Assembly: GCA_007125985.1 (NCBI GenBank)
Contig: SLCE01000006.1
Span: forward strand, 1 to 61,097
Direction of reading: 5' to 3'
From: Ectothiorhodospiraceae bacterium
Lineage (GTDB): Bacteria; Pseudomonadota; Gammaproteobacteria; Nitrococcales; Aquisalimonadaceae
Length of the DNA stretch: 61,097 bases
Part shown: positions 1 through 61,097 of the stretch, one piece after another
Position numbering within the stretch: the stretch's first letter is position 1
How the letters are laid out: every line of letters starts with the position of its first letter
Translations under genes and position numbers: made by a program
Notes under the pieces: model-generated
Database searches by the model: none
What the model was told of the DNA's origin: nothing
What the model saw: the letters and a program-made list of their open reading frames with translations, nothing else

Positions 1-143
1 GAGGTCCTGATCCGCTTCCGGATCCGGGCACGGGCCAATCTTCTTGGCCGGGGCGGGTTGGCGTAGGGGCTCGTTCAACGAGGATCCCGCGCAGCGGGCT
101 AAACTGCATGAACCATGCGGGGCAACCTGTAGGAGGCACCATC

Positions 144-629
144 ATGCAACTGGACGGCTCCTGTCACTGCGGCGCGGTGCGCTTTACCTGCGAATCCCGG
201 GCGCCTTATCCGTTCATGTACTGCTACTGCAGCATTTGCCGCAAGACAGCGGGCGGTGGCGGTTTCGCTATCAACCTGCATGCGGATGCCGACAGCCTGC
301 ACGTTGAGGGCGAGGGGCACATTGTCGTCTATCGGGCCTGGCTGGACCATCCACACCGGAAGCGACGGAGCGTGGGTGAGCGCCGTTTCTGCAAGCGATG
401 CGGCAGCGCGCTCTGGGTATGGGATCCCGGCTGGCCAGAGCTCATGCACCCCTTTGCATCGGCCATCGACACGCCGTTGCCCGAGCCCCCAGAGCGGGTG
501 CATATCCTGCTGGATTCCAAACCGGGCTGGGTGCCGGTCCCGCAGGGAAGGAATGAACGTCATTTCAGCGGCTATCCGGATGAATTCCTGATTCAATGGC
601 ACGAGCGACACGGGCTGGTGCGCGGCTGA
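144..629 (+). CDS. GFA-family zinc-binding protein (glutathione-dependent formaldehyde-activating enzyme/CENP-V fold)
   Basis: The protein is 161 residues with the zinc-binding cysteine pattern of the GFA/Mss4-like fold: SCHCGAVRFTC near the N-terminus (C7, C9, C16), CYCSICRKTAGG (C27, C29, C32) and FCKRCG (C83, C86). Family members bind zinc; the founding member acts on S-hydroxymethyl-glutathione, but most homologues have no proven substrate. A longer reading frame opens at 108, but AGGAGG at 131-136 lies seven bases before the ATG at 144, so I chose 144. It stands alone, convergent with the lipoprotein gene. Fold assignment is secure; the formaldehyde role is only a family label. Confidence 0.85.
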   Translation: MQLDGSCHCGAVRFTCESRAPYPFMYCYCSICRKTAGGGGFAINLHADADSLHVEGEGHIVVYRAWLDHPHRKRRSVGERRFCKRCGSALWVWDPGWPELMHPFASAIDTPLPEPPERVHILLDSKPGWVPVPQGRNERHFSGYPDEFLIQWHERHGLVRG

Positions 630-824
630 TCCAGGCCAGGGGCCACGACTGGGCGACACGATCGGTCCGGCGAGGGGTATCCGCTGATGCCTCGTTGCCC
701 CATCTTGTGGTCCTTGGCCCGCGATGCTTTGCCCATCACATGAAGACGTACTGAACCCGATCCCTACATCTGTTTGTCCGGCCAGCCATCAAGCCTCGCC
801 ACGGCGCTATTCACGCCCCGCTTC

Positions 825-1751
825 TTAAAAGAAGCAGAAATCCGGGGTCACTGCGACGTGTCTGGGGGCATCGGACGACAGGTTACTTGCGATTTCGGCG
901 TACAAGATAACCTGCTTGGAGTAGGCGCGATTGTCCGAATTATCCACCCCTTCGTCGCCATTTTCGGCTGTCGCTTTCGGGGCACGGTTTCCCGGAATGA
1001 GTATATTTTCATCCGCATGGAAGCGCCCGTCATCATCGTAGCTACCACAACCGTAGCCTAAGATCTTCAGGCACTCGCCATCTCCCGTTACACAATCATA
1101 TCTGGGGTACCGCACGATTACGGATGCCTTGCCACCTTCTGTGGTGGCGACGCCGTCCGGAAGTGCGGATTCATCGGCACCGAGTACCGTGATGCCGTAA
1201 TGCGATTTACCCACCCAGTAGCGCAGCGCTTCCGCGCTATTGCTGTATGACCGGTTGACGTCCATGCTATTGGGCCCGGTAACGGCGGATACGACACGGC
1301 CTCGATCGGCGAAATCTCCGGTGAGGATCAATACTTGCGCACCATCAGCGTAGAGCGGTTCGAACTGCCGGGTAATGACGCTATTGAAAGCCCCATCCAG
1401 GGGCGTTTCAGATACCAGTTGGTTACTGCCAGCGATGATCGACCCGTCGTTTCCGTAAGCAATTATCGAATCAATGATGCGGAGGCGGACTAGCGTTCCA
1501 TCCGGTGCCGGCTGGCCACCGTTTGCCGTGACACTTACGCCAACACGCTGATGCATGAAGCCGTCATCCGTGGCCCCGAGCTCACCGAAGGTAATCTGGA
1601 TACCGTCTACCAACAGTGAGACGTTTTCTTCATCCTGCTCGCCCGTGCCGAATACGGTGTTCTGATATTCCTCGTTTACGCCGTCGCTGTGACACGCTGC
1701 CAGGAATAATGGGATCAATCCCATGAACAATCTGCTCAAGCCTGCACGCAT
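825..1751 (-). CDS. Orphan secreted lipoprotein, function unknown
   Basis: 308 residues. The N-terminus is a lipoprotein signal peptide: two arginines, a hydrophobic run and the lipobox LAAC with lipidated Cys20. The next residues are HSDGVNEE, acidic and flexible. Residues about 45-100 (VDGIQITFGEL, VSVTANGG, APDGTLVRLRI) are beta-rich and recall an invasin-like Ig strand pattern, but I cannot name the domain. Several cysteines cluster in the C-terminal half, which could form disulfides outside the inner membrane. An AGGAGG lies just before the ATG. No partner gene is adjacent. It is probably anchored in the outer membrane. Confidence 0.7.
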   Translation of the reverse strand: MRAGLSRLFMGLIPLFLAACHSDGVNEEYQNTVFGTGEQDEENVSLLVDGIQITFGELGATDDGFMHQRVGVSVTANGGQPAPDGTLVRLRIIDSIIAYGNDGSIIAGSNQLVSETPLDGAFNSVITRQFEPLYADGAQVLILTGDFADRGRVVSAVTGPNSMDVNRSYSNSAEALRYWVGKSHYGITVLGADESALPDGVATTEGGKASVIVRYPRYDCVTGDGECLKILGYGCGSYDDDGRFHADENILIPGNRAPKATAENGDEGVDNSDNRAYSKQVILYAEIASNLSSDAPRHVAVTPDFCFF

Positions 1752-2037
1752 GATGTCCTCCTTGGCGGAGGCCTATCCCAACTTTGGTGATAGGCTTCAT
1801 CCGCGTTGGCGTTCCGAGTATGGAGTCCATTAATGCTGGCAGACCGGACCAGGGATCGCTTGGATTATTTTGCAGGGCTCTTGAACTTTCTTGTCAGCGT
1901 TATTCCGGGGAGAGGGTTGCCCTGCCCCTACCGGATCGAGGTCTTCGTCAGGACGACGCCAGACCGGCGGGCGGGAGTATATTATGAGTGCGGAGGGTCC
2001 GTCAGGTAGCCCCAGCAATCCGTGCCCGTTGCCCCCC

Positions 2038-2217
2038 CTACTCCAGAAACCTGCTGTGGACGTAACGGATCTGCGACTCGTATTTAATGCGGGCCCACGG
2101 CCCATCATCCACCATGCCCAGATAGTTAACCGGGCTGCCGGGGTTCAGCACGGCAACCACAGTGCTGTCGGTTCGTGGCGCAGTTCTTACATTCTGCCGG
2201 GCAGTTGTCAGCAAGCC
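2038..2217 (-). pseudogene. Bacterial SH3 (SH3_3) domain fragment
   Basis: The minus strand encodes about 58 residues that read as one bacterial SH3 domain: ARQNVRTAPRTDSTVV, then VNYLGMVDDGPWARIKY and YVHSRFLE. The open frame continues to 2319, but that extension is Arg/Gly-rich, lacks a signal peptide and overlaps other coding-like sequence on the plus strand. SH3_3 domains are normally part of larger exported or wall-binding proteins. I read this as the surviving C-terminal domain of a truncated gene. It could instead be a short intact gene with an unusual start. Confidence 0.5.
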
Positions 2218-2257
2218 GTCGTGGTCACCCTCCGCCCGCGCAGGAGGGCCGGTGCGA

Positions 2258-2584
2258 CTCCTGCCTTCCAAGAATCTGCCGAGCCGGTTGGATGCTCTCG
2301 ATCCCAGTGAACAAGGCAAATTTGAAAGAGCGCTCAGTCTATACGTTGGTGAACGCTAGGCCGATATTCAATCAGCCGTGACAGAAGCCCTCTTTGAGGG
2401 TGATATGGCACGGGCAGAAGAATTGTCGGAAGAACTTGAAGAAGCGCTTATGGACTCCTTGCACGGAAAAACCCCATCCGATGTAATCCAAGGGACTTCT
2501 AACCGAGCCAATCCGAGTCAGGAAAAGCAGCCCTCGCTTTTCCTGACTATTGTTGCCTTCCCCCATCTGGTTCGTGCCCATTAA
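2258..2584 (+). pseudogene. Unrecognised ORF interrupted by an in-frame TAG
   Basis: One plus-strand frame gives RLDALDPSEQGKFERALSLY, then VGER, a TAG at 2357-2359, then ADIQSAVTEALFEGDMARA and EELSEELEEALMDSLHG. Both halves are acidic, helical and alanine/leucine/glutamate-rich, and they join without a frame change, so this looks like one helical protein split by a nonsense mutation (CAG to TAG would do it). Translation could restart at the GTG at 2378, but no clear ribosome site is seen. Past about residue DSLHG the sequence no longer looks coding. I do not recognise the family. Confidence 0.4.
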
Positions 2585-2604
2585 AGACCTATGGAAGCGC
2601 TGAT

Positions 2605-4437
2605 CTATTCGACCGTCACTGACTTCGCCAGGTTACGCGGCTTGTCCACATCTGTGCCCTTGAGCAGGGCGACGTGATAGGCGAGCAACTGCAATGGAAT
2701 AGTGAACACCACAGGCGCCAGCAAGTTGCTCACCGCCGGGACACGGACCACGGTCAGCCCCGGGCCGTCTTCCATGGCCGTCTCCTCATCCGCAAACACG
2801 AACAACTGACCACCACGGGCCTGGACTTCCTGCAGGTTCGACTTGAGCTTCTCCACCAATGCGTTATTCGGAGCGACCGCCACCACGGGCATGTCCCCGT
2901 CCACCAGGGCCAACGGGCCGTGCTTGAGCTCGCCGGCAGGATAGGCCTCCGCGTGGATGTAGGAGATCTCCTTGAGTTTCAGCGCCCCTTCCAGCGCTAC
3001 CGGGAACTGCGCACCCCGGCCGAGAAACAGCGCATGCTGCTTGTCGGCGAACCGTTGGGACAACAGCTCCACCGCCGATTCCATCTGCAGCGCACGGCTC
3101 ACGCAAGCGGGCAGATCATGCAGTGCCTGCACAAGACCGCGTTCCTGATCCGGACCCAGGCCGTGACGCCGTCCAAGGGCGATGACCAGTAGCAGCAGAC
3201 CCACCAATTGGGTGGTGAACGCCTTCGTGGAGGCGACACCGATTTCCGGCCCGGCGCGGGTCATCAGCACCAGATCGGATTCCCGCACCAGGGAGCTCTC
3301 GGGCACATTGCAGATGGCGAGACTGGCCAGATAACCCTGTCTCCGGGCCTCCCGCAGGGCGGCCAGGGTATCGGCCGTTTCGCCGGACTGAGAGATGGTC
3401 ACCAAAAGCGTGTCCGGCCGCACGGCGGCATGGCGATAACGGTATTCACTCGCCACTTCCACACGGCAGGGCAGGCCGGCGAGTTCCTCTAACCAGTAGG
3501 ACGCCACCATGCCGGCATGGTAGCTGGTGCCGCAGGCGATGATCTGGACCTGCTTCACCCGGTCGAAAATCGGACCGGCTTCCACACCGAACACTCCCGG
3601 CAACACATGATCCCGCGACAGCCGCCCTTCCAGCGTTTCCGCCAGCACGCGTGGCTGTTCGTGGATTTCCTTGAGCATGAAGTGCCGGTAATCGCCTTTC
3701 TCGGCGGCGCTGGCGGTCAGCTCCGAGCGCTTCAGAGGGCGTTCCACCGGATTGCCCTGGACATCATAGATGTGTACCGCGTCCCGGGTCAGGACCGCGA
3801 CATCGCCCTCTTCCAGGAAGATGAACTGTTGGGTGACGGGCAGTAGGGCGGAAACGTCGGAGGCGATAAAGTGCTCGCCGATGCCCACGCCGACAACGAG
3901 GGGGCTGCCACGGCGTGCGGCAATCAGGCGGCCGGGCTCGTCCGCGCTCATCACACCCAGTGCGTAGGCGCCGTCCAGGGCAGCCAGGGAGTGGCGAACT
4001 GCCGTCAGGAGGTCGTCACCACGGGAGAGTTGGCGATGAACATGATTCACCACCACTTCGGTATCGGTTTCGGATTCGAAGAGGTAACCGTCTGCCTGCA
4101 GTTCCCGGCGCAACGCTTCGTAATTCTCGATGATGCCGTTGTGCACCAACGCGACCCGTTCCCGAGCCAGGTGCGGGTGGGCATTGTTGTCACTGGGCTT
4201 GCCATGCGTGGCCCAGCGGGTGTGGGCAATGCCGGTCTGTCCGGCCAGTGGGTCAGCTTCCAGCATTTCCGCCAGACGCTCCACCTTGCCCACGGCACGG
4301 CGTCGCTGTATGCCGCCCGCGGCGTGCAGGACCGCCATTCCGGCGGAATCATACCCCCGGTATTCGAGCCGGCGCAGCCCTTCCAGCAAGATGCGGGTGA
4401 CGTCCCGCTCGGCCACGGCACCGACGATACCGCACAT
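2605..4437 (-). CDS. glmS: Glutamine--fructose-6-phosphate aminotransferase
   Basis: Makes glucosamine-6-phosphate from fructose-6-phosphate and glutamine, the first step towards UDP-GlcNAc for peptidoglycan and LPS. The 610-residue protein begins MCGIVGAV, so after Met removal Cys2 is the N-terminal nucleophile of the glutaminase domain; this fixes the start at 4437 although the frame is open nine codons further. The glutaminase half ends near residue 230. Two SIS isomerase domains follow ([11 protein letters not shown] in the first), and the C-terminus [13 protein letters not shown] is diagnostic. AAGGAG precedes the ATG. The second pathway enzyme gene, glmU, lies nearby on the same strand. 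Confidence 0.97.
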
Positions 4438-4467
4438 CGTCGTACTCCTTAGATCTATAGCCACTTT

Positions 4468-4488
4468 GCGGCCACCGGCGGTGGCCGC
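4468..4488 (-). promoter_or_regulatory. Perfect hairpin in the usp-glmS gap, just before the glmS ribosome site
   Basis: GCGGCCACC and GGTGGCCGC form a perfect nine-base-pair stem with a three-base loop. On the transcribed strand it lies 30 bases before the glmS ATG and 14 bases after the usp stop. The bases after it are AAAGTGG, not a run of T, so it is not a canonical intrinsic terminator. It may be a weak terminator, a processing or stability element, or a leader structure for glmS. There is no glmS ribozyme. Confidence 0.6.
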
Positions 4489-4502
4489 GGACGGATGAGC
4501 TT

Positions 4503-5345
4503 TTAGAGGCGCCCCAGTTTGGCCGGCACCATGAGCACGGAGCGGGTCGCATTGCGCACGACCGCCTGCGCGGTGCTGCCCAGCAGCAGTTCGCGCACCG
4601 GGCTCTGGCCCCGTTTGCCGATAATCATCATGGTGCAGCCTTCCTCTTCGGCAACCCGGGCAATGGAGCGGGAGGCCTGGCCTTGTTCCACGCGGATCAC
4701 CGGCTCCGGCGTTCCGCTGGCACGGGCGGCCAATTTCTGCAACCGCTCTCGGCCACGGGAAACCGCATGTTCGCTGCCCAACTCCTCGGCTTCGTCTTCC
4801 TCCACCACATGGAGCAATACAAGCTTGCGCGCCTTCTGGCCCAGTTCCAGCGCCAGCGTCTCGGCTTCTGCGGCATGGCTGGAGAAATCCGTGGCCAGCA
4901 ATAAGCTACCGAATCCGCGCGCGCTAACCTTTCGGGTCTCGGCCTCGATGGGTTCCAGGAGCACCGGGGTCGTGGTCTTGCGGACCAGTTGCAGCACGGT
5001 GGACCCGCGCATGAACTCCCGGAAATAGTGCTCTCCCCGGGAGCCGATGAGGATCAGGGCGGCACCGCGGGCGCGGGCAATGGTGGACAGTTCGTGCGCC
5101 GGCTGGCCGGTCCGCAGCTCGATGTTGACCTTGAAGCCGGCTCGCTCCAGTTCCGTCTTCTCTTCTTCAAGCCGGGTCTGGGCGCCACGACGATGTTCTT
5201 CGGTCTGCTCTTCGGTATGGTGGGCGCGAAGCACATCCACCAGCGTCAACTCGCGGGTACCACGCTCCTTTAGCTCGTTGAGGCTCTGAAACAGCGGCGC
5301 GTTGGCCGAGGAAAAATGGGCTGCGATGACGATGTGCTCGAACAT
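4503..5345 (-). CDS. Tandem universal stress protein (UspA family)
   Basis: 280 residues made of two Usp domains (about 1-140 and 150-280). Each ends with the nucleotide-binding signature: [17 protein letters not shown] in the first, [17 protein letters not shown] in the second. This G-x2-G-x9-G-S pattern suggests ATP binding in both halves. Tandem Usp proteins are soluble stress-resistance factors with poorly defined biochemistry. The frame starts at a TTG two codons earlier, but AGGAG sits six bases before the ATG at 5345, which I prefer. It lies between glmU and glmS on the same strand, possibly transcribed with them. Confidence 0.9.
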
Positions 5346-5443
5346 GACCAACTCCTGTACGGGTAATTATGTGTCCGCTGTGGCGCGGCGGCACCGCGCG
5401 CAGTCCTTTTCAGCATGATTGGGCCGAAACCGGGACGAGTCAA

Positions 5444-6799
5444 TCAGCGTCGCCTTTTCGCCCATCCCGGTATCGTTTTCTGGGGGGTGCGGCTGACCAC
5501 CAAGCTGTCCGGCCCCGCATCACGGGTCACCGTGGTTCCGGCACCCACCACCGTATTGCGTCCCACCGTGACCGGGGCCACCAGCTGGGTGTCGGAACCG
5601 ATGAACACCCCATCCTCAATCACCGTCTTGTGCTTGTTGACGCCATCATAGTTGCAGGTGATGGTGCCCGCACCGATGTTAACCTCGGCACCCAGCTCGG
5701 CATCCCCGATATAGCTCAGGTGATTGACTTTGCTACCGGCGCCGATCCGCGATTTCTTCACTTCCACGAAGTTGCCGACACGTGCACGGTCCGCCAGCTC
5801 CGCGCCGGGGCGGAGGCGCGCGAAAGGCCCGACCACGGCGTCTGGACCGACGAAAGCCCCGTCGATGATGCTCTGCGCCTCAATGCGGGCGCCGGCTGCA
5901 ATGCGGCTATCGCGGATCACGCAGTTGGGACCGATGGACACCCCTTCACCGAGCTCCACCCGGCCCTCGAACACGCAGTTGATGTCAATTACCACGTCGG
6001 TTCCACAAACCAGCTCGCCGCGGACATCGAGCCGGGCCGGATCGCTTAGGGTAACGCCCGCGGTCATGAGCCGTTCGGCGGTGCGCCATTGCCAGGCCCG
6101 CTCCAGCGCCGCAAGCTGCTGGCGATTGTTGACCCCGGAGACCTCAACGGGATCGGCGGCGGCCACGGCCGACACCGGGCAACCGTCGGCCACGGCCAGA
6201 GCGACCACATCAGTAAGGTAATACTCCTGCTGCGCGTTGTCGTTGTCACAACGGGACAACCAACCACGCAGCATGTGGGCCGGCGCGGCGAGCAGGCCGG
6301 TATTGATCTCCCGGATCGCCAGGATGTCGTCGGTGGCATCCTTTTGCTCGACGATCGCCTGTACGGCACCGTCTCCGTCGCGCAGGATGCGTCCGTATCC
6401 GGCTGGATCATCCAGCACCGTGGTCAGTATGGCGAGACCATCCCGGGCCTGATCAAGTAGCGCCCGGAGGGTTTCGGCTGTGACCAACGGCACGTCGCCG
6501 TACAGGACCAAAACAACTGCCGGATCCGGAATTCCCGGCATAGCCTGCTCCACCGCGTGCCCGGTACCCAGCTGCTCGGCTTGTTCGATCCAACGGAGTT
6601 GCGGATCGTCCAGCGCCGCGCGCACGCGATCACCACCATGACCATGCACCACATGGATCCGCTCACTTTCCAGCGCTACTGCGGTATCCACGACGTGGCC
6701 GAGCAGCGGTCGGCCCGCGATCGCATGCAATACCTTGGGCAGCGCCGATTTCATGCGCGTGCCCTGCCCGGCAGCTAGGATGACGGTATGCAGTTCCAT
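5444..6799 (-). CDS. glmU: Bifunctional GlcNAc-1-P uridyltransferase / GlcN-1-P acetyltransferase
   Basis: Catalyses the last two steps to UDP-GlcNAc. The N-terminal uridyltransferase carries [18 protein letters not shown] (residues 8-25), the nucleotide-sugar pyrophosphorylase motif. From about residue 245 the protein becomes a left-handed beta-helix of hexapeptide repeats ([40 protein letters not shown]), the acetyltransferase half. At 451 residues it has the usual length. It follows the atp operon, as in many gammaproteobacteria, but the atpC terminator separates them. Confidence 0.97.
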
Positions 6800-6847
6800 G
6801 GTCCCTATCCGTCGTACCGATCAGGTACGCTGCAATCAATTTGCCTT

Positions 6848-6890
6848 GAAATAACAAGGCCGCCGCTCCGTTGTGCGGAGACGGCGGCCT
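6848..6890 (-). terminator. Rho-independent terminator of the atp operon
   Basis: On the minus strand AGGCCGCCG pairs with CGGCGGCCT (6857-6865 with 6882-6890), with further pairing CTCCG/CGGAG inside, followed by the T-rich TTGTTATTTC. It lies about 40 bases after the atpC stop and before glmU. Confidence 0.8.
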
Positions 6891-6927
6891 GCTTCGGGAC
6901 GCCTGTGCACCATGAATGGCGCCCCGG

Positions 6928-7356
6928 CTACTTGTTGCCGCGATGCTTCCGCAGACTCTGAATGGCCCGGATCTGTGCCGCAGCAGCGGCGAGTTCCGCT
7001 TGCACCTGGGCGTAATCCATTTCGCCGCTGCGGTTTCGAATCGCCTCTTCAGCACGCCGCTTGGCCTCTTGGGCCGCCGCTTCATCCAGATCCTTGGCGC
7101 GCATCGCCGTGTCAGCCAGGATGGTCACGGCCTTGGGCTGCACCTCGATCATGCCTCCGGAGACAAAGAAGAACTGCTCTTCGCCTCCAGGACGGCGGGC
7201 CCGCACCTCACCAGGTTGCAGCATGGCGAGCAGCGGTGCGTGCCGCGGCATGATACCGAGTTCACCCTCGGTGGCCCGGGCCACCACGAACTCAACGTCA
7301 CCGGAGAATATCTCTTCTTCCGCGCTGACGATGTCCAATTGCATGGTACTGGCCAT
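6928..7356 (-). CDS. atpC: ATP synthase F1 subunit epsilon
   Basis: 142 residues. The N-terminal beta-sandwich begins MQLDIVSAEEEIFSGDVEFV and contains GELGIMPRHAPLLAMLQPG, the family signature. The C-terminal helical hairpin (DLDEAAAQEAKRRAEEAI and the Ala/Arg-rich end) is the part that can inhibit ATP hydrolysis. It forms the central stalk with gamma. It is the last gene of the atp operon. A second Met at residue 5 is an alternative start, but the first ATG has AAGGTG upstream. Confidence 0.95.
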   Translation of the reverse strand: MASTMQLDIVSAEEEIFSGDVEFVVARATEGELGIMPRHAPLLAMLQPGEVRARRPGGEEQFFFVSGGMIEVQPKAVTILADTAMRAKDLDEAAAQEAKRRAEEAIRNRSGEMDYAQVQAELAAAAAQIRAIQSLRKHRGNK

Positions 7357-7378
7357 AAGGCACCTTATCCGCTAGCAA

Positions 7379-8773
<1,395 letters not shown>

Positions 8774-8830
8774 TCAATACTTGAAAACGGCACAGGCGCC
8801 CCGCTAACCGGGCGCAGCATCGGAGCCCGG

Positions 8831-9706
8831 TCAGACAGCCGCAGCCCCGGAAACGATTTCGGTCAGCTCTGTCGTGATCGCCGCCTGTCGCGCCTTGTTG
8901 TAGACAAGCTGCAGTTCGTCGATCATCGATTCGGCGTTGTCGGATGCGCTCTTCATGGCCACCATTCGCGCGGCCTGTTCACTGGCAATGTTGTCCACCA
9001 GCGCCTGGTAGACCAGAGACTCGACGTAGCGCTCCAGCAGGTGATCCAGCACCTCTGCCGCGTTCGGTTCGTAGATATAGTCCCAGCCATGGGTCGGCGC
9101 GCCGGCTTCATCCGCATCGTCTACCGCAGGGAGGGGCAGCAACATATCGAACCGCGGCTCCTGCGTCATCGTATTCACGAAGCGGTTGTAGACCACGACC
9201 ACCTGGTCCAGCGTACCTTCGCGATAGGCGTCCAACATCACCTTGATGGTGCCCAGCAGATCGGAGATGTGCGGGCTGTCCCCCAAGTGCGTTGCCTGCG
9301 CAACCATGTTGGTGGTCTTGAAACGGGACATAAACTGGACGCCCTTGTTACCGATCGGGCACACATCCACTTCAATGTTCCGTTCCTCGCATTCCCGCAG
9401 CTTGGGAAGGAGTTGCCGGAACAGGTTGCTGTTCAGGCCACCGCACAGGCCGCGATCGGAAGTGACGATGATGAAACCCACCCGCTTGACTTCCCGCTCT
9501 TCAAGGAACGGGTGACGGTACTCCGGATCCGCCTTGGCCAGATGGCCGATTACGGTACGGATCTTGTCGGAGTACGGGCGAGCGGACGCCATGCGGGACT
9601 GGGCGGACCGCATCTTGGATGCGGCCACCATCTCCATGGCGCCCGTGATCTTCTGCGTGTTTTGCACGCTCTTGATCTTCGTGCGTATCTCTTTTCCGCC
9701 GGCCAT
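8831..9706 (-). CDS. atpG: ATP synthase F1 subunit gamma
   Basis: 291 residues. It begins [20 protein letters not shown], followed by [16 protein letters not shown], the conserved N-terminal helix of the rotor shaft. The C-terminal helix [15 protein letters not shown] is the matching half of the coiled coil. [18 protein letters not shown] lies in the Rossmann-like middle. Gamma rotates inside the alpha3beta3 ring. It lies between atpA and atpD in the standard order. Confidence 0.97.
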
Positions 9707-9724
9707 CGGACTACCCCTTGCGGT

Positions 9725-11266
9725 TTACCAGGAGCCCTGGGACTTGAACTCATCCAGCAGCTTGCGCAGCTGGCCTTCGATTTCGTCGTTGTAGTCGCCA
9801 GTCTCGTTGACCTTCTTGGCCAGCTCCGCGTAGTTGCTGTTGAGATGCTGATGCACCCCGGCCTCAAAGGCTCCAACCTTGTCCTGGTCGAGATCGTCCA
9901 GGTAACCCTCGTTCGCCGCGAACAGCGAAACCGCCGTTTCGGCAATGGACAGGGGCGAGTACTGCTTCTGCTTCATCAGTTCGGTGACCCGCTGGCCACG
10001 CTCGAGCTGCTTCCGCGTTGCCTCGTCAAGATCAGAGGCGAACTGGGCAAAGGCAGCGAGTTCGCGGTACTGGGCGAGCGCCAGTCGGATACCACCGCCG
10101 AGCTTCTTGATGATCTTGGTCTGAGCGGAACCACCGACTCGGGATACGGAGATACCGGCGTTGATGGCCGGCCGGATACCCGAGTTGAACAAATCCGTTT
10201 CCAGGAAGATCTGACCGTCGGTGATCGAGATCACGTTGGTCGGAACGAACGCGGACACGTCGCCAGCCTGCGTCTCGATGATCGGCAGCGCGGTCAGCGA
10301 CCCCGTCTTGCCGGTCACCTCACCGTTCGTCGCCTTTTCGACAAAATCAGCGTTGACGCGCGCGGCCCGCTCCAGCAGACGGGAGTGCAGATAGAACACG
10401 TCGCCCGGATACGCTTCACGGCCTGGCGGACGACGCAGCAGCAGGGACACCTGACGATAGGCCCAAGCCTGCTTGGTGAGGTCATCATAGATGATCAGGG
10501 CATCTTCGCCGCGGTCGCGGAAGTATTCACCCATGGCACAGCCGGCGTAAGGTGCCATGAACTGCATGGCAGCAGACTCGGAGGCGTTTGCTGCGACTAC
10601 GACGGTGTGTTCCATGGCGCCGTGCTCTTCCAGCTTGCGCACGACGTTGGCAACGGAGGAGGCTTTCTGCCCGACGGCCACGTAGATGCACTTAACACCG
10701 GTGCCCTTCTGGTTGATGATCGCGTCCACGGCTACGGCGGTCTTGCCGGTCTGACGATCGCCGATGATCAGCTCACGCTGGCCGCGGCCGATGGGGACCA
10801 TGGAATCGATGGCCTTGATACCGGTCTGTACCGGTTGATCCACCGACTGACGTGCGATAACGCCGGGGGCGACCTTTTCCACCGGGCTGCTGGCCTCGGC
10901 TTCGATGGCTCCTTTGCCGTCGATGGGGTTACCCAGCGCATCCACCACGCGACCAAGCATGGCTTCGCCAACCGGCACTTCCAGGATACGGCCGGTGCAC
11001 TTGACCGGGTCACCCTCGGAGATGTGCAGGTAATCACCCAGCACCACCACACCGACCGAGTCCCGCTCAAGGTTCAATGCCATGCCGTAGGTGTTGTTGG
11101 GGAACTCAAGCATTTCCCCCTGCATGACGTCTGCCAGCCCGGCGACGCGGACGATACCGTCCTGAACGGAGACGGCCGTCCCCTCGTTGCGGGCTTCGGC
11201 GACCGCATCGAACTTCTCGATGCGCTGCTTGATAAGATCGCTGATTTCCGAAGCTTTGAGTTGCAT
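9725..11266 (-). CDS. atpA: ATP synthase F1 subunit alpha
   Basis: 513 residues, the normal length. The P-loop [16 protein letters not shown] (about 169-184) and [17 protein letters not shown] with [14 protein letters not shown] are the non-catalytic nucleotide-site signatures. The N-terminus begins [20 protein letters not shown], which docks to delta. Thirteen bases separate it from atpH. A long open frame on the opposite strand (9041-11311) is a codon-bias shadow. Confidence 0.98.
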
Positions 11267-11279
11267 AGGAGTCGTCCCC

Positions 11280-11816
11280 TTAGCGATTCAGGCTGGTGGC
11301 CAGCCGCTTGAGGCGGCCACGCACCGAACCATCGATAACCAAATCCCCTGCGCGAATCACTGCGCCGCCGAGCAAGCTTTCGTCGATTTCCGATTCGAGC
11401 TCCACCTTGCGCTGCAGCCGCTGACCCAGTGCTTGGGCGAGATCGACGCGGACCTTGTCTTCCACCGGCTGGGCGGATATCAGGCGCGCACGCAGCGTGC
11501 CCTCTTCCGTTGCCCGCAACGCTTCGTACTGCCGGACGACATCCGGCAGCGCGATCAGGCGCCGGTTCTCGGCCAGCAGACGAACCAGATTCTGACCGGC
11601 CTCATTCAGATTGTCGCCGCAGATGTCCAGAAACAGAGACTCCAGCTGCTGCCCAGAGAAGCGTGGACTTGCCAGAATCGCCTGCACCCGCTCATCCGCG
11701 GCCACCTGCCCGAGAAGCTGTAGGACGTCGGACCACTCGGCCAGACTGCCCTGCTCTCGGGCCAGCTTGAACACCGCTTGCGCGTATGGCCGCGCGATGG
11801 TTTGAAAGTCCGCCAT
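11280..11816 (-). CDS. atpH: ATP synthase F1 subunit delta
   Basis: 178 residues with the helical N-terminal domain ([16 protein letters not shown], residues about 8-23) and the C-terminal signature [20 protein letters not shown] followed by [12 protein letters not shown]. Delta sits on top of F1 and holds the peripheral stalk (subunit b) to the alpha subunits. It is 12 bases downstream of atpF. Confidence 0.96.
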
Positions 11817-11828
11817 CGATATCCGCCC

Positions 11829-12299
11829 TTAGAGTTGCTTGGCCAGGTCGTTCAGCAGGTCATTATGCGCCTTGGCGTCCACCTCGCGCTCCAGTACCTT
11901 GCTGGCGCCGGTGATCGCGAGCGTAACGACCTGTTCGCGTAGCTCCTGCTTCGCCTGGTTCAGCTCCTGCTCGATCTGCGCCTGAGCCTGGACCAGCTGA
12001 CGCTCACCTTCCTTCCGCGCGGTGTCCCGCGCCTCGTCGATGAGCTGGTTGGCCCGCTTATTGGCTTGATCCAGAATTTCATTGGCCTTCTGGCGCGCCT
12101 CCTTGAGGAGCTCCGCCTTGTCGGACTCGGCCTGTTCCAGATCCTTTCGACCGCGTTCCGCGGCCGAAAGGCCTTCAGCGATCTTCTCCTGGCGCGAACG
12201 CATGGCCTGAGAAACGGGCGGCCATACGAACTTCATGGTGAACCAGACGAATATCGCGAATGCGATCATCTGGCCCAAGAGCGTGGCATTGATTTCCAT
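11829..12299 (-). CDS. atpF: ATP synthase Fo subunit b
   Basis: 156 residues: one N-terminal membrane helix (about 5-25, [20 protein letters not shown]) followed by a long, highly charged coiled coil rich in Glu, Lys, Ala and Gln. It forms the dimeric peripheral stalk, with its tail bound by delta. One copy is present, with no b-prime paralogue, as usual for non-photosynthetic-type operons. Confidence 0.96.
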
Positions 12300-12348
12300 G
12301 CCATCACCTCCGATGCCGGTTACAGTGGATTGCCGGTGTCAGTTCTGC

Positions 12349-12669
<321 letters not shown>

Positions 12670-12690
12670 TTAAGCAGAACAAATTCAGAA

Positions 12691-13895
<1,205 letters not shown>

Positions 13896-14043
13896 TTCAC
13901 CCCTGACGTATCGGGGCGAAGCGGTACGGCGGTTGGCTGATCATCAGCGGCCGAGCCGGACACCGGAACCAAGGCCATCGCGACGCGAGTTGTTCTGCGC
14001 AAACCGCTGATCCCGCGGGACCGGCAGCTCACTTGAGCCGCGG

Positions 14044-14072
14044 AGTATAAAGACTCGGTACATGATGGTCAA
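14044..14072 (-). promoter_or_regulatory. Sigma-70 promoter of the atp operon
   Basis: On the minus strand TTGACC (-35, 14072-14067) and TATACT (-10, 14049-14044) are separated by exactly 17 bases. Each hexamer differs from consensus by one base. Transcription would start near 14037 and read into atpI at 13895. The site lies just after the parB stop, so the atp operon has its own promoter. Confidence 0.8.
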
Positions 14073-14097
14073 CGGCGGGGAATCTGCCCGCACATGC

Positions 14098-14949
14098 TCA
14101 GTTGAAGTGCTCGAGAATGCCGTCAAGTTCGTCCAGGCTGGAATACTGAATGACCAGTTTTCCCTTGCCCTGGCGACCCTGCTGGATACTGACCCGCGCA
14201 CCCAGCCGTTCCGAAAGATCATCCTGCAGGCGGCGGATATCCGGGTCCACGCGGGCGTCGCGTCGTGCCGGGCGGGTGCCCTCCAGCAAGCGGCGCACCA
14301 AGGCCTCGGTGTCTCTGACCGACAGGCCGCGGGTCACGACACGGGCTGCAAGCTCACTTTGCTGACCACCTCGGAGCGCGGCCAGGGCGCGGGCATGGCC
14401 CATCTCCAGTTCTCCACGGCGAAGCCGTTCCTTGACGTCCTCGTTGAGTTCCAGCAGCCGCAGCAGGTTGCTGACGGCGGCCCGGGAACGGCCGACGGCC
14501 TGGGCCACGTCCTGATGGGTCATGTGGAATTCGTCGGCCAGGCGCTGCAGGGCGAGCGCTTCCTCCAGGGGATTCAGATCCTCCCGTTGGATGTTCTCGA
14601 TCACGGCAACGGCGAGCGCCACACTGTCAGGAATATCACGGACGATGGTGGGAACCCGGTCCAGCCCGGCAAGTTGCGCGGCACGCCAACGCCGTTCACC
14701 AGCGACAATCTCGTAGCGCTCATCTGCTACGGCACGCACCACCAGGGGCTGCAATACGCCCTGGCTACGGATGGAATCGGCGAGTTCCTGCAGGGTGGCG
14801 GGATCAATATCCCGGCGCGGCTGATACCGACCGCGTTGCAGCCACTCCACAGGCAGTTGTCGCAGCTGGCTTGGGTCGTCAGGGGTGGTACTAGTGGCGT
14901 CGCCGAGCAGCGCGTCCAGCCCCTTACCGAGTCCTCGCTTCTTGCTCAT
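14098..14949 (-). CDS. parB: Chromosome partition protein ParB
   Basis: 283 residues. It begins MSKKRGLGKGLDALLG, the ParA-interacting N-terminus. The ParB/Srx domain has the phosphate-binding box GERRWRAAQLAGLDRVPTIV (about residues 80-99), used for CTP binding and clamp sliding in this family. The helix-turn-helix includes MTHQDVAQAVGRSRAAVSNL, which reads parS. The C-terminal dimer region ends SLDELDGILEHFN. Likely targets are the three parS palindromes in this window. It follows parA by 23 bases. Confidence 0.96.
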   Translation of the reverse strand: MSKKRGLGKGLDALLGDATSTTPDDPSQLRQLPVEWLQRGRYQPRRDIDPATLQELADSIRSQGVLQPLVVRAVADERYEIVAGERRWRAAQLAGLDRVPTIVRDIPDSVALAVAVIENIQREDLNPLEEALALQRLADEFHMTHQDVAQAVGRSRAAVSNLLRLLELNEDVKERLRRGELEMGHARALAALRGGQQSELAARVVTRGLSVRDTEALVRRLLEGTRPARRDARVDPDIRRLQDDLSERLGARVSIQQGRQGKGKLVIQYSSLDELDGILEHFN

Positions 14950-14972
14950 GGTCGTCGTAATCCTTGATCAGC

Positions 14973-15752
14973 CTATGCGGTGGCGGGTGCCTGCATGTCT
15001 TTTCGGATCATCTCGCTGGCCAGCGCCATATACGCCAGGGCCCCGCGTGAGTACCGATCATACTGGATTGCGGGCAGGCCGTGACTAGGCGCCTCGGCAA
15101 GCCGCACATTCCTTGGGATCTGTGTGCTGTAGACCTGTTTGGGGAAATGCCGCAGCAGCTGCGCCGCGACCTGGTTGGCCAGGTTGTTGCGCGGGTCGAA
15201 CATGGTGCGGAGCAGGCCCTGAATCCGCAGTTCCGGGTTCGCGTTCTGCTGCACACGTTGAATGGTGTTGAGCAGGGCAGTCAAACCCTCCAGCGCATAG
15301 TACTCACACTGGATGGGTATCAGGACACCATGGGCGGCCACCAGGGCGTTCACCGTCAGGATATTCAGTGACGGCGGGCAGTCGATCAGAATGTAATCGT
15401 AGTCGGAGCGAAGGCGGGCCAATTGCAGGCGCAGCTGTTGTTCCCGGGCCGTGGCATCCATCAGCTGGACCTCGGCCGCGGTGAGGTCGCTGTTGCCGCG
15501 GATCAGGTGGAAGCCCGCTTCCACCGGAATAATGGCGTCCCGCGCGCTCACCTCACCCATCAGCAGTTCATAGCCACCGGGGCCTTCACCGTCCTTATCA
15601 GCCCCACTGCCTACCGTGGCGTTACCCTGCGGGTCCAGATCCACCAGCAGGACCCGCTTGCGGTTCATGGTCAGCGCGGCGGCCAGGTTGACACAGGTGG
15701 TGGTTTTGCCGACCCCGCCCTTCTGATTGGCGATGGCGATAATGTTTCCCAT
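14973..15752 (-). CDS. parA: Chromosome partition ATPase ParA
   Basis: 259 residues. The deviant Walker A motif KGGVGKTT is at residues 11-18, with the ParA/MinD signature lysine K11. VLLVDLDPQGNATVG is the switch/Walker A-prime region, and DYILIDCPPSLNILTVNAL the Walker B region. There is no N-terminal HTH extension, so it is the chromosomal (Soj-like) type. With ParB it segregates the origin region. It lies 39 bases after rsmG. Confidence 0.96.
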   Translation of the reverse strand: MGNIIAIANQKGGVGKTTTCVNLAAALTMNRKRVLLVDLDPQGNATVGSGADKDGEGPGGYELLMGEVSARDAIIPVEAGFHLIRGNSDLTAAEVQLMDATAREQQLRLQLARLRSDYDYILIDCPPSLNILTVNALVAAHGVLIPIQCEYYALEGLTALLNTIQRVQQNANPELRIQGLLRTMFDPRNNLANQVAAQLLRHFPKQVYSTQIPRNVRLAEAPSHGLPAIQYDRYSRGALAYMALASEMIRKDMQAPATA

Positions 15753-15791
15753 GCGGACTCCCGTTGACAGGCGGTGGGCGAGACGCGTGAT

Positions 15792-16457
15792 TCAGGCCTG
15801 GCGCGCCTTGCCGGCCAGGGGTTTGGGATGCAGACGCACCAGGGTTCTCACCGCATCCACGCCAGGCACATGCAGCGGAATGACCTCAAGTGTATCAGCG
15901 GGCAGGTCCGGCGCTTCGGTGGCGGGGTCAAAACGCCCCTTCATCGCCAGCAGCTGTCCGCGCGGCTCAAGCAGCCCGGAGACCTGCTCGACAAATGCAT
16001 CAAGCCGTGTGTACGCCCGGGATATGATTGTGGCAAATTTCCGCTGCGGCCGGTATTCCTGGACCCGCGCATGCACCACGGTCACCTGCTTCAGGCCCAA
16101 TTCCAGTGCGGCCTGGGTCATGAACCGGGTCTTTTTGCCGTTACTGTCCAGCAGCACCACTTCCAGGGACGGGCGGGCCAGGGCCAACGGAATACCCGGA
16201 AGGCCCGGACCACTGCCCACATCCAGCAGGCTCTCGCCCTGCAGATAGGGTAGAACACTCAGGCTGTCGAGCAGGTGCCGATACACCATCTCCCCGGGCT
16301 CACGGACCGCGGACAGGTTATAGGCCCGGTTCCAGCGGTGCAGCAGCTGCAGATAGTCCAGCAAGGGCTCCGGATCCACGTCAGCGGCGCCGGGTAACCG
16401 GGCCAATCCGGCAATCAGCGTCTCCCGCAACTCAGGTCTGGGGAACGCATGCTTCAT
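15792..16457 (-). CDS. rsmG: 16S rRNA (guanine527-N7)-methyltransferase
   Basis: 221 residues. [20 protein letters not shown] (about 74-93) is the SAM-binding motif I of RsmG. It is followed by [22 protein letters not shown] and [17 protein letters not shown], both conserved in the family. The N-terminus [13 protein letters not shown] and [21 protein letters not shown] are also typical. The start overlaps the mnmG stop by four bases (ATGA), implying translational coupling. Confidence 0.96.
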
Positions 16458-18352
16458 GCGCGGCGCCGCTGCGAGGTGGCCTGCTCCCCGCGCCGCAGAT
16501 GCACCAGTAACAGGGATACGGCGGCGGGGGTGACACCGGCGATTCGCGCCGCCTGCCCGATGCTGGCCGGCCGATGCTCAGCCAGCTTCTGCCGGACCTC
16601 ACTGGACAGGCCCGACACCTCCGCATAATCCAGATGATCCGGAATCGGGAGTTCCTCATAGCGCCGGGCGCGTTCAATCTCGCCACGCTGGCGCTCCAGG
16701 TAACCGGCGTACTTGGCCTGGATCTCCACCTGCTCCGCCACAGCCGGATCAGCAACCGGTTCACCTGCGGCCGCGAGCGACATCAGGCTATCGTAGCTCA
16801 CCTCCGGCCGGCGCAGCAGTTCATCCAGATGCTGTTCCCGCTTCAACGGGCCGCCGAAGATGCGCTGGCCTTCGGCGACATCCAGATCGGACGGACGAAT
16901 CAGCGTGGCACGAAGCCGTTGCTGTTCCTGTTCAATGGCCTCGCGCTTCCGCTCGAAGGCCGCCCAGCGCGCATCGTCCACCAGGCCCAGTTCCCGGGCC
17001 ACCGGGGTCAGCCTCAGGTCGGCATTGTCCTCGCGCAGCATCAGCCGGTATTCCGCGCGACTGGTGAACATGCGGTACGGTTCCTTGGTGCCCCGGGTGA
17101 TCAGATCGTCGATCAGCACACCGATATAGGCCTGATCCCGCGCCGGTGTCCAGGGTTCGCGCTCCTGCACCAGCCGTGCCGCGTTCACCCCGGCCACCAG
17201 CCCTTGGGCGGCGGCCTCCTCATAGCCGGTGGTGCCATTGATCTGACCGGCGAAGAACAATCCAGACACGTAGTGTGTCTCCAGACTGGGACGCAGGTCC
17301 CGGGGATCGAAGTAGTCGTATTCGATGGCATAACCGGGCCGGGTGATGTGTGCCTGTTCCAGCCCTGCACAGGAGCGAACCAGCGCCAGTTGCACATCAA
17401 AGGGCAGGCTGGTGGAGATGCCGTTGGGGTACACCTCATGGGTGCTCAGGCCTTCCGGTTCGATGAAGATCTGATGCGATTCCTTGTCGGCAAACCGCAC
17501 CACCTTGTCCTCCACCGAGGGGCAGTATCGCGGGCCCACGCCTTCAATCTCACCGGAATACATGGGCGAGCGGTCCAGGGCCCCGCGGATGATGTCGTGG
17601 GTGCGGCTGTTGGTGTGCGTGATCCAGCAACTGCGCTGTTCGGGGTGCTCGGCCCGGCTGCCCAGGAAAGAGAAGACCGGCGCCGGCTCGTCGCCGGGCT
17701 GTTCACTCAACCGGGAGAAGTCGATGGTCTTGCCGTCAATACGCGGCGGTGTGCCGGTTTTCAGCCGACCCACCCGAAACGGTCGCTCACGCAGCTTGCG
17801 TGCCAGGGCGTTGGCGGGCGGATCACCAGCCCGACCACCCTGGTAGTTGTCCAGGCCGATATGGATGCGACCACCGAGGAAGGTGCCCACGGTCAACACC
17901 ACGGCGGGCGCGCGGAACACCAGCCCCATCTGGGTGACAGCACCCACCACACGGTCATTCTCGATCAGCAGGTCATCCACCCCCTGTTGAAACAGCAGCA
18001 GATTCGGCTGGTTCTCCACAGCGTGGCGCACCGCCGCCTTGTACAGGGCACGGTCCGCCTGTGCCCGGGTGGCACGGACCGCCGGGCCCTTGCGGGAATT
18101 CAGGGTGCGGAACTGGATGCCGCCGTGGTCGATGGCGCGGGCCATCAGCCCGCCCATGGCGTCCACTTCCCTGACCAGGTGACCCTTGCCGATACCACCA
18201 ATGGCCGGATTGCAGCTCATCTGACCGATGGTTTCGATATTGTGGGTCAGCAGCAGCGTGCGGCAGCCCATGCGGGCAGCGGCAAGCGCAGCCTCGGTAC
18301 CGGCATGGCCGCCACCGATGACAATGACCTGGAACTGTTCGCCATATTCCAC
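16454..18352 (-). CDS. mnmG: tRNA uridine-5-carboxymethylaminomethyl modification enzyme, FAD subunit
   Basis: 632 residues. [21 protein letters not shown] (about residues 10-30) is the FAD-binding dinucleotide fold. [21 protein letters not shown] and [17 protein letters not shown] are GidA signatures. The enzyme works with MnmE to build the cmnm5 group on U34 of tRNAs. mnmE lies 87 bases upstream on the same strand, so both subunits are made together. Confidence 0.97.
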
Positions 18353-18439
18353 AGCGCAGACTCCTCGCCCGACGGGCGGACGTAAATTCGAGAGAACACG
18401 GTATGTTAGGAGACCAGTCGGCGGGCCGCAAGCCGGCGG

Positions 18440-19780
18440 TCACTTACCGATACAGAACGTTGAAAAGATGGCGCCGAGGAGATCGTCAGTGGTGAACTCG
18501 CCGGTGATCTCCGCCAGCGCCTGCTGGGCCTGTCGCAAATCCTCGGCCATCAGCTCACCGGCCCCGCTGGTCAGTTGGGCAGCCGCCGTGTCCAGGTGGC
18601 GAGCCGCCTGGTCCAGGGCATCCAGATGACGACGGCGGGCGGTAAAGCTGCCTTCTCCGGCTGTGTAGCCCATGACCTGTTTCAAATGCTGCCGCAGTTC
18701 GTCCAGGCCCATGCCGGACCGGGCGCTGAGGCGGATCACCGGGATACCGTCGGCTTCCTCCCGCCCTGCGGGCGCCCCGCTGAGGTCAATTTTATTGCGG
18801 ATCAGGGTCACCGGCGTCTGGCTTGGCCGCTCCGCCAGCACCTGCTCCTCCAGCAAGCCCGGCCCTTCACGGTCATCCACGACCAGCAGCAGGCGATCCG
18901 CCCCGGCGATAGCCTGCCAGGCGCGGCGGATGCCCTCCTGCTCCACCACATCCGCCGAATCGCGCAGCCCCGCGGTGTCGATCACATGCAGGGGCATACC
19001 GTCAATCTGGATACGCTCACGCAACACATCCCGCGTGGTTCCGGCGATTTCGGTGACAATGGCCGTGTCGGCCTGGGCAAGCGCATTCAGCAGACTGGAT
19101 TTGCCGGCGTTGGGCCGACCGGCGATAACCACGGTCATGCCGTCCCGGAGCACCTGACCTTGCGCGGCAGCGCTGCGCACCCGTGCCAGTTCATCGCACA
19201 CCGCGTCGAGCCGGGCGGCAATGGCGCCATCACCGAGGAAGTCGATCTCCTCGTCGGGAAAATCGATGGCGGATTCCACGTGCACACGCAACGCGATCAA
19301 GGCATCGGTCAACGCATGAACACACTCCGAAAAGGCGCCGCTGAGGGATTGCATGGCGGCCCTGGCGGCCGCCTCCGAACTGGCGGCGATCAGGTCAGCC
19401 ACGGCTTCTGCCTGTGCCAGGTCCAGTTTGCCGTTCAGAAAGGAGCGCTCGGAGAATTCACCGGGCCGGGCCAGGCGGGCGCCCAGATCCACCAGGCGCC
19501 GCAACAGGCGGTCGAGCAGAACCGGCCCGCCATGTCCCTGGAATTCCACCACATCTTCGCCGGTGAACGAATGGGGCGCGGGAAACCAGAGCAGCAGCCC
19601 TTCATCTAGCACGGAACCGTCGGCGTCCCGGAAGCGGCGAAAGGCAGCGTACCGCGGGCGCGGCAGCGGACCCGATACGGCATCGGCGAGCGTCGCGGCG
19701 AGCGGGCCGGACACCCGCACAACGCCAACGCCGCCCTGGCCAGGCGGCGTTGCGACTGCGCAGATGGTGTCCGCGTTCAT
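18440..19780 (-). CDS. mnmE: tRNA modification GTPase MnmE
   Basis: 446 residues: an N-terminal folate-binding domain ([22 protein letters not shown]), a helical domain, and an inserted G domain with P-loop [14 protein letters not shown] (about 217-230), switch [18 protein letters not shown] and RNKID. The C-terminus is FCIGK, whose cysteine is part of the family signature. It is the GTPase partner of MnmG. It begins 11 bases after yidC. Confidence 0.97.
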
Positions 19781-19791
19781 GGCGGCGGGAT

Positions 19792-21447
19792 CTACTTGGC
19801 CTCGCCGCGCTCGATCCTGCGGGTGATCACGTACTGCTGGGCAATGGACAGCACGTTGTTCACCACCCAGTACAGCACCAGTCCAGCCGGGAAGAAGGCG
19901 AAGAACACGGTGAACACGAAGGGCAACGTCATCATGATCTTCTGCTGAATTGGATCGATGGGCGCCGGGTTCAGCTTCTGCTGGATGAACATGCTCACGC
20001 CCATCAGCAGCGGCAATACGAAGAACGGGTCAGGGGACGACAGGTCGTTCAGCCACAGCATGAAGTCGGCGTGACGCAGTTCCACGCTCTCCAGCAGAAC
20101 CCAGTACAGCGCGATGAAGACAGGGATCTGGATCAGGATAGGCAGACAGCCGCCCAGCGGATTGATCTTCTCCTCCTTGTACATCTTCATCATGGCCTGG
20201 TTCAGAGCCTGCCGGTCATCACCGTAACGCTCCTTCAACTGCTGCATGCGCGGCTGCAGCTTGCGCATCCGCGCCATGGAGCGATAGCTCTTGTCCGACA
20301 GGGGGAAGAACACCAGCTTGATGGCCAGGGTGAGCAGAATGATGGACCAGCCCCAGTTGCCCACCACGGAATGGATCCAGTTCAGGGCGATGAACAGGGG
20401 GCGGGAGATGATATCCAGCCAGCCGTAGTCCACGGTGAGTTGCAGGTGATCAGCGGCGGCCGCCAGACGGTCCTGCTCCTTGGGACCTACGAACAACTGG
20501 CTGCTGAAGGTGGCCTCACCACCGGCAGGCACCGTGCGCCAGAACGTATTCATGCCGAAATCAAAGACGTTGTTGCCCCGATCGGCCGTCCAGTAGCGCC
20601 GCACCTCGTCCCGGGGCGGTATCCAGGCTCCCAGAAAATAGTGCTGGATCATCGCCAGCCAGCCGTTCTCCACATCCTGACTGAGCGCCGAGGACTCCAT
20701 GTCCGAGAACGAGATCTTCTGGTACCGGTTGTCCGGGGTGTGCAGCACACCGCCAGTGTAGGTGTAGATGAACCACGAGGTGCCATCACCCACATCGGCG
20801 CTGCGCCGCAGATAAACCTGCTGGGATGCCCGGAGGTCCGATTCCGCCGGGTTTTCCACGATGTGCTCCACATCGATCAGGTAGCTGTCCCGATGGAAGG
20901 TGTAGCGCTTGGTGACGCGCAGGCCATCCTCACCCTCCCAGACCAGGGGCACAACGATACGGTCGTCACCCTCGGAGAGTTCGAAGTGGTCACCGTCCAC
21001 CCGGTAGATACCACGGGTGCCGGGTCCATCACTCCCATTGCGGGTTACCAGGCCGGCGCGGGCGATGAACAGTTCATTCGGCGCATCACTCATGAGCCGC
21101 AACGGGGTGTCATCCCGCGTACTGACCGCATACTGAAGCAGGTCGACGCGGCTGATCTCGCCACCCCGGGTGTTGATCTCGAGATCCAGCAGATCCGTGG
21201 TGACGCGGATGCTGCGAGCGTCGCGATCTGTATCGTCCACATCGGCGGGCCGGCGCTCGGCGGCCTCCGGCGCATCTTCCTCACCAAGGTCGTCAGGGAC
21301 GAACACGTCCGAGTCCTGATCACGCTCTTCCTGCGCGGCGGTTTCCTCGGTGGGGGCTCGCGTGCCGTAGTCACGCTCCCAGGCGCTCCAGATCAGCAGG
21401 AGGATCATGCCCAGGGCGAGGAACTGGAGAAGTCGTTGGGTTTCCAT
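19792..21447 (-). CDS. yidC: Membrane protein insertase YidC
   Basis: 551 residues. [20 protein letters not shown] is the N-terminal membrane anchor, followed by an acidic linker (residues about 30-75) and a large periplasmic beta domain. The C-terminal insertase core has the usual helices, with [20 protein letters not shown] as the cytoplasmic hairpin and [16 protein letters not shown]. The frame is open 16 codons upstream, but the ATG at 21447 gives the usual N-terminus. It inserts membrane proteins alone or with SecYEG; the Fo c subunit is a classical client. Confidence 0.97.
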
Positions 21448-21454
21448 GGGAGCG

Positions 21455-21682
21455 TCAGTCTTTAGTACGTGGTTCGGGAACGGGATCAACCCCACCTGGA
21501 TGCCAGGGATGACACTTAGCGATACGGCAAACGCCCAGGAACAGTCCTCGCATCACACCATGCAGTTGAACCGCTTCCAGGGTGTAATGGGAACAACTGG
21601 GATAAAAGCGACAGCGCGGCCCGAGCAACGGACTGATAACCAGTTGATATCCGCGAATCAGGAACGTGACGAGACTGCGCAT
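21455..21682 (-). CDS. yidD: Membrane protein insertion efficiency factor YidD
   Basis: 75 residues. It begins [21 protein letters not shown], an amphipathic membrane-associated helix, followed by [19 protein letters not shown] and [13 protein letters not shown], the family's cysteine pattern. It assists YidC. It overlaps the end of rnpA by 25 bases and ends eight bases before yidC. Confidence 0.95.
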
Positions 21683-22041
21683 CGCTTCACCAGTCGCTGC
21701 CAGAGCGTATCCAGGGCACGGGCCAGTTCCTCGCTTGTCGCTGCCGGTGCGGTGGGCCGAGCCATCACAACAATATCAACAGGCGGCAGTGCCGGCCGCT
21801 GATGTCTGAACGACTCCCGGATCAGGCGCTTGATCCGGTTACGGTCGACGGCCCGCTTTGCGGCCCGTCGGGAGATGGCCAGGCCCAGTCTCGCAGCATC
21901 TGTGCCGTTGGTGGCGGCCAGCACGGTAAAATAGCGGTCCGCAACACGTTCGGCGCCCGCGAACACCCGACCAAACTCGGCCGATGTCAGCAGGCGCGCC
22001 GATCGGGGAAACGGGTAACGAGTGCTATTCTGTACCGACAA
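21658..22041 (-). CDS. rnpA: Ribonuclease P protein component
   Basis: 127 residues, basic. The RNR signature [16 protein letters not shown] (about residues 62-77) and [17 protein letters not shown] identify the protein cofactor of RNase P, which matures tRNA 5' ends. The start is uncertain: TTG at 22041, one base after the rpmH stop, is the only start codon I see that includes the conserved [13 protein letters not shown] segment, so translation is probably coupled to rpmH. Confidence 0.93.
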
Positions 22042-22042
22042 C

Positions 22043-22177
22043 TCAGGCCGACAAACGAGCCCGACCCTTTGCCCGACGGGCCTTGATCACGGCGCGACCA
22101 CCCTTGGTGGCCATCCGGGCACGGAAACCGTGCGTGCGCTTGCGTTTCAGAACGCTGGGCTGAAAAGTCCGCTTCAT
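22043..22177 (-). CDS. rpmH: 50S ribosomal protein L34
   Basis: 44 residues read on the minus strand: [20 protein letters not shown], then [20 protein letters not shown], then RLSA. Every signature of L34 is present. It heads the rpmH-rnpA-yidD-yidC-mnmE-mnmG-rsmG-parA-parB series and lies opposite dnaA, the classical origin-flanking arrangement. A TTGACA promoter lies 60-90 bases upstream. Confidence 0.97.
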
Positions 22178-22236
22178 GGTGATATCCGATCAGTGGTTGA
22201 ATAGCAGGATCGCGCGGCTGCGCAAGGTAGCCCGCG

Positions 22237-22266
22237 AATCTACCCGCAGTGACAGTAGCTTGTCAA
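22237..22266 (-). promoter_or_regulatory. Sigma-70 promoter of rpmH
   Basis: On the minus strand a perfect TTGACA (22266-22261) is followed after 18 bases by TAGATT (22242-22237). It points to rpmH, whose ATG is 60 bases downstream. This probably drives the long leftward series of core genes. Confidence 0.65.
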
Positions 22267-22440
22267 TGTGATCCGTAACCGGACACTGATTGAGAACAGG
22301 CTGCTGGCTGTGGATAGCGGCGCCCCGGAGGTATAGACTCGGCACTGAAATCCCTCGACGTTTCAACGTACCCTTCCTGATCGCGCTGCAGCGAATCGGG
22401 TTGATGCTTGTCCGCAATTCAAATCGATAGAGGTCCATCT

Positions 22441-23784
22441 GTGGATGGTGCTGTCTGGCAATACTGTCTCGAACGTCTGGAAGGGGAGATCCCCGACCAG
22501 CAGTTGAACACCTGGATCCGTCCGCTGCAGGCCGTGGAAGACGCGGAGCAACTGCGGCTGCTGGCGCCGAATCGCTTTGTCCTGGACTGGGTGCGGGATC
22601 ATTATATCGAGCGAATCGAAGAGCTGGTGGGGCAACACGCCGATGGTCGCGGCCGGGTGGTTCGGCTGGATGTGGGCAGTTCGGCGACCCCGCCGCGCGG
22701 CAAACCGGAGCCCGTGGCTCCGCAGCAGCGGCCGGCGAAACCGGCCGCGCCGAGCATCGTTTCCAGTTCAAACATTAACCCACGGTTCACCTTCGACACC
22801 TTCGTGGAGGGGAAGTCGAACCAGCTGGGCCGCGCTGCCTGTACCCAGGTTGCGGAAAACCCGGGGGGCTCATACAACCCACTGTTTCTCTACGGCGGGG
22901 TGGGCCTAGGTAAAACGCACCTGATGCACGCCATCGGCAACCTGATGTTGCAGCGCAATCCCAACGCCAAGGTACTGTACCTGCATTCCGAGCGCTTCGT
23001 GGGCGATATGGTCAAGGCGCTGCAGCACAATGCGATCAACGAGTTCAAACGTCATTATCGCAGCGCCGACGCGCTGTTAATCGACGACATCCAGTTCTTC
23101 GCGGGAAAGGAACGTTCGCAGGAAGAGTTTTTTCATACCTTCAATGCGCTGCTGGAGGGCCAGCAGCAGGTGGTATTGACCTGCGACCGCTATCCGAAAG
23201 AGGTTGACGGGCTGGAGGAACGCCTGAAATCCCGCTTCGGTTGGGGTCTGACGGTGGCCATTGAGCCGCCGGAGCTGGAGACGCGTGTGGCCATTCTGAT
23301 GAGCAAGGCGGCGCAAGAGGGCATTGAGCTGCCGGACGAGGTTGCGTTTTTTATCGGCAAACGGATCTGGTCCAACATCCGTGAACTGGAAGGCGCCTTG
23401 CGCCGCGTGATCGCCAACGCGCAATTCACGGGCGCGCCAATCACGGTGGACTTCACCAAGGAGGCGCTGAAAGACCTGCTGGCGCTCCAGGACAAGCTGG
23501 TGACGGTGGAGAACATCCAGAAGACGGTGGCGGATTACTTCAAGATCCGGGTTGCGGACCTGCATTCAAAACGCCGGAGCCGGTCCATCACCCGTCCCCG
23601 GCAGCTGGCCATGGCGTTGGCCAAAGAGCTGACCAGCCACAGTCTGCCGGAGATCGGCGATGCGTTCGGAGGCCGCGACCATACCACAGTACTCCATGCG
23701 TGTCGTAAGGTGGTGGAACTACGCGACACCGATCCACGTATCGCGGAAGACTATGCGAACCTGTTACGAACACTGACGACATAG
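22441..23784 (+). CDS. dnaA: Chromosomal replication initiator DnaA
   Basis: 447 residues from the GTG at 22441, chosen because [21 protein letters not shown] is the usual N-terminal domain I and AGAGGT precedes it; a TTG at 22408 would add 11 unusual residues. Domain III has Walker [17 protein letters not shown] (about 151-166) and Walker [14 protein letters not shown]. Domain IV has the DnaA-box-reading motif [15 protein letters not shown] near the C-terminus. It opens replication at oriC. A one-mismatch DnaA box (TGTGGATAG) lies upstream at 22309-22317, possibly for autoregulation. Confidence 0.97.
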
Positions 23785-24005
23785 TGTGGATAAACTGTTG
23801 GCAGCACTGTGGACGAAACAGGGATGAAAGTTATCCACAGTTTGTCACCAGTTGTTCCCGGGGTCACTGCATCCAGTCATGCACCGGAAATAATCATATA
23901 AGTAATTGTATATAAATTGAAAAATTAATTTATCCACAGCGCAAGCCGGTGGTTAATAATAACCACAAGGTTTAAAGGAATTAATTTATTAACAGTTAGT
24001 GGGAC
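23785..24005. other. oriC: Candidate replication origin (oriC) between dnaA and dnaN
   Basis: The 224-base gap holds three perfect DnaA boxes: TGTGGATAA at 23785-23793 (reverse orientation), TTATCCACA at 23831-23839 and at 23930-23938 (forward). Between and after the last boxes the DNA is strikingly AT-rich against a GC-rich genome (23889-23935 and 23950-24000), a plausible unwinding element. A perfect palindrome occupies 23949-23966. The gap upstream of dnaA has only one imperfect box, so I favour this side. Experimental or GC-skew evidence is absent. Confidence 0.75.
23949..23966. repeat. AT-rich palindrome inside the oriC candidate
   Basis: GTGGTTA and TAACCAC flank ATAA, giving a perfect 7-base-pair inverted repeat. 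It lies 10 bases after the last DnaA box and about 40 bases before the dnaN start. It does not match a DnaA box. It could be a protein-binding site or a structural part of the unwinding region. Confidence 0.5.
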
Positions 24006-24008
24006 GCC

Positions 24009-25109
24009 ATGAAGATCGAAATTCAACGCGAAAACCTGCTCCGCCCTCTCCAGGCCGTCATTGGTGTTGTCGAGCGTCGTCAGACACTGCCTGTGCTCGC
24101 GAACGTCCTCATGGTTGCAGATGACGATGGCTTGTCTCTGACCACCACCGACCTGGAAGTCGAACTGGTGGCACGCACCAGTGGCGGCATTCAGGAACCC
24201 GGGCAGATCACAGTCCCTGCACGCAAGCTCGTGGATATCGTCCGTAACCTCCCGGAGGGTGCCAGCGTTCGCCTGACGCTGGATCAGGACCGCGCTGTCG
24301 TCAGTGCTGAGCGGAGTCGATTCACCCTGGCCACCCTCCCTGCTACCGAGTTCCCGACTGTTGAAGACATCGGTGACACGGAGCCCGTACTGCTGCCCCA
24401 GGGACATCTTCGAGAACTCATTGAAAAAACACATTTCTCCATGGCCTTACAGGACGTCCGCTATTACCTGAACGGCCTACTGCTGGAGTTGGAACCGCAA
24501 CGGCTGCGGGCGGTCGCCACGGATGGGCACCGATTGGCCATGGGAGAGTTGCTGGGCGAGGTACAGGTTCAGAACAACCAACAGGTCATTGTCCCGCGGA
24601 AGGGTATTCAGGAATTGCTCAGACTTCTGGATGATACGGATGATCAGGTTAGACTCGAGTTGAGTGGCAACCATATCCGCGTCACCCTTCCGGAACTCCG
24701 GTTCACGTCCAAACTGATCGACGGACGTTTTCCTGATTACCAGCGAGTTATCCCGCATGTGGAAGGTAACGTGATGCTCGCAGACCGCGAAACGCTGCGG
24801 CAAGCCTTGGTACGGGCATCAATTCTTTCCAACGAAAAGTATCGCGGGGTGCGTTTCACGCTGGAGCAAGATGGCTTGAAGATCCAGTCGAATAACCCTG
24901 AGCAAGAACAAGCCGACGAAGAACTGGCGGTTGACTACAAGGGCACACCGCTGGAGGTGGGGTTCAATGCCAGCTACCTACTGGACGCACTGGCGGCGAT
25001 GGATAGCGAACAAGTACGCATGGGTCTGGTGGATGCCAACAGCAGTTGTCTGCTTCAGGATCCATCCAACGAGGGCTACAGCTACGTGGTCATGCCAATG
25101 AGGTTATGA
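24009..25109 (+). CDS. dnaN: DNA polymerase III sliding clamp (beta subunit)
   Basis: 366 residues, the standard length of the three-domain clamp. It begins MKIEIQRENLLRPLQAVIGV and ends SSCLLQDPSNEGYSYVVMPM plus RL, where VMPMRL is the clamp C-terminus. KTHFSMALQDVRYYLNGLLLE is also typical. The dimer encircles DNA and tethers polymerase III. It sits between the oriC candidate and recF. Confidence 0.97.
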   Translation: MKIEIQRENLLRPLQAVIGVVERRQTLPVLANVLMVADDDGLSLTTTDLEVELVARTSGGIQEPGQITVPARKLVDIVRNLPEGASVRLTLDQDRAVVSAERSRFTLATLPATEFPTVEDIGDTEPVLLPQGHLRELIEKTHFSMALQDVRYYLNGLLLELEPQRLRAVATDGHRLAMGELLGEVQVQNNQQVIVPRKGIQELLRLLDDTDDQVRLELSGNHIRVTLPELRFTSKLIDGRFPDYQRVIPHVEGNVMLADRETLRQALVRASILSNEKYRGVRFTLEQDGLKIQSNNPEQEQADEELAVDYKGTPLEVGFNASYLLDALAAMDSEQVRMGLVDANSSCLLQDPSNEGYSYVVMPMRL

Positions 25110-25152
25110 GGACCGCCGTGACCCCAATTTGTTCTTCCTGTATGCGGCAACG

Positions 25153-28675
<3,523 letters not shown>

Positions 28676-28692
28676 CCATAGTGGATGGTTGT

Positions 28693-28721
28693 AAAAAAAG
28701 GCCGCGACTGCGGCCTTTTTT
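28693..28721. terminator. Bidirectional rho-independent terminator between gyrB and plsC
   Basis: AAGGCCGC pairs with GCGGCCTT around a GACT loop (28698-28717), flanked by A7 on the left and T6 on the right. It can stop gyrB transcripts on the plus strand and the plsC operon on the minus strand. Confidence 0.9.
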
Positions 28722-28730
28722 CATGCTTCG

Positions 28731-28746
28731 TGTTCCACGTGGAACA
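28731..28746. promoter_or_regulatory. parS: parS site 2, behind gyrB
   Basis: TGTTCCACGTGGAACA, identical to the site inside recF. It lies in the short convergent gap between gyrB and the acyltransferase gene, right after the terminator. Confidence 0.9.
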
Positions 28747-28772
28747 AATCCGAACTCTGCCTGCTGGCCCAA

Positions 28773-28788
28773 GGTTCCACGTGGAACA
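28773..28788. promoter_or_regulatory. parS: parS site 3, behind gyrB
   Basis: GGTTCCACGTGGAACA differs from the other two sites only at the first base, keeping the 14-base inner palindrome. It starts 42 bases from site 2, about four helical turns. Confidence 0.85.
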
Positions 28789-28789
28789 T

Positions 28790-29593
28790 TCACTGCTTCC
28801 TTGGCCCATCCACCGGCTCTTCATATACCGTGCTGATGGCTCGTGTATTAGATTCGATCCAATCCTTCACTTCTGCGAGCATCGTCTCCGCATCCTTACC
28901 CTGAGGCTCAATCGGCTTCCCGATGCGAACCCGGATCTCCCCCGGATATTTAAGGAAGGAGTTCCTTGGCCAACATTCGCCCGCATTGTGCGCCACCGGC
29001 ACGATTGGGGTGCCGGTCTCCACGGAAAGTATTGCCCCACCTGGCCGATAGTGGCCGCTCCGCCCGGCCGGTATGCGAGTGCCCTCGGGAAAAACGATGA
29101 TCCAACGCCCTTCCCGGATACGTTCAATCCCCTGTTCCAGCATCTGCTCAACGGCCTTATTGCGCGCGCCGCGATCAATTGCAATGGGATGCAACAGACC
29201 CAGTGCCCAGCCGATCAAAGGAACTTTCAGCAATTCCTGCTTGAGCACCCAGGTCTGCGGATGGAACCAGTACTGGGTTGCCAGAGTCTCCCAGGCCGAT
29301 TGATGTTTGCTCATGACAATGCACGGCTGTCCGGGTACATGTTCCTCACCTTCGACGCGATAGCGCATTCCGCAGCAAAGCCGGGCCCACCACAGGAGAA
29401 AGAAGCTCCAACGGATGAACAGCCAGTACCGTGCCCGATAGGGCAACAGCAAGGCGATCAGTATGCCGAGCGTGCCGAACAACAGCGTCGCCGTCAGCGC
29501 ACCGGCTGCCCACACGATGGACCCGGGCAAGGCCAGCAGCTTCTCCTTCATGGAACGCTGGATAAGCGGGGGTGGTCGGCGGGTTTTACTCAC
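28790..29593 (-). CDS. plsC: 1-acyl-sn-glycerol-3-phosphate acyltransferase (PlsC family)
   Basis: 267 residues. After one or two N-terminal membrane helices (about 15-65) comes the acyltransferase core: MSKHQSAWETL, the HX4-acid motif with Glu in place of the more common Asp, and FPEGTRIPAG, motif III. The family adds the second acyl chain to make phosphatidic acid, or acylates a related lipid. It is last in the glyQ-glyS-gmhB-plsC operon, starting 30 bases after gmhB. Whether it is the main PlsC of the cell is unknown. Confidence 0.85.
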   Translation of the reverse strand: MSKTRRPPPLIQRSMKEKLLALPGSIVWAAGALTATLLFGTLGILIALLLPYRARYWLFIRWSFFLLWWARLCCGMRYRVEGEEHVPGQPCIVMSKHQSAWETLATQYWFHPQTWVLKQELLKVPLIGWALGLLHPIAIDRGARNKAVEQMLEQGIERIREGRWIIVFPEGTRIPAGRSGHYRPGGAILSVETGTPIVPVAHNAGECWPRNSFLKYPGEIRVRIGKPIEPQGKDAETMLAEVKDWIESNTRAISTVYEEPVDGPRKQ

Positions 29594-29623
29594 GTGTTCT
29601 CCTCCATGTTCTCAATCTTGTCA

Positions 29624-30160
29624 TCAATCGTATTGCAGAAGTGATTCCACCGCCGCCGCCAGATCCGGAAAAATAACGGCATCCCCTGCTGCCCCGCGTT
29701 CCAACGTTCGCCGGCCCTTCCCTGTGAGCACCAGAATGGGCCGGGCCCCCACGACACGCGCCGCCACCAGATCCCGTTCAGCGTCACCAATCACCGGGAC
29801 GCCGGATAACGGGAATCCGAGTTCCTTGGAGGCCTGGAGGAGCAGACCGGGTTCCGGTTTCCGACAGCCACAGTGATCGTCTGGCCCATGGGGGCAAACG
29901 AAAATCCCATCCACCTGCCCACCGGCGTTGCGCACAAGCTGACGTAGCCGGCAATGCATTTCTTCCAGAATGTCCTGGCTGAAGTATCCGCGAGCGATGC
30001 CGGATTGATTTGTGCAGACTGCGACTGCCCAACCGGAACGGGAAAGCCTGGCGATGGCCTCGATACTGCCGGGGATGGGCTGCCATTCCTGAACGCTGCG
30101 GATGTAGTGATCAGAGTCCTGATTGATCACTCCGTCGCGGTCAAGAATGACAGCTTTCAT
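29624..30160 (-). CDS. gmhB: D-glycero-beta-D-manno-heptose-1,7-bisphosphate 7-phosphatase
   Basis: 178 residues of the HAD superfamily. The nucleophile motif is ILDRDGVIN (residues 5-13), motif II is TNQSGIARGYF, and CPHGPDDHCGCRKPEPG is the zinc loop specific to GmhB and its relatives. VIGDAERDLVAARVVG is the C-terminal acidic motif. It acts in ADP-heptose synthesis for the LPS core. It lies 17 bases after glyS, an arrangement common in gammaproteobacteria. Confidence 0.93.
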   Translation of the reverse strand: MKAVILDRDGVINQDSDHYIRSVQEWQPIPGSIEAIARLSRSGWAVAVCTNQSGIARGYFSQDILEEMHCRLRQLVRNAGGQVDGIFVCPHGPDDHCGCRKPEPGLLLQASKELGFPLSGVPVIGDAERDLVAARVVGARPILVLTGKGRRTLERGAAGDAVIFPDLAAAVESLLQYD

Positions 30161-30177
30161 CGGAGGTGCCCGCCCGC

Positions 30178-32289
30178 CTAGGTGTTGCCCGACGGCAGCT
30201 GGGAAATATCGGCGACGCTACCGAACAACGCAGCCAGCTGCGCCAGGAGCGCGAGGCGGTTCTCACGGACTGCCGGGTCGTCCGCCATGACCATGACTTG
30301 CTCGAAGAACGCATCTACCGTATCCCGGAGTCCGGCAAGACGACGCAAGGCCCGTTCGTACTCACCCCGTCGGGCGTAGGCTTCCACATCTGCGGTCAGC
30401 GGCTGAACCGTGTCGTAAAGGCTTCGTTCCTCGGCGCAGGTAAAGCGCGCCGGATCCGGTTGCCCGTGGCTCCCGCCCGCCTTGCGCAGAATGTTCTTCA
30501 CGCGCTTGTTGGCGGCGGCCAGACTGGCAGCCTCCTCCAGTTTCAGGAAGCTGCTGCACGCCAGCAGCCGACGATGGAAATCCACTGGATCATCAATGGC
30601 TTGTGGGTCATCCCCCGGCGAGCCCACGCGCACTGCGCGTACGGCCTCGAACAGTTCCGGCTGGTACCCCTGTTCCTGATAGTAGCCACGGAGGCGTTCC
30701 ATACAGAAATCCAGCACCGCATCCACCTGGGCCAGGGCGTTCACGTCGTCAGGCTGGTGGTCGGCGGCGAGTTCCAGCACGGTGCGCAGGGAGATACTGC
30801 GCTCCCGCTCCACCACGGTGCGCATCAGCCCCAATGCGGCGCGGCGGAGTGCAAACGGGTCTTTGTCACCACTGGGCGCTTGACCGATGGCGAAAATCCC
30901 CAGCAATGTATCGGCGCGGGCAGAAATCGCCAGTACCTGTCCTAACGACGTCCCGGCCACTTCGTCGCCGGCAAAGCGGGGTTGATAGATTTCATCCAAC
31001 GCCTCGGGAATTCCATCCCCCAGGCCATCATGCTTCGCGTAATAACGGCCCATGATGCCCTGGAGTTCCGGAAACTCCCCCACCATCTCAGTGAGCAGAT
31101 CGCAGCGTGCCAGCATGGCGGCCTGTTCCGCCACACTCGGGTCCACGCCGAAGGGTTCAGCCAGATGCCGTGCCAGGGCGGCGACGCGCAGCGCCTGATC
31201 GTGGAGCGTTCCCAGTTTTCTCTGGAACACAATATCGCGCAGCTCGGGGATGCGGTCCGCCAGCGGTCGCTTGCGGTCCTGATCCCAGAAGAACGCCGCA
31301 TCCGCCAGACGCGGCCGGATCACCCGCTCGTTCCCGTGTGCCACCTGTTTCAGATCCCGGCTTTCCAGGTTGGCCATGGTGATGAATCGTGGCATCAGGC
31401 GACCCTTCGTGTCCCGGACCGGGAAGTATTTCTGATGTCCCTGCATGCTCGAGATCAGGGCTTCCGGAGGCACGTCGAGAAAACGCTCCTCAAAACGTCC
31501 CACCACGGGCACAGGCCACTCCACAAGCGCGGTGACTTCGTCCAGCAGGGCTTCGTCGATAACCGCCTCTCCGCCCAACTCAGTGGCGGCCTTGCGGGCA
31601 CCTTCCAATACCAGCTCCCGCCGCTGGTCGAAATCCGCCACCACGTAGCCCTGGCTTTCCAGTATCTGTGCATACGTGCGCGGCTCGTGGAGCGGCAGCG
31701 GTTCCGGGGCGTGGAACCGGTGTCCGCGGGTTTCACGGCCGCTGGTCACCCCCAGGATCTCGGCCGGCACCACGGCGTCGCCAAGCAGCATTACCAGCCA
31801 GTGCACCGGGCGTACAAAGGCCACCTCGCTATCACCCCAGCGCATGCGCTTCGGGATCGGCAATCGGGCAAGCGCCTGATCCACCAGCTCCGGCAGCAGC
31901 GCTTCGGCCGGCTTGCCTTCCCGGGTGCCGCGGTACACCAGCCAGGCGCCTTTGTCCGTTTCCATGGTCTCCAAGGCTTCCGGTAAAACGCCGCAGGATG
32001 CGGCAAAGCCCGTCGCCGCGCGGGTGAACTTCCCGTCCGCGTCATAGGCGGACTTCAGGGCCGGCCCCCGCCGTTCAATGGCTTCGTCCGCCTGACGGGT
32101 CTGAAGCCCCTCCACCAGTACGGCCAGACGGCGTGGGCTGGCAAAGGCGCGATGGGATGCGAAACCGAGCCCAGCCTTCTCCAGTCCCTGAACCAGGTTA
32201 CCGTGGAATGCATTCATCAATCCGCGCAGCGCCGTGGGAGGGAGCTCTTCGGTACCGATCTCTACCAGCAGATCACGGGTATCGCTCAT
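30178..32289 (-). CDS. glyS: Glycyl-tRNA synthetase beta subunit
   Basis: 703 residues. It starts [20 protein letters not shown], the family N-terminus; the frame is open much further upstream but that part is antisense to gly[18 protein letters not shown] and [20 protein letters not shown] are conserved blocks, and a DALR anticodon-binding domain forms the C-terminus. Its ATG overlaps the glyQ stop by four bases, ensuring paired synthesis of the alpha2beta2 enzyme. Confidence 0.97.
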
Positions 32290-33227
32290 GCCTTCGCCTC
32301 CTGCGCCAGCGGGAACCCCAGTTCCTCCCGTCGGGTGTAGTACAACTCTGCCACGCCGCGGGCCAGGCCTCGCACACGCAGAATGTAGCGCTGCCGCTCT
32401 GTCACGGAGATGGCATGACGTGCATCCAGTAGATTGAAGGTGTGTGACGCTTTCAGGCACTGCTCATAGGCAGGCAGCGGCAGGCCCAGGTCGATGAGAC
32501 GCTGGCTTTCCCGTTCGCACTGTTCAAACCAGCCGAAAAGCGCTTCGGTATCCGCATGTTCAAAATTGTACGCTGATTGCTCCACCTCGTTCTGGTGGTA
32601 GACGTCACCATAGGTGACCACGCCGTTGGGTCCCCGTGTCCACACCAGGTCGTAGACGCTTTCCACCGCCTGCAGGTACATGGCGATGCGTTCCAGACCG
32701 TAGGTGATCTCTCCCATCACAGGGCGGCAGTCCAAGCCGCCCACCTGCTGGAAATAGGTGAACTGCGTGATCTCCATCCCGTTGAGCCAGACCTCCCAGC
32801 CCAGCCCCCAGGCACCCAGGGTCGGCGATTCCCAGTTGTCCTCCACGAAGCGGACATCGTGGACGCCGAGATCCAGTCCCAGATGACGTAGAGAGCCGAG
32901 ATAAAGCTCCTGGATATCATCCGGCGAAGGCTTCATCACGACTTGGAACTGATAATAGTGCTGAAGGCGATTGGGGTTTTCACCGTAACGACCGTCGGTG
33001 GGTCGGCGCGAGGGCTGCACATAGGCCGCGTTCCACGGTTCCGGCCCCACCGCGCGCAGGAAGGTGGCCGGATGGAACGTACCGGCCCCCACTTCCATGT
33101 CGAGAGGCTGCAGAACCACACAGCCGCGTTGGGCCCAGTATTCCTGCAGCGCGAGAATCAGCCCCTGAAAGGTACTGATGTCATGTCTGCTCAGCGTTGC
33201 TGCCTCTTCAGCCAAGACACACCCCAT
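32286..33227 (-). CDS. glyQ: Glycyl-tRNA synthetase alpha subunit
   Basis: About 313 residues, the catalytic subunit. [18 protein letters not shown] and [19 protein letters not shown], then [20 protein letters not shown], are diagnostic. The start is uncertain: the ATG at 33227 adds about ten residues ([12 protein letters not shown]) to the usual N-terminus and has no clear ribosome site, while a GAAGAGG lies shortly before a non-ATG position nearer [10 protein letters not shown]. It heads the operon glyQ-glyS-gmhB-plsC. Confidence 0.95.
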
Positions 33228-33399
33228 GGTATATGAAACAGAAAACCCCCTGCGCCGCGCATGACGGAGACGCAGGCAAGACCGGCCCCGCCGGGCCGTG
33301 CAACAGCGACGGAGTATACCCTGTCCGCCGGCCCCTTGTATAAAGCCGCCGGCAGCGGAACTCCCGAATCCGTAACGGTTTTCCCCGGGGAGGACTGCC

Positions 33400-33888
33400 A
33401 TGGGGACGCTGCTGACCAGCAATGGCGAAACCGAGACCTGGTATCGGCTTGTGATGGAGGCGGAGCAGACGGCGCAGCAGTATCTGCCCGAGATCACAGA
33501 GAGTTACCTGGTCTTTTTGCTGATGCGTTACCTGAGGCGCCGGGATCTGCTGCGCCGGGTCATGGCGCTCACCTATCTGCGTGCCATGCACAGTGCGGGA
33601 AGACTTCAACAAGAGCGCCTGCAGGACGTGGGGGATCAATGTCTGATCCTGGCGGGTCTGTTTCCAGGGCAGGCGGAACGCCGCCGTGTCGCGGTGGACT
33701 ATTACGTGGCCCTGGGGCGTGGCGCCTATTCCCGCCGCGCGGCCATGGACTCTGGTGCTGATGCCTCGGTTTACGCCAGTCTGGCGGAAACCTTTCCGGA
33801 ATTGATCCGCGTTATGCGTGCAATCCGACCGGATGAGCAACTTCCGCCCGCCCCGCCCCACGGCGTGCCGCAGGGGCGGAACCACTGA
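33400..33888 (+). CDS. Conserved-looking helical protein, function unknown
   Basis: 162 residues; GGGGAGGA lies before the ATG. The protein is all-helical in appearance: [53 protein letters not shown], then [20 protein letters not shown]. The last 20 residues are Pro/Gly-rich and probably disordered. There is no signal peptide or membrane segment. It is 67 bases upstream of a PP-loop ATPase and TusA-like gene on the same strand, so it may belong to that sulfur-handling group. I do not recognise the family. Confidence 0.75.
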
Positions 33889-33955
33889 GGCATGGCGATC
33901 GGCCCCCGACCATGCGTATCATGTGCGGTTTACCAATAGTCGATCCGCGCCTCTT

Positions 33956-35005
33956 ATGACTCGACCGATTCGCGCCGTTGCCCTGATCTCCGGTGGCCTG
34001 GATTCCATGCTGGCGGCTCGCCTGATCCAGGATCAGGGAGTCCATGTGGAAGGCTTGAACTTCTACACCGGCTTCTGTGTGGAAGGGCATACCCACGCCA
34101 TCCGACGCCACGACCGAGACCGCCCGAAACGCAACAATGCCCTCTGGGTGGCCGAACAACTCGGCGTCCCGCTGCATATTGTGGACGTGGTGGAAGACTA
34201 CAAGGATGTGGTGATCAATCCTCGCCATGGTTACGGGCAGTTCATGAACCCATGCCTGGACTGCAAGGGCTTCATGGTGGCGCGTGCCCGCGAATGGATG
34301 GAGCAGCACGACTTCGATTTCATCATTACCGGCGAAGTGATCGGGCAGCGACCGAAGTCACAGCTGCGCCGCAGCATGCCCATCGTCGCCCGCGAATCCG
34401 GTGCCGGCGACCGGCTTTTGCGGCCCCTGTGCGCCAAGCTGCTGGAGCCCACCCTGCCCGAGCGGGAAGGCTGGGTGGATCGTGAACAACTGCTGGACTG
34501 GAGCGGCCGCAGCCGCAAACCCCAGATCGAGCTTGCCGAAGCCTTCGGTTTTGAGGATTACGCCCAGCCTGCGGGGGGCTGCTGCTTTCTGACCGACCCC
34601 TATTACAGCCGCAAGCTGCGGGATCTGTGGCAAGCCCGCGGCGAACGGCGCTATGAGCTGGATGACATCATGTTGCTCAAGGTGGGGCGGCATTTGCGAC
34701 CGCGGCCGCACTTCAAGCTCATTATCGCCCGCGAGGAGGGCGAGAACCGCTTCCTGCAGGGTTATCGACGCGCGTTCACCCACCTGGAGCCCGTGACTCA
34801 TCCAGGACCGCTGTGCCTGCTTGATGGCGAAGCCAGTGACGAAGACCTGCAATTGGCCGCCCGCCTGGTCGCGCGCTTCAGCCGCGGCCGCGAAGCGCCC
34901 TCGGTGACGGTGGCAGTGGCCGGTGCCGGCGGTGCTGACCGTCGGGAACTCTCCGTACCCCCCCTCCCGGTGGAACAGGTCCCGCAAGAGTGGTACATCA
35001 CATGA
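33956..35005 (+). CDS. PP-loop ATPase related to MnmA/ThiI thiouridine synthases
   Basis: 349 residues. The ATP-pyrophosphatase loop is SGGLDS (residues 12-17). NPCLDCK (C100, C103) sits where MnmA has its NPxxxC catalytic cysteine, and GGCCFLTD (C209, C210) where MnmA has the second, so a thiolation chemistry is likely. The rest differs from MnmA: no MnmA-type C-terminal barrel, and instead LKVGRHLRPRPHFKLIIARE with a C-terminal domain of unknown role. The frame is open upstream, but MTRPIRAVAL at 33956 gives a normal PP-loop start. Its stop overlaps the TusA-like ATG. Confidence 0.82.
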   Translation: MTRPIRAVALISGGLDSMLAARLIQDQGVHVEGLNFYTGFCVEGHTHAIRRHDRDRPKRNNALWVAEQLGVPLHIVDVVEDYKDVVINPRHGYGQFMNPCLDCKGFMVARAREWMEQHDFDFIITGEVIGQRPKSQLRRSMPIVARESGAGDRLLRPLCAKLLEPTLPEREGWVDREQLLDWSGRSRKPQIELAEAFGFEDYAQPAGGCCFLTDPYYSRKLRDLWQARGERRYELDDIMLLKVGRHLRPRPHFKLIIAREEGENRFLQGYRRAFTHLEPVTHPGPLCLLDGEASDEDLQLAARLVARFSRGREAPSVTVAVAGAGGADRRELSVPPLPVEQVPQEWYIT

Positions 35006-35232
35006 GCGACCATCCGGTCCTGGTCGACGCCCAGGGGCTGTTATGTCCCATGCCGGTTATCCGACTTCAGCAGGCAGCAGCCGACGCCGAATCCGGAGAT
35101 GAGATCGAGGTGATCGCCACCGACCCGGGCGTACGGGCGGATATTCCCGCCTGGTGCCGGGTCCACGGGCACCACGTCGTGGATATCCAGGAGGAGGAGA
35201 TTACCATCCGGGTCAGGGTCCGCCTTCGCTGA
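35002..35232 (+). CDS. TusA-family sulfur carrier protein
   Basis: 76 residues. LVDAQGLLCPMPVIRLQQA contains the family CPxP motif, with Cys15 as the sulfur-carrying residue. TusA proteins pass persulfide sulfur to thiolating enzymes; in E. coli TusA feeds MnmA via TusBCD and TusE. The ATG overlaps the stop of the PP-loop gene (ATGA), so the two are translationally coupled, which suggests this carrier feeds that enzyme. It could instead serve sulfur oxidation, as some TusA paralogues do. Confidence 0.88.
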   Translation: MSDHPVLVDAQGLLCPMPVIRLQQAAADAESGDEIEVIATDPGVRADIPAWCRVHGHHVVDIQEEEITIRVRVRLR

Positions 35233-35241
35233 CGCAGGAAA

Positions 35242-35258
35242 TGCCCTTTATTGGTGCA
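35242..35258 (+). promoter_or_regulatory. NtrC-type site 1 upstream of glnA
   Basis: TGCCCTTTATTGGTGCA. The right half TTGGTGCA is perfect for the NtrC palindrome (TGCACC, spacer, GGTGCA), the left half is degenerate. It lies 31 bases from site 2, about three helical turns. Confidence 0.65.
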
Positions 35259-35272
35259 CTTCCTGAAGAGTT

Positions 35273-35289
35273 TGCACTATATTGGTGCT
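35273..35289 (+). promoter_or_regulatory. NtrC-type site 2 upstream of glnA
   Basis: TGCACTATATTGGTGCT, a close match to the NtrC palindrome with both half-sites recognisable. It is 80 bases before the sigma-54 promoter, a normal enhancer position. A weaker third site (TGCACCATGAATGGCCA) occupies 35315-35331. Confidence 0.8.
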
Positions 35290-35352
35290 TTTCCAGGCCC
35301 GCTTTTCGCGCACTTGCACCATGAATGGCCAATTTCCGCGGCATAAGGGTGC

Positions 35353-35368
35353 TGGCACGGTTTCTGCT
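35353..35368 (+). promoter_or_regulatory. Sigma-54 promoter of glnA
   Basis: TGGCACGGTTTCTGCT matches the sigma-54 consensus TGGCACG-N4-TTGCW with one mismatch (C for the first T of TTGC), keeping the invariant GG and GC at the right distance. Transcription would start about 40 bases before the glnA ATG. Confidence 0.85.
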
Positions 35369-35418
35369 AACTATCTGGACGAATTCGTTTTGCGTTTGCA
35401 CCCAACTGGAGGTCAAGC

Positions 35419-36834
35419 ATGGCTCGCACCGCAGCTGATATCCTGAAACTCATCAAGGATGAGAATATCAAGTTCGTTGATTTCCGTTTTACGGACACCA
35501 AGGGCAAGGAACAGCACGTGACTGTTCCGGCATCCACCGTCGAGGACGAGACGTTCGAAGACGGCAAGATGTTTGACGGCTCGTCCATCGCCGGCTGGAA
35601 GGGCATCAACGAGTCGGACATGATCCTGATGCCGGATCCGGATACTGCGGCACTGGATCCCTTTTTCGATGAACCGACGCTGAACATTACCTGCGACATC
35701 ATCGAACCCAACACCATGCAGGGTTATGAGCGCGATCCGCGCTCCATCGCCAAGCGTGCCGAGGCCTACCTGAAATCCACCGGTCTGGGTGACTCCGCGT
35801 TCTTCGGTCCCGAGCCGGAATTCTTCATCTTCGACGATGTGCGTTTCGGCGCCGACATGAGCGGCACGTTCTACAAAATCGACTCGGAGGAAGCCGGCTG
35901 GAACTCCGAGCGCGTCTATGAAGACGGCAACATGGGCCACCGCCCCAAGGTCAAAGGCGGCTATTTCCCGGTGCCGCCGGTGGATGGTTTGCACGATATC
36001 CGTACCGCCATGTGTCTGGCTCTGGAGGAAATGGGCCTCCCGGTGGAAGTGCATCACCATGAGGTGGCCACTGCCGGCCAGTGTGAGATCGGGGTCAAGT
36101 TCAACACACTGGTACGCAAGGCTGACGAAGTGCAGACTCTGAAGTACGTGGTGCATAACGTGGCTGCCGCATACGGCAAGACCGCCACCTTCATGCCCAA
36201 GCCGCTGGTGGGAGATAACGGTTCCGGCATGCACGTGCACCAGTCCTTCTCCAAGGACGGCGTCAACCAGTTCTCCGGCGACGAGTACGGCGGGCTGTCG
36301 GAAACCGCGCTGTACTACATCGGCGGTATCATCAAGCACGCCAAGGCCATCAACGCCTTCACCAACGCCTCCACCAACAGCTACAAGCGTCTGGTACCGG
36401 GCTTCGAAGCGCCGGTGCTGCTGGCCTACTCCGCCCGGAACCGCTCGGCTTCCATCCGGATCCCCTGGATCTCCAACCCGAAGGCGCGCCGGATTGAAGC
36501 CCGGTTCCCGGATCCCACCGGAAACCCGTATCTGGCCTTCTCGGCGCTGCTGATGGCTGGCCTCGACGGCATCCAGAACAAGGTCCACCCGGGCGATGCC
36601 ATGGACAAGGATCTTTACGATCTGCCGCCGGAAGAGGAAAAGGATATCCCCAAGGTTGCGTTCAGCCTGGAAGAGGCGCTGGAATGCCTGGATCAGGACC
36701 GCGAGTTTCTCAAGGCCGGCGGTGTGTTCACCGACGACGTCATCGACGCCTACATCGAGCTCAAGATGGACGAGGTCACGCGCCTGCGCATGACCACCCA
36801 TCCGGTGGAGTTCGATATGTACTACAGCGTCTGA
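35419..36834 (+). CDS. glnA: Glutamine synthetase, type I
   Basis: 471 residues, the standard dodecameric GSI length. [19 protein letters not shown] and [19 protein letters not shown] are the family signatures, and [15 protein letters not shown] contains the tyrosine adenylylated in the GlnE-regulated subtype. It fixes ammonium onto glutamate. TGGAGGT precedes the ATG. Sigma-54/NtrC control sites lie upstream, and the sensor-regulator pair ntrBC follows two genes on, as in enterics. Confidence 0.98.
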
Positions 36835-36856
36835 GGCGCTTGCCTCGCACCATGTT

Positions 36857-36880
36857 TCGGGGGCCCGACCGGGCCCCCGA
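36857..36880 (+). terminator. Strong hairpin after glnA
   Basis: TCGGGGGCCC pairs perfectly with GGGCCCCCGA around GACC. It begins 22 bases after the glnA stop. The T-run is missing (ATATGATT follows), so it may act with Rho or mainly protect the glnA transcript end. Confidence 0.65.
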
Positions 36881-36931
36881 TATGATTACCCCCTATTGTC
36901 ACCCGCCCCGCACTGGCCTACATTGCCAGTC

Positions 36932-37459
36932 ATGTACCGATACCTTCTCCTGACCTTGCTCCTGGCGCTGCCTCTGGCGTTGAACGCACAGATCTACCGC
37001 CATGTGGATGCAGACGGCAATGTGAGCTACAGCGATCGGCCTCAGGCGGATGCCGAAGAGGTGGAACTGCGCGCGCCGTCTGTCTATGAAGCGCCCCGCC
37101 GGCCGGCTCCGGAGACCAGTGCGCCGCGCGGTGATGACGAGGAGAGCGGCCCGCTGTATGAGGAGCTGGCTATCGCATCTCCATCCCACGAGGGAACCGT
37201 GCGCGACAATGAGGGCAATGTGAATGTGCGTGTGGCCATCAGCCCAGAGCTCCGGGAGCGCCACGAACTCGAGCTATTGCTGGACGGTGAACCGGTGGCC
37301 CGCGGGCAGGGCCTGAGTTTCTCGCTGGAAAACGTGCACCGTGGCGAACACCAATTGCGGGTGAGGGTGCGCGACAGCCGTGGCGAGGTTGTGGCGGAAT
37401 CCGATCCCAGTACTTTCTATATGCATCAGGCCTCGCGCCTGTTCCCACAGCGGCAATAG
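36932..37459 (+). CDS. DUF4124-type exported protein
   Basis: 175 residues. MYRYLLLTLLLALPLALNA is a cleavable signal peptide, followed by QIYRHVDADGNVSYSDRPQ, the DUF4124 motif. A Pro/Glu-rich linker spans residues about 50-90, and the C-terminal part (VNVRVAISPELRERHELEL, HQLRVRVRDSRGEVV) resembles an Ig-like beta domain. It is periplasmic. Genes of this kind often sit between glnA and ntrB in this group; the role is unknown. The frame is open upstream to 36896, but the ATG at 36932 starts the signal peptide. Confidence 0.82.
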   Translation: MYRYLLLTLLLALPLALNAQIYRHVDADGNVSYSDRPQADAEEVELRAPSVYEAPRRPAPETSAPRGDDEESGPLYEELAIASPSHEGTVRDNEGNVNVRVAISPELRERHELELLLDGEPVARGQGLSFSLENVHRGEHQLRVRVRDSRGEVVAESDPSTFYMHQASRLFPQRQ

Positions 37460-37576
37460 CAGACGGCCGCCAGCCAGCCCTGTTCCCGTGGCCCGGGCCC
37501 TCCAGCCTGCACTGCCGTGGTGCTATTGTCTCCGGCTAATGCGAGCGGATCGTTCTGTCGCTATCCCTGGCGTGTA

Positions 37577-37593
37577 TGCACTATTTTGGTGCA
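37577..37593 (+). promoter_or_regulatory. NtrC-type palindrome upstream of ntrB
   Basis: TGCACTATTTTGGTGCA has both half-sites nearly perfect (TGCACY...TGGTGCA). It lies 144 bases before the ntrB ATG and implies that NtrC controls its own operon, as at E. coli glnL. I see no sigma-54 promoter between it and ntrB, so repression of a sigma-70 promoter is the more likely mode. Confidence 0.78.
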
Positions 37594-37736
37594 TACTCTG
37601 CACCAGCGACGCGCGCTGTTAACCCTGCCGACCTGCTGTGGTCCCCGCGCAACGGCGTGTGGGCGTCATTTCCGTGCTCCGAATCGGTGAAACTGCACCA
37701 GGACGGGGTTGGCCTGTTATTTGCTTCCTTCAGCTT

Positions 37737-38793
37737 ATGACCACCAATACCACCGATAATGCCCTCGCGCAGTGCGTGACGGACAATATGAGCACGGCGG
37801 TGCTGTTGATGGACGATGCCCACCGCATCCGTTTCATCAACCCGGCGGCTCAATCCCTGTTCGCCGTCAGTACCCGGCAGGTGACAGGCCATCACTTGTC
37901 CACCATGTCCCCGGCCGGACGCCTGCTGGAACGTGCTGCGGCTCAGGCGCTTGAAACCGGAGAACCCTTTACCGATAGGGAGCGTCGGCTGGAATTATCG
38001 ATGGGGCGCTATATCACTGTGGACATCGCGGTGACACCGGTGAGCGGCGGCGATGTCCTCCTGGAACTGGCGCATCTGGACCGCCGCCTGCGCATTACCC
38101 GGGAGCAGCACCTGATCAGTCAGAATCTGGCGACCCGACAGCTACTGCGCGGCCTGGCGCATGAGATAAAGAACCCGCTGGGCGGGCTGCGCGGCGCGGC
38201 ACAGTTGCTTGAGCGGGAACTCGACAGACCTGCGTTGAAGGAGTACACGCAGGTGATTATCGAGGAGGCGGATCGCCTGCGGACCCTGGTCAATGGATTG
38301 CTGGGCCCCAACAGCCGACCCAACAAACGGCGCACCAACATCCATGAAGTTCTTGAACGTGTGCGTCACCTGGCCGAGGCCGAAGCGCCGCCAGGCGTCC
38401 GGCTGGTGCGCGACTATGACCCCTCAATCCCGGATGTCCACGCTGAGCCCAATCAGCTGATCCAGGCGACACTCAACATTGTCCGCAATGCGCTGCAGTC
38501 CGTGGGAGAGGTGGGCCGCATCACCCTGCGCACGCGTACCCAGCGCCAGTTCACCATTGCCGACAACCCGCACAAGCTGGTGGTGCGCGTGGATATCATC
38601 GATACCGGTCCCGGCATTCCCCCGGAGCTGATGGATCGTATCTTCTACCCCATGGTGACTTCCCGGGCGGAAGGCACAGGCCTGGGCCTGTCCATTGCCC
38701 AGACTCTGGTGAACCAGCACGGCGGGCTTATCGAATGCTGGAGTGAGCCGGGCAACACCGTGTTCACCATCTGGTTGCCCCTGGAGACGGAGC

Positions 38794-38801
<8 letters not shown>
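37737..38801 (+). CDS. ntrB: Nitrogen regulation sensor histidine kinase NtrB
   Basis: 354 residues, soluble. A PAS domain (MSTAVLLMDDAHRIRFINPA, about 18-110) precedes the dimerisation/phosphotransfer helix LLRGLAHEIKNPLGGLRGAA with the phospho-His. The GHKL domain ends DTGPGIPPELMDRIFYPMV and GTGLGLSIAQTLV. With PII it sets NtrC phosphorylation by nitrogen status. The ATG at 37737 gives the normal N-terminus. Its end overlaps ntrC by eight bases. Confidence 0.95.
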
Positions 38802-40194
<1,393 letters not shown>

Positions 40195-40213
40195 ACCGGG
40201 CGTCGGCGCACGT

Positions 40214-40750
40214 TCAGAAGCGGATACCGAGCGTGGTCTCCAACGTGGGGACGTACTCCCGGTCGATGCGGTCTCCGTCCAGCGTGTCAACGGGCTCCAG
40301 CCGTGATACCCCCAGGGTAAACCCCAGTCGGGCCCGGCCGGTCAGGTGCTGATAGCCGAGTCCGCCGCCCCAGCCCAGTCGCTGGTAGCCGATCCGGCTT
40401 CCCGACTCCCGCTGGCGTTCCACTCCCAGGGTGCCGCCGAACCCGGTCACATACCAGCTGCTGCGCAGGCCGTTGCCGCCGGAAAAAAAGCGGAATCCGC
40501 CGACGAAGCCAGCTGCCTGCCCGTCCTCCCAGCTGTCCACACCAAGCCCCCGGAGGTGGCCGCCAAGCATGAGATAAATGCTGCCGATAGGGTTGGCCAA
40601 CTCCACATGGATGCCCGCCAGATCATTCATCGTGCCGAATCCGGCGTGGGCCTGCTCGCCCATGGCCTGGTGCCCACGACTGAAATCCAGCCCCGCTGAT
40701 ACCGATGGCCAAAGCAGCAGACAAAAAAACAGGGTGAGACCGGAACGCAT
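40214..40750 (-). CDS. Small outer-membrane beta-barrel candidate
   Basis: 178 residues. [20 protein letters not shown] is a signal peptide. The mature part is rich in alternating Gly, aromatic and polar residues ([41 protein letters not shown]), and it ends TTLGIRF; a C-terminal Phe is the outer-membrane assembly signal. About eight strands would fit. I chose the second of two adjacent ATGs because GAGG is six bases before it. The function is unknown. Confidence 0.7.
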
Positions 40751-40798
40751 CATGAGCCTCACCCTATCACAGCACCGGCCGCCGGCCGGAGCCGGCAT

Positions 40799-41542
40799 TT
40801 ACATGTACACGCCACCGTTGACGTTGATCTGCTGGCCGGTGATGTAATCCCCGTCCGCGGCCAGGAAGGCCACCGTGCGGGCAATCTCCTCCGGCTTGCC
40901 AAAGCGGCGCATGGGGATGCGGTCCAGGATCTTCTCCTGAATGTTCTCGGGAACCTGGGCCAGCATCTCGGTCAGCGTGAAGCCGGGGGCGATAGCGTTC
41001 ACCGTGATGTTATTGCGCGCCAACTCCTGTGCCGCACTCTTGGTGAAGGCGATGATGCCGCCCTTACTTGCCGAGTAGTTGCTCTGCCCGAAATTCCCCG
41101 CCTGACCGACGAAGGAGCTGATGTTGATAATACGGCCGAACTCCTGCTGCAGCATGGAGGGCAGCACAGCGGATACGGTGTAGTAGACGCTGTTCAGGTT
41201 GGTATGGATGACCGCATCCCAGTCGTCATCGGTGAGTTTTTTCAGTGTCTTGTCCCGGGTGATGCCAGCGTTGTTGACGAGAATATCAAGGCGACCGAAG
41301 TGTTCGATCACCTGGTCCACGAGACCGCGGGCCTCTTCCTTCACGCTCACATCCGCCTGGGCGACGAATGCCTCAACGCCGCGCTCTTTGATCATGGCCG
41401 CGGTTTTATCAGCCTCCTCCTTGCCGCCACGGTAGTTGATGGCCACGTTGGCGCCCAGATCGGCCATTTCCAGCGCGATGGCGCGGCCAATACCCCGGGA
41501 GCCGCCGGTCACCAGAGCGACTTTCTTATCAAGACGACGCAT
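40799..41542 (-). CDS. NADPH-dependent 3-oxoacyl reductase (PhaB/FabG-type SDR)
   Basis: 247 residues. The cofactor motif is [26 protein letters not shown] is the SDR core, and the catalytic Ser-Tyr-Lys lies in [24 protein letters not shown]. The ending [14 protein letters not shown] resembles acetoacetyl-CoA reductases (PhaB) of polyhydroxybutyrate makers more than housekeeping FabG, and no fab genes are adjacent. No phaC or phaA is in the window, so the substrate is not settled. AGGAGG precedes the ATG at 41542. Confidence 0.85.
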
Positions 41543-41782
41543 GTGTATTTCCTCCTGTTGATGGTCTTCCTTGAAAGAGACATGCACATCCTGTGCCTCT
41601 TCCTGATTTCTGCAAACCGCTGTCAATCACGGTTTCCGCCCATTGAATCCCCTTGCCCGATGGAACGCAATTCCGATCCACCGTTATCCGATACGACGTG
41701 TCAAACCGGCAGAGGTTCCTGTTGTCGTGCTTTCTCCTCCAAGCGTAGACGGCGGCCCCGGGAATGCCCACAATGCGCAGCC

Positions 41783-42247
41783 ATGCTGCACGTCATTCTC
41801 TACCAACCGGAAATACCGCCTAACACCGGCAATGTGATCCGGCTGTGCGCCAACACCGGCGCCACATTGCACCTCATCCGACCGTTGGGGTTTGTGCTTG
41901 ACGATGCCCGTCTGCGGCGCGCGGGGCTGGATTACCATGAATGGGCCCGCGTGCAGGTCCATGAGGGGCTGGATAGGTGCTTGGATTCACTGCGTGGCAG
42001 TCGCGTGTTCTGTCTGAGTACGCGCGGCCGCCAGTCTGTGTTCGACATGCGTTTCGAGGAAAATGACGCGGTGTTGTTCGGCCCCGAGACCCGCGGTCTG
42101 CCCACGGCGTTGCTGAACAACTGGCCGCGGGAGCGAATACTTCGTCTGCCCATGCAGCGGCACAGCCGCAGCCTGAATCTATCCAATGCTGTGGCGGTTA
42201 CCGTCTACGAGGCCTGGCGACAGCTGGGGTTTGCCGGCGGGGAGTGA
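41783..42247 (+). CDS. trmL: tRNA (cytidine/uridine34-2'-O)-methyltransferase
   Basis: 154 residues, a minimal SPOUT methyltransferase. It begins [20 protein letters not shown] and contains [10 protein letters not shown] and [20 protein letters not shown], the knotted SAM-binding C-terminal motifs. It methylates the ribose of the wobble base in certain leucine tRNAs. The upstream open frame is antisense to the reductase gene, so the start at 41783 is firm. Confidence 0.94.
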
Positions 42248-42279
42248 AGGCGGGGCTGGGGCTTGGCAGCCCACTGGAA

Positions 42280-43302
42280 TCAATCGGGTTCCGGCCCGAA
42301 CTCATCCTTGCGCGAGCGAGCCATGAGCTGCCCCAGCGCATCCTTGGGGTCCACATTCTGGCTGACCACGGCGTAGACCTGTTCGCAGATCGGCATCTCC
42401 ACCCCCTGCTGGCGGGCAAGCGCATGGACTTCCTCGGCGGTGCGAACCCCCTCGACCACCTGTCCGATCTCGCGGATTGCCGCATCCCGCGCCTGACCCC
42501 GACCCAAGGCCAGACCAAAGCGCCGGTTGCGGGACTGATCATCGGTGCAGGTCAGGATTAGGTCGCCCACGCCGGATAATCCCATGAAGGTCCGCTGCTC
42601 CGCGCCCAGTGCATTGCCCAGACGAACGATCTCCGCCAGGCCGCGGGTGATCAGGCCCGCCCGGGTATTGGCGCCCAGGCCCAGCCCGTCGGCGATTCCG
42701 GTGGCGACGGCCAACACGTTTTTCACTGCACCGCCCAGCTGCACACCGACAATGTCCCGACTGGTATAGGGGCGGAAACTGGCGTTGTGAAACGCCTCTG
42801 CCATGTCGCCGGCAAAGTGGTCATCCGATGAGGCAATGGTCACCGCGGTGGGCAATGCCTGCGCCACCTCGCGGGCGAAGCTTGGCCCGGAGAGCACGCC
42901 CATGGCGTGGCCGGGGAGTTCCTGTTCCACCACGGTGTGCAGCAGGCCACCGGATCGCGCCTCGAGCCCCTTGGTGGCCCAGAGAATCCGGGTATCCGCC
43001 TGTATCAGGGGTTTCAGCGCACGCATGGTGTCATGGAACCCGTGACTGGGCACAACGACCAGCAGATCATGCATCCCCGCGACCGCCTCCGCCAGCGAAT
43101 CGGTGACGGTAAGGCCGTCCGGAAACGGAAAGCCTGGCAGGAATTGCTGGTTCTCGCCGTCCTGTCGGAGCCGCTGCACTTCCGCTGGGTCATGGCCCCA
43201 TAGGCGCACTCGCAACCCGTTTCGGGCGAGAACCAGCGCCAGCGCCGTGCCCCAGGAGCCGGCGCCGAGAACCGCGATGTGCTGCTCACTTCGGCCGTTC
43301 AT
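42280..43302 (-). CDS. gpsA: Glycerol-3-phosphate dehydrogenase [NAD(P)+]
   Basis: 340 residues. IAVLGAGSWGTALALVLARNG (about 10-30) is the dinucleotide-binding loop; SGPSFAREVAQALPTAVTIA and VGVQLGGAVKNVLAVATGIADG carry catalytic and substrate-binding residues including the Lys. It makes sn-glycerol-3-phosphate for phospholipids. It is 13 bases after secB in the rhodanese-secB-gpsA operon, the same order as in enterics. Confidence 0.96.
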   Translation of the reverse strand: MNGRSEQHIAVLGAGSWGTALALVLARNGLRVRLWGHDPAEVQRLRQDGENQQFLPGFPFPDGLTVTDSLAEAVAGMHDLLVVVPSHGFHDTMRALKPLIQADTRILWATKGLEARSGGLLHTVVEQELPGHAMGVLSGPSFAREVAQALPTAVTIASSDDHFAGDMAEAFHNASFRPYTSRDIVGVQLGGAVKNVLAVATGIADGLGLGANTRAGLITRGLAEIVRLGNALGAEQRTFMGLSGVGDLILTCTDDQSRNRRFGLALGRGQARDAAIREIGQVVEGVRTAEEVHALARQQGVEMPICEQVYAVVSQNVDPKDALGQLMARSRKDEFGPEPD

Positions 43303-43315
43303 GTCGGGTCCCGGT

Positions 43316-43822
43316 TCAGGGCTGTTGGCCCTGCTCGCCGTTGCCGCCCTTGGCTGCTGCCTGGGCACGCTGGCGCTGCTGCATGTACAGCGCATCGAAA
43401 TTCACGGGTGCCAGCGCCAGTTGCGGGAAGCCACCCTTGCCCACCAGATCGGATACCGCCTCACGGGCATAGGGGAACAATGTGGCCGGGCAGTAACTCC
43501 CCAGCAGAGCGCCGAGCGTGTTCTCGTCGAATCCCTGCACGCCGAACACCCCGGCCTGATGCACCTCGCAGAGGTACGCCGTCTTGTCGTCCAGGTCGGC
43601 GGTGACCGTTGTTTTCAGAATCACCTCGTAGGTGTTGTCGTCCAGCTTTCTGTTCTCCACCTGCAGATCCAGATTGACCTTAGGCTTCCATTCGCCCCGG
43701 AAAATGTCCGGCGCATTGGGGGCCTCGAACGACATGTCCTTGAGATAGATCTTGTGAATGGCGAACTGTTGACCGGCCTGCTGCTGGCCTGCGGCGGCGC
43801 CGCCTTGCTGTGCTTCTGCCAT
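43316..43822 (-). CDS. secB: Protein-export chaperone SecB
   Basis: 168 residues. The core runs FAIHKIYLKDMSFEAPNAPD to LFPYAREAVSDLVGKGGFPQ and LALAPVNFDALYMQQ, all SecB signatures. Both ends are extended by low-complexity Gln/Ala/Gly-rich tails. The tetramer keeps preproteins unfolded and passes them to SecA. It lies between the rhodanese gene and gpsA. Confidence 0.97.
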   Translation of the reverse strand: MAEAQQGGAAAGQQQAGQQFAIHKIYLKDMSFEAPNAPDIFRGEWKPKVNLDLQVENRKLDDNTYEVILKTTVTADLDDKTAYLCEVHQAGVFGVQGFDENTLGALLGSYCPATLFPYAREAVSDLVGKGGFPQLALAPVNFDALYMQQRQRAQAAAKGGNGEQGQQP

Positions 43823-43840
43823 GAGCGTTGACTCCTGCGG

Positions 43841-44263
43841 TTATTTGCTGGTGGGCAGATTCTCGGCCTGCCACGTGGTAAAGCCGCCCTTCAGATGGTA
43901 AACCTGCTCGAAACCCTGGTTACGGAGCTGTTTTCCGGATTTCCCGGACGTCATTCCGTTTTGACAATAGAGGATGACCGGCTTCTGCTTGTACCGCTCC
44001 AGTTTCTTGTGTTTCTGCGCGATGGCCGTGGGCTGCACATTGATCGCCCCTGGCAAGTGCCCGTTGCGGAAGTCCTTTTCGCTGCGAAGATCCACGAAGA
44101 TACCATCCTGCTTGTCCCGCAGGCGGACCGCTTCGCTGGTGCTCACCTGCTTCACTCCGGAGGCCAGACGCGAGAACTCGCTGGCGAACATCCACGCCAG
44201 CAGTGCCGCCAGGGCGAGAAACAGGTACCAGTTGTTGGCGATGAATTCGGGCAGACGTTCCAT
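43841..44263 (-). CDS. Membrane-anchored rhodanese (YibN-like)
   Basis: 140 residues. An N-terminal membrane helix (about 11-27, NWYLFLALAALLAWMF) precedes a single rhodanese domain with VDLRSEKDFRNGHLPGAIN and the active-site loop YCQNGMTSG (Cys100). It corresponds to E. coli YibN, whose gene also precedes secB. It probably handles persulfide sulfur at the inner membrane face; the physiological substrate is unknown. Confidence 0.9.
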   Translation of the reverse strand: MERLPEFIANNWYLFLALAALLAWMFASEFSRLASGVKQVSTSEAVRLRDKQDGIFVDLRSEKDFRNGHLPGAINVQPTAIAQKHKKLERYKQKPVILYCQNGMTSGKSGKQLRNQGFEQVYHLKGGFTTWQAENLPTSK

Positions 44264-44396
44264 AGGATTTCACTCTGACTCGGTTTTTTCGGGGCGTGCC
44301 GAACCTGGCCCCCCGCGCGGCAAACCCCGTATTATACAGGCGGCCCTTTCCGAGTGAATGGCGATCCGCATATCCGTTCAGATCCCGGCGAACCTC

Positions 44397-45542
44397 ATGA
44401 CCTCCTTGCGCACGTTGCTGTCGGCCCTGTTGCTGTTGTCCTCCCTGCCCGTGGCGGCGGACTACGATACGCGCAGCCAGGAGCTGGATCAGCTGCGCAG
44501 CGACATCCAGGCACTGGAAGCCCGGTTGCAGGAGCGCCGGCGGGAGGCGGACAGCGTGGGCAGCGATCTGGCCGATGTGGAACGGGCCATGGGCCAGGTG
44601 AACCGGCGTCTGCGTGATCTGGAGCGGGACCAGGGGCTGGTGCGGGAGCGCCTGGACGAGGTTCGCCGGGAGGCGGCCGAGCAGGAGCAGCGAGTCGACG
44701 CGCATGCGGACTACCTGCGGCGGGAAGTGCGTCATGCGTACATGCACGGCCGTCAGGAGCTGTTGCAGCTGCTGTTGAGCCAACAGGATCCCGCGGCGCT
44801 GGACCGGATGCTGGGGTACCTGGAGTATATCTCCCGGGCAAGGCGGGCCCGCATCGTCGAAGCCAGGGAAGCACTGGATGCACTGGCCGAGCTGCGCCGT
44901 GAAGTGGAGCGCGAGCAGTCCGAGCTGGCGCGGCTGGAACAGGCGCAACGGGAACAGCAGCAGACACTGGATCAGCGACGGGAAGAGCGGGAACGGGTGT
45001 TGGCGCGGCTGCAGCAGGATATCCGTGGCGCCGACCAGGAACTGCGCCGCCTGGCCGAGGATGAGGCCGAACTCGAGACCATGCTGGACGAGCTGCGCGC
45101 GGCATTGGCGGATATTCCCGAACGGGAACTGGAGCGCAAGCCCTTCGCCGAACAGCGCGGGGTTTTGCGCTGGCCGCTGGAAGGGGAGGTGTTGGCCCGC
45201 TACGGTTCAAGTGAGGGCCGGCGGGACGGTGCCTGGCAGGGCTTGCTGCTTGGCGCCGTGGCGGGCGATACCGTGAGCGCGGTCGCCCACGGCCGTGTGG
45301 TTTTCGCTGACTGGTTGCGCGGGTACGGTCTTTTGTTGATCATCGATCATGGTGATGGCTATATGACCCTATATGGCCACAACGAAAGCCTTTACAGGGA
45401 CGTGGGTGACTGGGTGGAGGCCGGTGAGATCGTGGCGGCGGCCGGCGCCAGCGGCGGCCGCGACCAGCCGGGTCTGTACTTTGAGTTGCGGTCAGACGGT
45501 CGGCCGCAGAATCCGATGACCTGGCTGCGACGCCAGGGCTAG
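44397..45542 (+). CDS. envC: Murein hydrolase activator EnvC
   Basis: 381 residues. MTSLRTLLSALLLLSSLPVAA is a signal peptide (this favours the ATG at 44397 over one at 44358). A long coiled coil rich in Glu, Arg, Gln and Leu covers about residues 25-250. The C-terminal LytM/M23 domain (VAHGRVVFADWLRGYGLLL, IDHGDGYMTLYGHNES) lacks the first zinc histidine (GAWQGLLLG at that place), so it is a non-enzymatic activator of division amidases. Confidence 0.93.
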   Translation: MTSLRTLLSALLLLSSLPVAADYDTRSQELDQLRSDIQALEARLQERRREADSVGSDLADVERAMGQVNRRLRDLERDQGLVRERLDEVRREAAEQEQRVDAHADYLRREVRHAYMHGRQELLQLLLSQQDPAALDRMLGYLEYISRARRARIVEAREALDALAELRREVEREQSELARLEQAQREQQQTLDQRREERERVLARLQQDIRGADQELRRLAEDEAELETMLDELRAALADIPERELERKPFAEQRGVLRWPLEGEVLARYGSSEGRRDGAWQGLLLGAVAGDTVSAVAHGRVVFADWLRGYGLLLIIDHGDGYMTLYGHNESLYRDVGDWVEAGEIVAAAGASGGRDQPGLYFELRSDGRPQNPMTWLRRQG

Positions 45543-45598
45543 CCGAGCCCACCACATATTCGAGCGGCGCACCGCCGTCGCTCCCGCAGGAGACCGCG

Positions 45599-46891
45599 AT
45601 GCAAGTCAAACCCCCGATCATGCGACCCGTCACTGCCGCCTTGCTGGCGTTGCTGTTGTTGCCCACGGGCCCGGTACTGGCGGAACAGGCCCGTGGCGGC
45701 CTGCCGCTGGAGGAACTGCGCACCTTGAGCGAGGTGTTCTCCCGCATCCAGGCCGACTACGTGGAGGAGGTGGAGGACGGGCAGCTGCTGGAGGATGCCG
45801 TCCGCGGCATGCTGCGGGGTCTCGACCCCCATTCCGCCTATCTGAGCAGGGACGAGTTCCGGGAACTGCAGGAAGGGACCACCGGCCAGTTCGGCGGCCT
45901 CGGTATCGAGGTGGGCACCGAAAACGGCTTCATCAAGGTCATCGCCCCCATTGACGACACACCCGCCCAGCGGGCCGGCGTCGAGGCCGGCGATCTGATC
46001 ATCCGGCTGGATGGCGAACCCACGCGGGGCATGAGCTTGAACGAAGCGGTCAGCCGCATGCGCGGCGAGCCGGGAACCGACATCGTGCTCACCATTGTGC
46101 GCGAAGGCGAGGACGGGCCGTTCGACATCACACTGACCCGTGACGTCATCCGCGTGGCCAGCGTGCGCTCGCGCCTGCTGGAGCCCGGGTACGGCTACAT
46201 CCGTATCAGCCAGTTCCAATCCCGCACAGGGCCGGCGGTGCAGGATGCCGTGGAGCAGCTCCAGCGTGAATCGGACGGGCGGCTGCGGGGCCTGGTGCTC
46301 GATCTCCGGAATAACCCCGGCGGTGTTTTGCAGGCTGCGGTTGCTGTCGCTGACACGTTCCTCAGTGACGGCCAGATCGTCTACACACAGGGCCGGCTCG
46401 AGCAGGCGCAGATGCGTTTCTCCGCTGATGGCGAGGACATGCTGGATGGCGCCCCCATGGTGGTGCTGATCAACAGTGGTTCGGCATCCGGCTCCGAGAT
46501 TGTTGCCGGCGCCCTGCAGGATCACCGGCGCGCCGTCATCATGGGTAGCCGCAGTTTCGGCAAGGGCTCCGTGCAGTCGGTGCTGCCGCTGCAGAGCGGC
46601 GCCGCCCTCAAACTCACCACCGCCCGCTATTACACGCCCAACGGCCGCTCCATCCAGGCCGAGGGTATCGCGCCGGATATCGAACTGGAGCGGCTCACCG
46701 TGCGTCAGGATGAGCAGCCACGCACCGGCGCCGTGGCGGAACGTGACCTGGGGCGCCATCTGGATCGGGATGAACGACGGGAACAGGAGGCGCGACGGCA
46801 GGAGCGGCAGGACCTCGCGCGGGAAGATTTTGCCCTGTTCGAGGCCCTGAATCTGCTGAAGGGCCTGCATATCCTCCAGGGCGAGCGGTGA
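45599..46891 (+). CDS. ctpA: Carboxy-terminal processing protease (S41)
   Basis: 430 residues. The N-terminal hydrophobic segment is a signal peptide (cleavage near VLAEQ). LRTLSEVFSRIQADYVEEV and GLDPHSAYLSRDEFRE lead into a PDZ domain (FGGLGIEVGTENGFIKVIAP). The Ser/Lys dyad is in INSGSASGSEIVAGALQ and GSRSFGKGSVQSVLPL. It cleaves periplasmic proteins at the C-terminus. CAGGAG precedes the ATG. It follows envC by 56 bases and overlaps the next gene, so the three form an envelope operon. Confidence 0.96.
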   Translation: MQVKPPIMRPVTAALLALLLLPTGPVLAEQARGGLPLEELRTLSEVFSRIQADYVEEVEDGQLLEDAVRGMLRGLDPHSAYLSRDEFRELQEGTTGQFGGLGIEVGTENGFIKVIAPIDDTPAQRAGVEAGDLIIRLDGEPTRGMSLNEAVSRMRGEPGTDIVLTIVREGEDGPFDITLTRDVIRVASVRSRLLEPGYGYIRISQFQSRTGPAVQDAVEQLQRESDGRLRGLVLDLRNNPGGVLQAAVAVADTFLSDGQIVYTQGRLEQAQMRFSADGEDMLDGAPMVVLINSGSASGSEIVAGALQDHRRAVIMGSRSFGKGSVQSVLPLQSGAALKLTTARYYTPNGRSIQAEGIAPDIELERLTVRQDEQPRTGAVAERDLGRHLDRDERREQEARRQERQDLAREDFALFEALNLLKGLHILQGER

Positions 46892-47673
46892 ACAGGCGAC
46901 TCGCCGCCCTGCTGATCGCCTGGCTGTTACTGCCGGTGACAGCCCTGGCGGATGAACGTCCCGCCGTGGTCATCATCATCGATGACATGGGGGATGCCCT
47001 GCATGCCGGGCAGCGGGTGCGGGATCTGCCGGGGCCCGTGGTGTGTGCGCTGCTGCCGCACAGCCCTCATGCCGAGCGTCTCGCCCGGGAGTGCCATGCC
47101 GACGGCAAGGAAGTGATGCTCCATCAACCGATGCAGGCCATGAACGGCGCTGACAGCGGGCTTGGGAGTGTCACGTTGGACATGGATCAGGAGCAGTTCA
47201 AGCGGCAGGTGGAGGACAATATCGCCAGCCTCCCCTACGTCAGCGCGCTGAACAACCACATGGGCAGTCTGCTCACGCAGCATCCGGGCCACATGGGTTG
47301 GCTGATGGATGTGCTGCGGCGCCATGAGCGCGAGCTGGTGTTTGTGGATAGCCGTACCTCGCCGCGTACGGTGGCGGAGCAGATGGCCCGGGAAGCGGAT
47401 GTCCCCGCGCTGCGACGCGATGTGTTTCTGGATCACGAGCCCGATGTGGCCAGCATCCGCCGTCAGTTCCTGTTACTGGTGGATCTGGCCCGCCGTCATG
47501 GCTCGGCTGTCGCCATTGGCCACCCTTATCCGGAAACCCTGGCCGTACTGGAAGAGGAACTGCCCCGGCTGAGAGACACATACGGCCTGCGCCTCGTGTC
47601 CCTGCGGGAGCTGCTTGCAGAGCGCGGCGATTCCGCAACCACCCCAACCGCTCTGGCCGACGGAGGTGACTGA
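46888..47673 (+). CDS. Divergent polysaccharide deacetylase (YibQ family)
   Basis: 261 residues. The signal peptide MNRRLAALLIAWLLLPVTAL is followed by AVVIIIDDMGDALHAGQRV, the characteristic Asp-Asp of the family, then CALLPHSPHAERLARECH, LNNHMGSLLTQHPGHMGWLM and VAIGHPYPETLAVL. The start is a GTG overlapping the ctpA stop by four bases. envC-ctpA-yibQ is a recurrent gene trio. A role in cell-wall or exopolysaccharide trimming is inferred, not shown. Confidence 0.9.
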   Translation: MNRRLAALLIAWLLLPVTALADERPAVVIIIDDMGDALHAGQRVRDLPGPVVCALLPHSPHAERLARECHADGKEVMLHQPMQAMNGADSGLGSVTLDMDQEQFKRQVEDNIASLPYVSALNNHMGSLLTQHPGHMGWLMDVLRRHERELVFVDSRTSPRTVAEQMAREADVPALRRDVFLDHEPDVASIRRQFLLLVDLARRHGSAVAIGHPYPETLAVLEEELPRLRDTYGLRLVSLRELLAERGDSATTPTALADGGD

Positions 47674-47723
47674 CGGCCCTGCCTGTCACTTCTGACAGCT
47701 TGAGCACCGTCCGACCTGCAGCT

Positions 47724-47752
47724 CAGAATGAACCCGATTGGAGTTCATTCTG
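47724..47752. repeat. Perfect 10-bp inverted repeat between yibQ-like and ner-like genes
   Basis: CAGAATGAAC and GTTCATTCTG flank CCGATTGGA. It lies in the convergent gap, 50 bases after the deacetylase stop and 12 bases after the Ner-like stop. No T-run follows on either strand. It may be a Rho-assisted terminator or a protein-binding site. Confidence 0.6.
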
Positions 47753-47764
47753 CCGTGTGCCGGT

Positions 47765-48007
47765 TCAGTCGGCCCGCGTGTAGCGTTCCGGCCAGATCTG
47801 CTCCGGCTTCATGTCCAAATGTTCCGCGATGATGCGTTCCCATTTTGGATAGGGCCGGGTGAGCGCCGCCTGGGGCTGTTGCCGCGTGACGCCGTGTTCT
47901 CGGGCGAGTGCGGCTAGGGAATAGCCGCGAATCGCGAGCTGAAACTTGATCCATTCCTTCCGAATGGTCGGGTCTTCGGGAACCTTGTTGGTGTCAATAC
48001 TGTTCAT
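47765..48007 (-). CDS. Ner/Nlp-family DNA-binding protein
   Basis: 80 residues. WIKFQLAIRGYSLAALAREH and GVTRQQPQAALTRPYPKWER, then IIAEHLDMKPEQIWPERY, are the hallmarks of the Ner/Nlp (SfsB) family, small winged-helix or lambda-repressor-like regulators first known from phage Mu. The gene is divergent from an S24-type regulator, as repressor pairs are in Mu-like phages. No other phage gene is near, so it may be domesticated. No strong ribosome site is visible. Confidence 0.85.
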   Translation of the reverse strand: MNSIDTNKVPEDPTIRKEWIKFQLAIRGYSLAALAREHGVTRQQPQAALTRPYPKWERIIAEHLDMKPEQIWPERYTRAD

Positions 48008-48116
48008 GGCCGGATTATCGCCGTGGTTGTGCCGAAACCCGGGCGTCCTGGTTGCCGTGGGAGTTCGGCGTAGTGGTGCGCAGTGACGAGTGGCAACAGT
48101 CCGTGCAGCCTCTTTG

Positions 48117-48136
48117 CAAACTATAGACGTTGTTTG
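48117..48136. promoter_or_regulatory. Possible operator between the divergent regulators
   Basis: CAAAC and GTTTG form an inverted repeat with a 10-base spacer (one helical turn between half-sites), in the gap between the Ner-like gene and the S24-type regulator. GTCG-N7-CGAC follows immediately. This is the expected place for an operator, but short repeats of this size can occur by chance. Confidence 0.35.
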
Positions 48137-48195
48137 AAGTCGCGAAACACGACATTAACACCCGTTCGGGTGCCTTGCAATCGCTGGAGCTGTGC

Positions 48196-48828
48196 ATGAG
48201 GGAACGGAAAGTACGGAAACGCGAAGGCCTGGGTGAGCGCATTCGTGCGCTGCGCGGGTCCCGCTCCCGCGACTGCTTCGCCGGGGAGTTGGGTATCCAC
48301 AAGAACACCCTGGCCCGCTATGAGGCGGGTCAGCGGATGCCGGACGCCGCGCTGCTGCAACGGCTGTGTCGCATCGCACAGGTGGCTCCCGAATGGCTGC
48401 TGGACGGTGAGGCCAAGGCCGCACCTGATTTCGTCGCGCCACCGCTGGTCGGATCAGACAGGGCCGAACCCGTGCTGCAGCTGAATCGGGAATGGCTGAA
48501 CGCGCAGCGACTGGATGCTGATGCGCTGCGCGTCCATGTGATGGCCGATGGCAGCATGGAGCCGGCGGTGGCGGCCGGTGACGTGCTGTTGGTGGAACTT
48601 GGCAGCCCGCTGCCCCCCCGGGACGGCGCCCTGGTGCTGGTGCGCGTGGATGGAGAGCCTGTGGTCCGCCGCGCGCGGCAGGCAGGTGTCGGCCGAGTAT
48701 GTCTGGTTCGCGATCACGCGCAAAGCGAGGGCGGGACGTTGGTGGCCCTGCACGAGCTGCAGCCCGGCGGATCCCACGAGCTAGTGGGGCGAGTGTGCTG
48801 GCATCTGGGGCGTGCTCGCGGGGTTTGA
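48196..48828 (+). CDS. XRE-HTH/S24-type repressor with an incomplete catalytic dyad
   Basis: 210 residues from the ATG at 48196 (the frame is open to 48130). An XRE helix-turn-helix (about 12-68: CFAGELGIHKNTLARYEAGQ) is joined to a LexA/CI-like S24 domain (VMADGSMEPAVAAGDVLLVE). The catalytic serine is present (Ser120 in GSMEP), but the lysine position reads VVRRARQ, with Arg158 where LexA has Lys, and no Ala-Gly cleavage site is evident in the linker. Self-cleavage is therefore doubtful. It resembles phage CI-type regulators and is divergent from the Ner-like gene. Confidence 0.82.
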   Translation: MRERKVRKREGLGERIRALRGSRSRDCFAGELGIHKNTLARYEAGQRMPDAALLQRLCRIAQVAPEWLLDGEAKAAPDFVAPPLVGSDRAEPVLQLNREWLNAQRLDADALRVHVMADGSMEPAVAAGDVLLVELGSPLPPRDGALVLVRVDGEPVVRRARQAGVGRVCLVRDHAQSEGGTLVALHELQPGGSHELVGRVCWHLGRARGV

Positions 48829-48946
48829 GGAAGCGTCGGTCAATTCCCGGAGCACGTCCTTACGGCGGTGTCGAGCGCCGCCGTCTCGACACGCGGATGT
48901 GATCTGCCTACGCTATGCGTCCCCCGTGAACTCAGGAAGGTCGGTT

Positions 48947-49222
48947 GTGCATTGTTCCATTTTCAAGGGGCCCGGTGCCCCGGACCACTATTTGTTTATC
49001 CCGTGCAGGAATGACTTCAGCGGTGTGCCCCAGCCGGTGCTGGATCGCTTCGGACCGCTGGAGCATGTGATGGATCTGGTATTGACCCCGGAACGGCAAC
49101 TGGCCCGTGTTCGCGCCGTGACCCTGATGCGGGCCCTGTTGACCCAGGGCTGCCATGTTCAGTTGCCGCCCGAGGATGACCGGCTGGAGCCCAGCGAAGG
49201 CCGTCCCATAGGGGAAGATTGA
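48947..49222 (+). CDS. YcgL domain protein
   Basis: 91 residues. CSIFKGPGAPDHYLFIPCRN with DFSGVPQPVLDRFGPLEHVM, then RALLTQGCHVQLPPEDD, match the YcgL family, small proteins with a unique alpha/beta fold and no assigned function. I chose the GTG at 48947 because the family begins right at this point and GGAAGG lies before it. It converges with tesB 16 bases away. Confidence 0.85.
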   Translation: MHCSIFKGPGAPDHYLFIPCRNDFSGVPQPVLDRFGPLEHVMDLVLTPERQLARVRAVTLMRALLTQGCHVQLPPEDDRLEPSEGRPIGED

Positions 49223-49238
49223 CCGCGTCGGCCCGCCT

Positions 49239-50150
49239 TCAGCCACCCTGGGGAAGGCTCTCCTCCTGAGGGTCCGGCTTGCGCGCCTCTTCTACCGGCC
49301 GGATCAGCCCTTCCTGCGTCACCGACGACAGCAGAACCCCTTCGCGGGAATAGATATGCCCGAGATTGAATCCGCGGCCGTTGGATGCACTGGGGCTTTC
49401 CATGGTGTAGAGCAGCCAGTCGTCCATGCGTAATGGCCGATGGAACCACATGGCATGGTCCAGGCTGGCCATCTGAATGCCCCCCTGATACACGGTGCGG
49501 GCATGCGGCAGCAGCGACGTGCCCAGCAGGCGGAAATCCGAGGCATAGGCCAGCAAGGCCATATGCAGCAAGGGGTCGTCCGGGAGTGTGCCTGCGGTAC
49601 GGAACCAGGCGTGCCGGATGGCGGGGTCCTTGCGTTTCGGCTCCAGCGGGTGCTCCGGGTCCACCGGGCGGATCTCAATCGGTTTCAAGGCTTCCAGCGC
49701 CTTGCGTGAACGCGGCGGCATGCGGTCCTCATAGCGGGCGAGCACTTCCAGCTCCGTCTCCAGGGTTTCCGGCGCCGGCACATCGGCCATGCTGATCTGG
49801 TGATCCAGGCCCGTTTCCTGCACCTGGAACGAGGCCGACAGATTGAAGATGGGGCGGCCATGCTGGATGGCCACCACGCGCCGCGTGGAGAAGCTGCCGC
49901 CGTCCCGGGCCCGCTCCACCTCGTAGATGATGGGCGCTTCGGTGTCGCCGCCCCGCAGGAAGTAGGCGTGCAGCGAATGGGGGCTGCGTTCCTCCGGCAC
50001 GGTCCGGCCCGCTGCCACCAGGGCCTGGCCGAGCACCTGGCCGCCGAACACACGCCGGCCGACGATGTTTCGGCTTTCGCCGCGGAACAGGTTCTCTTCC
50101 AGTCGTTCCAGGTCCAGCAGCGTCATCAGACGCTCTACCATGTTATCCAT
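49239..50150 (-). CDS. tesB: Acyl-CoA thioesterase II
   Basis: 303 residues, two hotdog domains. Signatures are LEENLFRGESRNIVGRRVFG with GGQVLGQALVAAGRTVPE in the first half, and SLDHAMWFHRPLRMDDWLL with LGHIYSREGVLLSSVTQEGL in the second, where Asp and Gln residues of the catalytic site lie. It hydrolyses medium- and long-chain acyl-CoA. It stands alone, 80 bases downstream of the ubiB end. Confidence 0.93.
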   Translation of the reverse strand: MDNMVERLMTLLDLERLEENLFRGESRNIVGRRVFGGQVLGQALVAAGRTVPEERSPHSLHAYFLRGGDTEAPIIYEVERARDGGSFSTRRVVAIQHGRPIFNLSASFQVQETGLDHQISMADVPAPETLETELEVLARYEDRMPPRSRKALEALKPIEIRPVDPEHPLEPKRKDPAIRHAWFRTAGTLPDDPLLHMALLAYASDFRLLGTSLLPHARTVYQGGIQMASLDHAMWFHRPLRMDDWLLYTMESPSASNGRGFNLGHIYSREGVLLSSVTQEGLIRPVEEARKPDPQEESLPQGG

Positions 50151-50230
50151 CCCCTTGTTCCTCGTATCTGGGACCCCCGGCCCTCCGACCGGACGTTCCC
50201 GCGGTTCCGTGATTCAGTTGCTGCGTGTCG

Positions 50231-51898
50231 CTAACGGCTCCGGATAAGGCCGATGAGTAGCAGGGCGACACCGGGTACGGCCAACAGCCAACTGGCCAGC
50301 GGTATGCCACCAGGCATCAGGGGGCCGATGCCGTCACCGGCGTGTAGCAGCGTCGCCATGATGAGCAGTGTTGCCCCCGCCAGTGTGGCGGAGCGGCTGC
50401 GGCTGGCGGCGCGGAGCCGGTGGTCTAGTTCCTGCAGCCGCCGCTGTTGACGTTCCAAGGCGCTGCGCACGGCGGCCAGATCATCCATGGCGCGCAGCGT
50501 ACGGCCCGGCAGCAACGGCAGCTGCTCACCCCAGTTGGGCGCCTGCTGGCGGATGCGGGCCCAGACTGCCTCAGGGCCCAGCTGGCGCCGCATCCAGCGC
50601 TCCATATGAGGTTTGGCGGTGCGCCATAGATCAAGATCCGGGTACAGCTGGCGGCCTAGACCCTCGATATTGAGCAGGGTCTTCTGTAATAGCACCAGCT
50701 GTGGCTGGATCTCCATGTCGAAGCGCCGCCCGGTCTGGAACAGGCGCATGAGCACGGCGCCGAAGGAGATGTCCTTCAGCGGGCGTTCGAAAATCGGTTC
50801 ACAAACCGTGCGGATGGCGGCCTCGAACTCATCGATCCGTGTGCCCTCCGGCACCCAGCCGGATTCCACATGCAATTCGGCGACCCGGCGATAGTCACGG
50901 TTGAAAAAGGCAAGGAAGTTCTCCGCCAGGTAGCGGTGATCCACCGGGTTGAGCGTGCCGATAATGCCGAAATCCACGGCAATGTAGCGTGGATCATCGG
51001 GCTGGGTGGTATCCACGAAGATGTTCCCGGGATGCATGTCGGCATGGAAGAAGCTGTCGCGAAACACCTGGGTGAAAAAGATCTCTACGCCCGTCTCCGC
51101 CAGCCGTTGCAGGTCCACGCCCCGGGCATGCAGCTCGGCAATGTTGCTGACGGGCACGCCGCTGATGCGCTCCATCACCATGACGTCCCGGCGGGTTTCC
51201 TGGAAGAAGACCTCGGGCACGTAAAGTTGCTGGGAGTCGATGAAATTGCGCCGCAGTTGCGAGGCGTTGGAGGCCTCGCGCATCAGATCCAGTTCGTCGT
51301 TCAGGTTCTTCTCGAACTCGGCCACCACTTCCAGGGGGCGCAGGCGGCGTCCCAGATCCCAGTAGCGTTGTGCCAGGGCGGCGAAAGTGCGCATCAGATC
51401 CAGGTCGCGGTTGATGATCCGGTCGATATCCGGTCGTACCACTTTGACAACCACCTCACGGCCGTCCCGCAAACGGGCGCCGTGGACCTGAGCGATGGAT
51501 GCCGAGGCGATGGGGTGGTCATCAAATCGCTGGAACACATTCTCCAGGGGTTCGCCGTAGGCGTGCTCGATGATGCGGCGGGCATCGGCGGCCGGGAACG
51601 GCGGCACCCGGTCTTGCAGATAGGACAGCTCATCAGCGATATCCGTCGGCAGCAGGTCACGCCGGGTGGAGAGAATCTGCCCAAATTTGACGAACAGCGG
51701 CCCCAGGTCTTCCAGCGCCCGCCGGATGCGCTCGCCCCGGCTGCCCTGGTGCCGTCGCACCCAGCGCCACGGCATCAGGTAGCCCAGCCAGCGGAAGGGG
51801 CGGAAAAGGCGGGTGGCGAGAATGATCTCGTCCAGCCCGTGGCGCAGCAGCACCAGGTTGATGCGGGCGAGGTGGAACAGATGCCGCGGCCGGATCAT
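50231..51898 (-). CDS. ubiB: Ubiquinone biosynthesis ATPase/kinase-like protein UbiB
   Basis: 555 residues. [20 protein letters not shown] contains the family's KxGQ motif. [25 protein letters not shown] gives the A-rich loop and ATP-binding Lys, and [14 protein letters not shown] with [10 protein letters not shown] the DFG-like segment of the ABC1/ADCK fold. Two membrane helices form the C-terminus (residues about 500-555). It is needed for ubiquinone assembly. Its ATG overlaps the ubiJ stop by four bases. Confidence 0.95.
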
Positions 51899-52509
51899 GA
51901 ATCCGCCCGCCGCTTGCGTTCCAGGCGTCGTACGCGCGCTTCCAGGCGATCAGCATCCTCCCGCAGGCGATCAATGGCGGACAGGTAGATGTCCACCTCG
52001 GCCCGTGTCGGCAGCATGCGGCGCTCTTCGGTGAGGTATTCGCCCAGATTCATCTCCAGGGTGCGGCGGCTTTCCTGAAAACGTGTCCAGGCTTCCCGCC
52101 CCAGGCGCCCGAGTTGATGAGCGGGCACATCGCCAAGTACGCGGGCCAGCTGCTCCTCCCAGTCCACGTCCAGGCGGGCGAACAGCGTGCGTACATCGCG
52201 CACCAGGCCCAGGTCGCCGGAGAAGTGCACGGCCTTTCCACCACCTTCCGGATCCTGCGCCAGGGCCAGGAGATCGCCGGGACGCCCGCGAATACGGGCG
52301 TCCGCTTCCAGTGCCGGATCGTCCAGTTGCGAGAGCGTGAGCCCGTCCTCCTGGAAGCGGAGCAGCAGACTGATCCCCGTGCCCTCCAGTTCCAGCACCA
52401 CCTGGCGGTCTGCCAGCCGGCGCATGCGGGGTGGGGATTCCGGATCCAGACGCACCAGCTGCGTGAGAGTGCGTGATACGGCCTGCAGGGGAAGATCGAG
52501 CCAGGCCAT
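51895..52509 (-). CDS. ubiJ: Ubiquinone biosynthesis accessory factor UbiJ
   Basis: 204 residues with an SCP2 lipid-binding domain in the N-terminal half ([54 protein letters not shown]) and a charged coiled coil at the C-terminus ([20 protein letters not shown]). It belongs to the aerobic Ubi complex. The frame is open upstream, but the ATG at 52509 starts the family N-terminus. It lies between ubiE and ubiB, the classical order. Confidence 0.92.
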
Positions 52510-52511
52510 GG

Positions 52512-53273
52512 TCAGTAGCGAAAGCCCCGGTGGATGGCCACCACGCCGCCGCTGAGGTTGGTGTAGTCGCAATCCTCGAGGCCGGCTTCCTGCATCATGT
52601 CGCGCAGGGTTTCCTGGTTCGGGTGCATGCGAATGGACTCGGCCAGGTAACGGTAGCTGTCCGCATCGCCGGCCACCAGCTTGCCCATGCGTGGCAGCAG
52701 TTGAAACGAATAGGCATCGTACGCTGGCTGCAGGGCCTTCAGGTACAAGTGGGAGAACTCCAGTACCAGCACGAATCCGCCGGGCTTCAGCACGCGGTGC
52801 ATTTCGCGCAGTGCCCGGGTCTTGTCGGTCACGTTGCGCAGCCCGAAACCGATGGTCACCCGGTCGAAGCTGCCGGACGGGAAGGGCAGTGCCTCCGCAT
52901 TCACCAGGGCGTAATCCAGGTTGCCGGTGATTCCGGCATCCAGCATGCGGTCGCGGCCGACGGCCAACATGGAATCGTTGATGTCGGTCATCACCACCTG
53001 GCCACGCCCGCCCACCAGGCGCGCCATCAGTCGACTGAGGTCACCGGTGCCGGCGGCCAGATCCAGCACGCGCATGCCGGGCCGCAGACGGGCCATGGCC
53101 ACGGTCTGCCGTTTCCAGAGCCGGTGCAGGCCCACGGACATCAGATCGTTCATCAGATCGTACTTGTCCGCCACCGACCGGAATACCTGCCCCACCCGCT
53201 GCGCCTTTTCGGCCACCGGCACCTGCTGGTAGCCGAAGTCGATGCGATCCCCGGGGCCCTGCTCGCCGCTCAC
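52512..53273 (-). CDS. ubiE: Ubiquinone/menaquinone C-methyltransferase
   Basis: 253 residues. [20 protein letters not shown] and [18 protein letters not shown] (SAM motif I, about 68-85) are UbiE signatures, as are [20 protein letters not shown] and [20 protein letters not shown]. It methylates the quinone ring. The start is GTG, overlapping the stop of the upstream DUF971 gene by four bases. Confidence 0.96.
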
Positions 53274-53641
53274 GACGTTCCCTCCCCGCTGTCGCCACGC
53301 TGGTAGCCGGCCGCGGCGAGCTTGTCCAGGTAGCGTGCCCAGTTCGCTTCCCGGTCACGACCCAGCTCGTAGAGGTAGTCCCAGGCGTAGAGGCCGCTGT
53401 CGTGGCCGTCGTCGAATACCAGGCGTACCGCATATTCGCCCACGGGCTCGATGCGGCTGATGTTGACGTCTTCCTTGTTCACCTGCAGCACTTCCTGCCC
53501 GGGGCCGTGTCCGCGCACCTCCGCAGAGGGGGAATGCACCCGCAGGTATTCACAGCTCAGCTCGAACCGCGCGCCGTCGTCGAAACTGATCTCCAGCATG
53601 CGGGACTGACGATGCAGCTTGATCTCCGTGGGTATGGGCAT
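53270..53641 (-). CDS. DUF971 (gamma-butyrobetaine hydroxylase-like N-terminal domain) protein
   Basis: 123 residues. [41 protein letters not shown] and the ending [20 protein letters not shown] define the small DUF971 domain, also found at the N-terminus of carnitine-pathway dioxygenases. As a stand-alone protein its role is unresolved. It is coupled to ubiE by a GTGA overlap and lies after hslU, a common neighbourhood. Confidence 0.9.
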
Positions 53642-53692
53642 GGCACCTCACTTGCCGTGTTCGCTGGTTCCGGCCTCACCGGCCGATCGCCG

Positions 53693-55033
53693 TCAGAGTA
53701 TATACCGGCTCAGGTCCTGATCCTGCACCAGATCGCCCAGCTGTGCATCCACATAGGCCGCGTCCACGTTGGTGGTCTGACCGCTGCGGTCCGCGGCCTG
53801 GTAGCTGATTTCCTCGAGCAGCCGTTCCATCACAGTGTGCAGGCGTCGGGCGCCGATGTTCTCGGTGCGTTCGTTGACCTCCCAGGCCACCTGCGCGATG
53901 CGTGCGATGCCGTCCTCGGTAAAGGTCAGCGTGCACCCCTCGGTGTCCATCAGCGCCTCATACTGGGTGGTCAGGGAGGCGCTGGGCTCCGTGAGGATGC
54001 GCACGAAATCCTCCACCGACAGTGCATCCAGTTCCACGCGGATGGGCAGCCGGCCCTGCAGCTCCGGTATCAGGTCCGACGGCTTGGACAAGTGGAACGC
54101 GCCGGAGGCGATGAACAGAATGTGGTCAGTGCGGACCATGCCGAACTTGGTGGACACGGTGGAGCCTTCCACCAGCGGAAGCAGGTCACGCTGCACGCCC
54201 TCACGGGAGACATCGGCGCCGCCGCTGGCGCTGCTGTCGGAACGCTTCGCGACCTTGTCGATCTCGTCCAGGAAGACGATGCCGTTCTGCTCCACCCGTT
54301 CCACGGCCTGGGCCTTGACCTCTTCCTCGTTGACCATGCGTGCCGCCTCCTGCTCCCGCAGCACCTTCATGGCGTCCTTGATCTTCATGCGGCGCTTTTT
54401 GGTCTTGCCACCGCCCATGTTCTGGAACAGGCTCTGCAGCTGGTTGGTCATCTCCTCCATACCGGGCGGCGCCATGATCTCCACGCCCATGGGGGCGGCG
54501 GACACCTCGATATCCACTTCCTTGTCATCCAGGTCCCCGAAACGCAGCTTGTTGCGGAACTTGTTGCGGGTGGCCTGATCCTGGGGCTGTTCGTCCTCTT
54601 CCCAGCTGGTGGTGGTCGCCCGTGGCAGCAGAATGTCCAGCAGGCGGTCCTCCGCCGCTTCCTCGGCCCGGTATTTGACCTTTTCCATGGCTTCTTCCCG
54701 GGTCATTTTCACCGCCATGTCCACCAGGTCGCGGACGATGGATTCCACATCGCGCCCCACATAGCCCACTTCGGTGAACTTGGTGGCTTCCACCTTGATG
54801 AACGGGGCATTGGCCAGCCGGGCCAGGCGGCGGGCGATCTCGGTCTTGCCCACGCCGGTGGGGCCGATCATCAGAATATTCTTCGGTGTGATCTCGTTGC
54901 GCAGGTCCTCGCCCACCTGCATACGGCGCCAGCGGTTGCGCAGTGCGATGGCCACCGAGCGCTTAGCCTTGGCCTGGCCGATGATGTGACGGTCCAGTTC
55001 CTGAACGATTTCCCGGGGAGTCATTTCGGACAT
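53693..55033 (-). CDS. hslU: ATPase subunit of the HslUV protease
   Basis: 446 residues. [20 protein letters not shown] opens the protein; Walker A is [18 protein letters not shown] (about 53-70) and Walker [16 protein letters not shown]. The I-domain (about 110-240) and the C-terminal [11 protein letters not shown]-type tail that docks into HslV are present. It unfolds substrates for HslV, whose gene is 29 bases upstream. Confidence 0.97.
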
Positions 55034-55062
55034 GATCGGATTCCTGACGCTGGGAACCGGCC

Positions 55063-55599
55063 TTAGGCCAGTTCCTCGATGGTGAGCTGATGGTTGGTGT
55101 ACACGCAGATGTCGGCGGCGATACTCAGCGATTCCTCGACCAGTTGCTTGGCAGGCAGCTCGCTGTGCCGGAGCAGGCCCAGCGCCGCGGCCTGCGCGAA
55201 GGGACCGCCGGAGCCGATGGCGATGACGTCGTGTTCCGGCTCGATGACATCACCGTTGCCGGAGATCACCAGGGTGCTCTCCTTGTCCGCCACCAGCAGC
55301 AGTGCCTCCAGCCGGCGCAGGGCGCGGTCGGAACGCCAGTCCTTGGCCAGTTCAACGGCGGCGCGCACCAGATGCCCCTGGTATTTCTCGAGCTGGCCCT
55401 CGAAGCGTTCGAACAGGGTGAAGGCGTCGGCGGTGCCGCCGGCGAAACCCGCGATCACGCGGTCATGGAACAGGCGCCGCACTTTACGCGCGTTCCCTTT
55501 CATGACCGTGTTGCCCATGGAAACCTGGCCATCGCCGCCGATTACAACCTGACCATTGCGCCGCGCCGCCAGTATGGTCGTGCCTCTGAACTGTTCCAT
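55063..55599 (-). CDS. hslV: HslUV protease peptidase subunit
   Basis: 178 residues. It begins [20 protein letters not shown]; the catalytic N-terminal threonine (first or second Thr of GTTIL) must be freed by removal of a six-residue leader MEQFRG, longer than the single Met of the E. coli protein. [20 protein letters not shown] and [17 protein letters not shown] are proteasome-like beta-subunit signatures. The start at 55599 is firm, since upstream reading is antisense to xerC. Confidence 0.96.
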
Positions 55600-55684
55600 G
55601 CGTACTCCGATGCGCTCTAGCTGCTCGAGAACAGGGATTTGGGGGTGAACCGATGATTTTAAAGGGTTTGGGGCTGTTGAATGA

Positions 55685-56596
55685 TCACCGCCTCTTGCGC
55701 GCGCGCGGATGGGCCGCGTCATACACCTGGGCCAGGTGCTGGAAATCCAGATGGGTATAGACCTGGGTCGTACTGATGTCCGCATGGCCTAGCAGTTCCT
55801 GTACCGCGCGCAGGTCACCACTGGACTCCAGCAGGTGACTGGCGAAGGCGTGCCGCAACATATGGGGGTGCACGTGGCCGGGCAGCCCGGCCAGTTCCGC
55901 CAGGCGCTGCAAGCGCTGCTGCACGCTGCGCACGCTCAGGCGGCGCCCCAGACGGCTTATAAACAAGGCCCGTTTATCCGCTGGCGCCAGTTCCGGGCGG
56001 ATCCCCAGCCAATCCCGCAGCCGCTCCTGTGCCTTGCGCCCCACGGGAACCATCCGGCTTTTTGCGCCCTTGCCGATGACCTGCAACTGCCGGTCACGCA
56101 GGTCCACATCCGCCTCGTTCAGCGAGACCAGTTCCGAAAGCCGAAGGCCGGAGGAATAGAACAGTTCCGCGATCGCGAGATCGCGCCGCTGTAGCCGCGG
56201 GTCGCCTGAATCGTCCGCCGTATCCAGCAGCTGGTGCATGCTGTCCACGTCCAGCGTGCGTGGCAGGCGGCGGCCGCTACGTGGTGCGGGGATGTCCTCC
56301 GCCGGATTGGCGGTCAGTTGTTCCTCGCGCAAAAGATAATTGAAGAAGCCCCGCAGGGCGGATAGGCGCCGTTTCAGGCTGGGGCCGGAGAGACCTTTGC
56401 GGTGACCCTGAGCGACGAAGCGGCGGACGGCATGGGCGTCCAGCGCCGCCCAGTCATCCAGCCCGGTCCGGTCGCACCATTCCACCAGGGCATCCAGGTC
56501 CCGGCGGTAACTGTCGCGGGTTCGGGGGGACAGGCGCCGTTCACCGGCCAGGTGCTGGTCGAAGCGCTGCAGCCAGGCCAGCGCTTCCGGCGTCAT
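55685..56596 (-). CDS. xerC: Tyrosine recombinase XerC
   Basis: 303 residues. The N-terminal core-binding domain is [20 protein letters not shown] with [15 protein letters not shown]. The catalytic residues are Arg in [13 protein letters not shown], Lys in [11 protein letters not shown], His/Arg in [15 protein letters not shown], and His and Tyr in [17 protein letters not shown]. With XerD it resolves chromosome dimers at dif. The ATG overlaps the DUF484 stop by four bases. Confidence 0.95.
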
Positions 56597-57297
56597 TGAC
56601 GACTCAGGTGCGGTGCCAGGCTGTAGGCGGCCAGGTCGGCCAGCTGGCGCAGGAACACGGTGCCGTGCGTGGGCTGGAAGCGGTCCGCGTCCAGACTGCC
56701 GATGGAAAGCATGCCGTTCAGCGAGGGATGCCGCAGCCGCACCAGTGCCGCGGACCTGACCCGCGAGGCACTGCGTCCGAACAGGAACCCGGCCTGCTCG
56801 GCCGGCAATGGCCCGCACACCGGGCGTCCTTCCGTCAGAAAGCGCTGGAACTGGCCCAGCGCCGGATCATCATCCGGCACCAGATCGGCCTGCGCGCCGA
56901 GGCGCTTGCTGTTGGCTGGCACAATCAGGCGTAGCGCCACGAAATCCGCCTGGAACTGGTTTCGCAAACCGTCCTTGAGCGCCTGCAATGTGCCGTCCAG
57001 ATCCTGCTGGCAGAGCAACTCCAGGGCCAGGCGATGCATGCGCTCGGCCAGCCGGTCGTTGTCTCGCGCCACCTCCAGTAACTCATCCAACCGTGCCTTG
57101 AGCTGGCGGTTCTGCTGTTGCAGACGGGCTACCTGGTGCTCCACCAACGAGATGGCATCGCCGCAGACGTGGGGAATCTGCAGCCGTTCCACCAGTTCCG
57201 GGTGCCGCTCGAAGAACGTTGGATCCTGTTCCAGGAAGGCGACCACGGTCTCGTCCGTGGGTGGTTCCTGCAGGCTGACCTTTTGCTGCGTGCTCAT
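56593..57297 (-). CDS. DUF484 (GAF-like) protein
   Basis: 234 residues. FLEQDPTFFERHPELVERLQ with IPHVCGDAISLVEHQVARLQ, then a coiled coil, then a GAF-like domain (LRLIVPANSKRLG, MLSIGSLDADRFQPTHGT). It matches the E. coli YigA family, encoded between dapF and xerC as here. Its role is unknown. The ATG at 57297 is preceded by AGGAGCAC; a composite repeat lies upstream. Confidence 0.9.
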   Translation of the reverse strand: MSTQQKVSLQEPPTDETVVAFLEQDPTFFERHPELVERLQIPHVCGDAISLVEHQVARLQQQNRQLKARLDELLEVARDNDRLAERMHRLALELLCQQDLDGTLQALKDGLRNQFQADFVALRLIVPANSKRLGAQADLVPDDDPALGQFQRFLTEGRPVCGPLPAEQAGFLFGRSASRVRSAALVRLRHPSLNGMLSIGSLDADRFQPTHGTVFLRQLADLAAYSLAPHLSRQ

Positions 57298-57403
57298 GCT
57301 GTGCTCCTGGTGACCTCTGGCGGCAGCCGAACGTTCAGTGCCGGGTCTTGGCAACAGTCTATAGAAAAAATCGTTGCGGCGTCACGGTTTGGGTTCATTT
57401 GGT

Positions 57404-57524
57404 GGCTTCGAGTCGGCAGAGGATGTCGGGATTGTATTGCGGACTGTCGGCGGCATGGACGCCGCCGACCAGCTACAGGGATGTATTCACGCGTGTCCGC
57501 AATACAATCCCGACATCCTCTGCC
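57404..57524. repeat. Composite palindromic repeat, copy 1 (dapF-DUF484 gap)
   Basis: The box GGCTTCGAGTCGGC (57404-57417) begins the element. A perfect 29-base-pair inverted repeat follows: arms 57415-57443 and 57496-57524. Between them lie an inner hairpin (GTCGGCGGC, 57446-57454, with GCCGCCGAC, 57461-57469) and AGCTACAGGGATGTATTCA. The same core occurs in copy 2 at 60.7 kb, inverted, but the arms differ. It lies between dapF and DUF484, both leftward, so it could end dapF transcripts. The core recalls dispersed repeats I associate with halophilic gammaproteobacteria; that is memory, not a search. Confidence 0.85.
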
Positions 57525-57567
57525 TCGTGGTGGCAGGCGTCACCTCGCGAAACCAACTTCCTTGTGT

Positions 57568-58398
57568 TCAGTCTTCGAGGTCGATTTCGCCATGGAACAC
57601 GGTGACGGCGGGGCCGGTCATCCAGACCGGTTCCCCTTCGCCGGCCCAGCGGATCAGCAATCGCCCGCCGGGGAGGTCAACGGCGACCTCCTCGTCCAGT
57701 AATTGCCGCAGCCGTCCGGCCACCACCGCGGCACAGGCGCCAGTGCCACAGGCCAGCGTCTCGCCGGCGCCACGTTCGTAGACGCGCAGGCGGATGTGGC
57801 TGCGGTCCACCACCTCCATGAAGCCCGCGTTCACCCGGCGCGGAAACTGCGCGTGCCGTTCGATCAGAGGGCCCAGCGAGGCAACCGGGGCGTTGGCGAC
57901 GTCGGCGACCTGCAACACGGCATGGGGGTTGCCCATGGACACGGCACCAATGGTGAGTTCATCGCCGTTGACCGCCAGCGGATAGGTGATGGCACGGCGG
58001 TCGGCCAGGAACGGGACTTCCGCCGGCTCGAGCCGCGGTGGGCCCATGTCCACCGTGACCTGACCGTCAGGCTGCAGGTAGACGCGGGTGGGGCCGCCGA
58101 GGGTCTGGATGGTGAGTTCACGCTGGTCGGTGAGCCCTTGTTCCTGCAGGAATACGGCGAGACAGCGCACGCCGTTGCCGCACTGCTCCACCTCGCTGCC
58201 ATCGGCGTTGTAGATGCGATAGCGGAAGTCCATGGCCGGCTCGGTGGCGGGGGCCGCCAGCAGTACCTGGTCGCAGCCGATGCCGTAGCGGCGGTCGGCC
58301 AGCCGGCGGACCTGGTTGGCGCTCAGGTCCACGCTCTGGCGAATCGCGTCCAGCACCACGAAGTCGTTGCCGATGCCGTGCATCTTGGTGAAGCGCAT
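57568..58398 (-). CDS. dapF: Diaminopimelate epimerase
   Basis: 276 residues. [20 protein letters not shown] opens the protein. The two catalytic cysteines lie in [13 protein letters not shown] and [14 protein letters not shown]. It converts LL- to meso-diaminopimelate for peptidoglycan and lysine. Its start touches the lysA stop by one base, so lptM-lysA-dapF form one operon. Confidence 0.97.
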
Positions 58399-59651
58399 CA
58401 GGATGTCTCCGGCAGTAGCCGCTCGCCAGCCAGCAGTGCGTCCAGTGTTTCACGCTGACGGATCAGGTGAACCTGGTTGCCATCCACCAGCAGTTCCGGT
58501 GGTCGCGGCCGGGTGTTGTAATTGGACGCCATGACGAAACCGTAGGCGCCGGCGGAACGCACCGCCAGTAGATCCCCCTGCTCCAGCACCAGTTCCCGGT
58601 CCTTGCCAAGGAAGTCTCCGGTTTCGCACACGGGCCCCACCAGATCGTAGACCCGCGCCTGGCCGCTACGGGGTTGTACCGGTTCAATGGCCTGCCAGGC
58701 GGCGTAGAGCGCCGGCCGCAGCAGATCATTCATGGCTGCGTCGATGATGGCAAAGTTCTTGTGCGGCGTGTGCTTCAGGTATTCCACGCGGGTCAGCAGC
58801 ATGCCGGCGTTGGCGACGATGGACCGGCCCGGCTCCATCAGGATCTTGAGTCCGCGGTCCTGCAGCAGCGGCAGGAGTTCCGCGGCATAGGCCCCGGGGC
58901 TCGGCGGTTCCTCGTCCTGGTAGCGCACGCCCAGGCCGCCCCCGATGTCGATATGCTCCAGCCGGAGGCTCTTTGCAGCCAGGCGGTCCACCATGGCCAG
59001 CACGCGTTCCAGTGCATCCCGGAACGGCGCCGTACGTGTGAGCTGGGAACCGATATGGAAGTCCACGCCGACGAAGCGCAGGCCGGGAAACGCCTCGGCA
59101 CGTTGGTACAGGCGCTCGGCGTCTTCCAGCGGAATGCCGAACTTGTTCTCCTTCAGCCCCGTGGAGATGTAGGGATGCGTCTGGGCGTCCACGTCCGGGT
59201 TCACGCGCAGCGATACCTGCGCCACGGCGTTCATATGTGTGGCCACGTGATTGATGCGTTCCAGCTCTCCTTCGGATTCCACGTTGAAGCAGCTGATGCC
59301 CGCATCCAGGGCGCGCGCGATCTCGTGCCGGGTCTTGCCCACGCCGGAGAAGACAATGCGATCCGGCCGCCCGCCGGCGCGCAATACACGCTCCAGCTCT
59401 CCCTCGGAAACGATGTCGAAACCGGAACCCAGGCGCGCCAGCAGGTTCAGCACCGCCAGGTTGGAATTTGCCTTGACCGCATAGCAGACCAGGTGGTCCA
59501 CGCCAGCGAAGGCGTCGTCGTAGGCCTTCCATGCGGTTTCAATGGCGGCACGGCTGTAGACATAGGCAGGTGTGCCGTGCGCCTTCGCGATGGCGCTCAG
59601 GGGCACGTCTTCGGCAAACAGTTCGCCGCCGCGCGGCTGGAACGGCTCCAT
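58398..59651 (-). CDS. lysA: Diaminopimelate decarboxylase
   Basis: 417 residues. The PLP lysine is in [17 protein letters not shown] (about 58-74). [20 protein letters not shown] and [18 protein letters not shown] are alanine-racemase-fold signatures, and [17 protein letters not shown] holds the conserved Cys. It decarboxylates meso-diaminopimelate to lysine. It follows lptM by 33 bases. Confidence 0.97.
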
Positions 59652-59684
59652 GCTGGCTCCGGTTGGTTGAGAGACGGGTTCGGT

Positions 59685-59810
59685 TCAGGCCGCGATCGGC
59701 GTGACGGCCCATGCGGCGGCGGAATCCGGCAGGTAGAGGTCGCCCTTCTGGCCGCAGGCGGTCAGCAGGACCACGGCCAGCAGGCCGATGCCGATCATGC
59801 GCATGCCCAT
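59685..59810 (-). CDS. lptM: LPS-assembly lipoprotein LptM (YifL-type)
   Basis: 41 residues: MGMRMIGIGLLAVVLLTACG then QKGDLYLP and a short tail ending VTPIAA. The lipobox is LTAC with Cys19, and CGQKGDLYLP matches the LptM/YifL motif (CGxKGxLYxP). LptM is a small outer-membrane lipoprotein that promotes disulfide maturation of the LPS translocon LptD. AGGAGG lies a few bases before the ATG. It heads the lptM-lysA-dapF operon, consistent with enteric yifL-dapF linkage. Confidence 0.9.
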   Translation of the reverse strand: MGMRMIGIGLLAVVLLTACGQKGDLYLPDSAAAWAVTPIAA

Positions 59811-59937
59811 TTTGAAGCCCCCTCCTTGCCGGGATTCAGCGCATTATACCGGCCATGGCGCCGGCGGGCGATGGGTGACCCTGGCCGCTGGGCCGGGGTA
59901 TGCTGCGGTCCATTCGGTTTCCGGAGGAGCGGGAGTG

Positions 59938-60612
59938 ATGAGCGAAGAAATGCTGGACTGCGTGCAGGTTGGTGCGGGTGATGATGCCCGGGCCAGTGTG
60001 ATCTGGCTGCACGGCCTGGGGGCCGACGGCCATGATTTCGAACCCATCGTGCCGGAATTACGCTTACCCGCGGAGCTGGGGGTCAGGTTCATTTTCCCGC
60101 ATGCCCCGGTGCGTCCGGTGACGTTGAATGCGGGCATGGCGATGCGCGCCTGGTATGACATCATCGCTCTTGGCGGTAACGCGCAGCAGGACGAGGACGG
60201 GATCCGGCAGTCGGCACGTCAGGTTGAGGCGCTGATCCAGCGTGAATACGAGCGGGGCGTTCCGGCTAACCGGATCGTCCTGGCGGGTTTTTCCCAGGGC
60301 GGTGCTATCGCTCTGCATCTGGGCCTGCGCCACCCGGAGCGCCTGGCCGGCATCATGGGGTTGTCCACCTATCTGCCGCTTGGCGATACCGTGGAGGAGG
60401 AACGTCATAGCGCCAACGCGCAAACGCCGGTTTTCCTGGCTCATGGCAGTATGGATCCGGTGGTGCCCATGACCATGGGTGAACGCTCCCGCGACGGGCT
60501 CCAGGCCATGGGTTACTCGGTGGAGTGGCATGACTACCCGATGGTCCACCAGGTGTCCATGGAGGAAATCGCGGATATCAGTACCTGGCTGCAGCGGGTG
60601 CTGGCGGATTGA
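59938..60612 (+). CDS. Carboxylesterase/phospholipase-type alpha/beta hydrolase
   Basis: 224 residues of the LysoPLA/carboxylesterase II family. SVIWLHGLGADGHDFEPIVP is the oxyanion strand; the nucleophile is in VLAGFSQGGAIALH (GxSxG), the acid in HGSMDPVVP and the His in YPMVHQVS. It hydrolyses short-chain esters or lysophospholipids. The frame is open upstream, but CGGAGGAG precedes the ATG at 59938. It is divergent from lptM. Confidence 0.92.
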   Translation: MSEEMLDCVQVGAGDDARASVIWLHGLGADGHDFEPIVPELRLPAELGVRFIFPHAPVRPVTLNAGMAMRAWYDIIALGGNAQQDEDGIRQSARQVEALIQREYERGVPANRIVLAGFSQGGAIALHLGLRHPERLAGIMGLSTYLPLGDTVEEERHSANAQTPVFLAHGSMDPVVPMTMGERSRDGLQAMGYSVEWHDYPMVHQVSMEEIADISTWLQRVLAD

Positions 60613-60642
60613 TTGCTGAGCCTGAGGGGGGTTGGTTTGGGT

Positions 60643-60773
60643 GGCTTCGAATCGGCCGTGGTGTGGGGGGTATCGTCGCGGACACGCATGAATACATCCC
60701 TGTAGCTTGTCGGCGGCGTTCCTGCCGCCGACAGTCCGGAGCCAACCCTTCCGATAACGGCCGGTTCGAAGCC
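60643..60773. repeat. Composite palindromic repeat, copy 2 (esterase-argH gap)
   Basis: Terminal inverted repeats of 16 bases (GGCTTCGAATCGGCCG at 60643-60658; its partner CGGCCGGTTCGAAGCC at 60758-60773, one mismatch). The core 60678-60738 is a near-identical, inverted copy of the copy 1 core, including the GTCGGCGGC/GCCGCCGAC hairpin (60709-60717, 60724-60732) and TGAATACATCCCTGTAGCT. The arms between box and core differ from copy 1. It lies between convergent genes. Confidence 0.85.
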
Positions 60774-60809
60774 CCCGGCAGTGGAGCAATGTTGGGATCT
60801 CGCAGCCAG

Positions 60810-61097
60810 TTAGCCCCGCAGCGCCGAGAGCCGTTCCCGCGCTGCTGCGATCTGGATACGTACCTGGTTTGGTGCCGTGCCGCCCAGGTGGTCGCGGGCG
60901 GCCAGCGAGCCCTCGAGGGTCAGCACGTCGTAGACGTCATCCCCGATGGTGTCTGAGAACTGCTGCAGCGTCGCCAGGTCCATGTCCGCCAGGTCCTTGC
61001 CCTGCTCCACCCCATGGCGCACCGCTGCGCCGACGATGGCGTGGGCGTCGCGGAACGGCACACCCTTGCGCACCAGGTAATCCGCCAGGTCGGTGGC
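60810..61097 (-). CDS. argH: Argininosuccinate lyase, C-terminal part (cut by window end)
   Basis: The last 95 residues of Arg[41 protein letters not shown] and the ending [20 protein letters not shown]. The [11 protein letters not shown] segment is diagnostic. The enzyme splits argininosuccinate into arginine and fumarate. The start lies beyond 61097. Confidence 0.95.

Follow-up and report, generated by a model that had tools for sequence, protein, structure and literature searches.

Which molecule is thiolated by a PP-loop ATPase that is encoded together with its own sulfur carrier? The question is raised by a locus in a gammaproteobacterial contig (Ectothiorhodospiraceae bacterium, assembly GCA_007125985.1, contig SLCE01000006.1), of which a stretch of 61,097 nucleotides, here called the window, was analyzed. 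A first-pass annotation had suggested a dedicated enzyme-carrier pair that modifies an RNA or small molecule other than the target of MnmA, the tRNA 2-thiouridine(34) synthase. The evidence presented below names a target absent from that annotation, tRNA 4-thiouridine (s4U). Judged from domains, motifs, gene linkage and genome distribution, the PP-loop protein is very probably a tRNA 4-thiouridine synthase, acting most likely on U8 and replacing ThiI where the latter is absent (probability roughly 0.84).

Gene organization of the locus

Three open reading frames are located on the forward strand, in the arrangement that had been described. An ORF check found the first, of 162 aa, at positions 33400-33888. 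The second, encoding the PP-loop protein of 349 aa, spans positions 33956-35005, and the third, encoding a TusA-like protein of 76 aa, spans positions 35002-35232. The stop codon of the PP-loop gene overlaps the start of the tusA-like gene by 4 nt (ATGA, 35002-35005). An alternative GTG start at 33818 would give a longer PP-loop frame; close homologues, e.g. the one in locus L003, align from 33956. Presumed glyQ and glyS genes are found upstream in opposite orientation, and presumed glnA and ntrBC-like genes are found downstream; they serve as markers. A search of genome contigs for related loci yielded 484 loci that encode the PP-loop family, which is thus more than a chance ORF. Of these, 80 were kept.

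Domain architecture and conserved motifs

The PP-loop protein matches PF03054 at residues 8-127 and PF02568 at residues 6-136. It carries a ThiI/MnmA-type HUP ATPase domain followed by a C-terminal NFACT-R_2 domain (PF18297, residues 244-347, positions 34685-34996; 4e-33, 114.1 bits versus a gathering cut-off of 26.9). The latter stands in for the RNA-binding part of ThiI (THUMP/NFLD). The C-terminal part does differ from that of MnmA, as had been noted, and it can be assigned to a known domain family. In the AlphaFold model (mean pLDDT 89.2, pTM 0.84), residues ~245-349 match the NFACT-R fold of RqcH with Z scores of 14.8, 14.4 and 12.3 (PDB 8s1u, 5h3w, 7aqc). Unlike RqcH and NEMF, the window protein is devoid of NFACT-N and coiled-coil parts, and its NFACT-R domain is fused to a PP-loop domain. 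It also differs from ThiI in the lack of THUMP, NFLD and rhodanese domains and in its linkage to tusA; no THUMP match was found at E≤1, and the PP-loop motif begins as early as residue 12.

The motifs SGGLDS (residues 12-17, positions 33989-34006), NPCLDC and GGCCF are all found in the protein. Among 34 aligned homologues, which are 63-89% identical to the window protein, the cysteines C41, C100, C103, C209 and C210 are invariant (34/34), as are SGGLDS and, within residues 125-136, the segments TGE, GQRP and SQ. In an hhalign comparison, NPCLDC aligns with NPDVLC of MnmA and GGCCF with GICF. This pairing and the invariance of the cysteines bear out the earlier statement that the equivalents of both catalytic cysteines of MnmA are kept.

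The CxxC formed by C100 and C103 (34253-34264) and the pair C209-C210 (34580-34585), the equivalent of the active-site cysteine of ThiI and MnmA, include the set of a CxxC plus a third cysteine that is characteristic of Fe-S PP-loop thiolases, in all 34 rows. C100 and C103 are accordingly candidate Fe-S ligands, and C209-C210 may provide the third ligand or a persulfide site. In methanogen ThiI, the catalytic domain is described to hold a cluster by means of a CxxC and a third cysteine (PMC5372739); this enzyme, compared by description only, has a different domain plan. The motif of C-type MnmA is given as CC-CxxC-C (PMC11784392). None of the five bacterial ThiI sequences in the alignment has the CxxC; in two of them, the active-site cysteine is present as CC.

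Relationship to ThiI and MnmA

The catalytic motifs of ThiI, namely SGGxDS, TGE..GQ..SQ, LRPL and the active-site cysteine, are all present in the PP-loop domain. The ThiI-type motif TGEVIGQRPKSQ (residues 125-136, positions 34328-34363) was compared with alignments of ThiI and MnmA; MnmA has TGHYAR at this place, which is absent from the window protein. Gln291 of Thermotoga maritima ThiI is reported to lie in an active-site loop and to contact the ATP phosphates (PMC4041423), and by our own reading it falls within the TGE..GQ..SQ motif. The HUP domain and the cysteines of NPxxxC and C(C)F are shared with MnmA, whose C-terminal domains are missing. The NPCxxC of the window protein is MnmA-like and recalls Fe-S thiolases as well.

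Profile comparison does not separate the two families (ThiI 6e-10 versus MnmA 2e-10, a tie), and the match to the ThiI model TIGR00342 reaches ~28 bits (28.2-28.4), below the curated cut-off of 264.5. Foldseek lists MnmA (2deu) first and ThiI (2c5s) second. The VIA comparison puts ThiI first, with 4kr6 at Z 16.0 (rmsd 2.4, 160 aligned residues, 26% identity) and 2c5s at Z 15.7 (rmsd 2.6, 160 aligned, 28% identity), followed by MnmA with 2hma at Z 14.1 (rmsd 3.0, 166 aligned, 23% identity) and 2der at Z 13.1. The lead of ThiI is small, since YcfA, LarE and others score between 14 and 16 in the same comparison. A phylogenetic tree joins the PP-loop family to ThiI, apart from MnmA and TtcA, with support of 90/84 for what is a weak split between long branches. 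By motifs and structural ranking, the catalytic domain therefore leans modestly towards ThiI. The label "MnmA-like" of the first-pass annotation is compatible with the tied profiles and is at odds with the ThiI-type motif and the best structural match.

These features leave some room for a different target. The enzyme could thiolate another position of tRNA or another RNA, for example as a 2-thio modification, and its association with RudS described below would then be due to shared ecology or to a further substrate of RudS. The tied profiles and the MnmA-like NPCxxC favor such a reading, as does the HUP domain score, which exceeds the cut-off of the MnmA-family Pfam model (45.4 versus 20.6 bits); the ThiI-type motif speaks against it.

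Linkage to a TusA-like carrier

The TusA-like protein matches PF01206 (1.6e-21, 76.3 bits versus a cut-off of 28.6) and contains the CPxP cysteine (CPMP with C15, positions 35044-35055). It scores below the TusA equivalog cut-off (NF001423; 52.7 versus 78). To quantify linkage, the 80 kept loci were combined with those from the genome search (145 loci in total) and duplicate proteins were removed; three loci had no room for a neighboring gene. A same-strand tusA gene adjoins the PP-loop gene in 100 of the 109 gammaproteobacterial loci with room and in 19/27 loci from other classes, leaving nine and eight loci, respectively, without an adjacent tusA. The linkage with the carrier gene is hence strongly conserved.

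The PP-loop gene is also not the only MnmA-like gene of its genome. A canonical MnmA is encoded elsewhere (G000:C25, 274.9 bits), as is a TtcA-type protein above the cut-off (C33, 449.5 bits). Together with the conserved linkage, this supports the earlier proposal of a dedicated enzyme-carrier pair for an RNA that is not the target of MnmA. A canonical ThiI was not found in the window genome, where TIGR00342 matches only MnmA (29.1 bits) and the window protein.

A gene for a CDF transporter is located within 2.5 kb downstream on the same strand in 41 of the 64 loci that extend at least 2.5 kb in this direction; in the loci inspected (among L003-L082; e.g. L019:7334-8506), it is flanked by tusA and glnA. 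The CDF protein used as query gave no match in the window.

Distribution of the PP-loop family, ThiI and DUF1722

RudS proteins remove s4U from tRNA; all tested variants are reported to be active, and none supported growth on 2-thiouracil (PMC11417400). An intact RudS with 2-thiour_desulf and DUF1722 domains is encoded in the window genome (L191:8325-9314, G000:C134). It lies between two ORFs that are presumably a HAD-type phosphatase-like and a CinA/MoaB-like gene. DUF1722 was used as a mark of RudS in the genome survey; the fused desulfidase domain was confirmed for the hit in the window genome, which is one of many hits. The survey covers Pseudomonadota throughout and comprises a class sample of 204 gammaproteobacterial genomes (≥90% completeness) and an overlapping phylum sample of 328 genomes, in which 31 of the 34 genomes bearing the PP-loop family are new. 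Canonical ThiI was called at ≥246 bits; the lowest accepted score is 246.5 and the next one 54.7, which leaves a clean gap.

In the class sample, PF18297 is found in 104 genomes and canonical ThiI in 14, so that genomes with the PP-loop family outnumber those with ThiI by about seven to one. The two never occur together (0/204 versus 7.1 expected). DUF1722 is found in 55 genomes, 48 with PF18297 and seven with ThiI, and in none of the 86 genomes that have neither enzyme, where about 23 (23.2) would be expected. The hypergeometric P for this last count is 7e-17 under the assumption of independent genomes; as the genomes are not independent, such P values overstate the case. Counted by taxonomic family, 51 families contain DUF1722, accompanied by PF18297 in 44 and by ThiI in seven, and in two families (f40 and f41) the member without PF18297 is also without DUF1722. 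Among 14 members of the taxonomic family to which the window belongs, two have DUF1722, and both of these carry the PP-loop gene; the seven members without the gene are devoid of DUF1722.

The phylum sample gives the same picture. The full-length PP-loop family is present in 34/328 genomes and ThiI in 106/328, never together (11.0 expected). DUF1722 is found in 92 genomes, 17 with the PP-loop family and 75 with ThiI, and in 0 of the 188 with neither (52.7 expected). Genomes from other classes of the phylum include some with both the PP-loop family and DUF1722; ThiI is stated to be absent in Alphaproteobacteria in a passage of PMC10965804. In both samples, every genome that has DUF1722 and no ThiI carries the PP-loop family. 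TtcA served as a control: it exceeds its cut-off in 93/204 genomes, and 29 DUF1722 genomes are without TtcA versus 29.9 expected. The distribution of DUF1722 shows no relation to that of TtcA.

Several observations qualify this pattern. More than half of the PF18297 genomes in the class sample (56/104) have no DUF1722, and none of the 145 loci was found to have a DUF1722 gene next to that of the PP-loop protein. The prediction that relatives without the PP-loop gene would have ThiI failed, with canonical ThiI in 0/14 members of the window's taxonomic family; simple replacement is thus not seen there, and a loss of s4U has to be assumed. PF18297 also matches seven of 14 named control genomes, five above the cut-off, presumably through proteins of the RqcH type; almost all matches in the class sample lie in frames of ~350 aa. 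Three weak rows were kept among the 104, namely G041 (short frame with a stop), G093 (two pieces) and G159 (contig end). Dropping G041, which is without DUF1722, leaves the zero counts unchanged. In this 1.4-Mb genome the NFACT-R_2 frame is short and contains an in-frame stop (C1:280563-280727), while the gene of its congener G170 is intact; the gene may be decaying in this small genome.

In Nitrosococcus oceani, the insertion of a DNA polymerase III beta domain gene into a DUF1722 gene (NOC_RS02200) is reported to distinguish the strains AFC27 and C-27 (PMC7285500).

Proposed function and alternative readings

An eraser is useful only where a writer exists, so that the confinement of DUF1722 to genomes with ThiI or the PP-loop family points to s4U as the product. 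This confinement in both samples (0/86 and 0/188) and the randomness towards TtcA also weigh against thiolation of another RNA position, as does the activity of the tested RudS proteins on s4U in tRNA (PMC11417400); such a target is accordingly regarded as unlikely. A second MnmA-like enzyme acting as backup for s2U34 would explain the MnmA-like cysteine positions. It is highly improbable and was rejected, considering the separate canonical MnmA (~275 bits), scores far under the MnmA equivalog cut-offs (39.6 versus 236.95 for TIGR00420 and 44.9 versus 284 for NF001138) and the NFACT-R_2 domain in place of the MnmA C-terminal domain. Just as improbable is a LarE-like thiolation with a small molecule or cofactor as substrate. 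Structural matches do include LarE (Z up to 14.9), but the protein ends in a domain of RNA-binding type, its family and the tRNA enzyme ThiI exclude each other, the family is linked to the tRNA eraser RudS, and there is no consistent metabolic neighbor (glnA, glyQ and a CDF transporter gene are close by).

For the s4U synthase, the following reaction is proposed. The NFACT-R_2 domain would bind tRNA in place of THUMP/NFLD, and the PP-loop domain would adenylate O4 of the uridine with ATP; both steps are suggested by membership of the PP-loop and extra-domain families. Sulfur would pass from a cysteine desulfurase to the neighboring TusA-like carrier and on to the active site, where the presence of the tusA gene suggests delivery as a TusA persulfide. 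There, an Fe-S cluster is probably bound by C100 and C103 together with either C209 or C210; alternatively, C209/C210 may carry a persulfide. The sulfur would then displace AMP to give s4U, which RudS, in genomes that encode it, could later remove. Position 8 is suggested by ThiI and RudS. A further point counts against the s4U reading: the role described for TusA in E. coli concerns s2U34, not s4U (PMC11784392).

The family would probably constitute a second class of s4U synthases with a distinct architecture, combining a ThiI-like PP-loop domain, NFACT-R instead of THUMP, its own TusA and probably an Fe-S cluster; confidence in this fuller description is somewhat lower than in the enzymatic role itself. 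The authors of the RudS study reported RudS groups without ThiI, suggested ThiI-like enzymes of other architecture and left open the source of s4U in these organisms (PMC11417400). The PP-loop-NFACT-R_2 family has the profile of such homologues, and shares with ThiI the same relation to RudS. If the assignment is correct, the family explains the RudS genomes without ThiI in both Pseudomonadota samples, absence of ThiI cannot be taken to mean absence of 4-thiouridine, TusA gains a role outside s2U34, and NFACT-R gains one in the choice of a tRNA modification site.

The comparative evidence for the s4U role is strong, and this evidence was not found in print in the literature searched. A published test of the family was likewise not found in the open-access literature searched; an earlier prediction in an NFACT paper is possible. 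Burroughs and Aravind are said to have noted PP-loop fusions in their 2014 work on NFACT domains. For Thaumarchaeota, proteins with the same Pfam pair, PF02568-PF18297, are taken as 4-thiouridylation enzymes in one sentence of PMC9239080, by annotation and citing a paper on an E. coli mutant; the passage on this domain pair gives no test and no link to tusA or RudS.

The upstream protein

The 162-aa protein encoded upstream had been proposed as a possible third member of the module. It has no Pfam match, and its structure model is helical throughout, with no PDB match at E≤0.001. A homologue is found in 39/116 loci, mostly just upstream of the PP-loop gene. Homologues are present in 59 of 140 gammaproteobacterial genomes, 20 of which are without the PP-loop family, and for this reason membership in the module was rejected and the protein is considered a mere neighbor. 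It is nevertheless conserved: its family shares the motif GDxCLLxSGLFP...YFVxLGRxAY, and a C-terminal His is found in most homologues.
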